Part shown: positions 1 through 64,000 of the stretch, piece after piece
How positions within the stretch are numbered: position 1 is the stretch's first letter
Layout: every line of letters starts with the position of its first letter
NCBI GenBank assembly: GCA_028554795.2
Contig: JAPYKE020000033.1
Span: 4,197,501 to 4,261,500 of the forward strand
DNA from: Sinohyriopsis cumingii
Lineage: Eukaryota; Mollusca; Bivalvia; Unionida; Unionidae
DNA length: 64,000 nucleotides
Direction of reading: 5' to 3'
Translations under genes and position numbers: made by a program
The notes under the pieces: generated by a model
What the model saw: the letters and a program-made list of their open reading frames with translations, nothing else
Told to the model about the DNA's origin: nothing
The model's database searches: none

Positions 1-2703
1 GCCAACAAGTAGTCTGAAAGTATTTTTGTTTTCTTGTCATCGATGAGAATTGCATATAAATATATGATGATTAAATCTCTATCTGTAATCTGCATGCTGG
101 AAATACAACCAGCATGTCAAAATACATAAAGGGGCACCACCTAGCTTCCAAAGATATAAAGAACTTCAAGCTTATATGTGTATCGATATGTATTATATCA
201 CAGACTGCGTATTGTGAATCGTATCAATAAATGTCACAGTTGCATCATTTCACCCCTACTATCAGGCATCACCTTCTTTCAATTTAATCCAAGTTAAAGT
301 ACCCATATGATAGATCCCAAAAACTTCCAGAGAACCAGATGAGTCTCTTTGGAAGTGCATCAGCACTTCTATCCAGCTCCTTCCACAATAAGTGATTAGA
401 AGACATGCAAACATTAACAAGAAGAGAAATCTGGACAATCTGGTTTCAGAATGTCAACTACCCAAGCATTTGCTGCTACCTAACCACTCGTTTTCTTTAT
501 ATAAAGAAGTTAGTAAACCACTATCAAAATCTGTAAAACAATAGAGAGTGGCAAACTATTTTAAAAAGAGTTGCCATAAAGCAATTAACCAAAACTGAAC
601 ACAACAAAAACTGTGTTTAGTATCAGACAACAGAAATCATTTAATCCAAAGCTCCCTAGTATCAACATTAATTGGAAAGATAAACAATTTTATTGTATAC
701 ACCAATTACATAATCCACTGCTGGTACAGATTAACAGCTCTGTTTGAATGGGAGTCCACACATTTCTAACTTAGGTATCATAAGAAGGTCATTGGTGGAA
801 ACCCCATATTCAAATAGCCATCCATTTGGAAGCAGTAAGGATAACAATATTATCAAGATATGACTTTTCAATCTGAAGCAGAAATAACAGGATTTTCAAT
901 GTGGCTGCTGATATGGCCAAACTGGATGATCAATTAGACATTATCAGTCTTCTGGTGAAAATCTCATGTTGATATAACCATCCACTCAGGATGAGTAAGT
1001 AATACATGGTTCCCACGCTTTTCTAAATATAAATTTCCAGGTCTTTTCCAGGTTTTTTCCAGGATGAAATTAATTTTTTCAAGGTTAACATATGACCATC
1101 ATTGAATGGAATCAAAGAACATTTTGGATTATAAAACATGAATTTTTCAAATCTGAAGATGTTTCTCTTTCAAGACTCTCGAAAACATATACGTCAGAAA
1201 AGATGATCATGTACAAAACCACAAATGAGTCACATGAAACAAATCTGACTATATTCCTATAAATTGGCATTTAAAGGCATTTCAATTTACAGAATACAAA
1301 TCCTAACTTTACTTTGCTGACCTGCATTAAGTTGCTACGTGGAAACAACATAATGAGCATAAATAATTTTGTTTCCTTCCAAATCTTTATTTAATTCTAA
1401 AGAATTCTAGAGCAATATATGTCCATGTTATACAAAGTAAATATTTCCTATCACAGTATGGAATAAAAACCCCAATAAATGCAAAATATTAAAATCTTAT
1501 CTTGTAACAAAAAAAGTTTAACCCTAAATTTTAATGTGTGCCAATAAAATCTCAAACAAGATTTTTCAACCAACCTAAACTCCTTAAGATGATTTGGTTA
1601 AAAATTCCATCATTTAAAGATATTTACAAAAGGACTGATTTAAATTTTGACAAAAGACCTTCAAAATGATATATTGTTGTATAAACAAGGACTGAATTTC
1701 CTGTAAAATCAACTTGTCTTTTTGTAGTTCAATAAACCAGTTCCCAAACCTGTCTTGATACATGGGCTCCTATCGTTTCTTAATATATAATAAAAGGGAC
1801 GACTATTTCCAATTTCTCCTGCATTCTATATAGATTTAAGATCTGGAATCAATGCTTCAAGCTACATGTCACAGTGTAATAATTTGCATTAAAGTTCAGC
1901 TTAGAGATTTAACATTTTTCTAATCTGGGTTTCCTCCGAATATTCCAATCCCATTTTTCACATTTGGACATTTTGGATGGAGTGTGGGTTCGGAGTAATT
2001 ACATATAAAAAATTTTGAATCTGCTGCCACATAAGATAGCTTACCAGCAGGCCTAGCAAATTTAAACAAATCTAATCGACTGAGAATTTGGATTATCTCA
2101 ACAAATATATTGATGGCAAGCACCCAAATGATCCATACTGCAACCTCCTAATATTCTGGTTAGAACTTGAAAAATGTAACTAACAATCAGTTCAGTTACA
2201 AAGCAATTATGTAATTGTGTTGGGCATCAAGTTGTGGATGAAATTTCCTGGGGTTTTTCTGACTTTCGTCAATATTTGCAAAATTCAAGGACTTTTCATT
2301 TATCCTGACTTTTTCCCGATTTCCCAGTAGGGTGGAAACCCTGGCAATAACAAAAATTTCAAGATGGCTTTTTGTTCAGGTACAGTTGAAATAACAAGTT
2401 TAAGATTTAGCTTTACTGAAAGTCACTTTGGTGCCATTTTTAAAATGGACTAACCAGATATCATAGGCACTCCTTAAGTGAAAGCCCCATGTTAATATGA
2501 TAATCCATAAAGCATTTTGTAGTAGCGATGACAGTATTTTCAAGAGAGTTGCCATCACACACACACATACAGAGGAAAAAGCTAAAAGTTTACACTAGTT
2601 TTACAACAGTCATAAATGACACATTAGGTCTAGAGTTCTGTTGACATTTACTAGGTACTTCTGTGTATCTCAATGTCTGTTATTCTATGAATATATATAT
2701 ATT

Positions 2704-2735
<32 letters not shown>

Positions 2736-2812
2736 CACACATACCAAGGCATATACATGGATGGACATTAAATGCACAGTTGAGTTTTAATTTTGAACAT
2801 ATCCTCACTTAC
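1..2812 (-). other. EXOC6 intron (partial), repeat remnants
   Basis: I see no coding exon here. The interval holds degenerate units of the dispersed 'aagatggc' repeat at about 720-1010 and 2355-2530, and a TA/CA microsatellite at about 2691-2742. The minus-strand open stretch at 1920-2123 matches nothing I recognise. Confidence 0.6.
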
Positions 2813-2862
2813 CTGAGTTCAAGAAGAAGCTCTAACAGGTGACCTACACTAAAACCATAACC
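2813..2862 (-). CDS. EXOC6: EXOC6/Sec15 coding exon (GYGFSVGHLLELLLEL)
   Basis: This 50-nt exon gives 16 codons plus two bases, reading GYGFSVGHLLELLLEL and then AG of a split arginine codon. It matches the Sec15 block GYGFPV..LFD.L.EIRDQY. The acceptor is TTTTTCAG and the donor is GTAAGTGAGG, close to consensus. It is the last exon in the window on the 3' side. The following residues (DQY...) and the whole C-terminal half of Sec15, with the conserved C-terminal domain, lie below position 1. The call is supported by splice sites, phase and sequence, although the exon is short. Confidence 0.88.
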
Positions 2863-3580
2863 CTGAAAAATGCAAGATGATGCACTTTGATCAACCAGCA
2901 ACAAAGATAAACTTTACTGTATGAATATACAAGTCTGAACTGCATATCTGACAAAAAGAAGACTCTTTTTTAATAAGAAGCTCAAGCGGGTCTGATAAAT
3001 CTTACCTATTTTACATAACAACTGACCATTTCACTAAACAGGCTTATGAAGTACTACACAAACACCATCTATGTAAACTATCAGCCAAAGTTTATTTCAT
3101 GTTGATTTGATAAAAATTCTTTCCAATGAAGTCATCCATGATCTTTAAAATTTAAGTCTACAACTGAACCTTTAATATGTTGTCTACAGTCAAAATGCTT
3201 TCACACAAATTGATAATCATATTTCAATGGGGTTTACTGTCATGTTTTAAAAGGCCACTTTTCTTTTTCAATCTTGTCAATTCAATCTGAAAGTGTTTCA
3301 TAAGCAATACATAATCTTTAATTAAAAGATTATGGGAGCCATGGCACTGAGTATATGAAATGCCATTAAAATAATCCACAAAGCACATAAATGACATGCA
3401 TTTCAGTCACTTTTTTCAACACCTGCAACTGTCAAACTCTACTCATCAAATACATCATATTTGCTATCAAATGTGGCACAGTTTTTAGAAATAATTCTCT
3501 GCAAAAAAATGTATAAACATAGACACTGCTTTATGAGAAATTTGTTGTTAATGAAGCAAAATCTAAATGAGAAGAAAAAA

Positions 3581-3826
3581 AACCATAATTATTGCAAATA
3601 AAGTTCTATAAGTATGTAAAACCCCATAATTATTGCAAGTAAAGTTCTATAAATATGTAAAAACCCATAATTATTGCAAATAAAGTTCTATAAATATGTA
3701 AAAACCCATAATTATTGCAAATAAAGTTCTATAAATATGTAAAACCCCATAATTATTGCAAGTAAAGTTCTATAAATATGTAAAAACCCATAATTATTGC
3801 AAATAAAGTTATATAGATATGTAAAG
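3581..3826 (+). repeat. Minisatellite, 41-bp unit, six copies
   Basis: Six head-to-tail copies of a 41-bp unit (core cataattattgcaaataaag) differ by only a few substitutions, suggesting recent expansion. The array lies in intron sequence. Confidence 0.95.
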
Positions 3827-4707
3827 AAAAAATTGTGATCCTTAATTAAAACACTGCACATAGTTGTGCAAGCCTGCCATTTGTACATGGTCTTTACCAT
3901 CAATGCATGAATGAATTGAATTAAATGTTCTCTTAATTCTCGACTCGCACTACATCTTTATATCTAAGCAATGCATATATAAAATTCATACAATTTGCCA
4001 TTTAGTGTAATTACAGTAAGCAATAGGATATTTCCCAGTTGTGTTTTGAAACATAATGATTCAGATATGATCACTGAGCTCTCTTCCACCATGCTTAATG
4101 GTGAAGACCTCTCATGACTTTGTATTCCTCTAATTTCTTTCAGTGAATGTTTTGAAAGTTCATATTTCACATTTTAATGGACTTATGTCTAATTTACTTT
4201 AGTTTTAAATTATATGTCTTCTGGGGGGAATATTAGGTAATTTTTGTCATTTAAATCTCTTTTCCTGTAATAACACATGTACATATAGATGGTCACCTTG
4301 ACGTTTACTCATTAATTACATAATATGACAAGGCTGGTAATATATTTCAGCATTAAATTGAAGAGCGATAAAAGGAGATATTAAAAAAGATGATTCTTAT
4401 AAGACAGCTTTATTTTAATATTTTTTCTTACTTTCTTAAATAAAGCTCAAATATTTAAATTATGTCTGAAATGCACCATTTGTCTTTAGGTGAAGATGAA
4501 CTTACAATATAATGTAATATTCACAAATGTAATCTTTGACAAGCAGGACTATGCACATTGCTAAGGTCATCTCATTAATAAGTGTGGACCAAGATCTTGA
4601 TGATAAAACCATATATGCCAAGTATGATCCTAAGGCCTTCAGATTGGAAAAATGCTCTGCAAATCGGATACAGGATCAGCTCATCATTATGTGAGAATCA
4701 CCCATGA

Positions 4708-4975
4708 AACAAGTGCATATTCTGATGATAATAAACCTAGTACTGTCTGATAATAAGCCCACCACATCTGATAATAAACCTACTCCTGTCTGTTAATAAG
4801 CATACCCCATCTGATAATAAACCCACTCCAGTCTGTTAATAAAGCCCACCCCATCTGATAATAAACCCACCTCATTTGATATGTCCACTCATCTGTTAAA
4901 TAAGCCCACCGCTGTCTGAAAATAAGCACACCCCAATCTCATAATATGCAAACTCATGTCTGAAAATAATAATAA
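4708..4975 (+). repeat. Degenerate array of about 20-bp units
   Basis: Repeats of the form 'ctgataataaacccac' alternate with 'ctgttaataagcccaccc', with variable spacing. Similar 'ccaccccatctgataac' words recur at 5530-5745, so the two blocks may be parts of one older array. Confidence 0.75.
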
Positions 4976-5934
4976 TAATAAAACCGCCCCCTTCCCCCCC
5001 ACGGTCTAATGTTAAGCCAACACTGGTCTGATAGGTGGCACTCTACTGTTTCATATTTTGCAGGAGTTAGATTTTTTGAGAAAAAGTATTTCCTTATTAT
5101 CCCTCACTAGTTGTAATGACTATTTTTAAAAAAAGACCTTGTATATCTTAGGTATTGTTAAAAGAACTTTTAATTGTCTTTATTTTGGTGTATGATTAAT
5201 GAGTACAATATGGGGTATAGAGTATACAGCTTGGCTTTACTTCAGATGTGCACGTATAAAAATATTGCTTGCTGTGGTTGGTCATTTTCACTTCCTGGAC
5301 ATCAAAAGTTACATTTATGACAAAAATGAGCTGTTAACTTTTGCCACTTTGAAATATTTTGTAATTCTGTCATTGCAGTACTCCGGCAAAATTAATTGAC
5401 CCTATTTTAATACCTGCTTAAGGTAGTATAATTTGGACTAGTTCAGGATGATTTTTCAAGAACATGGGAGCTGCCATTTTTATCCATTCTGCATGTTGCA
5501 AATGCGAACAACTTCACATTAAACCTGTCACACTCATTGTCAGAAGTATGTAACATCTGTGGAGTGCCCCCATAATAACCCACCCCATCTTTTATAAGAC
5601 CACTGAGATAACAAGCCCAACCCCCCATGTGACAATAAGACCACTCCCATCTGATCATGTCTACCCACTGTATCATAACAAGACCACCCCATCTGATAAC
5701 AGGGGTGTCTGATGAAAAGCCCACCTCCTGATAATAATCCCATATTCTACTTTTTGACAAATTTATTAGGCTGGCTCCCTAGTCCTACCATAGTAAACAC
5801 ACCGTACCTTCAATGTATGGCAGAAAAGGACTATAAGCTTCTTGATCTCCAACATCATACTGGCATCTTTACAGGTGGCCTGAAGATTAGATATCACAAC
5901 AGAATATAATCTATATTAAGCAGCTAGTTGGAGA

Positions 5935-6190
5935 GAATCATCATATCAAAAGAACAAATGAGATTCTTCTATTTATACTTACAAAAATATTATATCTATT
6001 TATACTTACAAGAATATTATTAAGAGAAGATTAAACCTCCAAGAATATTAACTATTTATACTTTCAAAAATATTATAACTATTTATACTTACAAAAATAG
6101 CATAACTAATTATATGTTTAAAAAATTCTAACTATTTATACTTAAAAAATATTATAACTTTATATACTTACAGGAATATTATTAAGATAG
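5935..6190 (+). repeat. A/T-rich degenerate tandem repeat
   Basis: Repeats of 'actatttatacttacaaaaatatta' type words appear at roughly 30-60-bp intervals, with insertions between copies. Confidence 0.7.
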
Positions 6191-6572
6191 AAGTTAAGAT
6201 TAAACCTCCATCATACAGTGGTTTAATTGGGAACATGCTTTTCCCTTTTTTATGACTTCTGTGTCTCTGAATGAAAGTCTTTGAGGTAATATAAATAATA
6301 CTACTGTATTTATGCAGTATGGTGAATAATGCTAGGTGAGATATGTAAAGAACAGATTCTTATATATAAAGGTGATTTCCATGAAGAATAACGTTATATC
6401 TACAGTGTTTCCCTTTATGCACATTTGTGCGTCAGAAACGCACAATGAAGAAAATTGACGCTCACGTTTTGTTGCTGTGCGCTTTTTTTTATACAAAGGA
6501 TTCGCATAAATTGATCAGGATTTACTTAATATCCAATGCTTTGGATGAGGGATGGCATCGTGTATACTTCGA

Positions 6573-6690
6573 GCATAGGCTTAGTTTGGTTCCCTGCATT
6601 GTATGCTCCTTGCATTGCACTCTGCTATTCATGTAGTGGAGTGCAACACAGGGAGCATATGAAATAGGGAACCAGACTGGCATAGGCAAT
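6573..6690. repeat. Long imperfect inverted repeat (hairpin)
   Basis: Two arms of about 55 bp (about 6573-6627 and 6636-6690) are imperfect reverse complements around a spacer of roughly 8 bp. Shared words include TTCCCT, TATGCTCC and TTGCACTC. It could be a foldback MITE remnant. No flanking duplication was found. Confidence 0.7.
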
Positions 6691-8604
6691 GTTATGATGG
6701 AGTAGCTTCCCCTAATCTCGCGAGCTCTCATGCGATTTCCATCGAGCTCAGCAAGATATCATCCAGATGTTTAACGTCGGTGCTTCTTGTACTAGAAAGT
6801 GATCACCAGATTAAAACAGCTTGGACTAATAATCATTACCAAAGAAAGTGAAAGAAGCAGAGCACAAAAGAGTAACTGTGGATTTAACTTTAATGAAAAA
6901 TGGAGAAAATAATTCCCTTGACTGGAATACAGCACATCCATTAGGATTACCAGAAAAACTTCTGATCGCATGATTGTGAAGACTGCAAAAGTGAATAATC
7001 CTTTCGTGACAGGTTTTAAGAATTTAAAAAAATCTGCCCTTGTTCGCCACAATATATCTGGAGAATACATTATTATCCAAGACATTCTTTCACAACAAAG
7101 AAATCAGTAAACTTGCTGAGACAAATGCATTATTTGGATTACAAAGTCAGGGGGTCATTGCAGATTTTGTTGGTTTTTAACTTGCTGCAATAAAAGAAAG
7201 ATCTTAACGTTCAAGTGTAACTTATTAGAAAGAAGATTAATCATTAGCCTTTTTGATTTTTGGATAAATGTGTTCTAGGACAAAATACACATTTTATGGC
7301 AGGCAGTAAATTAACTTGCTTATATGTAATGTGTTGGTCTATAATATTGCTACAAAAAGATTATAAGGAGACTGTTAAAAGTACGACTTTAAACTAAAGG
7401 AAAACTGAACTAATAAAATTATTCTTTGAATGGACAATGTATTTGTTTGTTAATTGTGCATGTTGGTTTATTTGTATTTTTAGAGAGAGAGAGTATATAC
7501 TGTGCAAGTTGCAATATCCTATTTCAATCAGAAAACGTATGGGTCATATGAAAATTAAGTACATTTTTGACCCCCACATTTTTATTTGACCCCCAGTTCA
7601 GACACCAAGGTTATTTTTTCCCCTCAATTTTACACCCTGGCGGATACACTGAATATTGGCAATAACTGTCTGATGCAAACTGCCTTTAATTGAGATGCCT
7701 GTAAAACTGATATTTGTGATGGTTAATCACTGTTAGCATCTTTAATACAATTTGGAAACATTTATTGAAAAGTAATGGAAAATGGCATTATCCAAAGTCT
7801 GGTAAATTCTTCAGGGATTTTTCTACCAATAGGAAACACTGGCCTGAGGTCCTATGATTAAATGTTTTTACAGAATGTTAATTCACAAAAATTCACACAG
7901 ACAAGATTCTTAAACATTTAAATGTTTTAACAGCTTTGTTTACTTTGTTTTGATTCCCAGTTAAAATTATTCCAGTAAACTTCTAGGCAAACTGCATCAG
8001 ATTTTTTACAAGTTCTGAATGACAATTATTTTCACTCAAATTGGGAAAAATGGAGAATTCTCGGTATTGGGAATGGAGCTCAATTTCAGACCCCAAACAA
8101 CCCCAAAAATATCCCAGTAACAGCAGTGGGGACTTTTTGGAGTTATGAGTCATCAAGAATTTACATATTAAAACATGAAGAATGGCAAGCACTTTGATCA
8201 CATAAATGTACCCTCACCTATATCAAACCACACTCCAACCACCTGATGGATAAGCTCCTCTAGTCTATGACCAGTATATCTAAAACCTGCATGAATAGTT
8301 GCACAATGAGATTACTGTGCAAGAGTTAAGGAAGGAGACAGACAGGGACATGAGGATCACAGATGTTCTTTAAATGATTTGATTCTATATTTATATAGAA
8401 CTCTATCCCAAATTATTTTGCACAAAAGTGACAATTATTTATCCTTTCTCTTGTTTTTCTTTGTATACCTTCTGATGGAAAAAGCAAAAACACTGAATAA
8501 ATAAACATTTAATACTCATGTAAATCTTTCAAGTCTCGGGTATTCTTTAAACTCAGATTGTTTTCATCTTAAATGAAGAAACAATTTCACACATAAAGAC
8601 TTAC

Positions 8605-8725
8605 AGAATTGGTTCTGAGGACGGCCACAATTTTGGATGCAGAGGTTTCCCACAATTCATCCATGTAAACTCTGTTGACCAGACCCTGGGTTGTGCTCAA
8701 AATATGATCCTCAACAACAAAGAAC
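8605..8725 (-). CDS. EXOC6: EXOC6/Sec15 coding exon (FFVVEDHIL segment)
   Basis: This 121-nt exon gives one base plus 40 codons. It begins FFVVEDHILSTTQGLVNRVY, then MDELWETSASKIVAVLRTNS, closely matching Sec15 FFVVEDHIL..TQGLV.RAY.DELW..A.SKI.A.LR..S. The acceptor is CCTTATAG at 8726-8733 and the donor is GTAAGTC below 8605. The 3' junction is phase 0 after TNS. The next residues known from the family (about 24 codons, SYCTDP...ADTLQ) were not found, so the exon at 2862 is not its direct neighbour. Confidence 0.96.
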
Positions 8726-8727
8726 CT

Positions 8728-9537
8728 ATAAGGAAATAAACCAAGGTATTTAGTACACAATTAGGTGTATCTGAATATATTTAAACATGTTTTGGTTTAA
8801 GACCAATTGGCATGCCTAATAACAAAAAATTTATTCCCTGTACCTCAAATAATATGTGAAATGTATTTAATCTATATTACCTATAATTTACTGTCTAAGT
8901 ATGAAACAACAAAATCTAAACCATACCTAAAAGTACCGTATCAACAGTTTCTTGACAAATAAAAACCAAGACACCTCAAGTTTGGTAACCAGGTATGTAG
9001 TATTTAAAAGATGTGTTCAATAAGGAATGAGTACAGTGTTTGATAATTAACTCTCAAAATGGACAGTTTATCTTTGGTAACCAAAAACAAAGTAACCCAC
9101 GTGGGAGATAACTCAATATGCAAAAGGAATAACAATGGTTCCACTCACTATACAGTTAGCTAGAAATGGCAATGTGACAGAGGCATTAGAAGTCAAAGCA
9201 AGGATTCAAAATATAGTTATTCATTTTTTATATTTACTTTCAACTTTTTACTATATGATGATCACTCAGCTAACCTTTCATGCACACACTATTTAATTTT
9301 TAAAAAAAATGAAGTATTCATTCCACAAATCTTAACTATGCATACTGCTATCAACTACTGTTGGCAATCATAAATAAATTCTGTATACATTGGACTGTCT
9401 ACTTGAATGAAATGGCTCTCTGTTGTAACAGTGCAACAAAATATTATTATCCTCAATCAAAGCAGTATAGCTATAATATCTGCTAGATTCAGTTGTTAAT
9501 AGGTAAAACAAACCATATGATACATTAATTTACTCAC
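8728..9537 (-). other. EXOC6 intron, nothing recognised
   Basis: This 0.8-kb intron separates two confident exons. No repeat or coding signal was recognised. Confidence 0.7.
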
Positions 9538-9584
9538 CCTACAATATCATGGAAGTATTTTTTATAGTTCTCTACTGCCTCATG
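9538..9584 (-). CDS. EXOC6: EXOC6/Sec15 coding exon (small, HEAVENYKKYF)
   Basis: This 47-nt exon gives 15 codons plus two bases: HEAVENYKKYFHDIV followed by the first two bases of a glycine codon. The family reads HE(T/A)(L/V)(D/E).Y.(K/R)YF..IVGFFVVEDHIL here. The acceptor is TTTTTACAG above 9584 and the donor is GTGAGTAAA after GTAGG. The split GG|G codon is completed by the first base of the next exon. At 47 nt it is below the size of most automatic ORF calls. Confidence 0.93.
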
Positions 9585-10319
9585 CTGTAAAAAACAAAAC
9601 AAAAGGCAAAATAAAAATTCTGTAAAAATCAAACCAAATGTCACTGCATGTACCACGATTATCTCCTGATAAGCCCAAACTTAATTACGACCATATCTAA
9701 CTCCATCCATAATTGATCTAACTATAGTCCTTTCTCAAAGAAACCCTTTCCTTTTTACAAACTTTTACAAGACTGGACCCTAGGGTTATCACAGTAAAAA
9801 TACTGCATACCTTTCCATAAGAAAACTGATATCAAGTTACTTTTTAAAAGAACAAACTTGTGTTACAAAAAATGCAGGACATAAACTGCATTTCATATTT
9901 ATCTAAAATAGTGAAAGATGAAAATGTTGTCACTGCAGAAAATTTTAAAATGAAGTTACTATCAAGATAACCAAGTGGATTTGATAGCTTTTACATGATA
10001 TACAGTTGTGTAAAAGGTATATGTTTTTAGTAATAGGGGAGATAACTTGAGCTGAAAGACATCAGTGTCAAGAGTAAAATGTCCAGCTATCTGCTTAATA
10101 TTTGTGGCAGCATACCCAGTGTTTAACTGTGTTTCTTGTCTGAGCACCTTTAGATGAACTAGAGACTATTGGCATCTTGCATATGAATGGTAAAGTTGTT
10201 CTTGCTAGAACTAGTTCTACCTATCAAAATTTGTCTGATATAGTCAGGATGTTTTGGAGACAATGTTTCTATGAAGGATTCTTTTAAGATGTATCAGTAA
10301 TAGTTGTACTCAATGGGAG

Positions 10320-11275
10320 ATGAGTATCATTTGTAGGTTTAAACCTTATTTCTATGGAAACCACAATAATGCAAAGAAAGCCACCATAAGCACATTTCTG
10401 GCACAGATTATCCAAAATAATATTTCTACCCTGTTTAATCAATACCAGCTAAGCAATGCTGAAGAAAGTCAAAAACAGGTTTTCTACTTGGTTGCTACAG
10501 AAGCTAAACCACTGATAGAGGTTCTAAAGAAGACAAATTCTAGTACAACATATCCTAGCGATTTTTCCAACCAAGTCTGACCCAAATTGGCTCAGCCATT
10601 CTAGAGAAGTCTTTTCCACCTCCTTGTTATGGAAGCTATAAAATAAGGCAGTCACTCTGGAAAAACATTGTTACAACTGGCTCAGCCATTCTAGAGAAAT
10701 GTTTTCCATTTATCTGCTATGGAAGCTATATACTAGGGCAGTTACTCTGGGAAAACATCGGTAGGACATGTCGTATGAATTGAACATACCTAGTTTACTC
10801 AAAATTGTCTCAGCTGTTTAAAAGAAGTATAAGCTGAAAATTGCTTTCCACATGGTTATTATGGAAAATACACCACTGCAAGGGGAGCCACCCTGCATAA
10901 TCCAAGAAACATTCAATTTGATCAATAGTGGCCATTCTAAAGAAGTCAAAAATAGGTTTTTGATATGGTTGTTATGGAAGCCACACCTTGCCAGGAGAGC
11001 CACATCAAACCATTTTCAAAAGAACATTTCCAAGTTTGTTCACAATTGGTTAAGCTGTTCAAGAGGTGGCTGCTAAATAAGCCTCATGTTTGAAAGGAGA
11101 CACAGCCTCAATAAAATTTTGTCAGTGCACACCCTAAGGAACATTTCTGCAAAGTTTCATCCAAAATGACCCAACATTTTTGAAAAGATGAAATAGCAAA
11201 TGTTGATGGACAAATGGCAGATCTAGAACCATGCCATTAGCTCCCACTGCCTATGGTCAGGTCAGCTACAAACAA
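10320..11275 (+). repeat. Degenerate tandem repeat, mollusc type
   Basis: The motif 'ctcagccattctagagaa...ttatggaagc' recurs at 10,590, 10,680, 10,810 and 10,930, ending with text resembling 'ccatgccattagctcccactgcctatggtcagg'. Units are roughly 90-180 bp and diverged. Open frames here (10320-10580, 10852-11076) are by-products of the repeat. Confidence 0.7.
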
Positions 11276-11852
11276 TAGCATGTCATGTGCCTTCCTATAA
11301 ATTAAGAATTGTTTTCTCAACTTATCTACTTTAAAAATATCAGAACATCTTCCTCTTTGTCTTTTTGTGATAATTTCTACTTAAACTATTAACTTCTAAA
11401 ACAAATGAAGATATATGTATAACAGAAATTTGTAGAAATTAGTTTTCTAAATGCATGAAGCAAATATGTTAAAAAGCAATGCCAATTTCTTCAAATGTAG
11501 AATATCATGCATCATTTCAACTCAATAAACATGGAAATGGGGTAATTCAGACCAAAAACAAGTCAGCCCTGGTGTGGATAAATTTGGACCAATTACTAAA
11601 GACAAGTCAAATATTAAAAACAAGTCAACCTTGGTTTGGTTAAACTCAGACAAATTGTTAAAGACAAGTCAGACAAAGAAAGGAGGACTTGTAACTTATT
11701 GCTTACAATTGTTCCTGAAACTACAACAGCATATGGACAAAGGTCTTTGTCTTGACTGACTTCAAGTCAGCTTGGATTGGTCTTTTAGCATTTTACTTTG
11801 TCATCATCATCCAGGATGTGGCAAAGAATATTATGAAATAAATGAGTATCAG

Positions 11853-12184
11853 AACTGGGCCTGTTTGTCTTGTCTCTGGGTTTTGCTATCTTTCAGTCTG
11901 AGCTGTCCTTTAATAAAAGAACTGGGTCCCATTGTCTTGTCTCTGGGTTTTGCTATCTTTCAGTTTGAGCTGTCCTTTAATAAACGAACTGGTCCCCATT
12001 GTCTTGTCTCTGGGTTTTGCTATCTTTCAGTTTGAGCTGTCCTTTAATAAACGAACTGGTCCCCATTGTCTTGACTCTGGGTTTTGCTATCTTTCAGTTT
12101 GAGCTGTCTTTTAATAAAGAACTGGGCCCCAATGTTTTGTCTCTGGGTTTTGCTATCTTTCAGTCTGAGCTGTCATTTATCAAA
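11853..12184 (+). repeat. Minisatellite, 67-bp unit, five copies
   Basis: Starts of the word 'aactgg' fall at 11853, 11920, 11987, 12054 and 12120, giving units of 66-67 bp. Copies share 'tctgggttttgctatctttc'. Since 67 is not a multiple of three, the repetitive peptides seen in overlapping frames are not a protein repeat. Confidence 0.95.
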
Positions 12185-12839
12185 GTGGACAGGGCCAAGT
12201 TGTACTGGAGTTGAGCCAGAGTTGTCCCAAACCTGAGCAGACTTGTATTTGGTCCTAGTTGTAGCTAATTCCATAAAAACTACATTATCATATTAAATAC
12301 AACCTTATACACGTGTTCATCTATGTGGAAAATAAAAACCCAGGCAGATAGATTCTTTTGTTATTCAAAAACTGTAATTACCATATATCTTATGACAGTA
12401 TAAAAAAGAATATTTTTCCTTGTCCAAAAATTTAGGAATGGAAAAAGAAATTTAATTTTTAACTTGGCCCATAAGCTTTATAAATGAGAAATTGCCAAGA
12501 TAAAATCCCTAAGCTGCTTAATGCTGCATCTAAAACTAATAATTCTGCAGTGTTCTATCAAGAACTGTAAATACCTTTATTCTTCTTTCTTCAGGTTGTT
12601 CCTTCTCTTTACTTTTAAAATAAATATTTCAAAAGCCCCATACGGTTATTGTACAAACAGATCAATAATTACCTTAAAATTTGGATGCGTGTCTTATTAT
12701 CTCCAATGCAGAGTCTCAATGATCTTTAATTCTGTGAAGGTATGCAGTTTTAAAACTTAATGTGCAGAAACCACTACTTTGTTATTAGACTTTCCATGAT
12801 TGTGACTTCTGACCTCAAGAACCTAGAATTATAGGTTTC

Positions 12840-13620
12840 TTTGTTACCTTAAGTGCAATCCAGCAATCCAGCCAATGCTTGGTCACAGAAATTACTACCA
12901 ATCAAAACGTTATTCTGCAAAGCCATTTCATCTTGGAGGAACTGTGATCCTGACCTTTGACCTTTTGACTCCAAATTCAACTGATCTCTTCCATACCTTA
13001 AGTTATTATGCATACAACAATTTTCTTCCTTCAGTCAGTGACACCTGACCTTTTGAATCCAATATTAGTAGGCTTTTTGTTCCCCATCATACAATTACTC
13101 CAAAAAAACTTTGGTTAAAGTACATGGCTGTTAAATTAAATATTTGTGCAGAAACATGTTTCTTCTTCAGTTAGTGATCATGACTATTGACAGATTGATC
13201 CTGAAAATGATGGGCTTCTTCCTTACTCCATGTGCACACCATCCCAAAAGACAGACAAATGATGAAGGATTAATGTTTTGTGTAATCAGTGACCTTGACC
13301 ACTAACATTACAATTCTAAAGTGCAAGTGAAAGCCATCCACAAAGTTTGGCAAATATAGATGGTGGAGCACTCAAGTCTTTATACAGAAACCCCTTTTTC
13401 TTCTTTCAGTCAAAGCAGCCATAACCATTTACCTTTTCATCCCAAAATCAACAGAGTTCTTCATTCATTAACCCCAGGGCAAGCCATCCATTACGTTTGT
13501 TATCTGCAGAATTAAATTGATAATAAAACTGCTAACAGATAGAAGGACAGATGGGCAAAATCATAACATAATGAACTTTGCCTTATGGCAGATGTATACA
13601 CATCTGACCATTTCCAGACA
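12840..13620 (+). repeat. Degenerate tandem repeat with 'tgacctttgacc' motif
   Basis: About six diverged units of roughly 130 bp carry words such as 'cttcagtcagtgac', 'tgaccttttga' and 'ccaaattcaa'. One unit holds TGACCTTTGACCT at 12951-12963. Confidence 0.75.
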
Positions 13621-14257
13621 TAAATCTTAGTTACTATATGTTCTGAATTGTGTTGTGGCACCAATCTTGCTAATTTCACAGTTACCCACCACTACTGCAA
13701 CTTAATTCAATGAGGCCCTACTATTGATCTTTACTTATGTAGACCAAATCAGCTTTCATTATAGAAAGACTTATGATCCCAGATTCCCTGAGATACTGAA
13801 CATCAAAAGGACATACTGAACGGTGATCAACTAGGTTATCATCCCTGTTAGCTTATACCAAAACATGCTCAGGTTTGCTTTTGAGTATCTCTGAATATTG
13901 AATGCAATCCAAAAATATAAACATCTCACTTAAAGATCATCAAGCACATGTTAATACTTTCTTCTAGGCCTGTTCCATTTTAAAACAGTTATAGAATATA
14001 GATATATAGATAAATTGATTAATAGTTAGTCACTGTTAGATATATATATATATATACTGATGATAGACTGATAGTTAAGAAGATAACATTACAGAATTTC
14101 TCCCAAAATAAACCTAATAAAACCTAATCCCCATTTTTTTTAAATTTCAGGACATTTTATGCAAACACTTTCTGGAATCATCTGTTAGGAGAAATGCAGT
14201 AAAATGAGAAATGTTCAACATACATACAAGAATACACAGTAAAATCCCACCTAACAA

Positions 14258-14505
14258 ACACCACAATAAAATAACTGCAAACTAACACAACCAAAGCTAA
14301 AATCAAGTATTTTGCAGGATTCTCAATAGATTTCAAGTATTCAGCAGGATTATCAATAGATTTCAAGTATTTTGCAGCATTCTCAATAGATTTCAAGTAT
14401 TTTGCAGGATTCTCAATAGAATTCAACAAACATTACAATAAAATAACTGCAAACTGACACAGCCAAAGCTAAAATCAAGTATTCAGCAGGATTCTCACTA
14501 GATTT
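14258..14505 (+). repeat. 30-bp tandem repeat within a larger duplication
   Basis: Four 30-bp units begin near 14304, 14334, 14364 and 14394 (core 'caagtattttgcaggattct'). They are flanked by a duplicated 'aaaataactgcaaact' segment at about 14264 and 14439. Confidence 0.85.
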
Positions 14506-17399
14506 AAAAACTGAGCAGTCGTCTGACCCTTGGCACCAAAATCTCAAAAGTCAAAACTGAAAAGAGTCGCTTGTTTTTGAGTCAAGAGCTAACAGCTGGG
14601 ATTGTTCCTTCTTTTTCAGAGCAAACTGATGCAAGTTTCTTACAACTTTAGACTTATTTTTCTTGTCCTCAGAATTGTTACTAACTTTCTGGGTATTTTT
14701 TTTGAGCCTGAAGGTTGGAATGATTATCACTGGCAGGTCATTTCTGAGACGGAGACAGAAAACAAACTCTACTTCTTTGAGCCAATGCTATTAATATATA
14801 TGAGCCAGTGTATGAACATTCAATGAAAAAGTTTAAGTTGTTTATCTTACAGTTCACTGCAAAGATTTTGTTTTACAAATCTTAAATTAATTTTAGTTTC
14901 CTTCACTGACTGGCAACCATTGATAATAATGATGGTGTTTGTTAAGTTTCACACTTAACCAGTTCTCAACATTTGTTTGATCTAGATTTCCCATTGAATA
15001 ACTTGATTTTGCAAAGAATGAAGAATGTCTTCTTTGTATCATTAGAATATGGCAATGACATAACAACCATGCTGAGCCTGCAAAAAAGTTCAGACTTCAG
15101 TTTTCTGTAGATGAGCTTTGACTGTTTTCCGATGTTTTCAGATACTCCTCCTATCTATGTTCATCCTGAGGAGAAGGTTTCTCAGCTGGACATGAGATTT
15201 AATTAAGAATTTCATATTTATTAGTCAATAGTTTTTTAGCATTAGGAGAAATCATATTTTGCAAAATGACACAAGCTGAACTAAAACATATCAATTGCCC
15301 TTCAATATTCCTGTAAAAACATCTTGAGCAACACACTAACAATTAATCAATAGAAAATATCAAAATTAACTACCCAAGTGTTTCTGCCAAAATCATTTTT
15401 TGGTTGTTGTCTCCATTTTATCTAACTTCACCAAAGATCAACCAATTGTTATTAAATGACTTGAAAGCCATGACCATCTCTGACCCTTTAATTACTTATA
15501 GCACCCTCAAAAACACCCTGCATATGGCCTGAAATTCTCCAGATTACAACAGTAAGGTAATCGATTAACAGCTTGTTCTGTATATATGTGATTACTCAGC
15601 TACACATCACTGCACCGTTAAAAGATTTCCAGTCCCCAGTAGACTGCCCACTGGTTACTTCTCTGTGTTCTTGCATAATCTATTTAAGAATCAACACTGA
15701 TATCTCAAGCTACACCTTGCATAGCATAATAGATCTGGTACCAAAGTTTAGCTTAAGCATTCAAAATTTTATGCCAAAACAAAGTTAAACTTACAACCAT
15801 ACCTCCAATGAATGCTGGAACATTTCCCAACTATCGGTTGATATGGCCATGATCACGCCCACTTAATACTACCCTCACATTGGTGTTGATGTACTGAACC
15901 TAATGATAACCTGATTTTCTGTTGCCCAATAAGGTGGCAGTAGTTCATTAATTGTATATGTGTTGTACTGTTATACAATGCATGTATAATTTGATGGTAA
16001 ATTGAAAGCAACTATATGATCCACTGTGTGTTATCTCTGCCCAGTTCATACTGAATTTGCATAGGTGCAATATTATTGGCTGATAAGGTGTAAACAGTAG
16101 TCAGGCAAATATCAATTAATGGTGCATACAATTTGTTTTTGGCAGCACAAGCTCAGTAGGAAATTATGCCAGAGATGAATGAAGGGTAACTAAGACTGAT
16201 GTCCTGGTCCAAATCAATGTGCATCATAAAAATGCACAGGCTGGAATTTTCATGTATTAAACATACATGTAGTTCAAATTAAAATTCCAAACATCAAATC
16301 CTGATAATTATTGAGAACCCTGTTTCACATCCTCATTACTAATACCACCTGACAATGAGATCACTTTATCAAAGTAATGTGAGTGGTCTTATTAACAAGG
16401 TTTTAATCTGTACATGTCCAAGTAAGAGGTGAGGTAACTGACCGATGACAACAGAGTAATAAGAAGATTCCCCATACGGAAAGTATTAGTATATTTTTAA
16501 ATCATTCCTCTCGATTATTTATCCTTTCACCAGAAAACATTCAACAGCTACCCACGATAACCTCTAATAAAAAAATGATGACACTGTCAATTTACTACTG
16601 AATTTGGACTTACATTGTCAAAGCACTGCTAATTTTAGACCATCTTTTTTGGTTTATGGTTACTATTGGTGCATTGATATGTACAGAAAGCAGTAAACCA
16701 TTTGATAAAACAATTTGAATGGTGTAAACTAAAGCTGTATAATCACGAAACTCTTTTTGTCTACAGAATAAAATAATGAAATTTATACTCCGTAACTACA
16801 AAATTTCCTTAAGTTATTTTTCAATTACAATACAAAAGAGACAGCAGAAAGGTATTTCATAAATTTTTACTTTGCAGAGTGAATTTTTCTAGTGATGGTT
16901 ATTACAAAATTTCATGTTAATTAAAATGTAGTTTGTGTTAGACTTTACAAGCTGTACATAAATTTTAGTGTTCATATATATATATACATATATATATATA
17001 TTCTCTAAAAGTATATACAAAATATATACAAGTCTTACACCTTGTTTTCATTCTTATAAAATTACCGCATTAAATCTGTTTGTCTGAAAAATATGTAACA
17101 GCAGAAAATGTTAAGCAGTGGATAACTTTTTCTGATTCAGTGCTCTCCCATCCAGATTTACCACCTTAAATATTAATTGTCAAAATTAAAACATGCTTCA
17201 AATAAAATAACAAAATTACCCACCAAACCTGTACATGTATATGATCAATAATTCTTAAAACGGTTTCTCCTGACAATCTTTTCTCTTCATTTTGAAGACA
17301 AAGGTAAGTAAATTCCACCTGATTCAATACCACTCACGGAGAATATTTAAAAATATTATATTAACTAATAACTAGATCAATGCTTTTGCCTCTTGGCAT

Positions 17400-17962
17400 T
17401 CATGTAACCTAAACTCATATATCAGTGAATTTATGTGTCAGCTATAAACACCTAAACTGTCAATACCAAATGAAAGAAGGTGCTCATATATCAGTGCATC
17501 CATCTGTCAGGTCTGCCGTGTAACCTAAACTCCATCAACACCATGTAACAGAGGGTGCCCATCTATCAGTGCATCCATCTGTCGGGTCTGCCTTGTAACC
17601 TAAACTCCATCAACACCACGTAACAGAGGGTGCCCATCTATCAGTGCATCCATCTGTTGGGTCTGCCTTGTAACCTAAACTCCATCAATACCAGATAACA
17701 AAGGGTGCCCATCTATCAGTGCATCCATCTGTTGGGTCTGCCTTGTAACCTAAACTCCATCAATACCAGATAAAAGAGGGTGCCCATCTATCAGTGCATC
17801 CATCTGTCAGGTCTGCCTTGTAACCTAAACTCCATCAACATCACGTAACAGAGGGTGCCCATCTATCAGTGCATCCATCTGTCGGGTCTGCCTTGTAACC
17901 TAAACTCCATCAACACCACGTAACAGAGGGTGCTCATATATCAATACATCGGTAAGTTTTCT
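17400..17962 (+). repeat. Minisatellite, exact 75-bp period, seven copies
   Basis: The word 'tcagtgcatc' occurs at 17491, 17566, 17641, 17716, 17791 and 17866, with a variant at 17941, an exact 75-bp period. Adjacent units are nearly identical in the centre and degrade at the left edge. Confidence 0.97.
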
Positions 17963-18429
17963 TTGTATCCAAAACATACTGACAACAAATGACAGGGTGC
18001 TCTTACTTGGTACAATGTTCCACCATGAGGTATAGATCACTATAAAGATTTCCAAGATGTACTGATTCCAGATGCCTCCACATCTGTTCTTATCATTAAC
18101 TTACATTAGAGATGAAGTGCCTCAATTACAATAAATTCATGATTTTCATAGATATCAAGTTTTGTGGTTTATTTAACTGAGCAAGAGACCCTATTGCTTC
18201 ATCAAGGATAACAAGTTTGGGGGTTTATTGGAGTGGACAAGGGAACCTATTGTTTCCTCAGAAAGAGCACCATTTGTTTGGTCTTTAAATCTGGTTTGAA
18301 GCAACAATAAAATCCACAAACAAGAATCCCTCAAAGGGACTGATGCTCTGCTTGGCAAAAATAATTTCCAGGAATTCAAGAATTTGTTCCTTTTAACTGC
18401 TGAATATTAAAACTATCCCTGATATTCTT

Positions 18430-18602
18430 CAGTAATAATTTTATTTTTCAAATTAGCTAATGTAGAGCACATATTGGATGTCAGATTGGCACTGTTTTCA
18501 TTTAGGACACAGCTGACATCATTAACAGTTTGTTTTGGATTTTTAACGTAGCTTTAACAATTTTTCAGTCATACTGCTGCGATGTTGGGCCTTCCATTTA
18601 AT

Positions 18603-18646
<44 letters not shown>
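18430..18646 (+). repeat. Dispersed repeat unit, SINE tail and (TA)n
   Basis: A unit of the dispersed 'ggatgtcagattggcac' repeat (18430-18530) is followed directly by a fragment of the SINE family A 3' region (about 18535-18590, 'tttttaacgtagctt'), then a (TA)n microsatellite at 18605-18646. Confidence 0.7.
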
Positions 18647-18648
<2 letters not shown>

Positions 18649-19284
18649 CCATTGCAAAAATTGCATACATATTTAAACTATTTAATAATTTTGTCACACA
18701 TCATTATGTGTCTGAATTCAATGGGAAAAATTATCAGCAAAATTAGGTGAAGAAAGACGAAGCACATGTACAGTTCATTACGTTCCAGTGTCAATGAGCG
18801 GTGTCTGTACAAATTTCATACTGCTAACATTTTCTCATGCATTTCCATGTACATTTATCCATTGCAAATTTCCAAAAATTTTACACTTGTACACCTATTC
18901 ATTTGAACGAATACAGCAAGAACAATTAACAATCAACACATGCTTTCAGCATGCATATAACTTTTACTTCAGATTTTGTGCATATCAAAAGAAACATGTG
19001 AAAACTACTATACTAATCATTGCACAAAGTGCAGAGAATGATTTGCGTTTGTGAACTTGCTTTTCCATAATGGTAAAATATTTATATAAAAAAAAGGAAA
19101 TTATAACGAGTTCATAACAAACACTATACCCATGAAAAACCAGAGAACTAAGTGTAGTAGGCCTGCAATGGTCATGAGTCACTTTTATAAAAAAATTAAA
19201 AGTTGAACGCATGTACAATTTTATACACTATTTCATGTACTTTGAACAAAAAATATTATTTTATGTGTGAACGAATATCCAAAA

Positions 19285-19344
19285 TTTTGAGGGCCATGCC
19301 ACGACCGCGTTATATCCGAATTCGCGTTTAGCGGGGTTGCACTG
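19285..19344 (+). mobile_element. Tigger/pogo-like transposon end (partial)
   Basis: The sequence ends 'agcggggttgcactg' followed by TA at 19345-19346. A near-identical end lies at 62827-62893. Read inward the end is CAGTGCAACCCCGCT, resembling pogo/Tigger-type termini, which insert at TA. The matching opposite terminus was not found, so this is a truncated or MITE copy. Confidence 0.6.
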
Positions 19345-19849
19345 TATATTCATTTACCTTTACAACTTCTTTTATTGTCAAAAGAAAATAATTTTTTAAG
19401 CCAATGGCTTTCATTCTAATCCTTTACATTCTGTATTGTATACTTTTGCAATCTCCATCTACATATTTATGAAACAAGTATAAGTCAGTAGGGGAATAAT
19501 ACAACTTGATATTTACCTGTCAATGGAAGACTTAAAATGCAAATGAGATGTGAGACAACAGATTCTAAAGTAAATCCAGGAGATATTCTCATAACTGTCA
19601 CTGATACAACTTTATACTCTATAATTCAACATTCTCAATATTAAAAAACAATGTATACACATACATGCCAATCCCTAAAGTGGAAAAATTGTAATCAAAG
19701 TGGATGAAAAGAGCAGAAAAAGAGTAATCCACAAAGAACATGATAAAATTCAATGAACATATGTATAAAATGATTTATTTACACCTCTGGTCTATTAACA
19801 TCAATTACTGCTTCAAGTTTTCATATGTAGAACTTATAGCTTTAGAAAG

Positions 19850-20925
19850 CAACAGACTGTCATATTACAATTCAAAACACTTTGTACCAGCTGAGACCAT
19901 GAATGTTTTGCACACCAGCAGAGCACTAAGTACTGAATTACTGAACCTGGAACTGAATTCAGTTTTATTTTTGTTAACAATACTGAACAATCTCTCACAA
20001 CCACCATTAGAATGGTAAAGAACCAATATTCCTTTCATAACCTAACAAAGAAGAGGAAAGTTATATTTTCCAGTGATTGGGTCTTTTAGCTGGGAAATAA
20101 GGTGCCATTGCCCATCAACTCTGTCTGCATGAAGTACACTGTCAGGTAGAATGCCAACTTGATACTTCAGGAATTCTCCTTTTAGATGATCCAAAGTAGA
20201 CAAGGGTGGCATTAGAAAGTGATATCTCTTGACAAAGAATCTTGCGCTTTTAAAGTGTCTCATTAACATTATCAACTAAAACATTTAAAAGCACTTCATC
20301 TCCATATGGGAATTTCTCGCAGAACACTTTAAGAGTAGAATGTTCTGTGAATTCTCTTGTTACTGCACCAACAGCAACTTCTTCATTATTTCTCTGGTTT
20401 GCACTGTCATGAAAGTCTATATCAGTTTAAAGCCTGACTGACAATGATTTCTGGTTTAAGAAACCTTATTAGCAAATCTGAAAACTGGTTTGAGAGAATC
20501 TTGTGCATAATATAAATGCATGGTTCTTCTTTCTTAAGACAATATTTGCTGCATCAAACAATGGAATGGCACTCCTCATGAACAAGCAGTGCAGCTTTGT
20601 AACTGGATCATTAAGATTTTTGAAAACCATCTCACACTTTGATTCTTCCTAATACTGAACAGACTAATAATTTCTAATAACAGACTCTGCTTTAGTACTA
20701 CTTTTCTTTGCATTTTTTTCCCTTTTTCTCTCTGTAGACTCGCCTTCAGTTTGAAAGAAAGCTTGTAGTGCCATCCAAAGCTCAAGTAAATGTCTAATAC
20801 ATCTGCCAAAGGATAACCATCTTGTACACACATGCTTTATAACATTATAGTCTTCAAGATCAAACTCATCTTGCAACTAAATTAGAGCTTGTTTCCTTTT
20901 ACTACTTTTCTCCAAATAATAGATG
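19850..20925 (-). pseudogene. hAT transposase relic, C-terminal half (outer element)
   Basis: This is the C-terminal half of a hAT-superfamily cut-and-paste transposase, frameshifted and with stops. Reading from 20,925 down, fragments in order are IYYLEKSSKRK, then DLEDYNVIKHVCTRWLSFGR (the conserved RW region), then KSARFFVKRYHFLMPPL..., and finally HSNGGCERLFSIVNKNKTEF and SALLVCKTF at about 20,014-19,890, the hATC dimerisation domain. The N-terminal half is at 23014-24045 on the same strand. The break falls inside the motif LLVDIY|IYYLEKSSKRK, exactly where another element sits (20926-23013). The family is firm. It is a pseudogene, and no host function is suggested. Confidence 0.85.
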
Positions 20926-21024
20926 AGACCTGTTTACCCATAAATTTGCTTTTCAGTATTTTAGGCAATGTCTGTCAGTATTTTTAGAAGGCAGTCAGTA
21001 TTTTCATTAGGTGTTTCTAACATC

Positions 21025-21826
21025 TTAACACATTAACCCCTGAAGCTTTTTGTCATTTTTGCCTAAAAATCGAGTAGGAAACAATTTTGAAAGCTATTTC
21101 TGAATAGACTCGAAAACACCAAATCCCTGGTCATCTTTCAATAAAATACTGCCCAGTGGTGTTAGAAACATCGATTTTCGTTGGCTATTTGACTCGCGCA
21201 TAACCCCTGAAGCTTTTTGTCATTTTTGCCTAAAAATCGAGTAGGAAACAATTTTGAAAGCTATTTCTGAATAGACTCGAAAACACCAAATCCCTGGTCA
21301 TCTTTCAATAAAATACTGCCCAGTAGTGTTAGAAACATCGATTTTCGTTGGCTATTTGACTCGCGCATGAGCAGAAGGGTAAAAATTGGACTTTTTTCTT
21401 TCTTTTTTTTTTCTTCTTTTTTTTGCATAAACGGAGCCATTTGTTTTGTATGGAGACCACTCTTTATTCCAAATGCCCATCTTATCCTACTTTTTGCAAA
21501 GGCTCATCTGTCTGTTTGCAGTTCATACCGGTTTGCCTTAGACCTGAGACCAAAAAGTCTAAAATCCGGACACAAAATCAGATTCCAACCACAGGCAAAT
21601 TCTGGGTTAAAAAAAGTCGGGTCCAAAATATGAGGTTTTTCTATTTGTATTTTGTAGTGCAACTAGATATTCCAGATTATTTGGTATCACTGTAGAGCTA
21701 CATCTGTCTACCTTTCTATAATACCACCCACTTTAGTGTATCATGCATGACCAAGATGCTACAGAGCTTGGCAGTAGGCTACTACCTCCTGCCCCGTAAA
21801 GTCGTTGCTAGGGGTTAATGTGTTAA
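21025..21826. mobile_element. piggyBac-like MITE with TTAA flanks
   Basis: This 802-bp element is bounded by TTAA at 21025-21028 and 21823-21826, with perfect 13-bp inverted repeats CACATTAACCCCT inside. TTAA target duplication is characteristic of the piggyBac superfamily, which supports but does not prove the assignment. It has no recognisable transposase. A related copy in the opposite orientation lies at 40360-40974. It contains a 167-bp internal tandem duplication. Open frames at 21367-21695 lie inside it and match nothing I know. Confidence 0.8.
21034..21367 (+). repeat. 167-bp tandem duplication inside the MITE
   Basis: Copies at 21034-21200 and 21201-21367 appear identical except for one visible G/A difference (cagtggtgtt versus cagtagtgtt). 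The duplication is therefore much younger than the surrounding relics. Confidence 0.95.
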
Positions 21827-22329
21827 CACAGCACACATCACCTTTGAAACAGCATACCACCACTGACTTAAAGATATTGTTTATATTATAGTGATAAAAA
21901 CCATACAAAATACCTCCACACACCCAAATTCATTTGGTTATTTACCTATGTTACTTCCTCTAGAAAATCTGTTTTCTCAGCTTCACACATATCCATAACA
22001 TTTTAAATAATGCCAATTCTCTACATTATACAATGTTAAGGAAGACTTAATACAAAACATTATGACAGACATTGTTATCCACTCAGAAAATGACTTCATT
22101 TAGATAGGTGAAGGCAATCTTATTGTTCCATAAAATCTAGTATCAGCTTTGTCAACATTTACTAGAACCGGAAATGAGCTTTATATATTATTTTGTATAA
22201 AGTTTGTCAACAATATCAAACTAATCCACTTGGAATCACTGTCTTAATGAAGGCTTAGACTATAGGCACTCTTTATCCTATCCTGCTGGTCGTCTGTCCA
22301 CTCTTTGGTAAAAGAGAGATTAATTGTTT

Positions 22330-22773
22330 CTAAATATCTTGTGCAATTTTGGAATCTGGGAACATATTTTTCATTGCTTCTGTTAACTTGTCGGCTGTAT
22401 TCAAAGACAAATTCATATTTACAATCAACTCACATAGAATCACCTCAGCACGTGTTATTTGCTTTTGAAGTATGTGTTGATCACTGACTTGCTTTCCCTT
22501 CATCATTGACAAAATATTTCTATTTCCCTTTACTAATGATTCTAATTTTGCACGATTTTCCAATTACACGTGCCATGAACAGTCATTCCTTCCAACATGT
22601 GCATTGGAAAAGTCTAAGTTGCAAACAATGCAGAGCACAAAATGTTCTCCTTTAGACGATGGTTTAAGGCATGGACACAGAGTATTATAAGCCGGTAGAA
22701 AATGCTGCTTTCTATATTTAGACTTAATATTTTCATCATCAGTTTTGTGCTGAAACTTTCTTGTCAGCAGCAT
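22330..22773 (-). pseudogene. hAT transposase N-terminal relic (inner element)
   Basis: Two adjoining minus-strand open segments (22773-22564 and 22563-22330) read as the N-terminus of a hAT transposase. The first contains LCIVCNLDFSNAHVGRNDCS, resembling a degenerate BED-type zinc finger with one C-x2-C pair. The second ends LTEAMKNMFPDSKIAQDI, a stretch typical of a bivalve- and fish-common hAT subgroup. A stop separates them and the catalytic part is absent, so the element is non-autonomous. Its relative in the outer element is similar but not identical, so these are cousin families and not a duplication. Confidence 0.7.
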
Positions 22774-23013
22774 TTTCTTTGTTTAAACAACCAGATGTTG
22801 AGAATGTTAAAATCAGTGATGTGGCACAGACTGAGGACGCGGACCAAAGAGACAGTACAATGAAACGATACGCATTAAAAATGGCTTAAAAATTTATTTA
22901 AAAAGTAAATAAATGCAACTTCAAATCATAATTTCAGCTCAATGACCGTATGACCATACAGATTGGCTTTATTCTGTACAAATACTGTAAAATACGGATG
23001 GGTAAACAGGTCT

Positions 23014-24045
23014 GGTAGATGTCAACTAGCAAATGACCAGATTCTATTTCTAATTTATCAGCAACCTTTCTCGCAGCAAGGTACACCAAATCACAGGGAC
23101 AATCCATTATGTACACTGATGGAGACATTTTCAAATATTGGATAAAACTCCTTTATGAATACCATTCATGACTGATGCATTATCAGCTAAAAACTCCATA
23201 CAGTTCTGCCAACATATATCATGTTTCTTCAAAGCATGTTTCTGCAGTGGAAACTGCTGTTAATTCTGGTAATGAAAGAAGAACACTTGTGGCATTTCCC
23301 CTTTCACTGTCAAAGTACCTGACACAAACTGGGTACAACATTTCATCATCATAATAAGTACTCCCATCCATCGCAGTACTAAACAGCCCAATTTTCATGG
23401 TTTGTTTTAAGTGAAGTATCTTCACCTAAACACTAAACAATATTAAATGATTTTGTTATTGCACATGCATATTTTTCTGCAATTTTGGAATCTGGAAACA
23501 TCTGTTTGAACAAAGGACCAATGTGGTCTGCTACAGCTAAGGGCAGTCTGTGTTCTATTAAGAATTCTGTAAATAACATCTCTGCATTTAATAACATTCA
23601 TGTCCACACTTCAGTTTTGCTGTGAAAAAAAGAAGTTAGTAAGACAAGCTAATTCAATGTGCTTCTTTGCTTTCAAGTGTTTTTCCACATCAACTTTACC
23701 ACCATGACCAATATTAAACATACTTTTCACACAGCCTGCAAATGGCATGATGCTGCCCTAGAATGGAACACTGTATTATGTCATTCATGTATTCATCTTT
23801 TGATGATTCAGTATTTTTTTGTTTGTTGCTTAGTTCTTTTCTGATTCATCTGTGAAATTATTTGAACACACACACATAGACTGGAATCCATTTGACGATT
23901 TTTGGACCAAATATTAAACTCCTTTCCACACAGCCTGCAATGGGCATCATTATGCAGCAGAACGCTACATTATGTCATCCATGTATTCATCTTTGGAGGA
24001 TCATTCTGCTTTTTTGTGTCTTTTTCTAATCCATCTGTGAAATTC
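23014..24045 (-). pseudogene. hAT transposase relic, N-terminal half (outer element)
   Basis: This is the N-terminal and early catalytic part of the outer hAT transposase, broken by stops and frameshifts. From high to low coordinates there are two diverged copies of a zinc-finger region (about 24,040-23,880 and 23,790-23,640, with KHLKAKKHIELA). Next comes HRLPLAVADHIGPLFKQMFP at about 23,560-23,480. At 23,425-23,219 comes GLFSTAMDGSTYYDDEMLYP, carrying the aspartate region of the RNase-H-like catalytic fold. Then SVYIMDCPCDLVYLAARK and GHLLVDIY end at the insertion point. The reading resumes at 20,925. The duplicated zinc-finger segment is unusual. Confidence 0.8.
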
Positions 24046-24059
24046 TTTGCAAAACACTT

Positions 24060-24470
24060 TTTCTCTAACAACTAGACTAAATTTTACTTAACCTTTACCA
24101 ACAAATACCAGACTGGTTCTATAACAAATATGAATCAGAACAAAGAATCTCAGAGCAAAGATTCAAAATCAGAAAACCTGTCCGTTTTCTCTTAACTATG
24201 CCAAAGAGCTGCTATAAATAGAATATAATGATAGTGTGAGGAAAGTACATGCTGGTCTATTGTACTCTTGTACAAAAGCGATTAGATATGACCTATAGCA
24301 CACTACAGATTGGTTCTCTAACAAACACGAATCATAACACTGAATCTGATGACAAAGGTTTGAAAGTAGAAACCAGCATGTTTCTTGGAAATAGGACAGC
24401 TGCTAGAAATTGAACATATTAATACTGTTACAAAAGTGCATGCAAGTATATGGACAAGTGTACTCTTATG
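24060..24470 (+). repeat. Two diverged direct repeats of about 200 bp
   Basis: Segments beginning 'cagactggttctataacaaa' (24109) and 'cagattggttctctaacaaa' (24303) align over about 120-200 bp. They adjoin the hAT relic and may be duplicated non-coding sequence of that element. Confidence 0.7.
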
Positions 24471-25329
24471 TTGTAGTTACGAAGATGCCATCTTCTCTAG
24501 AATATGATCTGACAGATTAATGAGATGTTAATAAAAATGAGAAAACAACTTATTGATTTTTTTGGAAGGGGATATATCAAAAAAGCATAATACATACACG
24601 GCCAAGCATAGTGTGTAATTTTGTGAAAAAAAGCATAATGATTATGCCAAAAGCATAATAGTTGGCATGTATGCATACAGCTCATAATGCATCACATACA
24701 TCAGTTGTAACAAGACTTTAAAGAGAGATCCATTATGCAAAATGAAGCATGACAGATAAGGTAACAATTTTCAGTGATCATTTTAACAAACCATGCAAAA
24801 ATATGCCAATATAATTACCTTGTTAAAAATGTGACCGTATCTCATTTCTGAATGATTAACAGCCAAGGCAATTTAAATAATCACAATATTTAGTGAACAC
24901 AAATTTTTGTGGATGGGTGCTACAAACCAAAAATGGAATTTTAAAAAAAACAAACAAGCAAACATATTTCTGCAGAAAAATACATCTTCCCCAATCCATA
25001 GATTTAATGACGTTTTTAGCAAACAACAATAATTTCTAACAACAAATAATAAATTTTATAGTACTAAATGACAATGCTGAAATCATTTTGAACAGCTCTC
25101 ATGGAGTTCATGAACTAAAAAATTGAGGAATACTCATGGTGTTCATGAAAAAATATATTCTGAATAACTCTCATTTGGTTGTTAGAAAAATATCCAGTTA
25201 AACTAAAGGAGTGGTAAGCAATTTGCACACAAGAATCTACTCCCACCTCTCACAATAACCCCACCCTTACCCCACAATGGAAATAAAAAAGAGGCATATT
25301 TCCTGTGAAAAAAGTGGGTCAATAAGATG

Positions 25330-25720
25330 ATGATATACACAAAGTTTCATAGTTGCATTCATAAAATTCTCTCAAACACCCAGCTGCATATCAAGAGGGG
25401 CAATAACTCTAACAAAATTCAAAGGAGCATAAAAATCAGTCAGTATGTGCATCTTTATATGATAAACATAACATGTACCACATTTCACAGCAATCCATAA
25501 AATACTGCAAGACATGTTGGATTCTGTCTTGGATGCCATCCAGCCGCTAGACAAAATGGGCAATAACAAACAAAAATGATCGGAGCAAAGTGATTTCTTA
25601 ATACCAGACATGATTTTGGTATTCCACAAAAACAGCTGAAAATGTAAAAGGAGGGTTTGGGGGTCCTCCCCCAATTTCTCTTCAAAATATGATCATAATA
25701 TATAACAAAATAATCATTTG
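25330..25720 (+). repeat. Mollusc-type dispersed repeat ('gggcaataactc')
   Basis: This stretch contains 'aaacacccagctgcatatca' and 'aggggcaataactctaac', and resembles 32270-32560 ('aacacccaaaaggggtaata') and 26640-26800. These are non-coding dispersed copies. The open frames here are incidental. Confidence 0.65.
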
Positions 25721-25933
25721 AAAAACTAACAAATGTACCAAAAATGTTCAACTTGACTTAAATAATATTGTCACATGAATTTGTTTTCCAATAATATTGG
25801 TGCTTAAGTTATTTCATGTGCATGTCACTGTTCACATCATAATTAAGCAAGAAATAATTTCTCAATTTTTGCAACAAATTTATTATACTTCTCTCTTTTC
25901 ATAACAAATCTGTAAAATAAACACCCAAGTACA

Positions 25934-26476
25934 TCAACTATATACAAATAATCCCATACATTCACTTGTCTTTTTCTCCAATGGACACAACCTGTTGATA
26001 TGCCAGTCGAGCCTTTTTTGCGACACTGGCAAAAATTTATTTAGCCTTCCTATTTGACTGACGTTTTTTGGCTCAATGTGCAATCGTTTCTTTTGCTTCT
26101 CAATGACAGCCTTTTTCTTTTCAAGGTGGTGCTTGCATTGGCAACATGCAGTGCACATATTCTGACAGAGAGATACATCTGTTCTCTCTTGCAAGAAATC
26201 ATCCTTCTTATAGTAATTAACTGCACTTTTTCCAGATGCCTTCTGAGCTTCAATTTTTCTGTATGCAGTTTCTTTTGTAAGTGCCGTTTCAAGCACGATT
26301 ACAGAGAAGCAGAGATCACAAAATGCCAGTCCTCTAGCATCCAGTTTTCTTATAAACTGACCAACTAAATTTCCAATGACTTTTCGCTCCAGCCATTCCC
26401 ATACATTTTCTAAACCTTTATCTAAACTTCTCAAGTCATGGTCTCTCTCAACAACTCGGGACGCCATTTTTTGCAA
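25934..26476 (-). CDS. Unassigned intact 180-codon ORF, possibly zinc-finger transposon-derived
   Basis: This is the longest uninterrupted reading frame in the window, lying in an EXOC6 intron on the same strand. The start MQKMASRVVERDHDLRSLDK is followed by NVWEWLER, GQFIRKLDARGLAFCDLC (residues about 42-59) and a lysine-rich second half containing CQNMCTACCQCKHH (residues about 107-120) and LEKKKAVIEKQKKR. The first part resembles N-terminal zinc-finger regions of hAT-like proteins that are common in bivalves, where '...KLD.PG.A.C.LC...I' precedes a BED-like finger. The expected second half of that finger is not clear. No splice to EXOC6 is suggested. It may be a decayed or domesticated transposon end, or a chance frame. 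I cannot give a function. Confidence 0.4.
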   Translation of the reverse strand: MQKMASRVVERDHDLRSLDKGLENVWEWLERKVIGNLVGQFIRKLDARGLAFCDLCFSVIVLETALTKETAYRKIEAQKASGKSAVNYYKKDDFLQERTDVSLCQNMCTACCQCKHHLEKKKAVIEKQKKRLHIEPKNVSQIGRLNKFLPVSQKRLDWHINRLCPLEKKTSECMGLFVYS

Positions 26477-27107
26477 GCACGCTTCTTCTTTCCTTTGATA
26501 TCAGTTTCCATTACACGAAGATTCATTGGATGAATTTAAACTTTTGACCAATCAGAATACTCTTTACGAGAGTCGTTTGCTAACTACTATATGCAACGAA
26601 TAGGTTACAAGGTTCATTGTGGAATGGGGCCGAACAGACCGTTTTTTTAAAAACCGGTAAAATAGGACTATATCAAGAAAAATCGGATTCAAGTCAGGAG
26701 AAAAGTGGAATTCAAAACAAAGAAAAATCATGTCTGTAATATGAGCATCTTTACCAACTTTCATGGCAATCCAAAAACTGCAGGACACATTCCACTAATG
26801 AGGTTGCAAGACAAAGAAATAAATTCTACTAAAAAATGCTGATATGTCCATAAGCAAATCCTCAGGTTATGACCTTAATATCCGCCAAGTCTCATGACAA
26901 TCCCATCAAAAATCGGGACTGGTTGGGGCAACTAGATTGTGCTGGAGCGAAGATCAATCAGAATCAAGGATTGACCTGTTGTTGATAAAATGCAGAAAAA
27001 CATTTAATGCAAAATTACCAGATTCACAAGGCGTATACTTGCATCAAAAGCCTTCGTTGTTATTATTAAAGTTGGAAAACAATGAAGAATCATAATGACA
27101 AGATTAC

Positions 27108-27191
27108 CATATTAGATGGAGGTTGTAAAGAAAGCCTGGCTTGTTTCCGTCGCTGCTTCCTGTAGTATGTTTCAAATTCTTCTCTGTCTCC
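27108..27191 (-). CDS. EXOC6: EXOC6/Sec15 coding exon (YYRKQRRKQARL segment)
   Basis: This 84-nt exon gives 28 codons. It starts GDREEFETYYRKQRRKQARL and ends SLQPPSNM, matching the Sec15 signature G..E.FE.YYRKQR(R/K)KQARL.LQP.SNM. The acceptor is CGTCACAG at 27192 and the donor is GTAATC after ATG. The methionine at the end is the SNM of the family and not a start. Both junctions are phase 0, and the next residue expected is the histidine of HE..., which begins the exon at 9,584. The intron between them is about 17.5 kb and carries the transposon nest. Confidence 0.96.
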
Positions 27192-27193
27192 CT

Positions 27194-28706
27194 GTGACGG
27201 AAAAATAAAAAAATAACAAAACAAGGTTGATAGATGGATAATGCACCAATAGATGGATGAAAAGTTAACCCCTATACCACTCACTACTTTTCATAATAAT
27301 CATAGCCTTCAACATGCCTATTCTTGTTTACATCTGTAGTAAATACCATGTCTGAACAACTAACTATGCAACAAAATTAAGCTAATGAAATCAGTTTAAC
27401 TGCAACATAAGAATTTGGCATCAAGTTCTTCTGGGATGCTTTACTGTAGTTCTGAGAAAAAAAATTATATTTTAAGGAACGGCACAGAGACATAGACTCT
27501 CTGACTCGAAGCTGGCAGGTTCAAACCTCAGATCTGATGGGCTATTGTGTATGGTATCTTGCCTCAGCCTGGCATCTTGGCTCTCTTGTTATCAACAAAT
27601 ACAGCTAATAACAGTTAATCTTACTGAAAGTAATTAAACTTCTATTATAAACAAGCAAATTCAGTCAATTTTTGTCCCAACCTACCATGCTGCAGTCACA
27701 AAAGTTTTCAATCATGAAGTGTACAAGCTTTAAGATACAGCTGTAAACTTATTGGGCAGACATCAAAAGCAATCAAGTATCATATCTAAGAGAGCATTAT
27801 AGGAAAGGTCCAGAAACAGGGTTTTAAATAATATATATATGTCAGTGACCTTGACCTTCCAGGTAAAACCCTAACTGACACATATAATGCCATCAAACTG
27901 AAAAGCTTACATGCACCATTGTTCATTCCTGCACCTGAAACAGCATTTATAATCCAAAGCTGAAACAAAAGAAACCTTCATATTTTAACCTGTTATCTTG
28001 ACCTAGTCTCAAATGATGTTAATGTTATTGAGCAGAGAGGAAAATGCGATCATGTACTCGAATATGGACATCCAGTTCCCCACTTTGCATTCAAAAGATG
28101 GGGTCAATAAAGATGACATTGTTTATAATTATTTTTGCTGTTTGAATTAACCATAAAAGATTACACATTTCCCCATCTGACAGAATGCATAGCTGGTATC
28201 AAAATATCCTTTTAAAGTGCAAACAATGTGATTTGACAGTTTGTTCTTTCATTGCAGAGTACTTTCAATAATATTTGTTCAGGGGCAAAGCCCAGATGAC
28301 AAATGGTCAACGTAAACATTTCATGCTGTTTGGTTTCATTCTGTGGGGTTTCCCCCACATGACAAGCTAAATGAATCTGCTGGCAGGCTTTCTTACATTG
28401 GTCCATCTGAGACTTGGACTCTTGCAGACAGATGTGAAATGTGTGAGTGATCTGTAAAGGAGAAAGTTTTAGACCACTCTGCCATAGAACTGTTATCCCA
28501 TTAAAATTTGTCACAGTCAAGCTTATATAACTTAATCAATGGTTACAATTTATATATAGATACATATATATGTTTCAAATACCTTAATACAGTTTAAACC
28601 TAAATCTAAATATTGTCAAGGTGATAATGAATCAGATTTCATTGGTTACAAAGAAATTGATGCAAAGCATATTTTTTTTTCTTCAGTGTGTGTAAAATCT
28701 TCTTAC
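27194..28706 (-). other. EXOC6 intron, possible SINE remnant
   Basis: No exon is expected because the phases on both sides match. The stretch 27476-27600 contains 'gcaggttcaaacctc', which resembles a pol III B box, and could be an old tRNA-derived SINE. Nothing else was recognised. Confidence 0.5.
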
Positions 28707-28775
28707 CAGAACAGTGTAGATATGCAAACATCTGTACACTGGAGAGAAATCTATCAGATCTTGTGCACTCAGCTC
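28707..28775 (-). CDS. EXOC6: EXOC6/Sec15 coding exon (AQDLIDFSPVYRC segment)
   Basis: This 69-nt exon gives 23 codons: ELSAQDLIDFSPVYRC followed by LHIYTVL. It is nearly identical to the vertebrate Sec15 block (T/A)QDLVDFSPVYRCLHIY(S/T)VL, one of the most conserved stretches in the protein. The acceptor is TTTGTAG and the donor is GTAAGAAG on the minus strand. Both junctions are phase 0, continuous with the exons at 30901-31050 and 27108-27191. It is too short to stand out as an ORF. Confidence 0.96.
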
Positions 28776-28777
28776 CT

Positions 28778-30900
28778 ACAAATGCAAAATAAATTTAATT
28801 GAATCATATACCTTGTACAAATAGATACAATTTTGTTTTTTTTAAAATGTTAGTCAATATACTTGGAGTAAGTCAGTTCTCATGCACTTTATTTAATAAT
28901 TCATTGCTTATCTCAAAGCCCAACAAGTGCAAGACAAATATCTTCACTATGAAGAACTATTTCACAATTCTTCAACTTGCTTACATCTAAAGAAATATTA
29001 AAATTTTATGTCAATAAAAGAGTATGTTCTGATTTGTATTTCTCTGCAATGACTAAAACACTGGAAAGAATAATCAAGAATGTGGTGTCAATATTTGAAG
29101 CCCCTGTATACAAAAAAATAAATTTCTGAGCTCAGAAAAAGTGACAAAACATTGACATAAAACTTGCTGATAGTAGTATTTCATGAATAACAAGGCAGGG
29201 AAATCAATCTTCAGCAGTAAATAACAATAAGCATGTATCATGGTACATAATGTATCATTCTCCTTATACAGCAATATGTATTGCATGGAATGCTAACTGT
29301 ATGATACATATTGTGGTATGCAAAATATCACAACCCCAGTATATGTATCGTATCATTACCATGCAAGCCAAACACACCCTAATTGGCACATTAGTCAGTG
29401 CAACAAATTAATATCCATTATCTGTGAATTTGTAATGGAACACAAAAATAAAATTAAAAAATGTTCCAACCATAACAATATCTGATTCTGACTTCTGTCA
29501 TGGAGACTAACAGCTTTTGTCATGGGGACTAATGGCTTTGTCATGGGGAATAAAGGCTTCTTTATCTCTAAGTTGGAGAATCTATCTAATAAATAGTCCT
29601 TAGTAGATTGGATAGGAGAATCTAAGGAAGTTGATGAAATCGATAAAATTTCTTATAGAGGAGTTGGCTGGTTTTGCTATGCTGGTTTCAATGGCACTTT
29701 CAACACAATCTTTACTCTATGTCACCAAGGAGATAAGCGATTCCTGGCATTCCACCAATAAACACCACTATCGGACTCATTCAAGTAGGTGAATGATGTG
29801 ATTTATATCCTTTTAGACCTTTGTCTCAAAATCCTTCTAGCCTGCTAGTTTTGTTTTAAAACTAAATATTGATAACCAATAATATGTTTGAGAAATTCTA
29901 TGATGATGAAATAATAAACACTTATAAGTCAAGATGAAGGATAAAACCTATGTAAAACAACTGTTTTCACTTACTGGAACTGGGCATCAATCCCACTGTA
30001 GCCCGTATTTAGAAATTATCAATTGAGTTATTTCTGCAATCTGTTATTCACTTTTTCAAATTAGTTTAATTCAACTTATTGGCAAAATAAAGTTTTGCAA
30101 TCATAAACCTGCAATACAAACACAAATCTGTTGATCATGACGGAATCTTTACAGTTCTTAGCCATATGTTCTATCCATAGCATTAGACACATGTTTGAAA
30201 TTTGGTAAGCTTATTCGGATCCTTGCATCTAGTCTCAGTCACCACAGAGACAGACTTGAAGAGCAGGATGAATTAAGTTTCTCATCCTAATACAGAGGGG
30301 TGAAACAATACACCTCTTCAGAACACTGATACTATTCATTAATTCGCAGCCTATGACATGATATATTATCAACCTTTTATCAGCATGATGTCCCACCCAG
30401 TCACATTATCCTGACACCAGGCCAACCAGTCCTAACACAGTCCTCTTATTACTGTGTGCCATGCCAGGTAGCGGTTAGTACCATTTTTACAAGTCTTTGG
30501 TATGATTCAGCCAGGCTCAAACCTGCAACTTCCTGCATCAGAGACAGATGCTCAAATGACTAGGCCACCAAAGCAGTCGAACACAATGAAGTTTGGAGTG
30601 TTACATCTTATTTTAGTGTGCATTACTGTCCTGTAATAAAGTACTAGTTGTATCTGTAACTATTTCAACAACTTTGTGGTCAATCACAAAAATTGAAGAA
30701 GAAAAATACAACACAGGAAAATGTTTTAGCTGTAAAATTTATACCTTAAATTGCAGTCTGTTTTCACATGGGATTTTCTGGAGAAGCCACAGTGAAACTG
30801 CAGCTGTAGACAGCTTTACAAATAATGAAAATTAGAACTGATTTTTTTCTCTCTTAATTTTCAGTAATTATTGCTTGTGCAAATTTGGGATTTACAGTAC
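28778..30900 (-). other. EXOC6 intron with a truncated SINE
   Basis: A minus-oriented SINE family A copy is at 30381-30580. A short triplicated segment ('tcatggggactaa' words) is at about 29500-29555. Nothing coding was recognised. Confidence 0.6.
30381..30580 (-). mobile_element. tRNA-derived SINE, family A (truncated copy)
   Basis: This aligns with the copies at 49229-49552 and 59409-59726 (shared 'agcatgatgtcccacccag' and 'attatcctgacaccaggcc'). The tRNA-like head is at the high-coordinate end ('gactaggccacc'), and the distal tail seen in the other copies is missing. Confidence 0.8.
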
Positions 30901-31050
30901 CTCCTCCTCCTCTTCTTCCAGGTCATTCTCAACATTAACTGGTGCAACCTCTACCACTCCAGTAAATGGATTTGGTGGCAGTGGGGCCTTCTTTTTCTTC
31001 TTAATTTTTTTCTTGGCTATGGAGGGGTCCATGTTATTCTGTTCAGCAGC
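30901..31050 (-). CDS. EXOC6: EXOC6/Sec15 coding exon (basic-acidic linker)
   Basis: This 150-nt exon gives exactly 50 codons, phase 0 at both ends. It begins AAEQNNMDPSIAKKKIKKKK, continues through a proline-containing stretch (APLPPNPFTGVVEV) and ends NDLEEEEEE. In known Sec15 proteins this position, between AMKQ and the conserved DLVDFSPVYRC block, is a poorly conserved charged linker that also ends in an acidic run, so location and character fit although the residues are lineage-specific. The acceptor is CAACAG at 31051-31056 and the donor is GTACTG after GAGGAG. The nine-lysine basic patch followed by six glutamates is the oddest part of the protein. The exon call rests on perfect phase with both neighbours and on composition. 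Confidence 0.85.
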
Positions 31051-31052
31051 CT

Positions 31053-33759
31053 GTTGATAGAATTTTTATTTATAAAAAAGGCTTAAACATAATAATAAAC
31101 AAGGTCATGGCATGCATTTTGAGCCCAGGATCAAAAAATACATTTTTGTAAAATGTGCAACCTTGACCCCAAGAATTTCATCTCAGCTTCATAATTCATC
31201 CTAAGAAAATCCATTGAAGTATGAAGGAAATAAATCAAATGAAAAAACTTAAACTAACACCCTAACAACATTTTATATGAATAGGATCCTGATCTCAAGA
31301 TCAAAGGTCAAACCAAGTATGTCACATACTGAATTATCTTAAATGCACACAAGTTTATCAAGTATGAAGAAAATCAATCTAGAGGTTAAAGAAATATGCA
31401 AATGAAAATTCAACCAAACTTTTAATGCAAATTTTCTACCACTAACACATTAATCCTAAAGCAAAAGTTATAAGCAAACATGTCACTGAATGAACTATGT
31501 TAATTTCAATATGATTCATATGAAGCATGATAAGAATTTTTCAAAGACTGTAAGAAGTATATGCATATAACTAAAATCTTCACAAACATTTGATGCTGCT
31601 GCAACTGTCAGAAAAATGGCAGCTATGTTTAAATGCTGTATACTTACATCAATAATGTCTGCCCATTCATGGCAATTTATCAAAGCTCTCAGACACATAA
31701 ATTAGAATATAATGTCAAACCTGTCAAAAGTGGCCATCGATGATAATGTTAAACCTGTTAAAAGTGGCCACCGATGATAATATCAAACCTGTCAAATGTG
31801 GCCTCCAATGATAATGTCAAACCTGTCAAAAGTGGCCACTGATGATGTCAAACCTTTCAAAAGTGGCCACCAATGATAATGTCAAACCTGTCAAAAGTGG
31901 CCACAGATGATAATGTCAAACCTGTCAAAAGTGGCCACCAATGGAAAAAGCAAACTGGAATTTGTATACATGTGACCTCCCATTTCGAAATTGGTATCTG
32001 AACAAATACAATCCAATGAATATTATTATTATTGATTGTTTTATGTGCACTATTCAACAAACACATAAAATATACATATTGTTATTACCCAAACTTATGT
32101 TCTACACATGAATACACTATCTTGTGCACTTTAATCTATCCAAAAATTTAAATCATAACTGATTGAAAATAATCTTTCTTTGGTTATTACACTATGAAAA
32201 AACACTAATTTCACAACAGATTGACAGATTACATGTTACTGTAAAACAGAGATCTGACTCTTTGGTCAGCCAGCTTGTATAAATTAGGCTTGGAAACAGC
32301 TTTTCAAGCCTCTGAAACATTATCTGGATTACATAGTTGCTCAACTCACCACTATGTACAAGGGACCACAAGGACAGGTTTGACTGAACATAGTATAAAT
32401 TCCTTGAACACCCAAAAGGGGTAATAACTCTGGAAAAACACTCCAACCTTAACAATGGAACAACAATTTGCATGTTGATGCATGTTAATACTATCTGCCA
32501 AATTCAAGAAAATCCATGGAAAGATGTGGGAGTAATTGCACACACAAGAATTGCAGGACATATGTATGTTGAGACAAACTCTATGCTAAATGCCAACACC
32601 AGAGATGCCCATTGCCAACCAGAGATGCCCATTGCCAACCTAGGAAATTAAGGTCAAAAGGGGTAAAAATTCATAATTCTATTGAAAAATTTGTGACACT
32701 TACTGCAGCAAATAAAAATTCCACGTGGAAGCCAGAAGAAAAAAAATTCATTTAAAAACATTACAAAACATGTCTATGTGAATTTATATAACATTATTTA
32801 CAAATCTGTGTATTCTTTCAATTGTCCTCCAAACTGCAACTGACTCTTTTCAGCTTTGCCAAAAGACCATTTTCCAAAATCGTTTCCACACGGAAAAAGG
32901 TCAGATCCCCATTTATCACACTGCATGGCTCCATTCGCAGCTCTCTCAATTTTTTGGGACAGATTTTGTATCTTCAAAACAGGAAGGACAGGTTGTTTTT
33001 TTTAAACAGATGAATTTAAATAAATTTGATTCAATATATCCTTCAGGATGGACTTAAAATCACTGTCCAACATTTTAAAGTCAAGGCACAATGAAAAGTT
33101 TATAGAAACACTGCCAATTACAGTTAGCAAGTAAACAGAAATGTTGCAGAAATCTAATTTGAAAAACAAAACAAACAAGCAAACAGCGCAGTAAATCATG
33201 AAGAAAACACAATCAAGCGAGATAGAGCATTCAGAATAATAGCAAGAAACAGATCATATGATATGATTTACTGGAAAAGACTGAGGAGGAACAAATCAAA
33301 CTGTTCTGATTATAGTGGCATGTTATATGCTGGAAACTGGTCTTATGTCACAAATTACTATGAAGACAGGAAAGGACCCAAAACACTCCAGTTGTATGCC
33401 AGAAACTGATGTTACAAATTACCGGAAAAGTCTTGAAAGTGCAGAAAATACTTGCATATGACTTCAACTTTACCAAAATTTAATTTGTTTATTTTTTATT
33501 TTGTTTTTTAATTGTGATTTTTTTATTATACGGTGGCATGATTCATGAACAGGCACTGCAACTTGGGGCACCCACACCAAATTCAGGATGATGGGCATCT
33601 CTGCAACACCATAAACCATACTTATTGCAGAGAAAAAAATTCTGTGTAAGAATATATTTTTACTTATTGTCAACTTGTTCCAAGCTTCAAAACAAAGGAT
33701 TATAAATTTCCACCCACTTTCCTCCTCCACTCTGCCCTTCCAATTTCCTTGACACTTAC
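31053..33759 (-). other. EXOC6 intron with repeats
   Basis: This intron contains the 34-bp array at 31710-31945, a mollusc-type dispersed repeat at 32270-32560 and a short duplicated 'gagatgcccattgccaacc' at about 32600-32640. The phases on both sides match, so no further exon is expected. Confidence 0.65.
31710..31945 (+). repeat. Minisatellite, about 34-bp unit, seven copies
   Basis: Repeats of 'aatgtcaaacctgtcaaaag' followed by 'tggccaccgatgat' occur with one shortened unit near 31840. Confidence 0.93.
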
Positions 33760-33964
33760 ATGCTTCATAGCCACCTCTCCAATTCTGGCAGAGTGTTTGC
33801 GGATGTTTTCGAGGAAGTCTTTCAGATCTATCATAGAGGCATCCTTGATACTGTTACGGAGTTGGGGTATTGCCTCAGCCATAGTCTGGGAGAACCAATG
33901 AGTACTGACCCGGGGCAAATATGTATGTTCTAACTGCTCCAGAGTTTTCAGGGCTGGATAATAT
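33760..33964 (-). CDS. EXOC6: EXOC6/Sec15 coding exon (DLKDFLENIRKHS segment)
   Basis: This 205-nt exon gives one base plus 68 codons. It reads YYPALKTLEQLEHTYLPRV early, then IDLKDFLENIRKHSARIGE and ends AMKH. These are hallmark animal Sec15 sequences: YY.ALKT.EQLE..YLP.V, S..DLKDFLE.IRKHS..IGE.AMK. In the minus direction the acceptor is TTGCAG at 33965-33970 and the donor is GTAAGTGTC below 33760. The first base (A) completes an AG|A arginine codon whose other bases must come from an exon not found upstream. The 3' junction is phase 0 and joins the exon at 31,050 cleanly. A longer open frame continues past the donor into intron sequence and should not be read as coding. Confidence 0.96.
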
Positions 33965-34389
33965 CTGCAATATATAGGGTGACTTGTTACAATTTAAATA
34001 GATAGAAAAATATGAAATATTTACTTGCCTCAACAGAGACATTATAAAATGTTACAAATGACTAACTTTTCTCCCTCAATTAGTAGTAACATTTTGTTGG
34101 TCCCAAAAATGCTTAACTTCAAGCGTCTTCTAGCCTGGCAAATATGACCCAGAAAAGCAATGAACATTCCTTCCCCATAACACTGTCACTATTTTCTGAT
34201 CACCAAAGTTGACTGCCTCATTTATTACTATGCTATTTTGCCCTACTGTTTGAAGTGGGAGGTCATCTTGACTTTGTTCTGCCAGAACATAAGGCCTGAG
34301 AAACTCACAAGATTACAAAAAAACACAACACTGACAATTGTAATTTAGCTAGCATATCTGTATGTAGATGTAGATGACCTTATTAGATT

Positions 34390-34975
34390 TGTGCCCAAAT
34401 GTAGATGACCTGATCAGATAGAATATCTGTGTGTATGTAGATATATAAGATCTGATTGGATAGAATATCTGTGTGTATGTAGATATATAAGATCTGACTG
34501 GATAGAATATCTGTGTGTATGTAGATATATAAGATCTGATTGGATAGAATATCTGTGTGTATGTAGATATATACGATCTGATTGAATAGAATATATGTGT
34601 GTATGTAGATATATAAGATATGATTGGATAGAATATATGTGTGCATGTAGATATATAAGATCTGATTGGATAGAATATCTGTGTATGTAGATATATAAGA
34701 TCTGACTGGATAGAATATTTGTGTGTATGTAGATATATAAGATCTGATTGGATAGAATATTTGTGTGTATGTAGATATATAAGATCTGATTGGATAGAAT
34801 ATTTGTGTGTATGTAGATATATAAGATCTGATTGGATAGAATATTTGTGTGTATGTAGATATATAAGATCTGATTGGATAGAATATCTGTGTACGTAGAT
34901 ATATAAGATCTGATTGGATAGAATATCTGTGTACGTAGATATATAAGATCTGATTGGATAGAAGATGTGTATGTT
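34390..34975 (+). repeat. Minisatellite, 42-bp unit, about 12-13 copies
   Basis: The unit core is 'agatctgattggatagaata' followed by 'tctgtgtgtatgtagatata', with a 42-bp period (for example 34448 to 34490) and 40-bp variants lacking one TG. Since 42 is a multiple of three, an 87-codon frame runs through on the minus strand, but it encodes only the repeat. Confidence 0.97.
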
Positions 34976-35389
34976 AACTACAGAAGATGAGCTGATTAGA
35001 TCTGTGTGTACCTGTAGATGACTTGGCTACATTTTCAAGCCATTACAGCATTACTGTAATTAAATTTTTCTAGGCATTTTTTTAACTTCTTGGATGTTTA
35101 GGACAATTATGTTGCTAGCACAATCAAGTAAAAACTAATTTGGGTGCACAGATGGAATTTGATAGATATATTTGCATTTATATGAAGATAAACAGATTAT
35201 CAATTTTTGTAGATAAAAAAAAAACCACTTAACGAAGTTATATTAAGTATTGGCATGCATGTTTTTATGCATACTATATGCAACAGACATGATTAGGTTT
35301 CCATGCAATCATACCAATATTTCACATGTTTCTAAAACTTTGGATGTTTGTAAATTAAGCTCTCTCTGCCTGCATTGCTCATATTCCCC

Positions 35390-35880
35390 ATCCTCTGAAA
35401 TTTCAGGCAAGAACATGGATCAGCATGCAGTTCTGTCACCAAAGCCCTTTCTTCCTCATCTGATTTGCATTTGTAAAGCATGCCATTTTGTCACCAAAGT
35501 TCTTTCTTCCTCATTTGATTTGTGTTTGTAAAGCATGCCATTTTGTCACCAAAGCCCTTTCTACCTCATTTGATTTGTGTTTGTAAAGGACGCCACCAAA
35601 GCCCATTCTTCCTCATTCGATTTGTGTTTGTAAAGCATGCCATTTTGTTACCAAAGCCCTTTCTACCTCATTTGATTTGTGTTTGTAAAGGACACCACCA
35701 AAGCCCATTCTTCCTCATTTGATTTGTGTTTGTAAAGCATGCCATTTTGTCATCAAAGCCCTTTCTACCTCATTTGATTTGTGTTTGTAAAGGATGCCAC
35801 CAAAGCCCATTCTTCCTCATTTGATTTGTGTTTGTAAAGCATGCCATTTTGTCACAAATGCCCTTTATTCCTAACTTTTA
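35390..35880 (+). repeat. Higher-order tandem repeat of two unit types
   Basis: Units of about 55 bp ('catgccattttgtcaccaaa') alternate with units of about 47 bp ('gacgccaccaaagcccattc'), both ending 'tttgatttgtgtttgtaaag'. The pair repeats with a period of about 100 bp from about 35,530 onward. Confidence 0.9.
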
Positions 35881-36394
35881 ATATGTTTGTAAAGCATGTA
35901 CACATGCAGAAGAAAAAGTCACAATTGAAAGGAAAAAAAATCAACAATTTAACCAACTCTAAAGTATTGCAAAAATTACAAGAAAATCTAATTCATGACA
36001 TCCACATATACACACAAACAAGCATACCACGTCTAACTCAAGTGGTTCTGAATATTCAGAAATTATTATTAAATATGATTTTCATTAAAAAAACTAAGTG
36101 ATAAAAATTCACAAATGTGCAAAAATTTAAAAATTGCTATAATTGAGTGAAAACTGATAGAGGTCTTCTACAAATAAATACAAATATGCCTACCAAAATT
36201 TACTTTTGACTATTTTAATAAGAATTTTTTTTGTTCTGTCCTGCAAACAAGATTTGAAGTCTACAGCCCAAATGGTTTAAATACGCAAAAAACTGACGCT
36301 AATTAGCAAATAAAGTGTCAGTAGTGTCAAGGGTTGTCATACCAAAAAGTGATAGAGAAATAAAATACATAATTTCCAAAAACCGTTACATTAA

Positions 36395-36543
36395 TCTAGA
36401 GTGTGGATGGACAGGCATATGGACAGAAACAGATACCAAACACTAGAGTGCAGACAGACATATGTACATACACAGATGCCAAATACTAACATATATCTAC
36501 AGTGTGGAAAGGCAGATAGACGTATATGCACAGATACCAAAGT
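36395..36543 (+). repeat. Three degenerate units of about 50 bp
   Basis: The words 'agtgtgga', 'ggacaggcatatgga' and 'cacagataccaaa' recur three times with substitutions. Confidence 0.7.
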
Positions 36544-37694
36544 GACTGCTATATGGATTATCTGCAGAGGTGGGCTCAACAACAAAAATGTAGTAATGAG
36601 CTAACAACCAGGCAAACAAATATTCTAGCCAAGTTTGATTTTGTCTGCACTGAGTGGTTTTGCACAATTTTGCTAGCATTAGCTTCTTTGGACAAGTAGA
36701 CTTACAAAAGTATAGATAGATTAAATCAAGATCCCCCCTTTAAATATTTCAGTTTAGTAACAGCATCATTTAAAAATCTTTAAATTCTGGGAATGGACAA
36801 AGTAGATTCTAGTGGGATTAGACAATAGATCAAATGTCCATGTGATCATGAGCTAAATGAATAAAAGCCAGCAAACTGTTCAAAACAGATCATAATGACC
36901 TTCTATTGTTGTTGGGGTGCATTACTAAAAGAGATAATTTCAATGACCTAGTTTGATGATTCTGGTATACACAGTGCTTGAAACTGAAACCAAGTCAGTA
37001 AAGTACAAAATATAGGTTACTTTGTACAGGTGAACAAATGAATGTCAAACCACTGGATACACATCCAGGATTTCTTCACAGGCATTAAAGCCATCAGGTC
37101 AGCGGTGTTGAGAGCTCAAATTACTGTTCAGTCCAATAGATAAACAATGCCACTACTTCACACAGTCCATCCGACCCTGGGGTCAAATGGATTTTTAGTG
37201 CTCATTTAAGTCATTTTTGCATCAAATTTGATGTAAACAGATGACAAGTCAATAACAGCACAAGAGATGTTGACTAAAGTCTTAACATTTATATATTTTC
37301 CACTACTTTTTTTACAGTCTCTTGAAGAATGAGGTAAAACCAAGAGAAACCATTTCTGCAAACATACTAATTTCAACTTCTGGTGACTTTTCAAAAAAAG
37401 CGAGAGTACCATCATCTAAGAAGCAGCTTCACTGAGAACAGTCTCAACTTTAAATGGTGATTTCTTTGGGAAAGTCCTTTCACGGTCAGACCATGCTGTT
37501 AATTTGAATCCCATTAGAGGCAGAGATGGCCCGAAAGCTTTGTATTAAGAATGTAAAGGCTCATACATGTCACTTCCAGTATACAGTCCCTAGTCCCCCT
37601 TCTTTTTCCGTATGACTCATTATGAACAACTTCAGAATGTCAAAAATTTCAGACTCAGAAGATTCTGGACCTGCTTTATGAAACAACCCTTGTC

Positions 37695-39020
37695 ATGGGC
37701 AATATACCTATTAGACCCTATACAAATAGACTTTAGAAATAGGAATGGACATGCCTATTAGACCCTATACAAATGGACTTTAGAAATAGGAATGGACATA
37801 CCTATTATACCCTATACAAATGGACTTTAGAAATAGGAATGGACATACCTATTATACCCTATACAAATGGACTTCAGAAGTAGGAACAGACATACCTATT
37901 AGACCATATATAAATGGACTTTAGAAGTAGGAATGGACATACCTATTATACCATATACAAATGGACTTTAGAAGTAGGAATGGACATGCCTATTAGACCC
38001 TATACAAATGGACTTTAGTAGTAGGAATGAACATGCCTATCAGACCCTATACAAATGGACTTTAGTAGTAGGAATGGACATGCCTATTAGACCCTATACA
38101 AATTGACTTTAGTAGTAGGAATGGACATGCCTATTAGACCCTATACAAATGGACTTTAGTAGTAGGAATGGACATGCCTATTAGACCCTATACAAATGGA
38201 CTTTAGTAGTAGGAATGGACATACCTATTAGACCCTATACAAATGGACTTTAGAAGTAGGAATGGACATACCTATTATACCATATGCAAATGGACTTAAG
38301 AAGTAGGAATGGACATACCTATTATACCATATACAAATGGACTTTAGAAGTAGGAATGGACATACCTACTATACCATATACAAATGGACTTTAGTAGTAG
38401 GATTGAACATAGCTACTAGACCCTATACAAATGGACTTTAGAAGTAGGAATGGACATACCTATTATACCATATACAAATGGACTTAAGAAGTAGGAATGG
38501 ACATACCTATTATACCATATACAAATGGACTTAAGAAGTGGGAATGGACATACCTATTATACCATATACAAATGGACTTTAGAAGTAGGAATGGACATAC
38601 CTACCATACCATATACAAATGGACTTTAGTAGTAGGAATGGACATACCTATTAGACCATATACATATGGACTTTAGAAGTAGGAATGGACATACCTATTA
38701 GACCATATCCAAATGGACTTTAGAAATAGGAATGGACATGCCTATTAGACCATATACAAATGGACTTTGGTAGTAGGAATGGCCATACCTATTAGACCAT
38801 ATACAAATGGACTTTAGAAATAGGAATGGACATGCCTATTAGACCATATACAAATGGACTTTAGTAGTAGGAATGGACATGCCTATTAGACCATATACAA
38901 ATGGACTTTAGAAATAGGAATGGATATGCCTATTATAACATATACAAATGGACTTTAGTAGTAGGACTGGACATGCCTATTAGACCATATACAAATAGTC
39001 TTTAGTAGTAGTAGGAATGG
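37695..39020 (+). repeat. Large minisatellite, 47-bp unit, about 28 copies
   Basis: This is the largest tandem array in the window. The unit is 'acctattataccatatacaa' plus 'atggactttagaagtaggaa' plus 'tggacat', 47 bp (for example 37707 to 37754). Variants at fixed positions (gaccc/accat, gaagt/gtagt/gaaat) appear in blocks, which suggests expansion of sub-groups. 47 is not a multiple of three, so it is not coding. Confidence 0.97.
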
Positions 39021-40017
39021 ACATGTGCAAAGCAGAATAGAACATCTTTAGAAAGTTAAAACTTTATATGTTAATCAATTCACTAATTTTAATCCAAATC
39101 TGATTAGTAATACAGGTCACAGTAGCAATACAGTTAATAAGATGCAAGATCACCTCATTAATATGCAAGGATACAAAACAATCTCTAGCAAGCCAACTTT
39201 TCAGAAAGACATGAGAACCTTTATTTTTTTATCCATTTAAGTATTTTCCATAATGTAGGAACGTATCAGTTTCCTGCAGTTATCTCGCAAGCAACAAACA
39301 TAAATAGTAGATGATAAAAATCACTCGTAGTGCTAATTTTTTGGTATAACAATTGCACTTTTAATGAAATCCAGATGGCTAATCATTAAAGATGATTGCC
39401 TTTTATTTCCAAACAAAACAGGCAACCAAATCTCACAAGTTAAAATATTAATAATTATCGCCAATTAATAGCTAGCAACATGCATCAAAAGAATCTACTG
39501 ACAAGCTGACAATTGTGAGTTGGCACATTCAGTTCATTTCAAAATCTCCATGGCTATGTCAACTAAGTGCATGTTAGTATTATCTTGCATACTAAATTAA
39601 GTGAGTTTTGACCAATCAAAACAGGGTTTTATTTAGAAATGACAAGTTTCACATACTAGAATGAAACAAACTAATGAGCAAAACTTGTGTGAGTATGCAG
39701 AAAACAAAGAAAATCAAACCTTTTGTTCTTCATTTGTTCTTGAAGTTTTCCATACATTTCAAGGACTGTTAAAGAGAAAATTAGAAAGTGTTAAAAACAC
39801 ATCAAATACATTGCTTGTAAAATGCAAGGACATTTTACAGGAAAATAACACACCAGACAACTATCAGCATGTAACCACTTCCAAATGTGAATACAGTGGA
39901 TGCAGATTGTCCCCAATAGGTTTTTTAAAAAAAACTGATGCTCATCTGAGTGAGAAGAAGTTACAAGAATTAAGGACCATTTCTTCATTTCAAAAGCTGA
40001 GTGTTTAAACCATTTCT

Positions 40018-40330
40018 GATATTTTTCAGCAGTAGTAAAATTTTCAAATTAGCTGCTGTGGTGGATATCAGATGTCACATTGGCACCATTTTCATATTGT
40101 ACCAAGTGGACATCATCAGAAATCTACTGGTGATAATTGTTGTAGCAGCCATTTAGGACGTATGATTGGAACCATTTTAATTTATGACCAACAAAACATC
40201 ATAAGATGTACATTGGTGAAAACAAGAGCAAAGATAATATTTTCAAGATGACTACAATGGTGAAATATCGAGGGTCATTTTGTAACACTATCTGTAGGAC
40301 CAACCTGACCCCACAAGAACTCATTCTGTT
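40018..40330 (+). repeat. Dispersed 'aagatggc' repeat units
   Basis: Two diverged units are recognisable by 'gatgtcacattggcaccatt' and 'tattttcaagatgactacaa'. The upstream segment also resembles 18340-18430. Confidence 0.7.
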
Positions 40331-40359
40331 GAAAAACCCATGTCAAAATGAGTTCCCAT

Positions 40360-40974
40360 GTAACTAATTACCCCAAGCACCTCATTCGTTCATCAGAAGG
40401 TAATAACCTACTTCTGAGCTTTGTAGCATCAAAGTTATTTAAGATACACCAAAGTGGGTGGTATTACAAAAAAGTAGACATTTAGCTGTACAATGATACC
40501 AAATAATCTGGACTTTCTACTCACATTACAAAATACAGAGGGAAAACATATTTTTTTAGACCTGATTTTTTTACACCAAGAATTTGACCATTGTCAGAAT
40601 CGGATTTATGATTTTAGACTTTTTGGCCTCGGGTCTAAGGAAGACCAGTCTGAACTGCACACAGATAGGTGAACCTTATCAACAAGTAGGATAAGTTGGG
40701 GATCTGGAGTTAAAAGTGGCTAGGACATGCAAATGACAGGGTCTAAATTAGCAAAAAAATAAAAATGAAACAAGAATTCAACTTTTACCCTTCTGCACAT
40801 GTGCAAGCAAAATAGCCAATGAAAAACATCATTTCTAACACAACTAGGCACCAGGCTAAACAAAAATCTCTTGGAAGCAGATTTATTTGGATGTGTTCAG
40901 AAGTAGTCCCCAAAATGATTCCTGCTCCCATGTAAGGTGAAAATAACAAAATTCTGCAGGGGTTAATGAGTTAA
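40360..40974. mobile_element. Second copy of the TTAA MITE (inverted, diverged)
   Basis: The right end, AGGGGTTAATGAG plus TTAA (40958-40974), matches the terminus at 21025-21041 with one change. The left end at about 40360 (gtaactaattacccca) is more decayed. Inner text such as 'gataccaaataatctgga' and 'aagtgggtggtatta' matches the first copy in reverse orientation. It is about 615 bp and lacks the 167-bp duplication. Confidence 0.75.
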
Positions 40975-41219
40975 AAGGAGTAATTACGACAAGGTTTTTT
41001 AATCAGTGAGATAAATTTATACTGTTCAAGAGAATTTAAACATGGTATACTTAGAAACTAGAGGCCCTCTTGTCCAGTCAGCAAATACGTTTCTAAACAA
41101 ACAAAATACACAGGACTTTTCAAATGAATTTATATTGTCCATATATATGATTGAAATAAATATCAGTGATTGGTGAAATGGTATTTGACTGTAAATCACT
41201 CATGATGCCTCAGTCATTC

Positions 41220-43407
41220 TGTGCGTGGTCTTCACAGTGGAGGTGCCATCAGTGTGCCAGCATTGGTGATTTGTTAGTATTTTATTGCTCCATCGCGAAG
41301 AAAAAGTGGTGGGATTAAATCCCCCAATGCAGTGCAAGGGGTTCCAAAAGTACACATGTGCTGTACTGTATCAATATTGCTTCGACTACCCAGGCTTTTA
41401 AATCCAGGACTGGAGATATAAAGGTTGGAAGTTTGGTATTCCAACTTGTTGCAAACAGGTCCACCAATGGTCAGTTAAATCAAGTACATATCTGAGTAAA
41501 AAGTGAGGGACAAAGAGACTATTCTGTCTGCATTAGTTGATTGCTCTGGGACAAAGACTCGGCTAGTATGTTAGGCATCCCAGGATATGGTGAACTTGTA
41601 AATGGATTTGTTGTTGACAATACCACTTTTGAAAGTCCCACACCAAGATGCAAGGGTCTTGGAACTTGGCTCCTCCTTATCATTTGAGATAAGTCACCAC
41701 AGTAGAGTTGTCGTGTCAGGTTGAAATATAAATCACCTGATTTTTCTGCAGTATGTCATCCAGGTAACTCAATTTTACTGCCGTAGAAAAGATTCAGACA
41801 TGTGCCATGATTCATCATACAAGTGAAGATCCAGGGGCTGATGATGCCTCCCAATGGAAGTGTCCACAACTGGTATACAATGTATGCAAATCACAGGAAT
41901 GTCCTGGAAGTCTTGTGAATAGGGACATAAAGGTATGTGTCTTTTAAGCCCTCACTGATGGTGAAGTCTCTCTCTTGGATGACATTCCAAATACACCATG
42001 GTATTTCCACTGAGAACCAAGTGGCATGAATGGATTGATTGACGGCGCTTAGGCCAATGACCAGAGGAAAAGTGCTGTTTGCCTTTGGGACCAAGAAAAG
42101 TCTGGCATAAAACCCCAGAAAAATGTTGAATGAACATTATAACCACCTTGAAGCTTTATCTGCTTTGGCTTGCAAGAACTTTTATTGGTTTCAGAGGTTT
42201 GTGTACTATGTGTGGCCCTTGGGTCCTTTTGTTGACTTCCTGTATTAGCCTTGAATGGATGCCGTGGTTGCAGGGGAGGGATATTGGTCTCCTTGGTGGG
42301 TTGTTAGCTGGCCTTTAAATAGACAGAAGATACATGTTGTGCTCTACATTTGACCTTAGGGTGGTCCTTCAGGAAAGTGCAGGCAGAGAACACAGAGTTA
42401 TATTCTATGGACTGTAAATTGTAGCTGCAGTTACAGTATTGGCCAAAGTGTGTTGCACAGCTCTGTTCAGTACTTGTGCCATTCTTGAGACTGACTCCAA
42501 TACATGCTTTGAGGTATTTGGAGTTAGAAAGATAAGTTATGTTCCACCTGTTGGAAGACAGCCATAGAGACAAAGTCCAACATTGAAGCCAAGCAACAAT
42601 ACTGTGCACTATTAGCTGCCAAGTGTCATCAGAGGCTATTCAATCCATACATTTGCAGTGTGGCTTTGTCATCATTCCTAAAGCTGTTACATCATTGTTG
42701 ACTGCTTGGGTTCCAAATGAAATACTGATGTATGGCCAAGGTAGAACCCCCGAGAAGCAGATGATGAAGGCAGGTCAGAATGTCCATAACTTTCCTAGAC
42801 AGTGGAAGTAACTTAAGTTGGACTCTTTCATTTCATAAGATCAACAGATGCTGGAGCTCTTGTCCAGGTTGTTGAAGGAGTGGGAGGAGGAGGAGGGCAA
42901 AAACTCTGGAGGTAAAATGAGTGTCAAATGAGTGTCTTGGGGTGAAATGTGGGTTAGCTTGATCACTGTACATGTTTGCAATAGTCAGGTTCGACGGACT
43001 GGTAGTGACTGAACCTGAAATATTGTTTTGGCCTTTTGTGATCCCTAGTTTATGGCCCAGGCCAGTTGCAATGGAAATAGGTCATACATGTATTAAGGAT
43101 ATCATCTGGATCTTCGGGTTGGAGATGAGTTACAGGATGTTTGATCTATGTAACCAGTCTGTATGTCTGCTGAGTGAGAAGGCTGTTTGTTGAGCTCTGT
43201 TCCTTGCTGTTCCACAATAGGAATAGAATCAAACCCTGAGGAGGCAAGGTAGACGGAGTTGCCAATAATGCTGAGTCCATTGGTGGTGACTTGGGTGTTG
43301 GAGCTGTTTCGGAGTGTGTCAATGTCCAGTGTTTCAAGGCTGAAGGGTAAGAGCTGACTTATCTCCCTTGTCCACCAGAATTTCTCACATGGAGGAAAGG
43401 ACAGCAT
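41220..43407 (-). pseudogene. DIRS-type retrotransposon relic (gag, RT, RNase H)
   Basis: This is a degenerate pol-like region on the minus strand. At about 42,090-41,890 the frame reads FLVPKANSTFPLVIGLSAVN and later LKDTYLYVPIHKTSRTFL, matching the DIRS reverse-transcriptase pattern FLVPKKDG...DLSALN...DLKDAYLHVPI. At 41755-41766 is YLDD, the catalytic box of the polymerase. Just below, at about 41,710-41,690, is HDNSTVVTYL, the DIRS RNase H motif, followed by LQVHHILGCL. YLDD and DNSTVV lie only some 40 bp apart, so an internal deletion removed the RT thumb and first part of RNase H. The stretch 43407-43102 (EKFWWTREISQLLPFSLETL) may be the gag-like protein. No tyrosine recombinase was recognised. 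It is inactive. Confidence 0.75.
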
Positions 43408-43599
43408 GCAGACATGACATCTTCACTCATAGCTGTGTGTTTCTGTGCTTTGTCCGTAGTTCTAATTTGTAAGACAAATACAGCAAAACATACAAAACTG
43501 TAGGCCTGCACATGTCTTTATAATTCAGTGTCAGTGCTGAGCTAACTCTTAAACAGTTGACCTGAAACTTGATAACAGACAGTCTGATAAAGCAATGAA

Positions 43600-44370
43600 T
43601 TCTACAAGTAAAATATAATAGCAATACCACCTTTAGGGAGGAAAAGTGTAAACCTTTGGGCCTGCACGTGTTGTTTGAATAGAGTTGGTGCATAGCTATA
43701 CCAAATGATTGTTACCTGGAAAATACTGATAGCAGACGATCTCAATACAACACTACCTGTAGGGAAGGTCAAGGATGGCATATACAGATAGAATCATTGA
43801 AGCAATGAGGTGGTAAAGGAAACTCATCTGTATGTACCAGAAATGATGAAATTATACATATATAGTTTCTTATGGGCATAATCACATGTACGCATATAAA
43901 TATTGTTGCCCGAACCTATCTTGTGAAGTTGTATATGCCACACATGTGAGTGACTAAGTGCTTGTTAAATATCATGGAACACTTATTCAGATAAACATCA
44001 CTAAGTGTCGCCTATAGAAACATATATGAGCAAGGTGCAACTGAGTAAACCGTGTATAGAAAGATTACCTATACTAGATATGTACTTGTCCGGCCAGTGC
44101 GGAAGCAATACAGAAATGTACACAAGTGTCTATATTACAAACAAAAACCTTCAAATAAAAGGGAACTGAGGCAGTGAAATAGCTACGTACAAATTAGGTA
44201 CAACAATATCCACTATGAAGCAAATACCTGTAGGGAGAAATGCCCACAGACCGTCCATACAAGTAAAATCACTGAAGTTGGTGCTTGGATGCTTCAAATG
44301 CCTCGGAATAGAAACTCACCAATATGTACCACATCGTAATGAATTACACATATGTTAATTTTTTTAAAGA
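43600..44370 (+). repeat. Diverged direct duplications
   Basis: The words 'cctgtaggga' plus 'aatcactgaag/aatcattgaag' and 'atgtacca...gatgaaatta' recur at about 43,757-43,865 and 44,226-44,350, with a weaker echo near 43,627. Function and family are unknown. Confidence 0.5.
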
Positions 44371-45664
44371 AGTGCTGGAGGCTTACACATACATAAAATA
44401 ATTATATCCTGAACTTAGGCTCCCCATGCAAGTACCTAAATGTGCGACAATGACAAAGCATCAACAAACTGTAAAGGTAGACCTTTGTCAGCATAGGAAG
44501 AGAAAATGTTTAAAACATTGATGGAGTATACTTTCCTTAGAAGTAAAAAAACTCCTCCAACTTGTATTGGCATATCTTCCACATAGATTCTGGCTTTTGC
44601 CAAGTCTCTCTTGACTAGAGCATGCTTAAGGGCATGAGCAGAAGTAGCACCTGACAGGTTCATATATTTTGCCACCAATCCTTATACCTAAGGGAAGATC
44701 ACTCTGCCCAACCGACATCTAGGTTGGCAGACAACTTTAGCTCATTTTAGTTATAAGTAGTATCTGGGAAGGCAGGATTTGCAAGGTAGTAGTAGTTCTC
44801 CTAAGGTATTATGATTGGGTAAAGCATGTAAAGAAATTCAGTAATATCATGTGGGTAAGTACTTAGCACATCATTTGAAATGTTAATATTGTCTATCAGC
44901 AACAGTATCTTGTGTCATCATGTTGTGTAAAAGTAAACCATTATTTAACAAACATTTAGCCCGACAAAAAAATGTACAATTTTAATGACCCACATTTGAA
45001 TTTCCTTGATTGTGTAGTTAGAATGATGCAATAAAACTGGTAATAATAATGCAGACTGTATTTATTATGTCTAATAGTTTAGGATCTTCTTTATGATAAA
45101 AATATACTTGGTCTGTAACAATACTGTCCCTGTTAAAAACAAAACAAAAATAGCACAAAAGATGCAGAGTTGTTTACAGTGAAAGCTTGATAGTACATAA
45201 TATACACTCTTACCTAACAAACTAATCAAGTTTCAAGATATATTTCATTGACCTTATTAAGGTAGGTAAGAATTTAGAAAAGATATTGTAGCTAGTGGTG
45301 TCTGATACTTAATAAACCTAATTGTCCTAGATATTTCATTCCTCACTACAGTACCAGCGGGCTTATCTATCCCACAACGCCTAACTACAGTACCAGCTGG
45401 ATTACATCAGAAGTGCATATCTACAAGCAATGAGTGTTGGCTGCACACATAAATGTAACCCTGTTAAATGTCATAGTAAGCCTATGCTGCTTAATTCCAC
45501 CCTGGGCAGCTTTTGCACTGAGGTTAAATGGAAAAATTAAAACAGGACATCCAATCTGAAAATCAGTAGTCTTCATAAATACTATGAATTATATTTTATT
45601 CATGATGTGCCAATTTTTCATTAATTACATGGATGCTGCAAATAACAAATACTCAACATAGCAA

Positions 45665-45835
45665 AGGAATATTTCTCTAATTGTGAGGAAAAGCCAACAT
45701 CTTCTCCAACAGAAAAATTGATTTAAGAGAAGGCTTTAACAAGATTTTCAAGATGGCTGCTATGGTGGCCATATTGAATGTCAGATTGGCACCATTTTAA
45801 TTTAGGACCCACTAGATGTTTCCACAAGAAAACAA
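45665..45835 (+). repeat. Dispersed 'aagatggc' repeat unit
   Basis: One well-preserved unit contains 'gattttcaagatggctgcta' and 'tgtcagattggcaccatttt'. A TG/TA microsatellite follows at 45839-45881. Confidence 0.85.
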
Positions 45836-45849
45836 TGTGTGTATGTATA

Positions 45850-45880
<31 letters not shown>

Positions 45881-45935
45881 CTCTCTCTGGGAGTCGCAAT
45901 AACATTTCTGAGATAATGGTAACCATGCTATATTA

Positions 45936-47370
45936 CACCTCTCCCTCGATAACTTGCACACAACGGGGTCCACAAACATAAACTGCACTATAAACGAGGT
46001 GCGAGTTACCGAGGGACCTCCAAAAATTGAAGAAGAAAAAAAAAATCACTTTGACATCAAGAAAACTGGGGGGAGGGGGGATTAGGGAACTGGGCTGTTT
46101 ATTGTCTGAATCCTCATTTTACAATCACGTCGATAATAATTTTTAATAACGCGCTTTTTCTAATTAAGTTGTTTGTTATTCTGTTTAAATAACATTTTCA
46201 AAATGTCCAATATATGAAACATCGTTCCAACTGGTTTCAACAACCATCACGTGTACACGAAAAAATCTGTGTATTACATCACTGCTTTTTGTTTTCTTGA
46301 TGAGTCTGGTTCCCATATTGGTGTTTAATATTATCCTGCCAAATTGGGAGTCCACAGAACAGGGAACTGACTAACTGTTGATACACCACCAAACAAGATT
46401 CCTTTTTTTTCAAACACACGCCACATATTTCGTGAGACAACCGTCTAAGTCGAAACTCAATTTCTGTATTGTTCAATTAGTACAATATTGATGTCATGAT
46501 TTCATTGGAAGTTCTCTAAGTGCCAGTTCAAGAATTCTCTGAAACTCGCTTGCCCACAATGGCCCGTATCTGTGAAATCAAGCTCTTTATTTAATGTTAC
46601 ATATACAATAACATTTATAAGTGTTCGACTGATCAAATGAAGTTGAGTTCACCCGACATACGACCATGGCTGCTAGATTTTAGGTTTGTGGGATTTTCAT
46701 GCCTTTTAACTTTCCTTTCAATCCACCTCCTTTATTTGATTCAGAAGACATACTTAACGTGGTAATACAAAGGAGGACAGCTTTTAATTCAGTGTTACAG
46801 TACAACAAATACTTCCGGAAGTCAGTTATCAAAACACGGTCGGCACTTAATTAGGTTCTCAGAGAAACGTTCGCGGACATAGCTGTTACGGTAGATTGAC
46901 ACATTTTACATTTAATTACAAGAGGACACATTGCACTGATGATGACTACACTTAAAAGGAACTAAAATATAGAACCAGAACACAAATTTCAATTGATAAA
47001 AGAATTATTTATTTTGTATTTATTTATTAAAGTACTGCATCAACTTGGCGTAAGTGACATTTTCATTAATCAAAATTTCCTTACATATCATCAATTGCAG
47101 AATGTTGTTTGGAAAGAAAATGTAAAACAACTGTATGACGTATTTTTAAATTTGATATTTCAAAGTGTTGATTAAAATTTCCAGGTCCTATCTACCGTTT
47201 TCGACAAAAAATGAGCAATACATCAAAGTTTCCATTACCAATTTTGATCATGATATTCTTCAAGTTCAACAAATAGGTATTAATTTTTAGGGCATTTTCT
47301 GGTTTAAAGAATGGGGGCCACGCCTGACCCTGCATTATAAGCGGGTTTGCGAGTTATCAAGGGAGTGGTG
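45936..47370. mobile_element. Tigger-like DNA transposon, non-autonomous (copy 1)
   Basis: The termini are inverted repeats: CACCTCTCCCTCGATAACTT at the left and, read inward on the other strand, CACCACTCCCTTGATAACTC at the right. TA dinucleotides flank both sides (45934-45935 and 47371-47372). TA duplication plus a 'CCCTCGATAACTCGC'-type end fits the Tc1/mariner-pogo (Tigger) group. The 1,435-bp body shows no clear transposase and is about the same length as the copy at 50154-51649, with which it aligns throughout. Confidence 0.8.
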
Positions 47371-47838
47371 TATAAGGATTCTTTTAGTGAAAACCCCATC
47401 TTGTTAATACCATGCTATTAAGGTAGTAGAGATAACAAGGCATTTTAAATGGTCACTTATTTTCAGGTAGCATTGGGTTATCCAATATGTACAGCCCCGT
47501 ATGCACTATAATCAACAGTTATCCACAAGTTGGAATAAGTTGCTTGTAATTCAAACATCTGTCACTTTTTATCTATCAAATTTGCTGTCCTTTAACTGTT
47601 CTTTTTCACATAAGGCTTTGTAAAGATGTTTGTATCTAATAATATGAAAATTAGTTTAAATGTATGCATGCTGTTAGAGCAGTCCTGGTTCTTTCTGTAA
47701 ACATGGGACTGGCACCTAAACTATCTCTCTCTTTTTGACAAAAGTAGCCAACACTTCGTCCACCCAAAATTAAACAGTTCATCCCCATGGAGCTAAGATT
47801 ACATACTGAATAGTCGAGGTAAAAAACACTGCTCTTAC

Positions 47839-47977
47839 CTGGAAGACAAAGACTCAGTTTCTCTATGGCTGATGCAATGTTCTTTTGTATCTTGCGATTC
47901 CTAATCAGTTCCTCCCCTTTTTTCAACAACGGACTGCAGGAAAGCTGAAGACTTTCATCAATGGCTGATATTTCACC
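47839..47977 (-). CDS. EXOC6: EXOC6/Sec15 coding exon (RNRKIQKNI segment)
   Basis: This 139-nt exon reads 46 codons plus one base. It contains LLKKGEELIRNRKIQKNI and AIEKLSLCLP, matching the Sec15 segment known in vertebrates as I(I/R)..R.QQRNI..V.EKLQLCLP. In the family this is part of the N-terminal helical region of the vesicle-tethering subunit. The acceptor TAG is at 47978-47980 after a T/A-rich tract, and the donor GTAAGAGC follows CTTCCAG. The 5' junction is phase 0, continuous with the exon at 54083-54248. The 3' junction leaves one base (G), so the next exon must start by completing a G.. codon, as expected for the conserved valine after CLP. The exon at 33,964 does not satisfy this directly, so one small exon is missing between them. 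Confidence 0.93.
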
Positions 47978-49228
47978 CTATTTTTTTTTAAAAAAAAAGA
48001 CAAAATGTATTTATTTGAATTTTAGAGAGAAGTGGCTTCTCCTTTTGGACAGAACAGGGAGAAGTGAGAGCTAAACGGAGAGGTGGGAGCAAAGCAAAAC
48101 ACTATATATATATATATATGAATTATGCCCTCTATTTCCCAGTATGCATATTTGCATTTAACAGTGGTATTAAGCAATACTTTATTTTCAAGTAGAAAAT
48201 TTTCTGAGTTCTATTACTACTATCTATATTATAAACACATTTGTTGCATGTTTAAAAACTATCGTATTCATATGCAGTGTATTTTGGCAAATTTGACTGA
48301 AAAAAAGATCAATATGAATGTCATTACAAGTTTGTACAAATGTCTAATCAACTCCTTAATCAAGAATTTTTCTTTTCACTTTCTAAAATTTCACTATAAA
48401 ATGGAAGTTGACAAGATTTCTAAAATTGTTTTAAACAACCCGTCTCCTGTACATGAGAGTAAATGCACACGTCTTTAAGATCATAATGCTCATCCTAATT
48501 TCTTTGTTGCAGATAAAACTTTACCATAACTGTTCATAGACAACACAATGAAGAACTAAAGTCAGTATATGAATGAACTAAACCCTTTTTTTTAAAACCA
48601 AATCAACACAGTTTTCTTAACATAACCACTAACTTTATAGTTTCGTTCAACAGTCCACTGATTGGATTGCAAATATTAGGTTTTATTATCTGTCTACATA
48701 CTATGTAATGTTAGGCATTGGTTAAATAGTATTTGATTTTCTGGGTTTTTTCTTCTTCGCATTTTCACAAAAATGAGTGAACTCAGAATACAACCTTGAC
48801 CTTACAGCATTGTCCTGTATGTTTCTGACCTATATAATAGCATTTAAAGCTAAATCTTCAATAACGTAATATTCAGACTCTGCTTTCTATGCATTGTATA
48901 TTTGCCCAATGGTTTATAAAAAGAGACAATCAAATAAAGTGCACTTCTCTGACACACCGACGTCTGCCTTTATTATCCCATAACAGGTTCACTTACAGCT
49001 CCAAACTGATTTTTGTGAAGAAAATAATGTACATGTTGCAGTTAAAATATTCATGTTACTGATTCTATTCATAAAACACAAATTGCTATTTACATAATTT
49101 TAAGTTTCAAAACACAAATTTGTATGTTTCTATGATCAAAGGATAACTTGCAGAAATTATGCAGTAATAGTTGCTAACTTACTTGAGAAAGGGTTAATGG
49201 TCAATCAGATATCAAAACACATGTATAA

Positions 49229-49552
49229 GTGTGTGTGCGTGTGTTTTAGATTTTTAATGTAGCTTAAAAAATTTTCAGTCATGTCGCTATGATGTCGGCA
49301 GTGTGACAGTTTATAGTGATGTCCAGCACTGAGCATCATGCCGTAGACATGTAGCATGATGTCCCACCCAGTCACATTATCCTGACACCAGGCCGACCAG
49401 TCCTAACACTAACCTCTTAATGCTGAGCACCATGCAAGGCAGCTGTTAGTACCATTTTTGTAAATTTTTAGTATGACTCAGCTGGGGTTCAAACCCGCGA
49501 CCTCCCACATCCAAAGTGGATGCTCTAACCATTAGGCCACCCAAGCAGTCGA
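49229..49552 (-). mobile_element. tRNA-derived SINE, family A
   Basis: On the minus strand the head has a pol III A box-like TGGCCTAATGG (complement of 49529-49539) and a B box-like GGGTTTGAACC (complement of 49486-49496), followed by a body of about 230 bp and a (CA)n tail (49231-49244). A closely similar copy is at 59409-59726 and fragments are at 30381-30580 and 18535-18590. These are not functional tRNA genes. Confidence 0.88.
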
Positions 49553-50059
49553 AACACATGTATGTGAATGTGCAAAAGTTTGTAGGCACAAATGATACCA
49601 ACAACAAGTATTTGATGGTTTGAAGCCTACATTTTACAGTGAGCTACAATATAACACTGGAACAAACCTGGACAAGGCGAGTGAGCATCTAAAAAAGGAT
49701 GGTCATTCAATGTTTGTGTAAAAAATCATAGGGAGAAGTCATTTTTGATTTCCTAACAGAAGATGGCAAATTTTACATTTTTTAGGAGACTTAGTCACCC
49801 ATTTCACCTGCTAGTATGACCCCTGCTAACATGTGATGGACACAGTACACAGTACAGACATATGGATAGACAGACAGACAAGGTAACACTATATGCTCCT
49901 AATACTGTCTCTATTAAATAAATGAAATAAAGATGGTCATTGATGATTGTTGTACTCATAAATTCTGATATCACTATAAAACAGCAAGAACTTTATGTTA
50001 GTTACAACAGATATCCCTTCCCATGTGGTCCTCTACAAATCTTGGTCTCTGGTTTCCAC

Positions 50060-50062
<3 letters not shown>

Positions 50063-50144
<82 letters not shown>

Positions 50145-50153
50145 ATATATATA
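50063..50153. repeat. (TA)n microsatellite at the transposon border
   Basis: A pure TA run of about 70 bp grades into imperfect TA/ATA and abuts the left terminus of the element at 50154. Confidence 0.97.
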
Positions 50154-51646
50154 CACCTCTCCCTTGATAACTAGCGCACAATAGGGGTTTACAAACACAG
50201 ACCACACTTTAAACAAGGGCATGAGTTACTGAGGGACCTAAAAAAAAAAAAAACATTGTACTTAGACATCAAGAAAACAGCGGGGGGACAGGAATAGGGA
50301 AATGGGCTGTTTAATTACTGAATCCTCATTTTATAACGTCGATAATTATTGTTAATAATGTGCTTTTTCTATTGAAGTTGTTCGCTATTCTGTATAAATG
50401 GCATTTATTTTCAAAATGTCCAACATGTAAAAGATCATTCCAATTGGTTTCAGAAACACACAGCTAAGGGTGTACATGAAAACAAAACATCTGTGTAATA
50501 CATTACTTCTTTTGTTTTGTTGACTAATCTGGTTCTCGGAATGGTTCTTAATAGTATAGTGCCAGTCAGGAGTCAAAGTAGCAGGTAACTAGACTAACTG
50601 TTGATATAGTACCAAACAAGATTTCCTTGAAACTCAATTTTTGTATTGTTCATTTAGTAAAATACTATTGTCGCCATTTCATTGGAAGTAAGAGTGAAAC
50701 TTCATATCATCCTTGAGGATATCTCTAAGTGCCAGTTAGAAATTCTCTGAAATGCGCTTGCCCACAATGGTCCGTATCTGTGAAACCAAACTCTTTATAT
50801 TACGAAGTATTTGTTTTCCTTGATTGCCTTGCTATCTTTGATCACAGTTATGAATGAGTCAGTTATTTTAGGTCAGTTTAATTATCTTACATACACAATA
50901 ACATTTATAACAGTGTTTGATTTGAAAACTGAAGTGAGTTCGCCTGACACAACTGGGGTAGCAAGATTTTATAATGTAGAATTTGCATGCCTTTTAACCT
51001 TTCTTTTATTTCACTTGCTTTATTTAATTCAAAAGACATAATTAACATGGTAATGCAAGAGAGGCCAGCTTTTAATTCAGTGCAACAAACCAACAAATAC
51101 TCCATCAAGTCATCAAAACACGGTCAGCACTTAATTAGGTTCTGTTCTCAGAGAAATGCTTGCAGACAGCTGTTATGGTAGAATGATACATTTTAGGTTT
51201 AAATACACATTGCATTCATGATGATTACACTTAAGAGGAACTAAAAGATAAAATTAAAACACGAATTTCACCTAACAAAAATTATTTGATTGGCATCTAA
51301 ATATTAATGTACTGCATACACTAGGCATGACATTTTCATTTATCAAATTTCTACTAAGAATGTCATTTGGAAAGAAAATGTAACCAATTATATGATTTCG
51401 TATTAAACAGTGATAATTTCTAATTTTTTTTAATAATTTCCAGATCTTATCTACCGTTTTGGACCATAAAATAAGCGATATATCAATGTTTCAGTTACAA
51501 ATTTTGATCATGACTTTCTTCAAGTTCAGGAAATAGTGATAAATGATTTTAGTATTTTATGGTTTACAAAAATGAGATCCATGCTGCCTCACCCTGCATT
51601 TTAAGCAGGTTCGTTGAGTTAACAGGCTTGAGTTATCGAGGGAATG

Positions 51647-51649
<3 letters not shown>
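50154..51649. mobile_element. Tigger-like DNA transposon, non-autonomous (copy 2)
   Basis: The left end is CACCTCTCCCTTGATAACTA and the right end, read inward, is CACCATTCCCTCGATAACTC. The body aligns along its length with copy 1 at 45936-47370 in the same orientation (for example 'ctgtttattgtctgaatcct' versus 'ctgtttaattactgaatcct'). No transposase frame is visible. TA tracts flank both ends. Confidence 0.8.

Positions 51650-51728
<79 letters not shown>
51650..51728. repeat. (TG)n(TA)n microsatellite at the transposon border
   Basis: A short TG run passes into a TA run of about 60 bp immediately outside the right terminus of copy 2. Confidence 0.97.
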
Positions 51729-51730
<2 letters not shown>

Positions 51731-51794
51731 TTAATTAGATTTACTTGTGTACAAGTATGCCTTTGTATAAAATATCTTTGGCTTGTTCCAGTGA

Positions 51795-51960
51795 AATATA
51801 CTTGATACACAGGGAAGGCACTTTTAATGTGGGGTAGTCAACCATAGAAATTATTGCAATTTAGAACTTCATATCATTTTCATATGAACTCCTCAGTAAC
51901 CAGAGTAACCAGGCATATATTTTTTTTTAAAGTGCCTTCCCTGGATACCAGGTATGTTTA
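51795..51960. repeat. Small inverted-repeat element (MITE candidate)
   Basis: GGGAAGGCACTTT at about 51811-51823 is matched by AAAGTGCCTTCCC at about 51931-51943, with weaker pairing continuing outward for some 15 bp. The element is about 165 bp. No target duplication was identified. Confidence 0.6.
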
Positions 51961-52514
51961 AGTAGAACACCCCTCAGGCTGGGGGTTAAACCTGATTTTC
52001 ACTATAGGATGCACTTCACCAACACAACAGCCTTAACCCAAAGAAAAGACAAACAAAAATGAACAAATTCTAAATGACTCTCTCTCCATGACACACACTT
52101 TTTTAAAATTGAAAAATAGAAGCCAGACTAAGTATGTCATCAATGAAATATTCAGTCATAATAGATTTCTTCCAATGTTTAAAGTTAACACTATATGGTA
52201 GTGCTTTTAGAACTTGCCTACATAAGTGTTCACTTTACCCCTCCAAGAAATAACAACTCACATTTTCTCTCAAAACACAAATCAGAATAAGTACATCACT
52301 GATGAAAACATTTGATCTCGATCTCTCTCTCACCCTCTCTCCCCCTCTGGAAAAACAAAAGTCAGTCATACCACTCAATTATGCCAACATTTTATACAAT
52401 TAAAACAATTATGATGATGTAAACTTTCTATCATGTATAATTATTTCTATCATGTATAATGCTTATTAGAAAACAACCCAACAATCCTTTTTTTTCCCTG
52501 TACTGTATGCAGAC

Positions 52515-53460
52515 ATGTAACATCTTTTTGTGGCAGCCATATATAATGTCAGATCAGAACCATTTTCATTCTGACCAACAATACGTAAATATTCTGATGA
52601 AAACAAGATTTTTAAGATGACGGCCATGGTGGTCATAATGGATGTAATAGGTCAGCAAAATTTTCATTCAGTAAATAATGGCATCATAAGTCTTCCGGGT
52701 GAAAACACAATGTATCTAGAAGGAGCACCAATAACAAAGATTTTTGAGATGCTCATTGTGGATATCAGAACTGCAGAGTTATTTTTATTCAAGATGATAT
52801 CACTTTAAAAGCAATAACAAGATTTTCAAGATTGCTGCCATGGTGGCCATACTGGATAACAGCTCAGCAGCATTTTTATCCAGTACTAAGAAAACATCAT
52901 AAGAAGTCTTTTAGTGAAAACCCATGTTGATATGAGGACCCAGTCAGGTCATGCAGCAGTAACAAGATGGCTGCCACTGTGGTATCAATTTTAGACGTTC
53001 AAGCAGAAACGTTATCATTTAGGACCAACTAGACATTGCAAGAAGTCATTCTTATGTGAAACATCCAGCTCAATATCACTTTCTGCTCAGGAGAATTAGC
53101 AATAACCAGATTTTCAGGATGGCTGTCATGGCAACCATATTAGACATGATATCAGCACCATTTTCATTTAGGACCAACTAGACATGACAAAAAGTCTTTC
53201 AGTGGAAACTCCATGTTGGTATAACCATCCAGTCTGGAAGAGCAGCAATAACAAAATCTTCAAGCTGGCATTTGTGGTTATCATACTGAAGATCATAACA
53301 ACACTATTTTCATTCTGAACCAACAAGAACCTGGGATGAATGTGTATTAAGTTTTACAGCAATCCTCCAAGTAGTTCAGGAGTAGCAGCAAGAGCTGGAC
53401 AGACACAGGACAATGAACAAGATGCTATCCCATAAGCTCTACAACCATCTGAGCTAAAAT
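52515..53460 (+). repeat. Array of the dispersed 'aagatggc' repeat, about six units
   Basis: Units of roughly 130-150 bp carry 'gattttcaagatggctgcca', 'tggtggccatactgga', 'caccattttcatttaggacc' and 'gaaaacccatgttgatatga'. They are more diverged from each other than in the minisatellites. Single units occur at 720-1010, 2355-2530, 18430-18530, 40018-40330 and 45665-45835, all in the same orientation. Confidence 0.88.
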
Positions 53461-53720
53461 TATATGGATAGTACATAGATGTTGCAAAATACACACTGGC
53501 TGCTGTAGCCAATGTCAACTTTTCGAGTTGTTCTACTTTTTACAATCTGCATCATGAATTGGGACAATAGAACTTTCTTGACAAGGTCAGAATCTTTTGA
53601 TATTGGCATACAATTTATCTGATTTTGGGACAGAACTGTTGTCACCGAAATGCTAAGTCCCAAACATTATGAAATACAGTTTGATACTTTATTACTTCAT
53701 TCTCAAGATCTCTATATGAT

Positions 53721-53908
53721 ATAGAAATTGTATTGTTTGGTACTGAATGCCAGTATGTGCTGTCTTAATGAAATAGAAGGCATCATAAAGGCCCTCATAG
53801 CAGGCACAATAAAATAGAAATTGTATCGTTTTGTATTGAATGCCAGTATCTGCTGTCTTAATGAAATAGCGGGCATCATAAAGGCACTCATAGCTGACGC
53901 AATAAAAT
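53721..53908 (+). repeat. 93-bp tandem duplication
   Basis: Two copies begin 'atagaaattgtattgttt' (53721) and 'atagaaattgtatcgttt' (53814), and each contains 'tgtcttaatgaaatag'. Confidence 0.93.
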
Positions 53909-54082
53909 TTTGCTTAAAATTTTAGTTTTTCAAAAACATTGTATTACCTGTAATCAAAAGCAAAACCAACATTGGGCACTCATTATTGAGATTATTTTAA
54001 GAACACCATGTCTACACATTAGCGTTAAAAGTCAGGCCAATGGCACCCATAAAAGTAAAAAGAAAATCGTGATCATACTTAC

Positions 54083-54248
54083 TCTAAGTTGAGCAGCATC
54101 TGTGCTGACCCGCAAGAGTTCCCTGACAGAGTCTATAAAGCCCTGATAGTGGTAGTTACACATCCGCTCAATCTCTTTATCATGATTCTTGATTCTTGAA
54201 TCCAACATTTCCATGAATTTTTCCAGCTCATCATTTTCATATACAGCC
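54083..54248 (-). CDS. EXOC6: EXOC6/Sec15 coding exon (N-terminal region)
   Basis: This exon belongs to exocyst complex component 6 (Sec15), a subunit of the octameric exocyst that tethers secretory vesicles to the plasma membrane and, as known for the family, binds the GTPase Rab11/Sec4. The 166-nt exon gives one base of a split codon plus 55 codons. It starts AVYENDELEKFMEMLDSRI and contains NHDKEIERMCNYHYQGF, which closely matches the animal Sec15 segment with HDKEIE.MCN.H.QGF. On the minus strand the acceptor TAG lies just above 54,248 and the donor is GTAAGT just below 54,083. The 3' junction is phase 0, which fits the next exon. The preceding exon with the start codon was not found up to 64,000 and probably lies beyond the window. 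The assignment is firm. EXOC6 versus EXOC6B cannot be separated, and most invertebrates have a single Sec15. Confidence 0.95.
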
Positions 54249-57200
54249 CTAAAAAAGAGATAGCAGGGTGTACAGATAGTGTCTATTCCAGAACTGAAAT
54301 TTAGCGAGCATGTTCACCCCTCCATCTGAACAAAAGGAGTCAAATATCTGAATACAGGAGAAATTTAATGAAATGCTTACAAATATGATGCAAAATGTTT
54401 GCATGTTCTATTGGTTTTCTGGAACAAATTTTTAGGAAATCAGCATGAATCGTGGAACATGCTTCCTAGCATAAATCTTGTATAGAGATGAGTTATTTTC
54501 TTTAATTATATAGTTTGTCTAATAATTTCAATCATGAGAACATTGCACTTAAAAAGAACAGGAATGTGTCAAGCATAACAAATGGATTCCTCAAGTTGTC
54601 TCTTCTGTTACAATACTCCATGTAAATACTGTACAATCATAAATATTTGAAGAGGATTTAATTGGTGTGGGTGAGGTGGACATAGTCATAAAATTAAATC
54701 CATCACAAACAAGAGTTCCGTGAATGTAACGAAACTAGTGGCTGAAAAGAATTTCCAGGAATCCAAGATGTTAATTTCTTGTTTTCTTTAGTTCTTTTCA
54801 AGGCAAATATTGAAACCATCTCTGATCTTCATAAGAAACTTTAACAGTCCAAAACTGACGACAGCATCTTTTTCTTACATGTCTAAGTAAACACATTGCA
54901 GGGACAAAATTCTTTATCATGGTCATTGACCTTAGGCCTGATATAATGGATAGAAATCATCAAAATTATCTCAGACAGTGTCAAGATATAAGCCACATTC
55001 AAGTTTGATCAAATCTATAGCATGTTTTAATTTATTTTCATAGGTCTCAATTTCTGTGGTTTTGTAAAAGAATGCATTTCATGAGTACGTGTACTTACAT
55101 TGGTGGATTTACCTGTCAAACTTTGCATATTTGTTGTTATTTAATTTCATAGATTAACTTCAACAAATACTACAAATAAAGAATACAGACAAAAAAAACA
55201 CTACATGCATGCCATCAACAAACTGTGGTCACTTAAATGGTCAAAACAGTAACATCACCCGTATGAGCAGAAATGAAACAGTCTGTCAAGTTCAATCACT
55301 TAATCTGTCTGAGTGCTCAACAACTAAGGGACCCAATGCATCCAACGACAACTAGGTCTTGAAGTACAGTATATATGTATGATCTCTTGCTTGAAATGCT
55401 GTCTATAAAATTACATCATAGGCATTTTCTGCCAATCATGGCATTAGCAGGATGGCTTAGGAGTGGTAAAATTTGACTTAGAGCCCCCTCATGTTTGATA
55501 ATGTCGACATATCACATGTGAACCAAAGATGTTACCAACTGCCACTAAATGCAGTTAGCAGTAAGTGCTGTGTTCAGAGCCCATTAAAGTAAAACTAAGC
55601 AGAATACAATAAAATCATTCCTGTCTTGTGTACGGACCAACATCAACCACCAGACTTGACAAAAAATACGGAGCACTACAAAAGAATTAAAAACACACTT
55701 CCACAACTGGTATGGTAAACATATCACGGAGACCAAAAATGTCACTGACTAAATTCACTTAAATAATTCCACCCAATTTAAAAACTAAACATTAAAAGAC
55801 TGATTTCACTTTGGATGTTAAATCAGGAATGAGTATTTATCAAGTAAACAACATTATATAAAACATTAAGACACAATAACAGAGCCAGGATGTGGGCCAA
55901 TTTCCTTCCTAAAACATCCAAAGTTGTCAATAAGTTTAGGAATTTCCAAGTGACTCAGACTCAGGTAACACAGTTTACATCCAATAATAATTATCTGAAT
56001 ATTTAATCTAAAATCATGGAAAATATAAGCTATGTAATATGTTGTTTACAAAATAAATGTCAAAGTCAGCAAGACCATTAACTAGATTTTGGGTCAATTA
56101 CAAATTACAAATATACATAACATATAATTACTGATAAAAGCCAGCAAACAATACAAATTAAATATACATAACAGCAATTAAAGATAGAGTCTGGAAATCA
56201 GAATATCTCAAAGTTCTGTTGAAGCTAAATGCACAAATCCCAGAGATTCAGTTGCCCCATAAAGGGTTGGAAAAATGGGATCTGATTTCTTGTATTTCAA
56301 AATGATTCTTTACCCATATGTCTTGTGGAGAGGACTAATGACCAATAAATTTCTCAAACTACTAGCCCTTCTAGCTACAAGGAAATTTATGACAAATCCT
56401 GTTATGATGTCCTTTTTCACAGTACTTAACAGAAAACATATTTCCAGTCAAATACAACTTAACTAATAAAAAGATCCCAAATTAGGTCATCTGGTGCTGT
56501 ATAAAAAACATCACCCAAATCACTCTCAAAAAGCGTTATATCCAGTTTCTTCACTAGGGGTGCACGATTACAAGTAAAGAAACTGTGCAAACTTGTGTGA
56601 CACATGACATCATCAGGACTCATGATGAGTTAAAAATACTGTGTGCAATTAGGACTAACTACATCTCTGAAAACAGTTGGTGACAAAAACTGATTACAGC
56701 AATCTCTGGGGCAACTGTAGGAACTTCGCGGAACACGAAACAAATCTGCTGACTATTTGGATTTTCAAAACTGGCTGACCAGGGAAAACCATAGACTTTT
56801 ACAATTTTTCTACCCCTGTGTAACATATATATTGACATGATGAAATTTATTTAATGAAACTGGGCATGTACATGGGATGCTTTTAAAGGATCTATTCACT
56901 GTCTTACATACTTGAAATGGTGGGTATTTTTTAAAAACAAGAACACTGTTAAGTTATCAAAGATTCTGTTGACAGACATGTTGTTTAAAGGTAAATACTG
57001 TAGTTTCAAACAATTTATATCAACACAACAGCATTACATACATTTGACAGAGCAGGTAAGTCAGCCTGTGTATCCCCTATGGGTGCAAGACTGAGAGTCA
57101 AAACTCTCCTTGGTGTCAAAACTGGGGGTCTGGCTGAGTAAAAAACAAACTTTAGTATCAGAACTGGGGGTCAAATTAAAAATTTGGGGGTCTCTGAAGC

Positions 57201-58288
57201 ACAAATGAGGGTAAAGGAAAACAATGAGTCAGCTTACAACAAAATCAGGATATTTACCAAATTTGGTCTGAGTTTTTACTTGAAACAATGGCACATGTCT
57301 TTGTCTTTCTTATCCCAATGAGGATCCACAACAGCATTACAAGAAGGACAAAATGAATGTTCATGTCCTTTGAACTTGATTTCAGCTAATGAAATTCCTG
57401 TTTCCATCCAATACTGAATTTCATGTGATAATTTAGTTTAGATTTTGGTACTTTAGCACCAGGAGATAATGCACGCTTAGACAACTCAAGGAACTTTTCA
57501 ACACTAAAGTCTAACTGACAATGACTTTGCCTTTTAGTAATCCAACCATAATCAATTAATATCTTCAATCCTTCCAGAATAACTTCTGATCACACAAAGT
57601 ATATTCTATTTCAACAAATTTCAGTCACTGAAGCCAAACGACACTACTAACTGAATTAAACAGATGCTAATTGTTTTATGATACTTGAATATATCAACTA
57701 AATATTCTTACCCTGCTGAAGCCAGTTAACAGTCACATGACCACAATCAGTATTACCATAAATATACTACACTATTAAGTAAGGTTTGAAGAAAATGAAG
57801 AAAAAACAAAATTCAATAATAGTTTTGCATTCATTGAAGACTGCAGTGAATGACAGGGGACACAACTCATCTCAGGTGGAAACCACTACTGTCCAGAAGG
57901 TTCTGATATATTGGCATCATCAGTGAAGTGGAATGTGCCATAGCCAATACTTCTGCTTTTCCTAGTGATGGCACAACCAATCAGAAAATCAGAGACATGC
58001 TTTAAGAAAATGTAAACAGAAAACATCATATGTAAACAATCCTCTAAAGCAAATAAGTGCAAATATAATATAATTTAATTGGAATGCGTATTTCCATCAT
58101 CAATGACAGCCATATATGTGTTTGTTTACATGTTCACTAATTATGCAAATGTTTACAGACAGTAAATTAAACATGGCCATTTGCACATATAAACACAGCA
58201 GCCATCCCTAATATTTAAGATACTGTAACATAAATGCAAAATGCATATATTGTCAAAATTTACAATGAACTGGTTTATGTTTGCCTGT

Positions 58289-58516
58289 GGGGGCCCCAGG
58301 TAGCTAAGTGGTCGCAAGCACTCACTATCTCACCCATGTCCATTGAATTTGAGTCTCGGGTTCAGCCAATATGGGTATGTGAGAAAGCTTGCCAGTAGCT
58401 TCCTGTGGGGCAGTGGTTCTTATCAGGGTTTTCCTGGGTTTATCCTCCACCAGTTATACTGGCCACCATGTATAGCCTAAAAGAGTGCTCAAAAATGGTG
58501 TTAAGCCAATAACAAT
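58289..58516 (+). mobile_element. tRNA-derived SINE, family B
   Basis: The head 'ggtagctaagtggtcgcaag' resembles a pol III A box, and 'gagtctcgggttcagcc' is a degenerate B box. The body has 'ggggcagtggttcttatcag' and 'tttatcctccaccagt' and ends 'ggtgttaagccaataacaa'. This recalls SINEs widespread in molluscs and is unrelated to family A. The exact family name was not established. Confidence 0.75.
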
Positions 58517-59408
58517 AGCTTCTGCTTGTGACCAGTTTTTAACCAGATCACATACGTAAATATGTACCTTAAATCAAAGGGAAACATAACAAAGATGTAT
58601 ATGACTAACAGGTTTTCATCCCCAAAAAGTAATTCATTAAACATTTGAGTGAAAATTTCTTCACAGATTACAAATTGTGATACAAAGAAGTATCCATCAT
58701 TTTTAGCATTATTAATGTGGTATCATCCCACAACCTATTTTGGCAGTGTCATAAACTTTCAGAAGATACATCTCACAACCACAGCATGATACTGCATATG
58801 GATCAACACAGAAAAAATTGTCAAAAATCCAATCATTATCAGCTGTGTAATGATAAATAGCATGAAAAAACTCAATTTACCAATTCTCTTTTCCAAACAG
58901 TAGGTCGTAAAATTCCTTACAAACCATACAGACGATGCACTTCCGCAATAATGTCTTCAAGTCTGCTACTCAACATGTGATACTGTAGCAACATGACTCA
59001 CAGCAAATAACTGCATCAATAACAATGTGTAGAATAATGTAAAATGTTATGAAGTTTTATTTGTATCTATCGTTACTGATGTTCATCTGTGTTTCTTTGT
59101 TATTATGATTTGAAGAAAGTTTCAAGAAACACATAATTTTATATTACATAACTAAACCTGCATCTCCTGCATTTTTGCTTATTTAAATCAACGTACTGAA
59201 ATTTTCTATTGGTAAGTAATTTGACTTTAATAATAAATTTTCAATCACCCTTAAGGAGAATCTTGATATGCTTTATTTTGACCAATTTAACTTATAATTT
59301 CTTTAATACTCATCAGAATGATAACAGATTGAAAACAAAACAATAACTTTGTCTTCTGACTCTAACTATTTGCACTTCTGAAGAAATAACTTATGAAGGA
59401 TGCAATGC

Positions 59409-59726
59409 ATGTGTGTGTGTGTGTGTGATTTGGAATTTTAACGTAGCCTGAACAATTTTTAAGTCATATCGCTATGATGTCTGCAGTGTGATAGTTTATA
59501 GTGATGTCTAGCACTGGGGCATCATAAAGCAGACATGTAGCATGATGTCCCACCCAGGCACATTATCCTGACACCAGGCCAACCAGTCCTAACACTAACC
59601 TCTTACTGCTGAGCGCCAAGCGAGGCAGCCGTTAGTACCATTTTTGTAAGACTCGGCCTGGGAGTTGAACCCATGACCTCCCGCATTTGCAGTGGATGCT
59701 CTAACCACTAGGCCACCCGAGCAGTA
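59409..59726 (-). mobile_element. tRNA-derived SINE, family A
   Basis: This is a full-length copy with a tRNA-like head at the high-coordinate end ('ctctaaccactaggccaccc'), the shared body ('agcatgatgtcccacccagg') and a (CA)n tail (plus-strand TG run at 59409-59427). It is closely similar to 49229-49552. Confidence 0.88.
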
Positions 59727-59863
59727 CCTGTATCATGTATACCAAACACACACTGAAGACATTGAAGTAATATATATTGTTTTATTGTGTCAAAAGCTGC
59801 AAACAAGTTGGTAGCATTCATAAGCATAAACTTTTTCCCTACAAAAAGGAAACCAGAGGTCTC

Positions 59864-59960
59864 ACTAGGATTTTAAAACTAGGAGTCCAGGACTCCTACT
59901 TTGGTAAAAATAGGAGTCACACCAGCAAAACTTGCAGTCCCCTCCCAGAAACGTGTTGAA
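59864..59960. mobile_element. Possible terminal region of the hAT relic
   Basis: The sequence begins 'cagaggtctcactagg' and contains a 17-bp palindrome AGGAGTCC-A-GGACTCCT at 59881-59897. It lies about 150 bp beyond the end of the hAT transposase reading, which suits a terminus. The matching opposite end was not found, so this is tentative. Confidence 0.35.
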
Positions 59961-60108
59961 GTGGCTAAATGTCCATTAAAATGCCAGGAATAAACAGACA
60001 CAGAACTTGATCATTTTTATTTATTGGTAATTATTTATTATTCTTTAAAATATTATGAATCAAAATTAATATCAAGTACAAATATAATATTCTTAACTAC
60101 AATATAGT

Positions 60109-61800
60109 TTACTTTTGTCTATGTCGCATTTCACAAAATTTTCTGATGCTGGGCTTTGGATCATATTCCTCCACACTAGGTCCCTCTTCTTTGACATGCA
60201 TCATTTGTGTTAAGGTCTCATGTTTTATTCTAGACCTTCCCTTTGCCTTGATTTTGTTCTGCACACTGAAGCCTCTCTCACATGCCACAGATGTCACTAG
60301 TGACACCAACACAATTACAGCTAGGACTACAAGGTCTGAAAATACATCTCTGTACTATTGCAGTAGAGTTGTACAGGCTTCTGTCAGTGTGCAGTTCAAT
60401 GATTTTATGACTACCTTCACTTGGTAGAAATCAGCCTGTGCTCTTTCAACATCAATAACTCCACCCCCACCACCACAAATATTGATCAATTCCTGTGGTT
60501 CATTTTCACCATGATCATCAAGACTGTTAGCATTTCTTGGGACTTTGGATGGGCTCAGCACAGTGTTAAGAAGCTGAAGGTTTTTCATGGATTGTTCATA
60601 AAACCTCACATCTAAGTTTTCTACAAGTTTGTCCAGATAGTTGTTTGCATTAATCTGAAACTGCAATGTGAGTTTATCTCCATCTGTTACCTTCACCCCA
60701 TGATATAAAGACTTTCATTTTGTGAGATCATCATACATTTTGGCTAATTCAATCGAGTAGATTCCACCATAATATTCACAGTCTCAATGTCCACATTGCC
60801 TTGTTGAAACACTTGAGATAGCTTTCCTACTACTCCAAGAATGTCTTTAAAGAATCCTGAAACCAACACAAATGTCACACACTTTACGCAGAAAATACCC
60901 TTTGCCTCAGAAACACCCTTTGCAACATCATGTTCAAGTGTAGCATACACAGCTGAGTAACAGTTGACTATTGCTCTCACTGCTGCTTCTACAGAAAGCT
61001 GTTGGAAACTTGCTGGTTCCTTCAGTTACATATTTCATGTTTTCACTGTCCACAATGTCCACCACAAATGTATTTAGCAATTCTGCAGTACGATACAATG
61101 ACCTGAGAGCCATTCTCAGGTCATTGTATCGTACTGCAGAATTGCTGAAGTACCTATACACCATCTTCAAAGTGTGCTGATATTCGTTGAACAGTGTAAT
61201 GTCCCTACATGCTTGGCCTGCAGCAAGTGCAAGCTTATGAGCAACACAGTGTATCTGCATTAGATGCTTGAAGTGATACTGTTTCAGTATAGCACACACA
61301 CCATTGAGTCTACCAGTAATGACAGCTGCACCATCACTAGCTAATGTCATTAGCTTGCTGAGAGGGATTTTCTTTCTCTCAAATAACTATTTCAGAAACA
61401 ACTGTTGCAGCTTTTCCATCTATAACACTGATACAATCCACAAAATGAATCACTGACGTATTATCACTACTCAGACACTTCACATAAACATTCAGCTTTT
61501 TATGGATAGTCACATTTGTACTTTCATCAATAATAAGTTCCAAATATTAGTCAGAATTAGTTATCTTGGTGTCTACTACTTCTTTTAAAGTAGAGTTTAT
61601 GGCCTCCAACATGTCCATCTTTATTTCTTCACTTGTGTACAATTTCTTGTGCTCTTGAAGGTCTGGACATTTGTTCTTGATTTGGAGAGCGATTACTTTG
61701 TTGTACTGACTCAGTGGCTGACCCTCTTTCACAATGTAATACAAGGTGTTGAATTGTGTCTCTTTCGTGCTGTCACAATCACTGTCTAACTCCTGTAGCT
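60109..61800 (-). pseudogene. hAT transposase relic, ZNF862-like group
   Basis: This is a nearly collinear transposase missing its N-terminal zinc finger. From 61,800 down it reads KLYTSEEIKMDMLEAINSTL, then LELIIDESTNVTIHKKLNVY, MTLASDGAAVITGRLNGV and LMQIHCVAHKLALAAGQA (catalytic-fold region with the C..H pair). At the end is SLVTSVACERGFSVQNKIK (hATC dimerisation domain) at about 60,312-60,250. Stops or frameshifts occur near 61,550, 61,360, 60,930 and 60,350, so it is inactive. Proteins such as ZNF862 and KIAA1586 carry this type of domain. A perfect 33-bp palindrome lies inside the 138-codon open piece at 60934-61350. Confidence 0.85.
61076..61146. repeat. Perfect 33-bp palindrome with 5-nt loop
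   Basis: Arms at 61076-61108 and 61114-61146 are exact reverse complements (each contains CTGCAGTACGATACAATGAC or its complement), separated by gccat. It lies within an open hAT reading frame. Both strands therefore encode the peptide SNSAVRYNDLR. Confidence 0.97.
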
Positions 61801-62599
61801 TCTGATATTCAAAAAGCTAAATTCATAAATGTTAAATTACAATTTTATTATGTTTATTTTTGAAACAAATGTTTAACTACACCATATCAATTGTTTTGTA
61901 TACATTAAAAGATAATGTCAGTAAAAGTGCACTGTTATATCATAATCAGCTTATGCTGATATCTGGCCTTGGTACTGAATGCTGTAATATAATCAAAATA
62001 ACCATGCAACTGATTAGCTAGAATGGACCACCTCTGAAGGCAGAAACGTGAAATGACTACAGTCGACCAGACGACGGCAATTTAAAAAAATACCAGGTGG
62101 CAGAAAAAATAGTTTTGCTGCAACTTCAAAGAAAACTGATTACCTCTGAAGCACTGATAGATACTAAGCAAATTTTAAAAAAATCTGTCTCAATGTTCTA
62201 CAACTATCTGATGTTGCCGAAGCAATATCAAATAGGTATTTGTTTGGTCCTTCAAAGGAAGCCTTTAGTGGATATCTCACAACATACAGTGCTCATGCTA
62301 GATGTCAAGATAAGTGGATTATGATATAACAATACACTGTTTAGATGGTTTTTCAATATGGACAAAGAATTTATTTATGTAACAACAGCTGAATTTCAGC
62401 ACATTTTATATCCAGTTTGCAGCTTCCTTTCATGAGGCCTCTGAATTTCTCCACTCCACAAACCAGTGGTTGTATATATAAGTTTAAACAGCCAAAATGT
62501 TGGCAATAAAATGTTGCCAGATGGTATATTCCCATCCACACACACAGATAAAAAAATCAAAGTCTGTGACATTGGCGAAGCCATACACAATCCCAGAAT

Positions 62600-62893
62600 A
62601 AACATTTTATGTTATTTTTCGTACTTTCAAGAAGAAAAAACTACTTTATCATGTACGAGAAAAATACATATAAAATTTCAGAAGCCACGCCACAATCTTC
62701 ATATACATGTATTTTTCTCATGATCTCTTCCCCAAAATGATAATAAACTTTTTATGGTTTTCGTACTTTTCAGAAAGAATTTTGTTTTGTGTATGAGAAA
62801 AATACATGTCTATGAAATTTCGAGAACCACACCACGACTGTGTTATATCTGAATTTGCGTTATAATGGAGTGTGCTATAGCGGGGTTACACTG
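62600..62893 (+). mobile_element. Tigger/pogo-like transposon ends, two stacked fragments
   Basis: The right end reads 'gctatagcggggttacactg' followed by TA at 62894, homologous to 19285-19344. Two diverged copies of 'cgtactttcaagaagaaa...gagaaaaatacat' (about 62620 and 62760) show that a subterminal region is duplicated. No transposase was seen. Confidence 0.6.
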
Positions 62894-63697
62894 TACATGT
62901 ACTTCATTAAACATATGTAACACCTTTGGAATGTATCCTATATATACTGAATACGCTGGTGGATTAAGATAATTGGTGGGGGGGCAGATTAAGAACAATG
63001 AACTTTGTGTAAGCAAGCCAGTTTTCTCAAGTCAATTTCATTTTTACTAATAAAAATGAATGCTTCTGATGCTGTTTCAGATGAATTCTAATTTTAAAGA
63101 ATAACAAGACAAACTAATACTTATTCATGACTGCTGAAGACTAAAATAACTTGCATATGGTAAGTACCATTTTGTATTAATTATCCATCTCTTGTATCGA
63201 TATGTGAAAGGTAATAAAGCAAAAGTATCAATGCATCAATATATTGATGAATCATTTCACCCCTACATATTTTGCAGAGGTGATCTGATGCAAGGACTGA
63301 GGTTCTGTAAGATAAGATTTCTTTATTTCAGACTGTGTGGTCCATATATCTAAATTAACATAGATAGTATAAATGCATTTTAAACATAAAAGATCACAAG
63401 TATCTTCTGTACAAATTATACAGGTTGATTCACACTGTCAAATCAGTTTATACAAAATAGGTCATATGCAAAAATTAATCATTTTATAATACAAGTAAAG
63501 AATTTTATTATAATACAATCATGATATTTCAAAATTTGATTCTTTGAGCTACTGAAACAAAATCTACCTAAAACCAAAATTGTGATAAATATAAGAAATG
63601 ATTTAGGAATGCTGTATTGAGTTTCTTAATTTTTCCTATAACCTGAGTTTTCTATATGCAACTGATGCTGTTCTTCAATATCATTTTTTACAAAACT

Positions 63698-63925
63698 AAC
63701 TGTACAACAGTGTCACAGACAGAATTAATCTTGTGAGACATAATACAAAAATCTTATTCACGAGACGTCGGGTTGTACAACTGTGTCACAGACAGAATTA
63801 CACTCAGGAGACATAATACAAAAAACTTATTCACAAGACGGTGTTGGGCTGTACAACAGTGTCAAAGACAGAATTACACTCAGGAGATATAATACAAAAA
63901 ATTTATTCACAAGACGTCGGGTTGA
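63698..63925 (+). repeat. Tandem repeat, about 75-77 bp, three copies
   Basis: Copies share 'gtacaacagtgtcacagaca' and 'acataatacaaaa...ttattcac.agacg'. The array lies at the edge of the window. Confidence 0.93.
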
Positions 63926-64000
63926 AAGCATGCCAAAAAGATCATGAGGGAATATTCCAATGTTATTTGATACCATACCTTTAAAAAATAACTAATGTTT

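Follow-up and report, generated by a model that had tools for sequence, protein, structure and literature searches.

Most hAT elements start with CA, and introns occur in many hAT genes. MITEs of the piggyBac type are defined by their TTAA flanks. In one published survey, hAT and piggyBac elements are recorded in all the mollusc genomes analysed there (PMC10294476).

The window, i.e. the whole 64-kb stretch of DNA analysed here, was described in a preliminary description as containing a three-level transposon nest. Ends, flanks and nesting bear this out: an outer hAT-type relic, an inner element that interrupts it and, inside the latter, a TTAA MITE that carries a duplication are all present. 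Very probably, a decayed outer hAT-type gene was hit by a second hAT-like element, the lineage of which took a TTAA MITE, and this MITE duplicated 167 bp.

The outer hAT-type relic

Pieces of one transposase-like protein are found in all three minus-strand frames from about 24,071 to 19,868. The N-terminal and middle part (23,014 to 24,071, minus strand) consists of stop-to-stop pieces in three frames and ends in GHLLVDIY. The C-terminal part (19,868 to 20,925, minus strand) runs as open pieces from YLEKSSKRK to a region resembling the hAT dimerisation domain. At its far C end it matches Pfam Dimer_Tnp_hAT (PF05699) weakly: the E-value is 0.0065, and the score of 16.7 bits falls short of the curated cut-off (21.4). 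A stitched 190-aa middle piece and two N-terminal pieces gave no Pfam match. The motifs occur in an order that would fit a hAT transposase: MFPDSKIA on the N-terminal side, DNASVMNG centrally and CERLFS close to the end.

No convincing pair of outer terminal inverted repeats with an 8-bp duplication was found between 18,500–19,870 and 24,040–25,600: the search returned four candidates (12 bp with at most two mismatches, flanks with at most two mismatches), none of which starts with CA. The outer ends, if once present, may have decayed, and we therefore name this sequence a hAT-type relic rather than an element with known ends. An old tandem duplication (23,706–23,871 and 23,905–24,057, 75.6% identical) spans the N-terminal part of the relic. 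The duplicated stretch looks zinc-finger-like by eye, so that two such regions may once have existed.

The inner element, its flanks and its content

The inner hAT-like element occupies positions 20,926 to 23,013 (2088 bp, or 1290 bp after subtraction of the MITE and one TTAA) and interrupts the outer relic. Its inverted ends (20,926–20,941 and 22,998–23,013) are identical at 16/16 bp; they are thus perfect, as previously described, and longer than the 14 bp given at that time. On the plus strand the element is adjoined by AATAGATG on the left (20,918–20,925) and GGTAGATG on the right (23,014–23,021). The 8-bp flanking duplication proposed earlier is recovered in these two octamers, which are equal at six of eight positions and differ by A/G at the other two; agreement at six or more positions has a probability of about 0.007 from base composition. 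Of 500 dinucleotide shuffles of the stretch 19,850–24,060, 46 contained a perfect inverted repeat of 14 bp whose arms were separated by 100 bp or more. In a second set, a 12-bp inverted repeat with 8-bp flanks differing at no more than two positions arose in 7 of 500; the real stretch contains one inverted pair with such flanks, at 16 bp. An alternative boundary of the inner element, with 15-bp C/G ends, was rejected: few of its flank positions match by eye, and its frame differs.

Within the inner element, the minus strand carries a remnant of a related transposase (22,333 to 22,782, one internal stop); it covers the N-terminal half and reads as far as MFPDSKIAQDI. The preliminary description saw here a cousin family inserted into its relative. 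MFPDSKIA is indeed common to the inner and outer readings, and the kinship is a broad one, since 24 of 91 residues (26%) are identical between the inner relic and the stitched outer relic (E 4e-9, a value from a single comparison of stitched readings). In Pfam, the inner relic showed no hAT or zinc-finger match, the only hit being Stork_head (E 0.069), under its cut-off. The C-terminal half of the transposase was not seen when the inner element was read by eye in six frames, and the element is therefore probably non-autonomous. Further copies of the inner or of the outer hAT element were not seen in the 64-kb window.

The TTAA-flanked MITE, its duplication and a second copy

As reported before, the inner element hosts a MITE with TTAA on both sides (21,029 to 21,822; TTAA at 21,025–21,028 and 21,823–21,826). 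Beyond TTAA its inverted ends are perfect over 13 bp, or over 17 bp when TTAA is counted, with CACATTAACCCCT at both ends. Two plus-strand units of 167 bp lie in tandem in this MITE (21,034–21,200 and 21,201–21,367) and differ at 1 of 167 bases, in agreement with the nearly identical duplication noted in the preliminary description.

Self-comparison of the window located a second MITE copy on the opposite strand (71.9% over 594 columns). This copy (40,364 to 40,970, minus strand, flanks GTAA and TTAA) has TTAACTCATTAACCCCTG at one terminus and GTAACTAATTACCCC at the opposite one, and contains one unit only. When one unit of copy 1 was left out, global alignment gave 437 identical bases in 601 ungapped columns (72.7%; 40,370–40,970 aligned). 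This independent copy supports the ends assigned to the MITE, and its single unit indicates that the 167-bp duplication is the derived state.

The protein reading across the interruption

With the inner segment removed, the join reads RSFIQYLKMSPSVYIMDCPCDLVYLAARKVADKLEIESGHLLVDIY followed by YLEKSSKRKQALI and a stop, GHLLVDIY and YLEKSSKRKQALI sharing one frame. Excision of the segment with the left flank copy kept gives VADKLEIESGHLLVDIY followed by YLEKSSKRKQALI and the stop; with the right flank copy kept, DIY is followed by HLEKSSKRKQALI and the stop, and a single frame is thus read with either flank copy. Past the stop, the joined frame continues as LQDEFDLEDYNVIKHVCTRWLSFG for 70 codons. 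Another minus-strand frame is open for 86 codons (20,836–20,579) over nearly the same stretch beside the join, and in the short stretch tested at the join the other frames contain one to three stops versus one in the chosen frame. Because of this rival frame and of the similar stop counts, openness alone does not single out the frame of the join; the prior for frame agreement across it is one in three. It is from hAT motifs, not from openness, that we infer a coding role for the joined frame.

A continuous protein across the break had been proposed: one frame does pass through the join, and its putative coding status depends on hAT motifs. The suggested HMMER search with the joined protein did not recover Dimer_Tnp_hAT, as nothing of the hAT type was matched by the joined 130-aa piece, for which Pfam returned DUF4568 only, with an E-value of 0.089 and a score well short of the cut-off; the weak match is confined to the far C end of the relic.

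Another degenerate transposase-like relic, which seems to belong to a different hAT-like group, lies on the minus strand at 60,112–61,816; a stitched piece of it matches DUF4371 with an E-value of 0.0049, below the curated cut-off. Aligned to this relic at 60–61.8 kb, the joined reading scored 36, the left part alone 36 and the right part 28, and a reading of the left part extended into the inner element scored 43, above the joined reading. Shuffling of both parts (n = 2000) gave a mean of 27.8 and scores of at least 36 in 125 of 2000 cases, and all alignment scores of the join test lay within the shuffle range. The join is therefore not supported by the 60–61.8 kb relic as an independent test. 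Given the rival open frame, the null Pfam result and this alignment test, it is chiefly the ends and flanks that argue for an insertion, and the protein reading agrees with them.

Origin of the nest and order of events

In the sequence of events that we favour, a eukaryotic (animal-like) gene for a hAT-type transposase would have been struck by another hAT-like element, itself probably non-autonomous, the cut-and-paste insertion of which would have left an 8-bp target duplication within the outer coding region. The lineage of this inner element would also have acquired a TTAA-targeting MITE of the piggyBac type, and the MITE copy within the element would then have duplicated 167 bp in tandem. 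That hAT and piggyBac-type transposases acted here by cut-and-paste is what we infer from flank lengths and ends. An insertion is supported by the perfect 16-bp ends, which coincide with the break in the outer reading, by the 6/8 match of flanks, by the rarity in shuffles of inverted repeats, even of 12 bp, that have such flanks, and by the single frame read across the join whichever flank copy is kept. The hAT assignment is supported by the weak match of the outer C end to Dimer_Tnp_hAT and by the relatedness of the inner relic to the outer one, and the MITE part by the second copy with its terminus TTAACTCATTAACCCCTG and its one unit. This explanation is weakened by the lack of convincing outer ends, by the AGACC start of the inner element and by Pfam matches that are absent or below cut-off, as well as by the join, which does no better against the 60–61.8 kb relic, has a frame prior of one in three and faces a rival frame.

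Segment 20,926–23,013 might instead have belonged to the outer element from the beginning, for instance as an intron, its inverted ends having formed by chance. Introns occur in many hAT genes, and such an origin would fit the lack of a hAT match for the joined piece in Pfam and the failure of the join in the alignment test; it is nevertheless very unlikely, as the break is marked by perfect 16-bp inverted ends and matching 8-bp flanks, and the segment itself contains a second transposase-like relic. We also give hardly any credence to a tendency of the inner hAT-like element to insert into members of its own kin (self-family insertion preference), or to movement of the whole nest as a unit.

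The preliminary description had ordered the events as outer element, inner element, MITE and duplication. The outer relic would be older than the inner insertion, as follows from the interruption of its reading by the inner element, and the lineage of the inner element would predate the MITE nested in it. The duplication is, to judge from the single unit of copy 2 and the difference of 1/167 between units, a late event within the MITE. Nesting alone does not tell whether the MITE arrived before or after the landing of the inner element, and the two MITE copies, at 72.7% identity, are anciently related; it is accordingly possible, if somewhat doubtful, that the MITE, perhaps with its duplication, was already in the inner element before this element entered the outer transposase. 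Against this, differences are fewer between the units (1/167) than between the inner flanks (2/8), with a Fisher P of 0.005. The comparison, which depends on 8 flank bases and takes no account of gene conversion, suggests that the duplication, at least, postdates the inner insertion. There is hence modest support for a duplication younger than the insertion, and gene conversion could mimic a young duplication.

Other features of the window and database searches

A minisatellite with a 47-bp unit in 28 copies occupies 37,704–39,024. Self-comparison also revealed two dispersed repeats, each roughly 1.5 kb long and in the same orientation (45,834–47,359 and 50,062–51,624, 69–75% identical) and a repeat in three copies (30,382–30,585, 49,221–49,558 and 59,405–59,725, 81–87% identity). 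The longest listed open frame outside the tandem array at 34.3–35.0 kb is on the minus strand at 25,934–26,500 (188 aa), and had no Pfam match above a cut-off.

Protein-based searches for relatives returned 12 and 2 pattern-matching stretches in IMG/VR and 128 in GTDB contigs, none of which was confirmed, and pattern-based searches of IMG/VR returned 0 and 0. Little was expected from these collections, because they are viral or prokaryotic. Among PDB sequences, one query had a single match to an unrelated protein (E 0.16) and the second had none. Rfam, searched over the whole window at gathering scores, gave no matches.

Comparison with known systems

The inner element resembles members of the hAT superfamily in its 8-bp target duplication (6/8 match) and short terminal inverted ends (16/16 bp), and the outer relic in its weak C-end match to the hAT dimerisation domain. 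Unlike most members of that superfamily, which start with CA, the inner element has ends that begin with AGACC; the inner element also has the N-terminal half of a transposase only, and both inner and outer elements are broken. The MITE resembles those of the piggyBac type in the TTAA flanks of copy 1 (GTAA/TTAA in copy 2), in its perfect inverted ends and in occurring more than once in the window, and it differs from them in the 167-bp tandem duplication held by copy 1. The nest is a clear case in which part of the order of nested insertions can be read from sequence alone, and three repeat families of this genome gain seed sequences from it. The nest is made of ordinary kinds of transposons, of a sort that is ordinary in animal-like genomes, and it leaves the general view of how transposons work unchanged.
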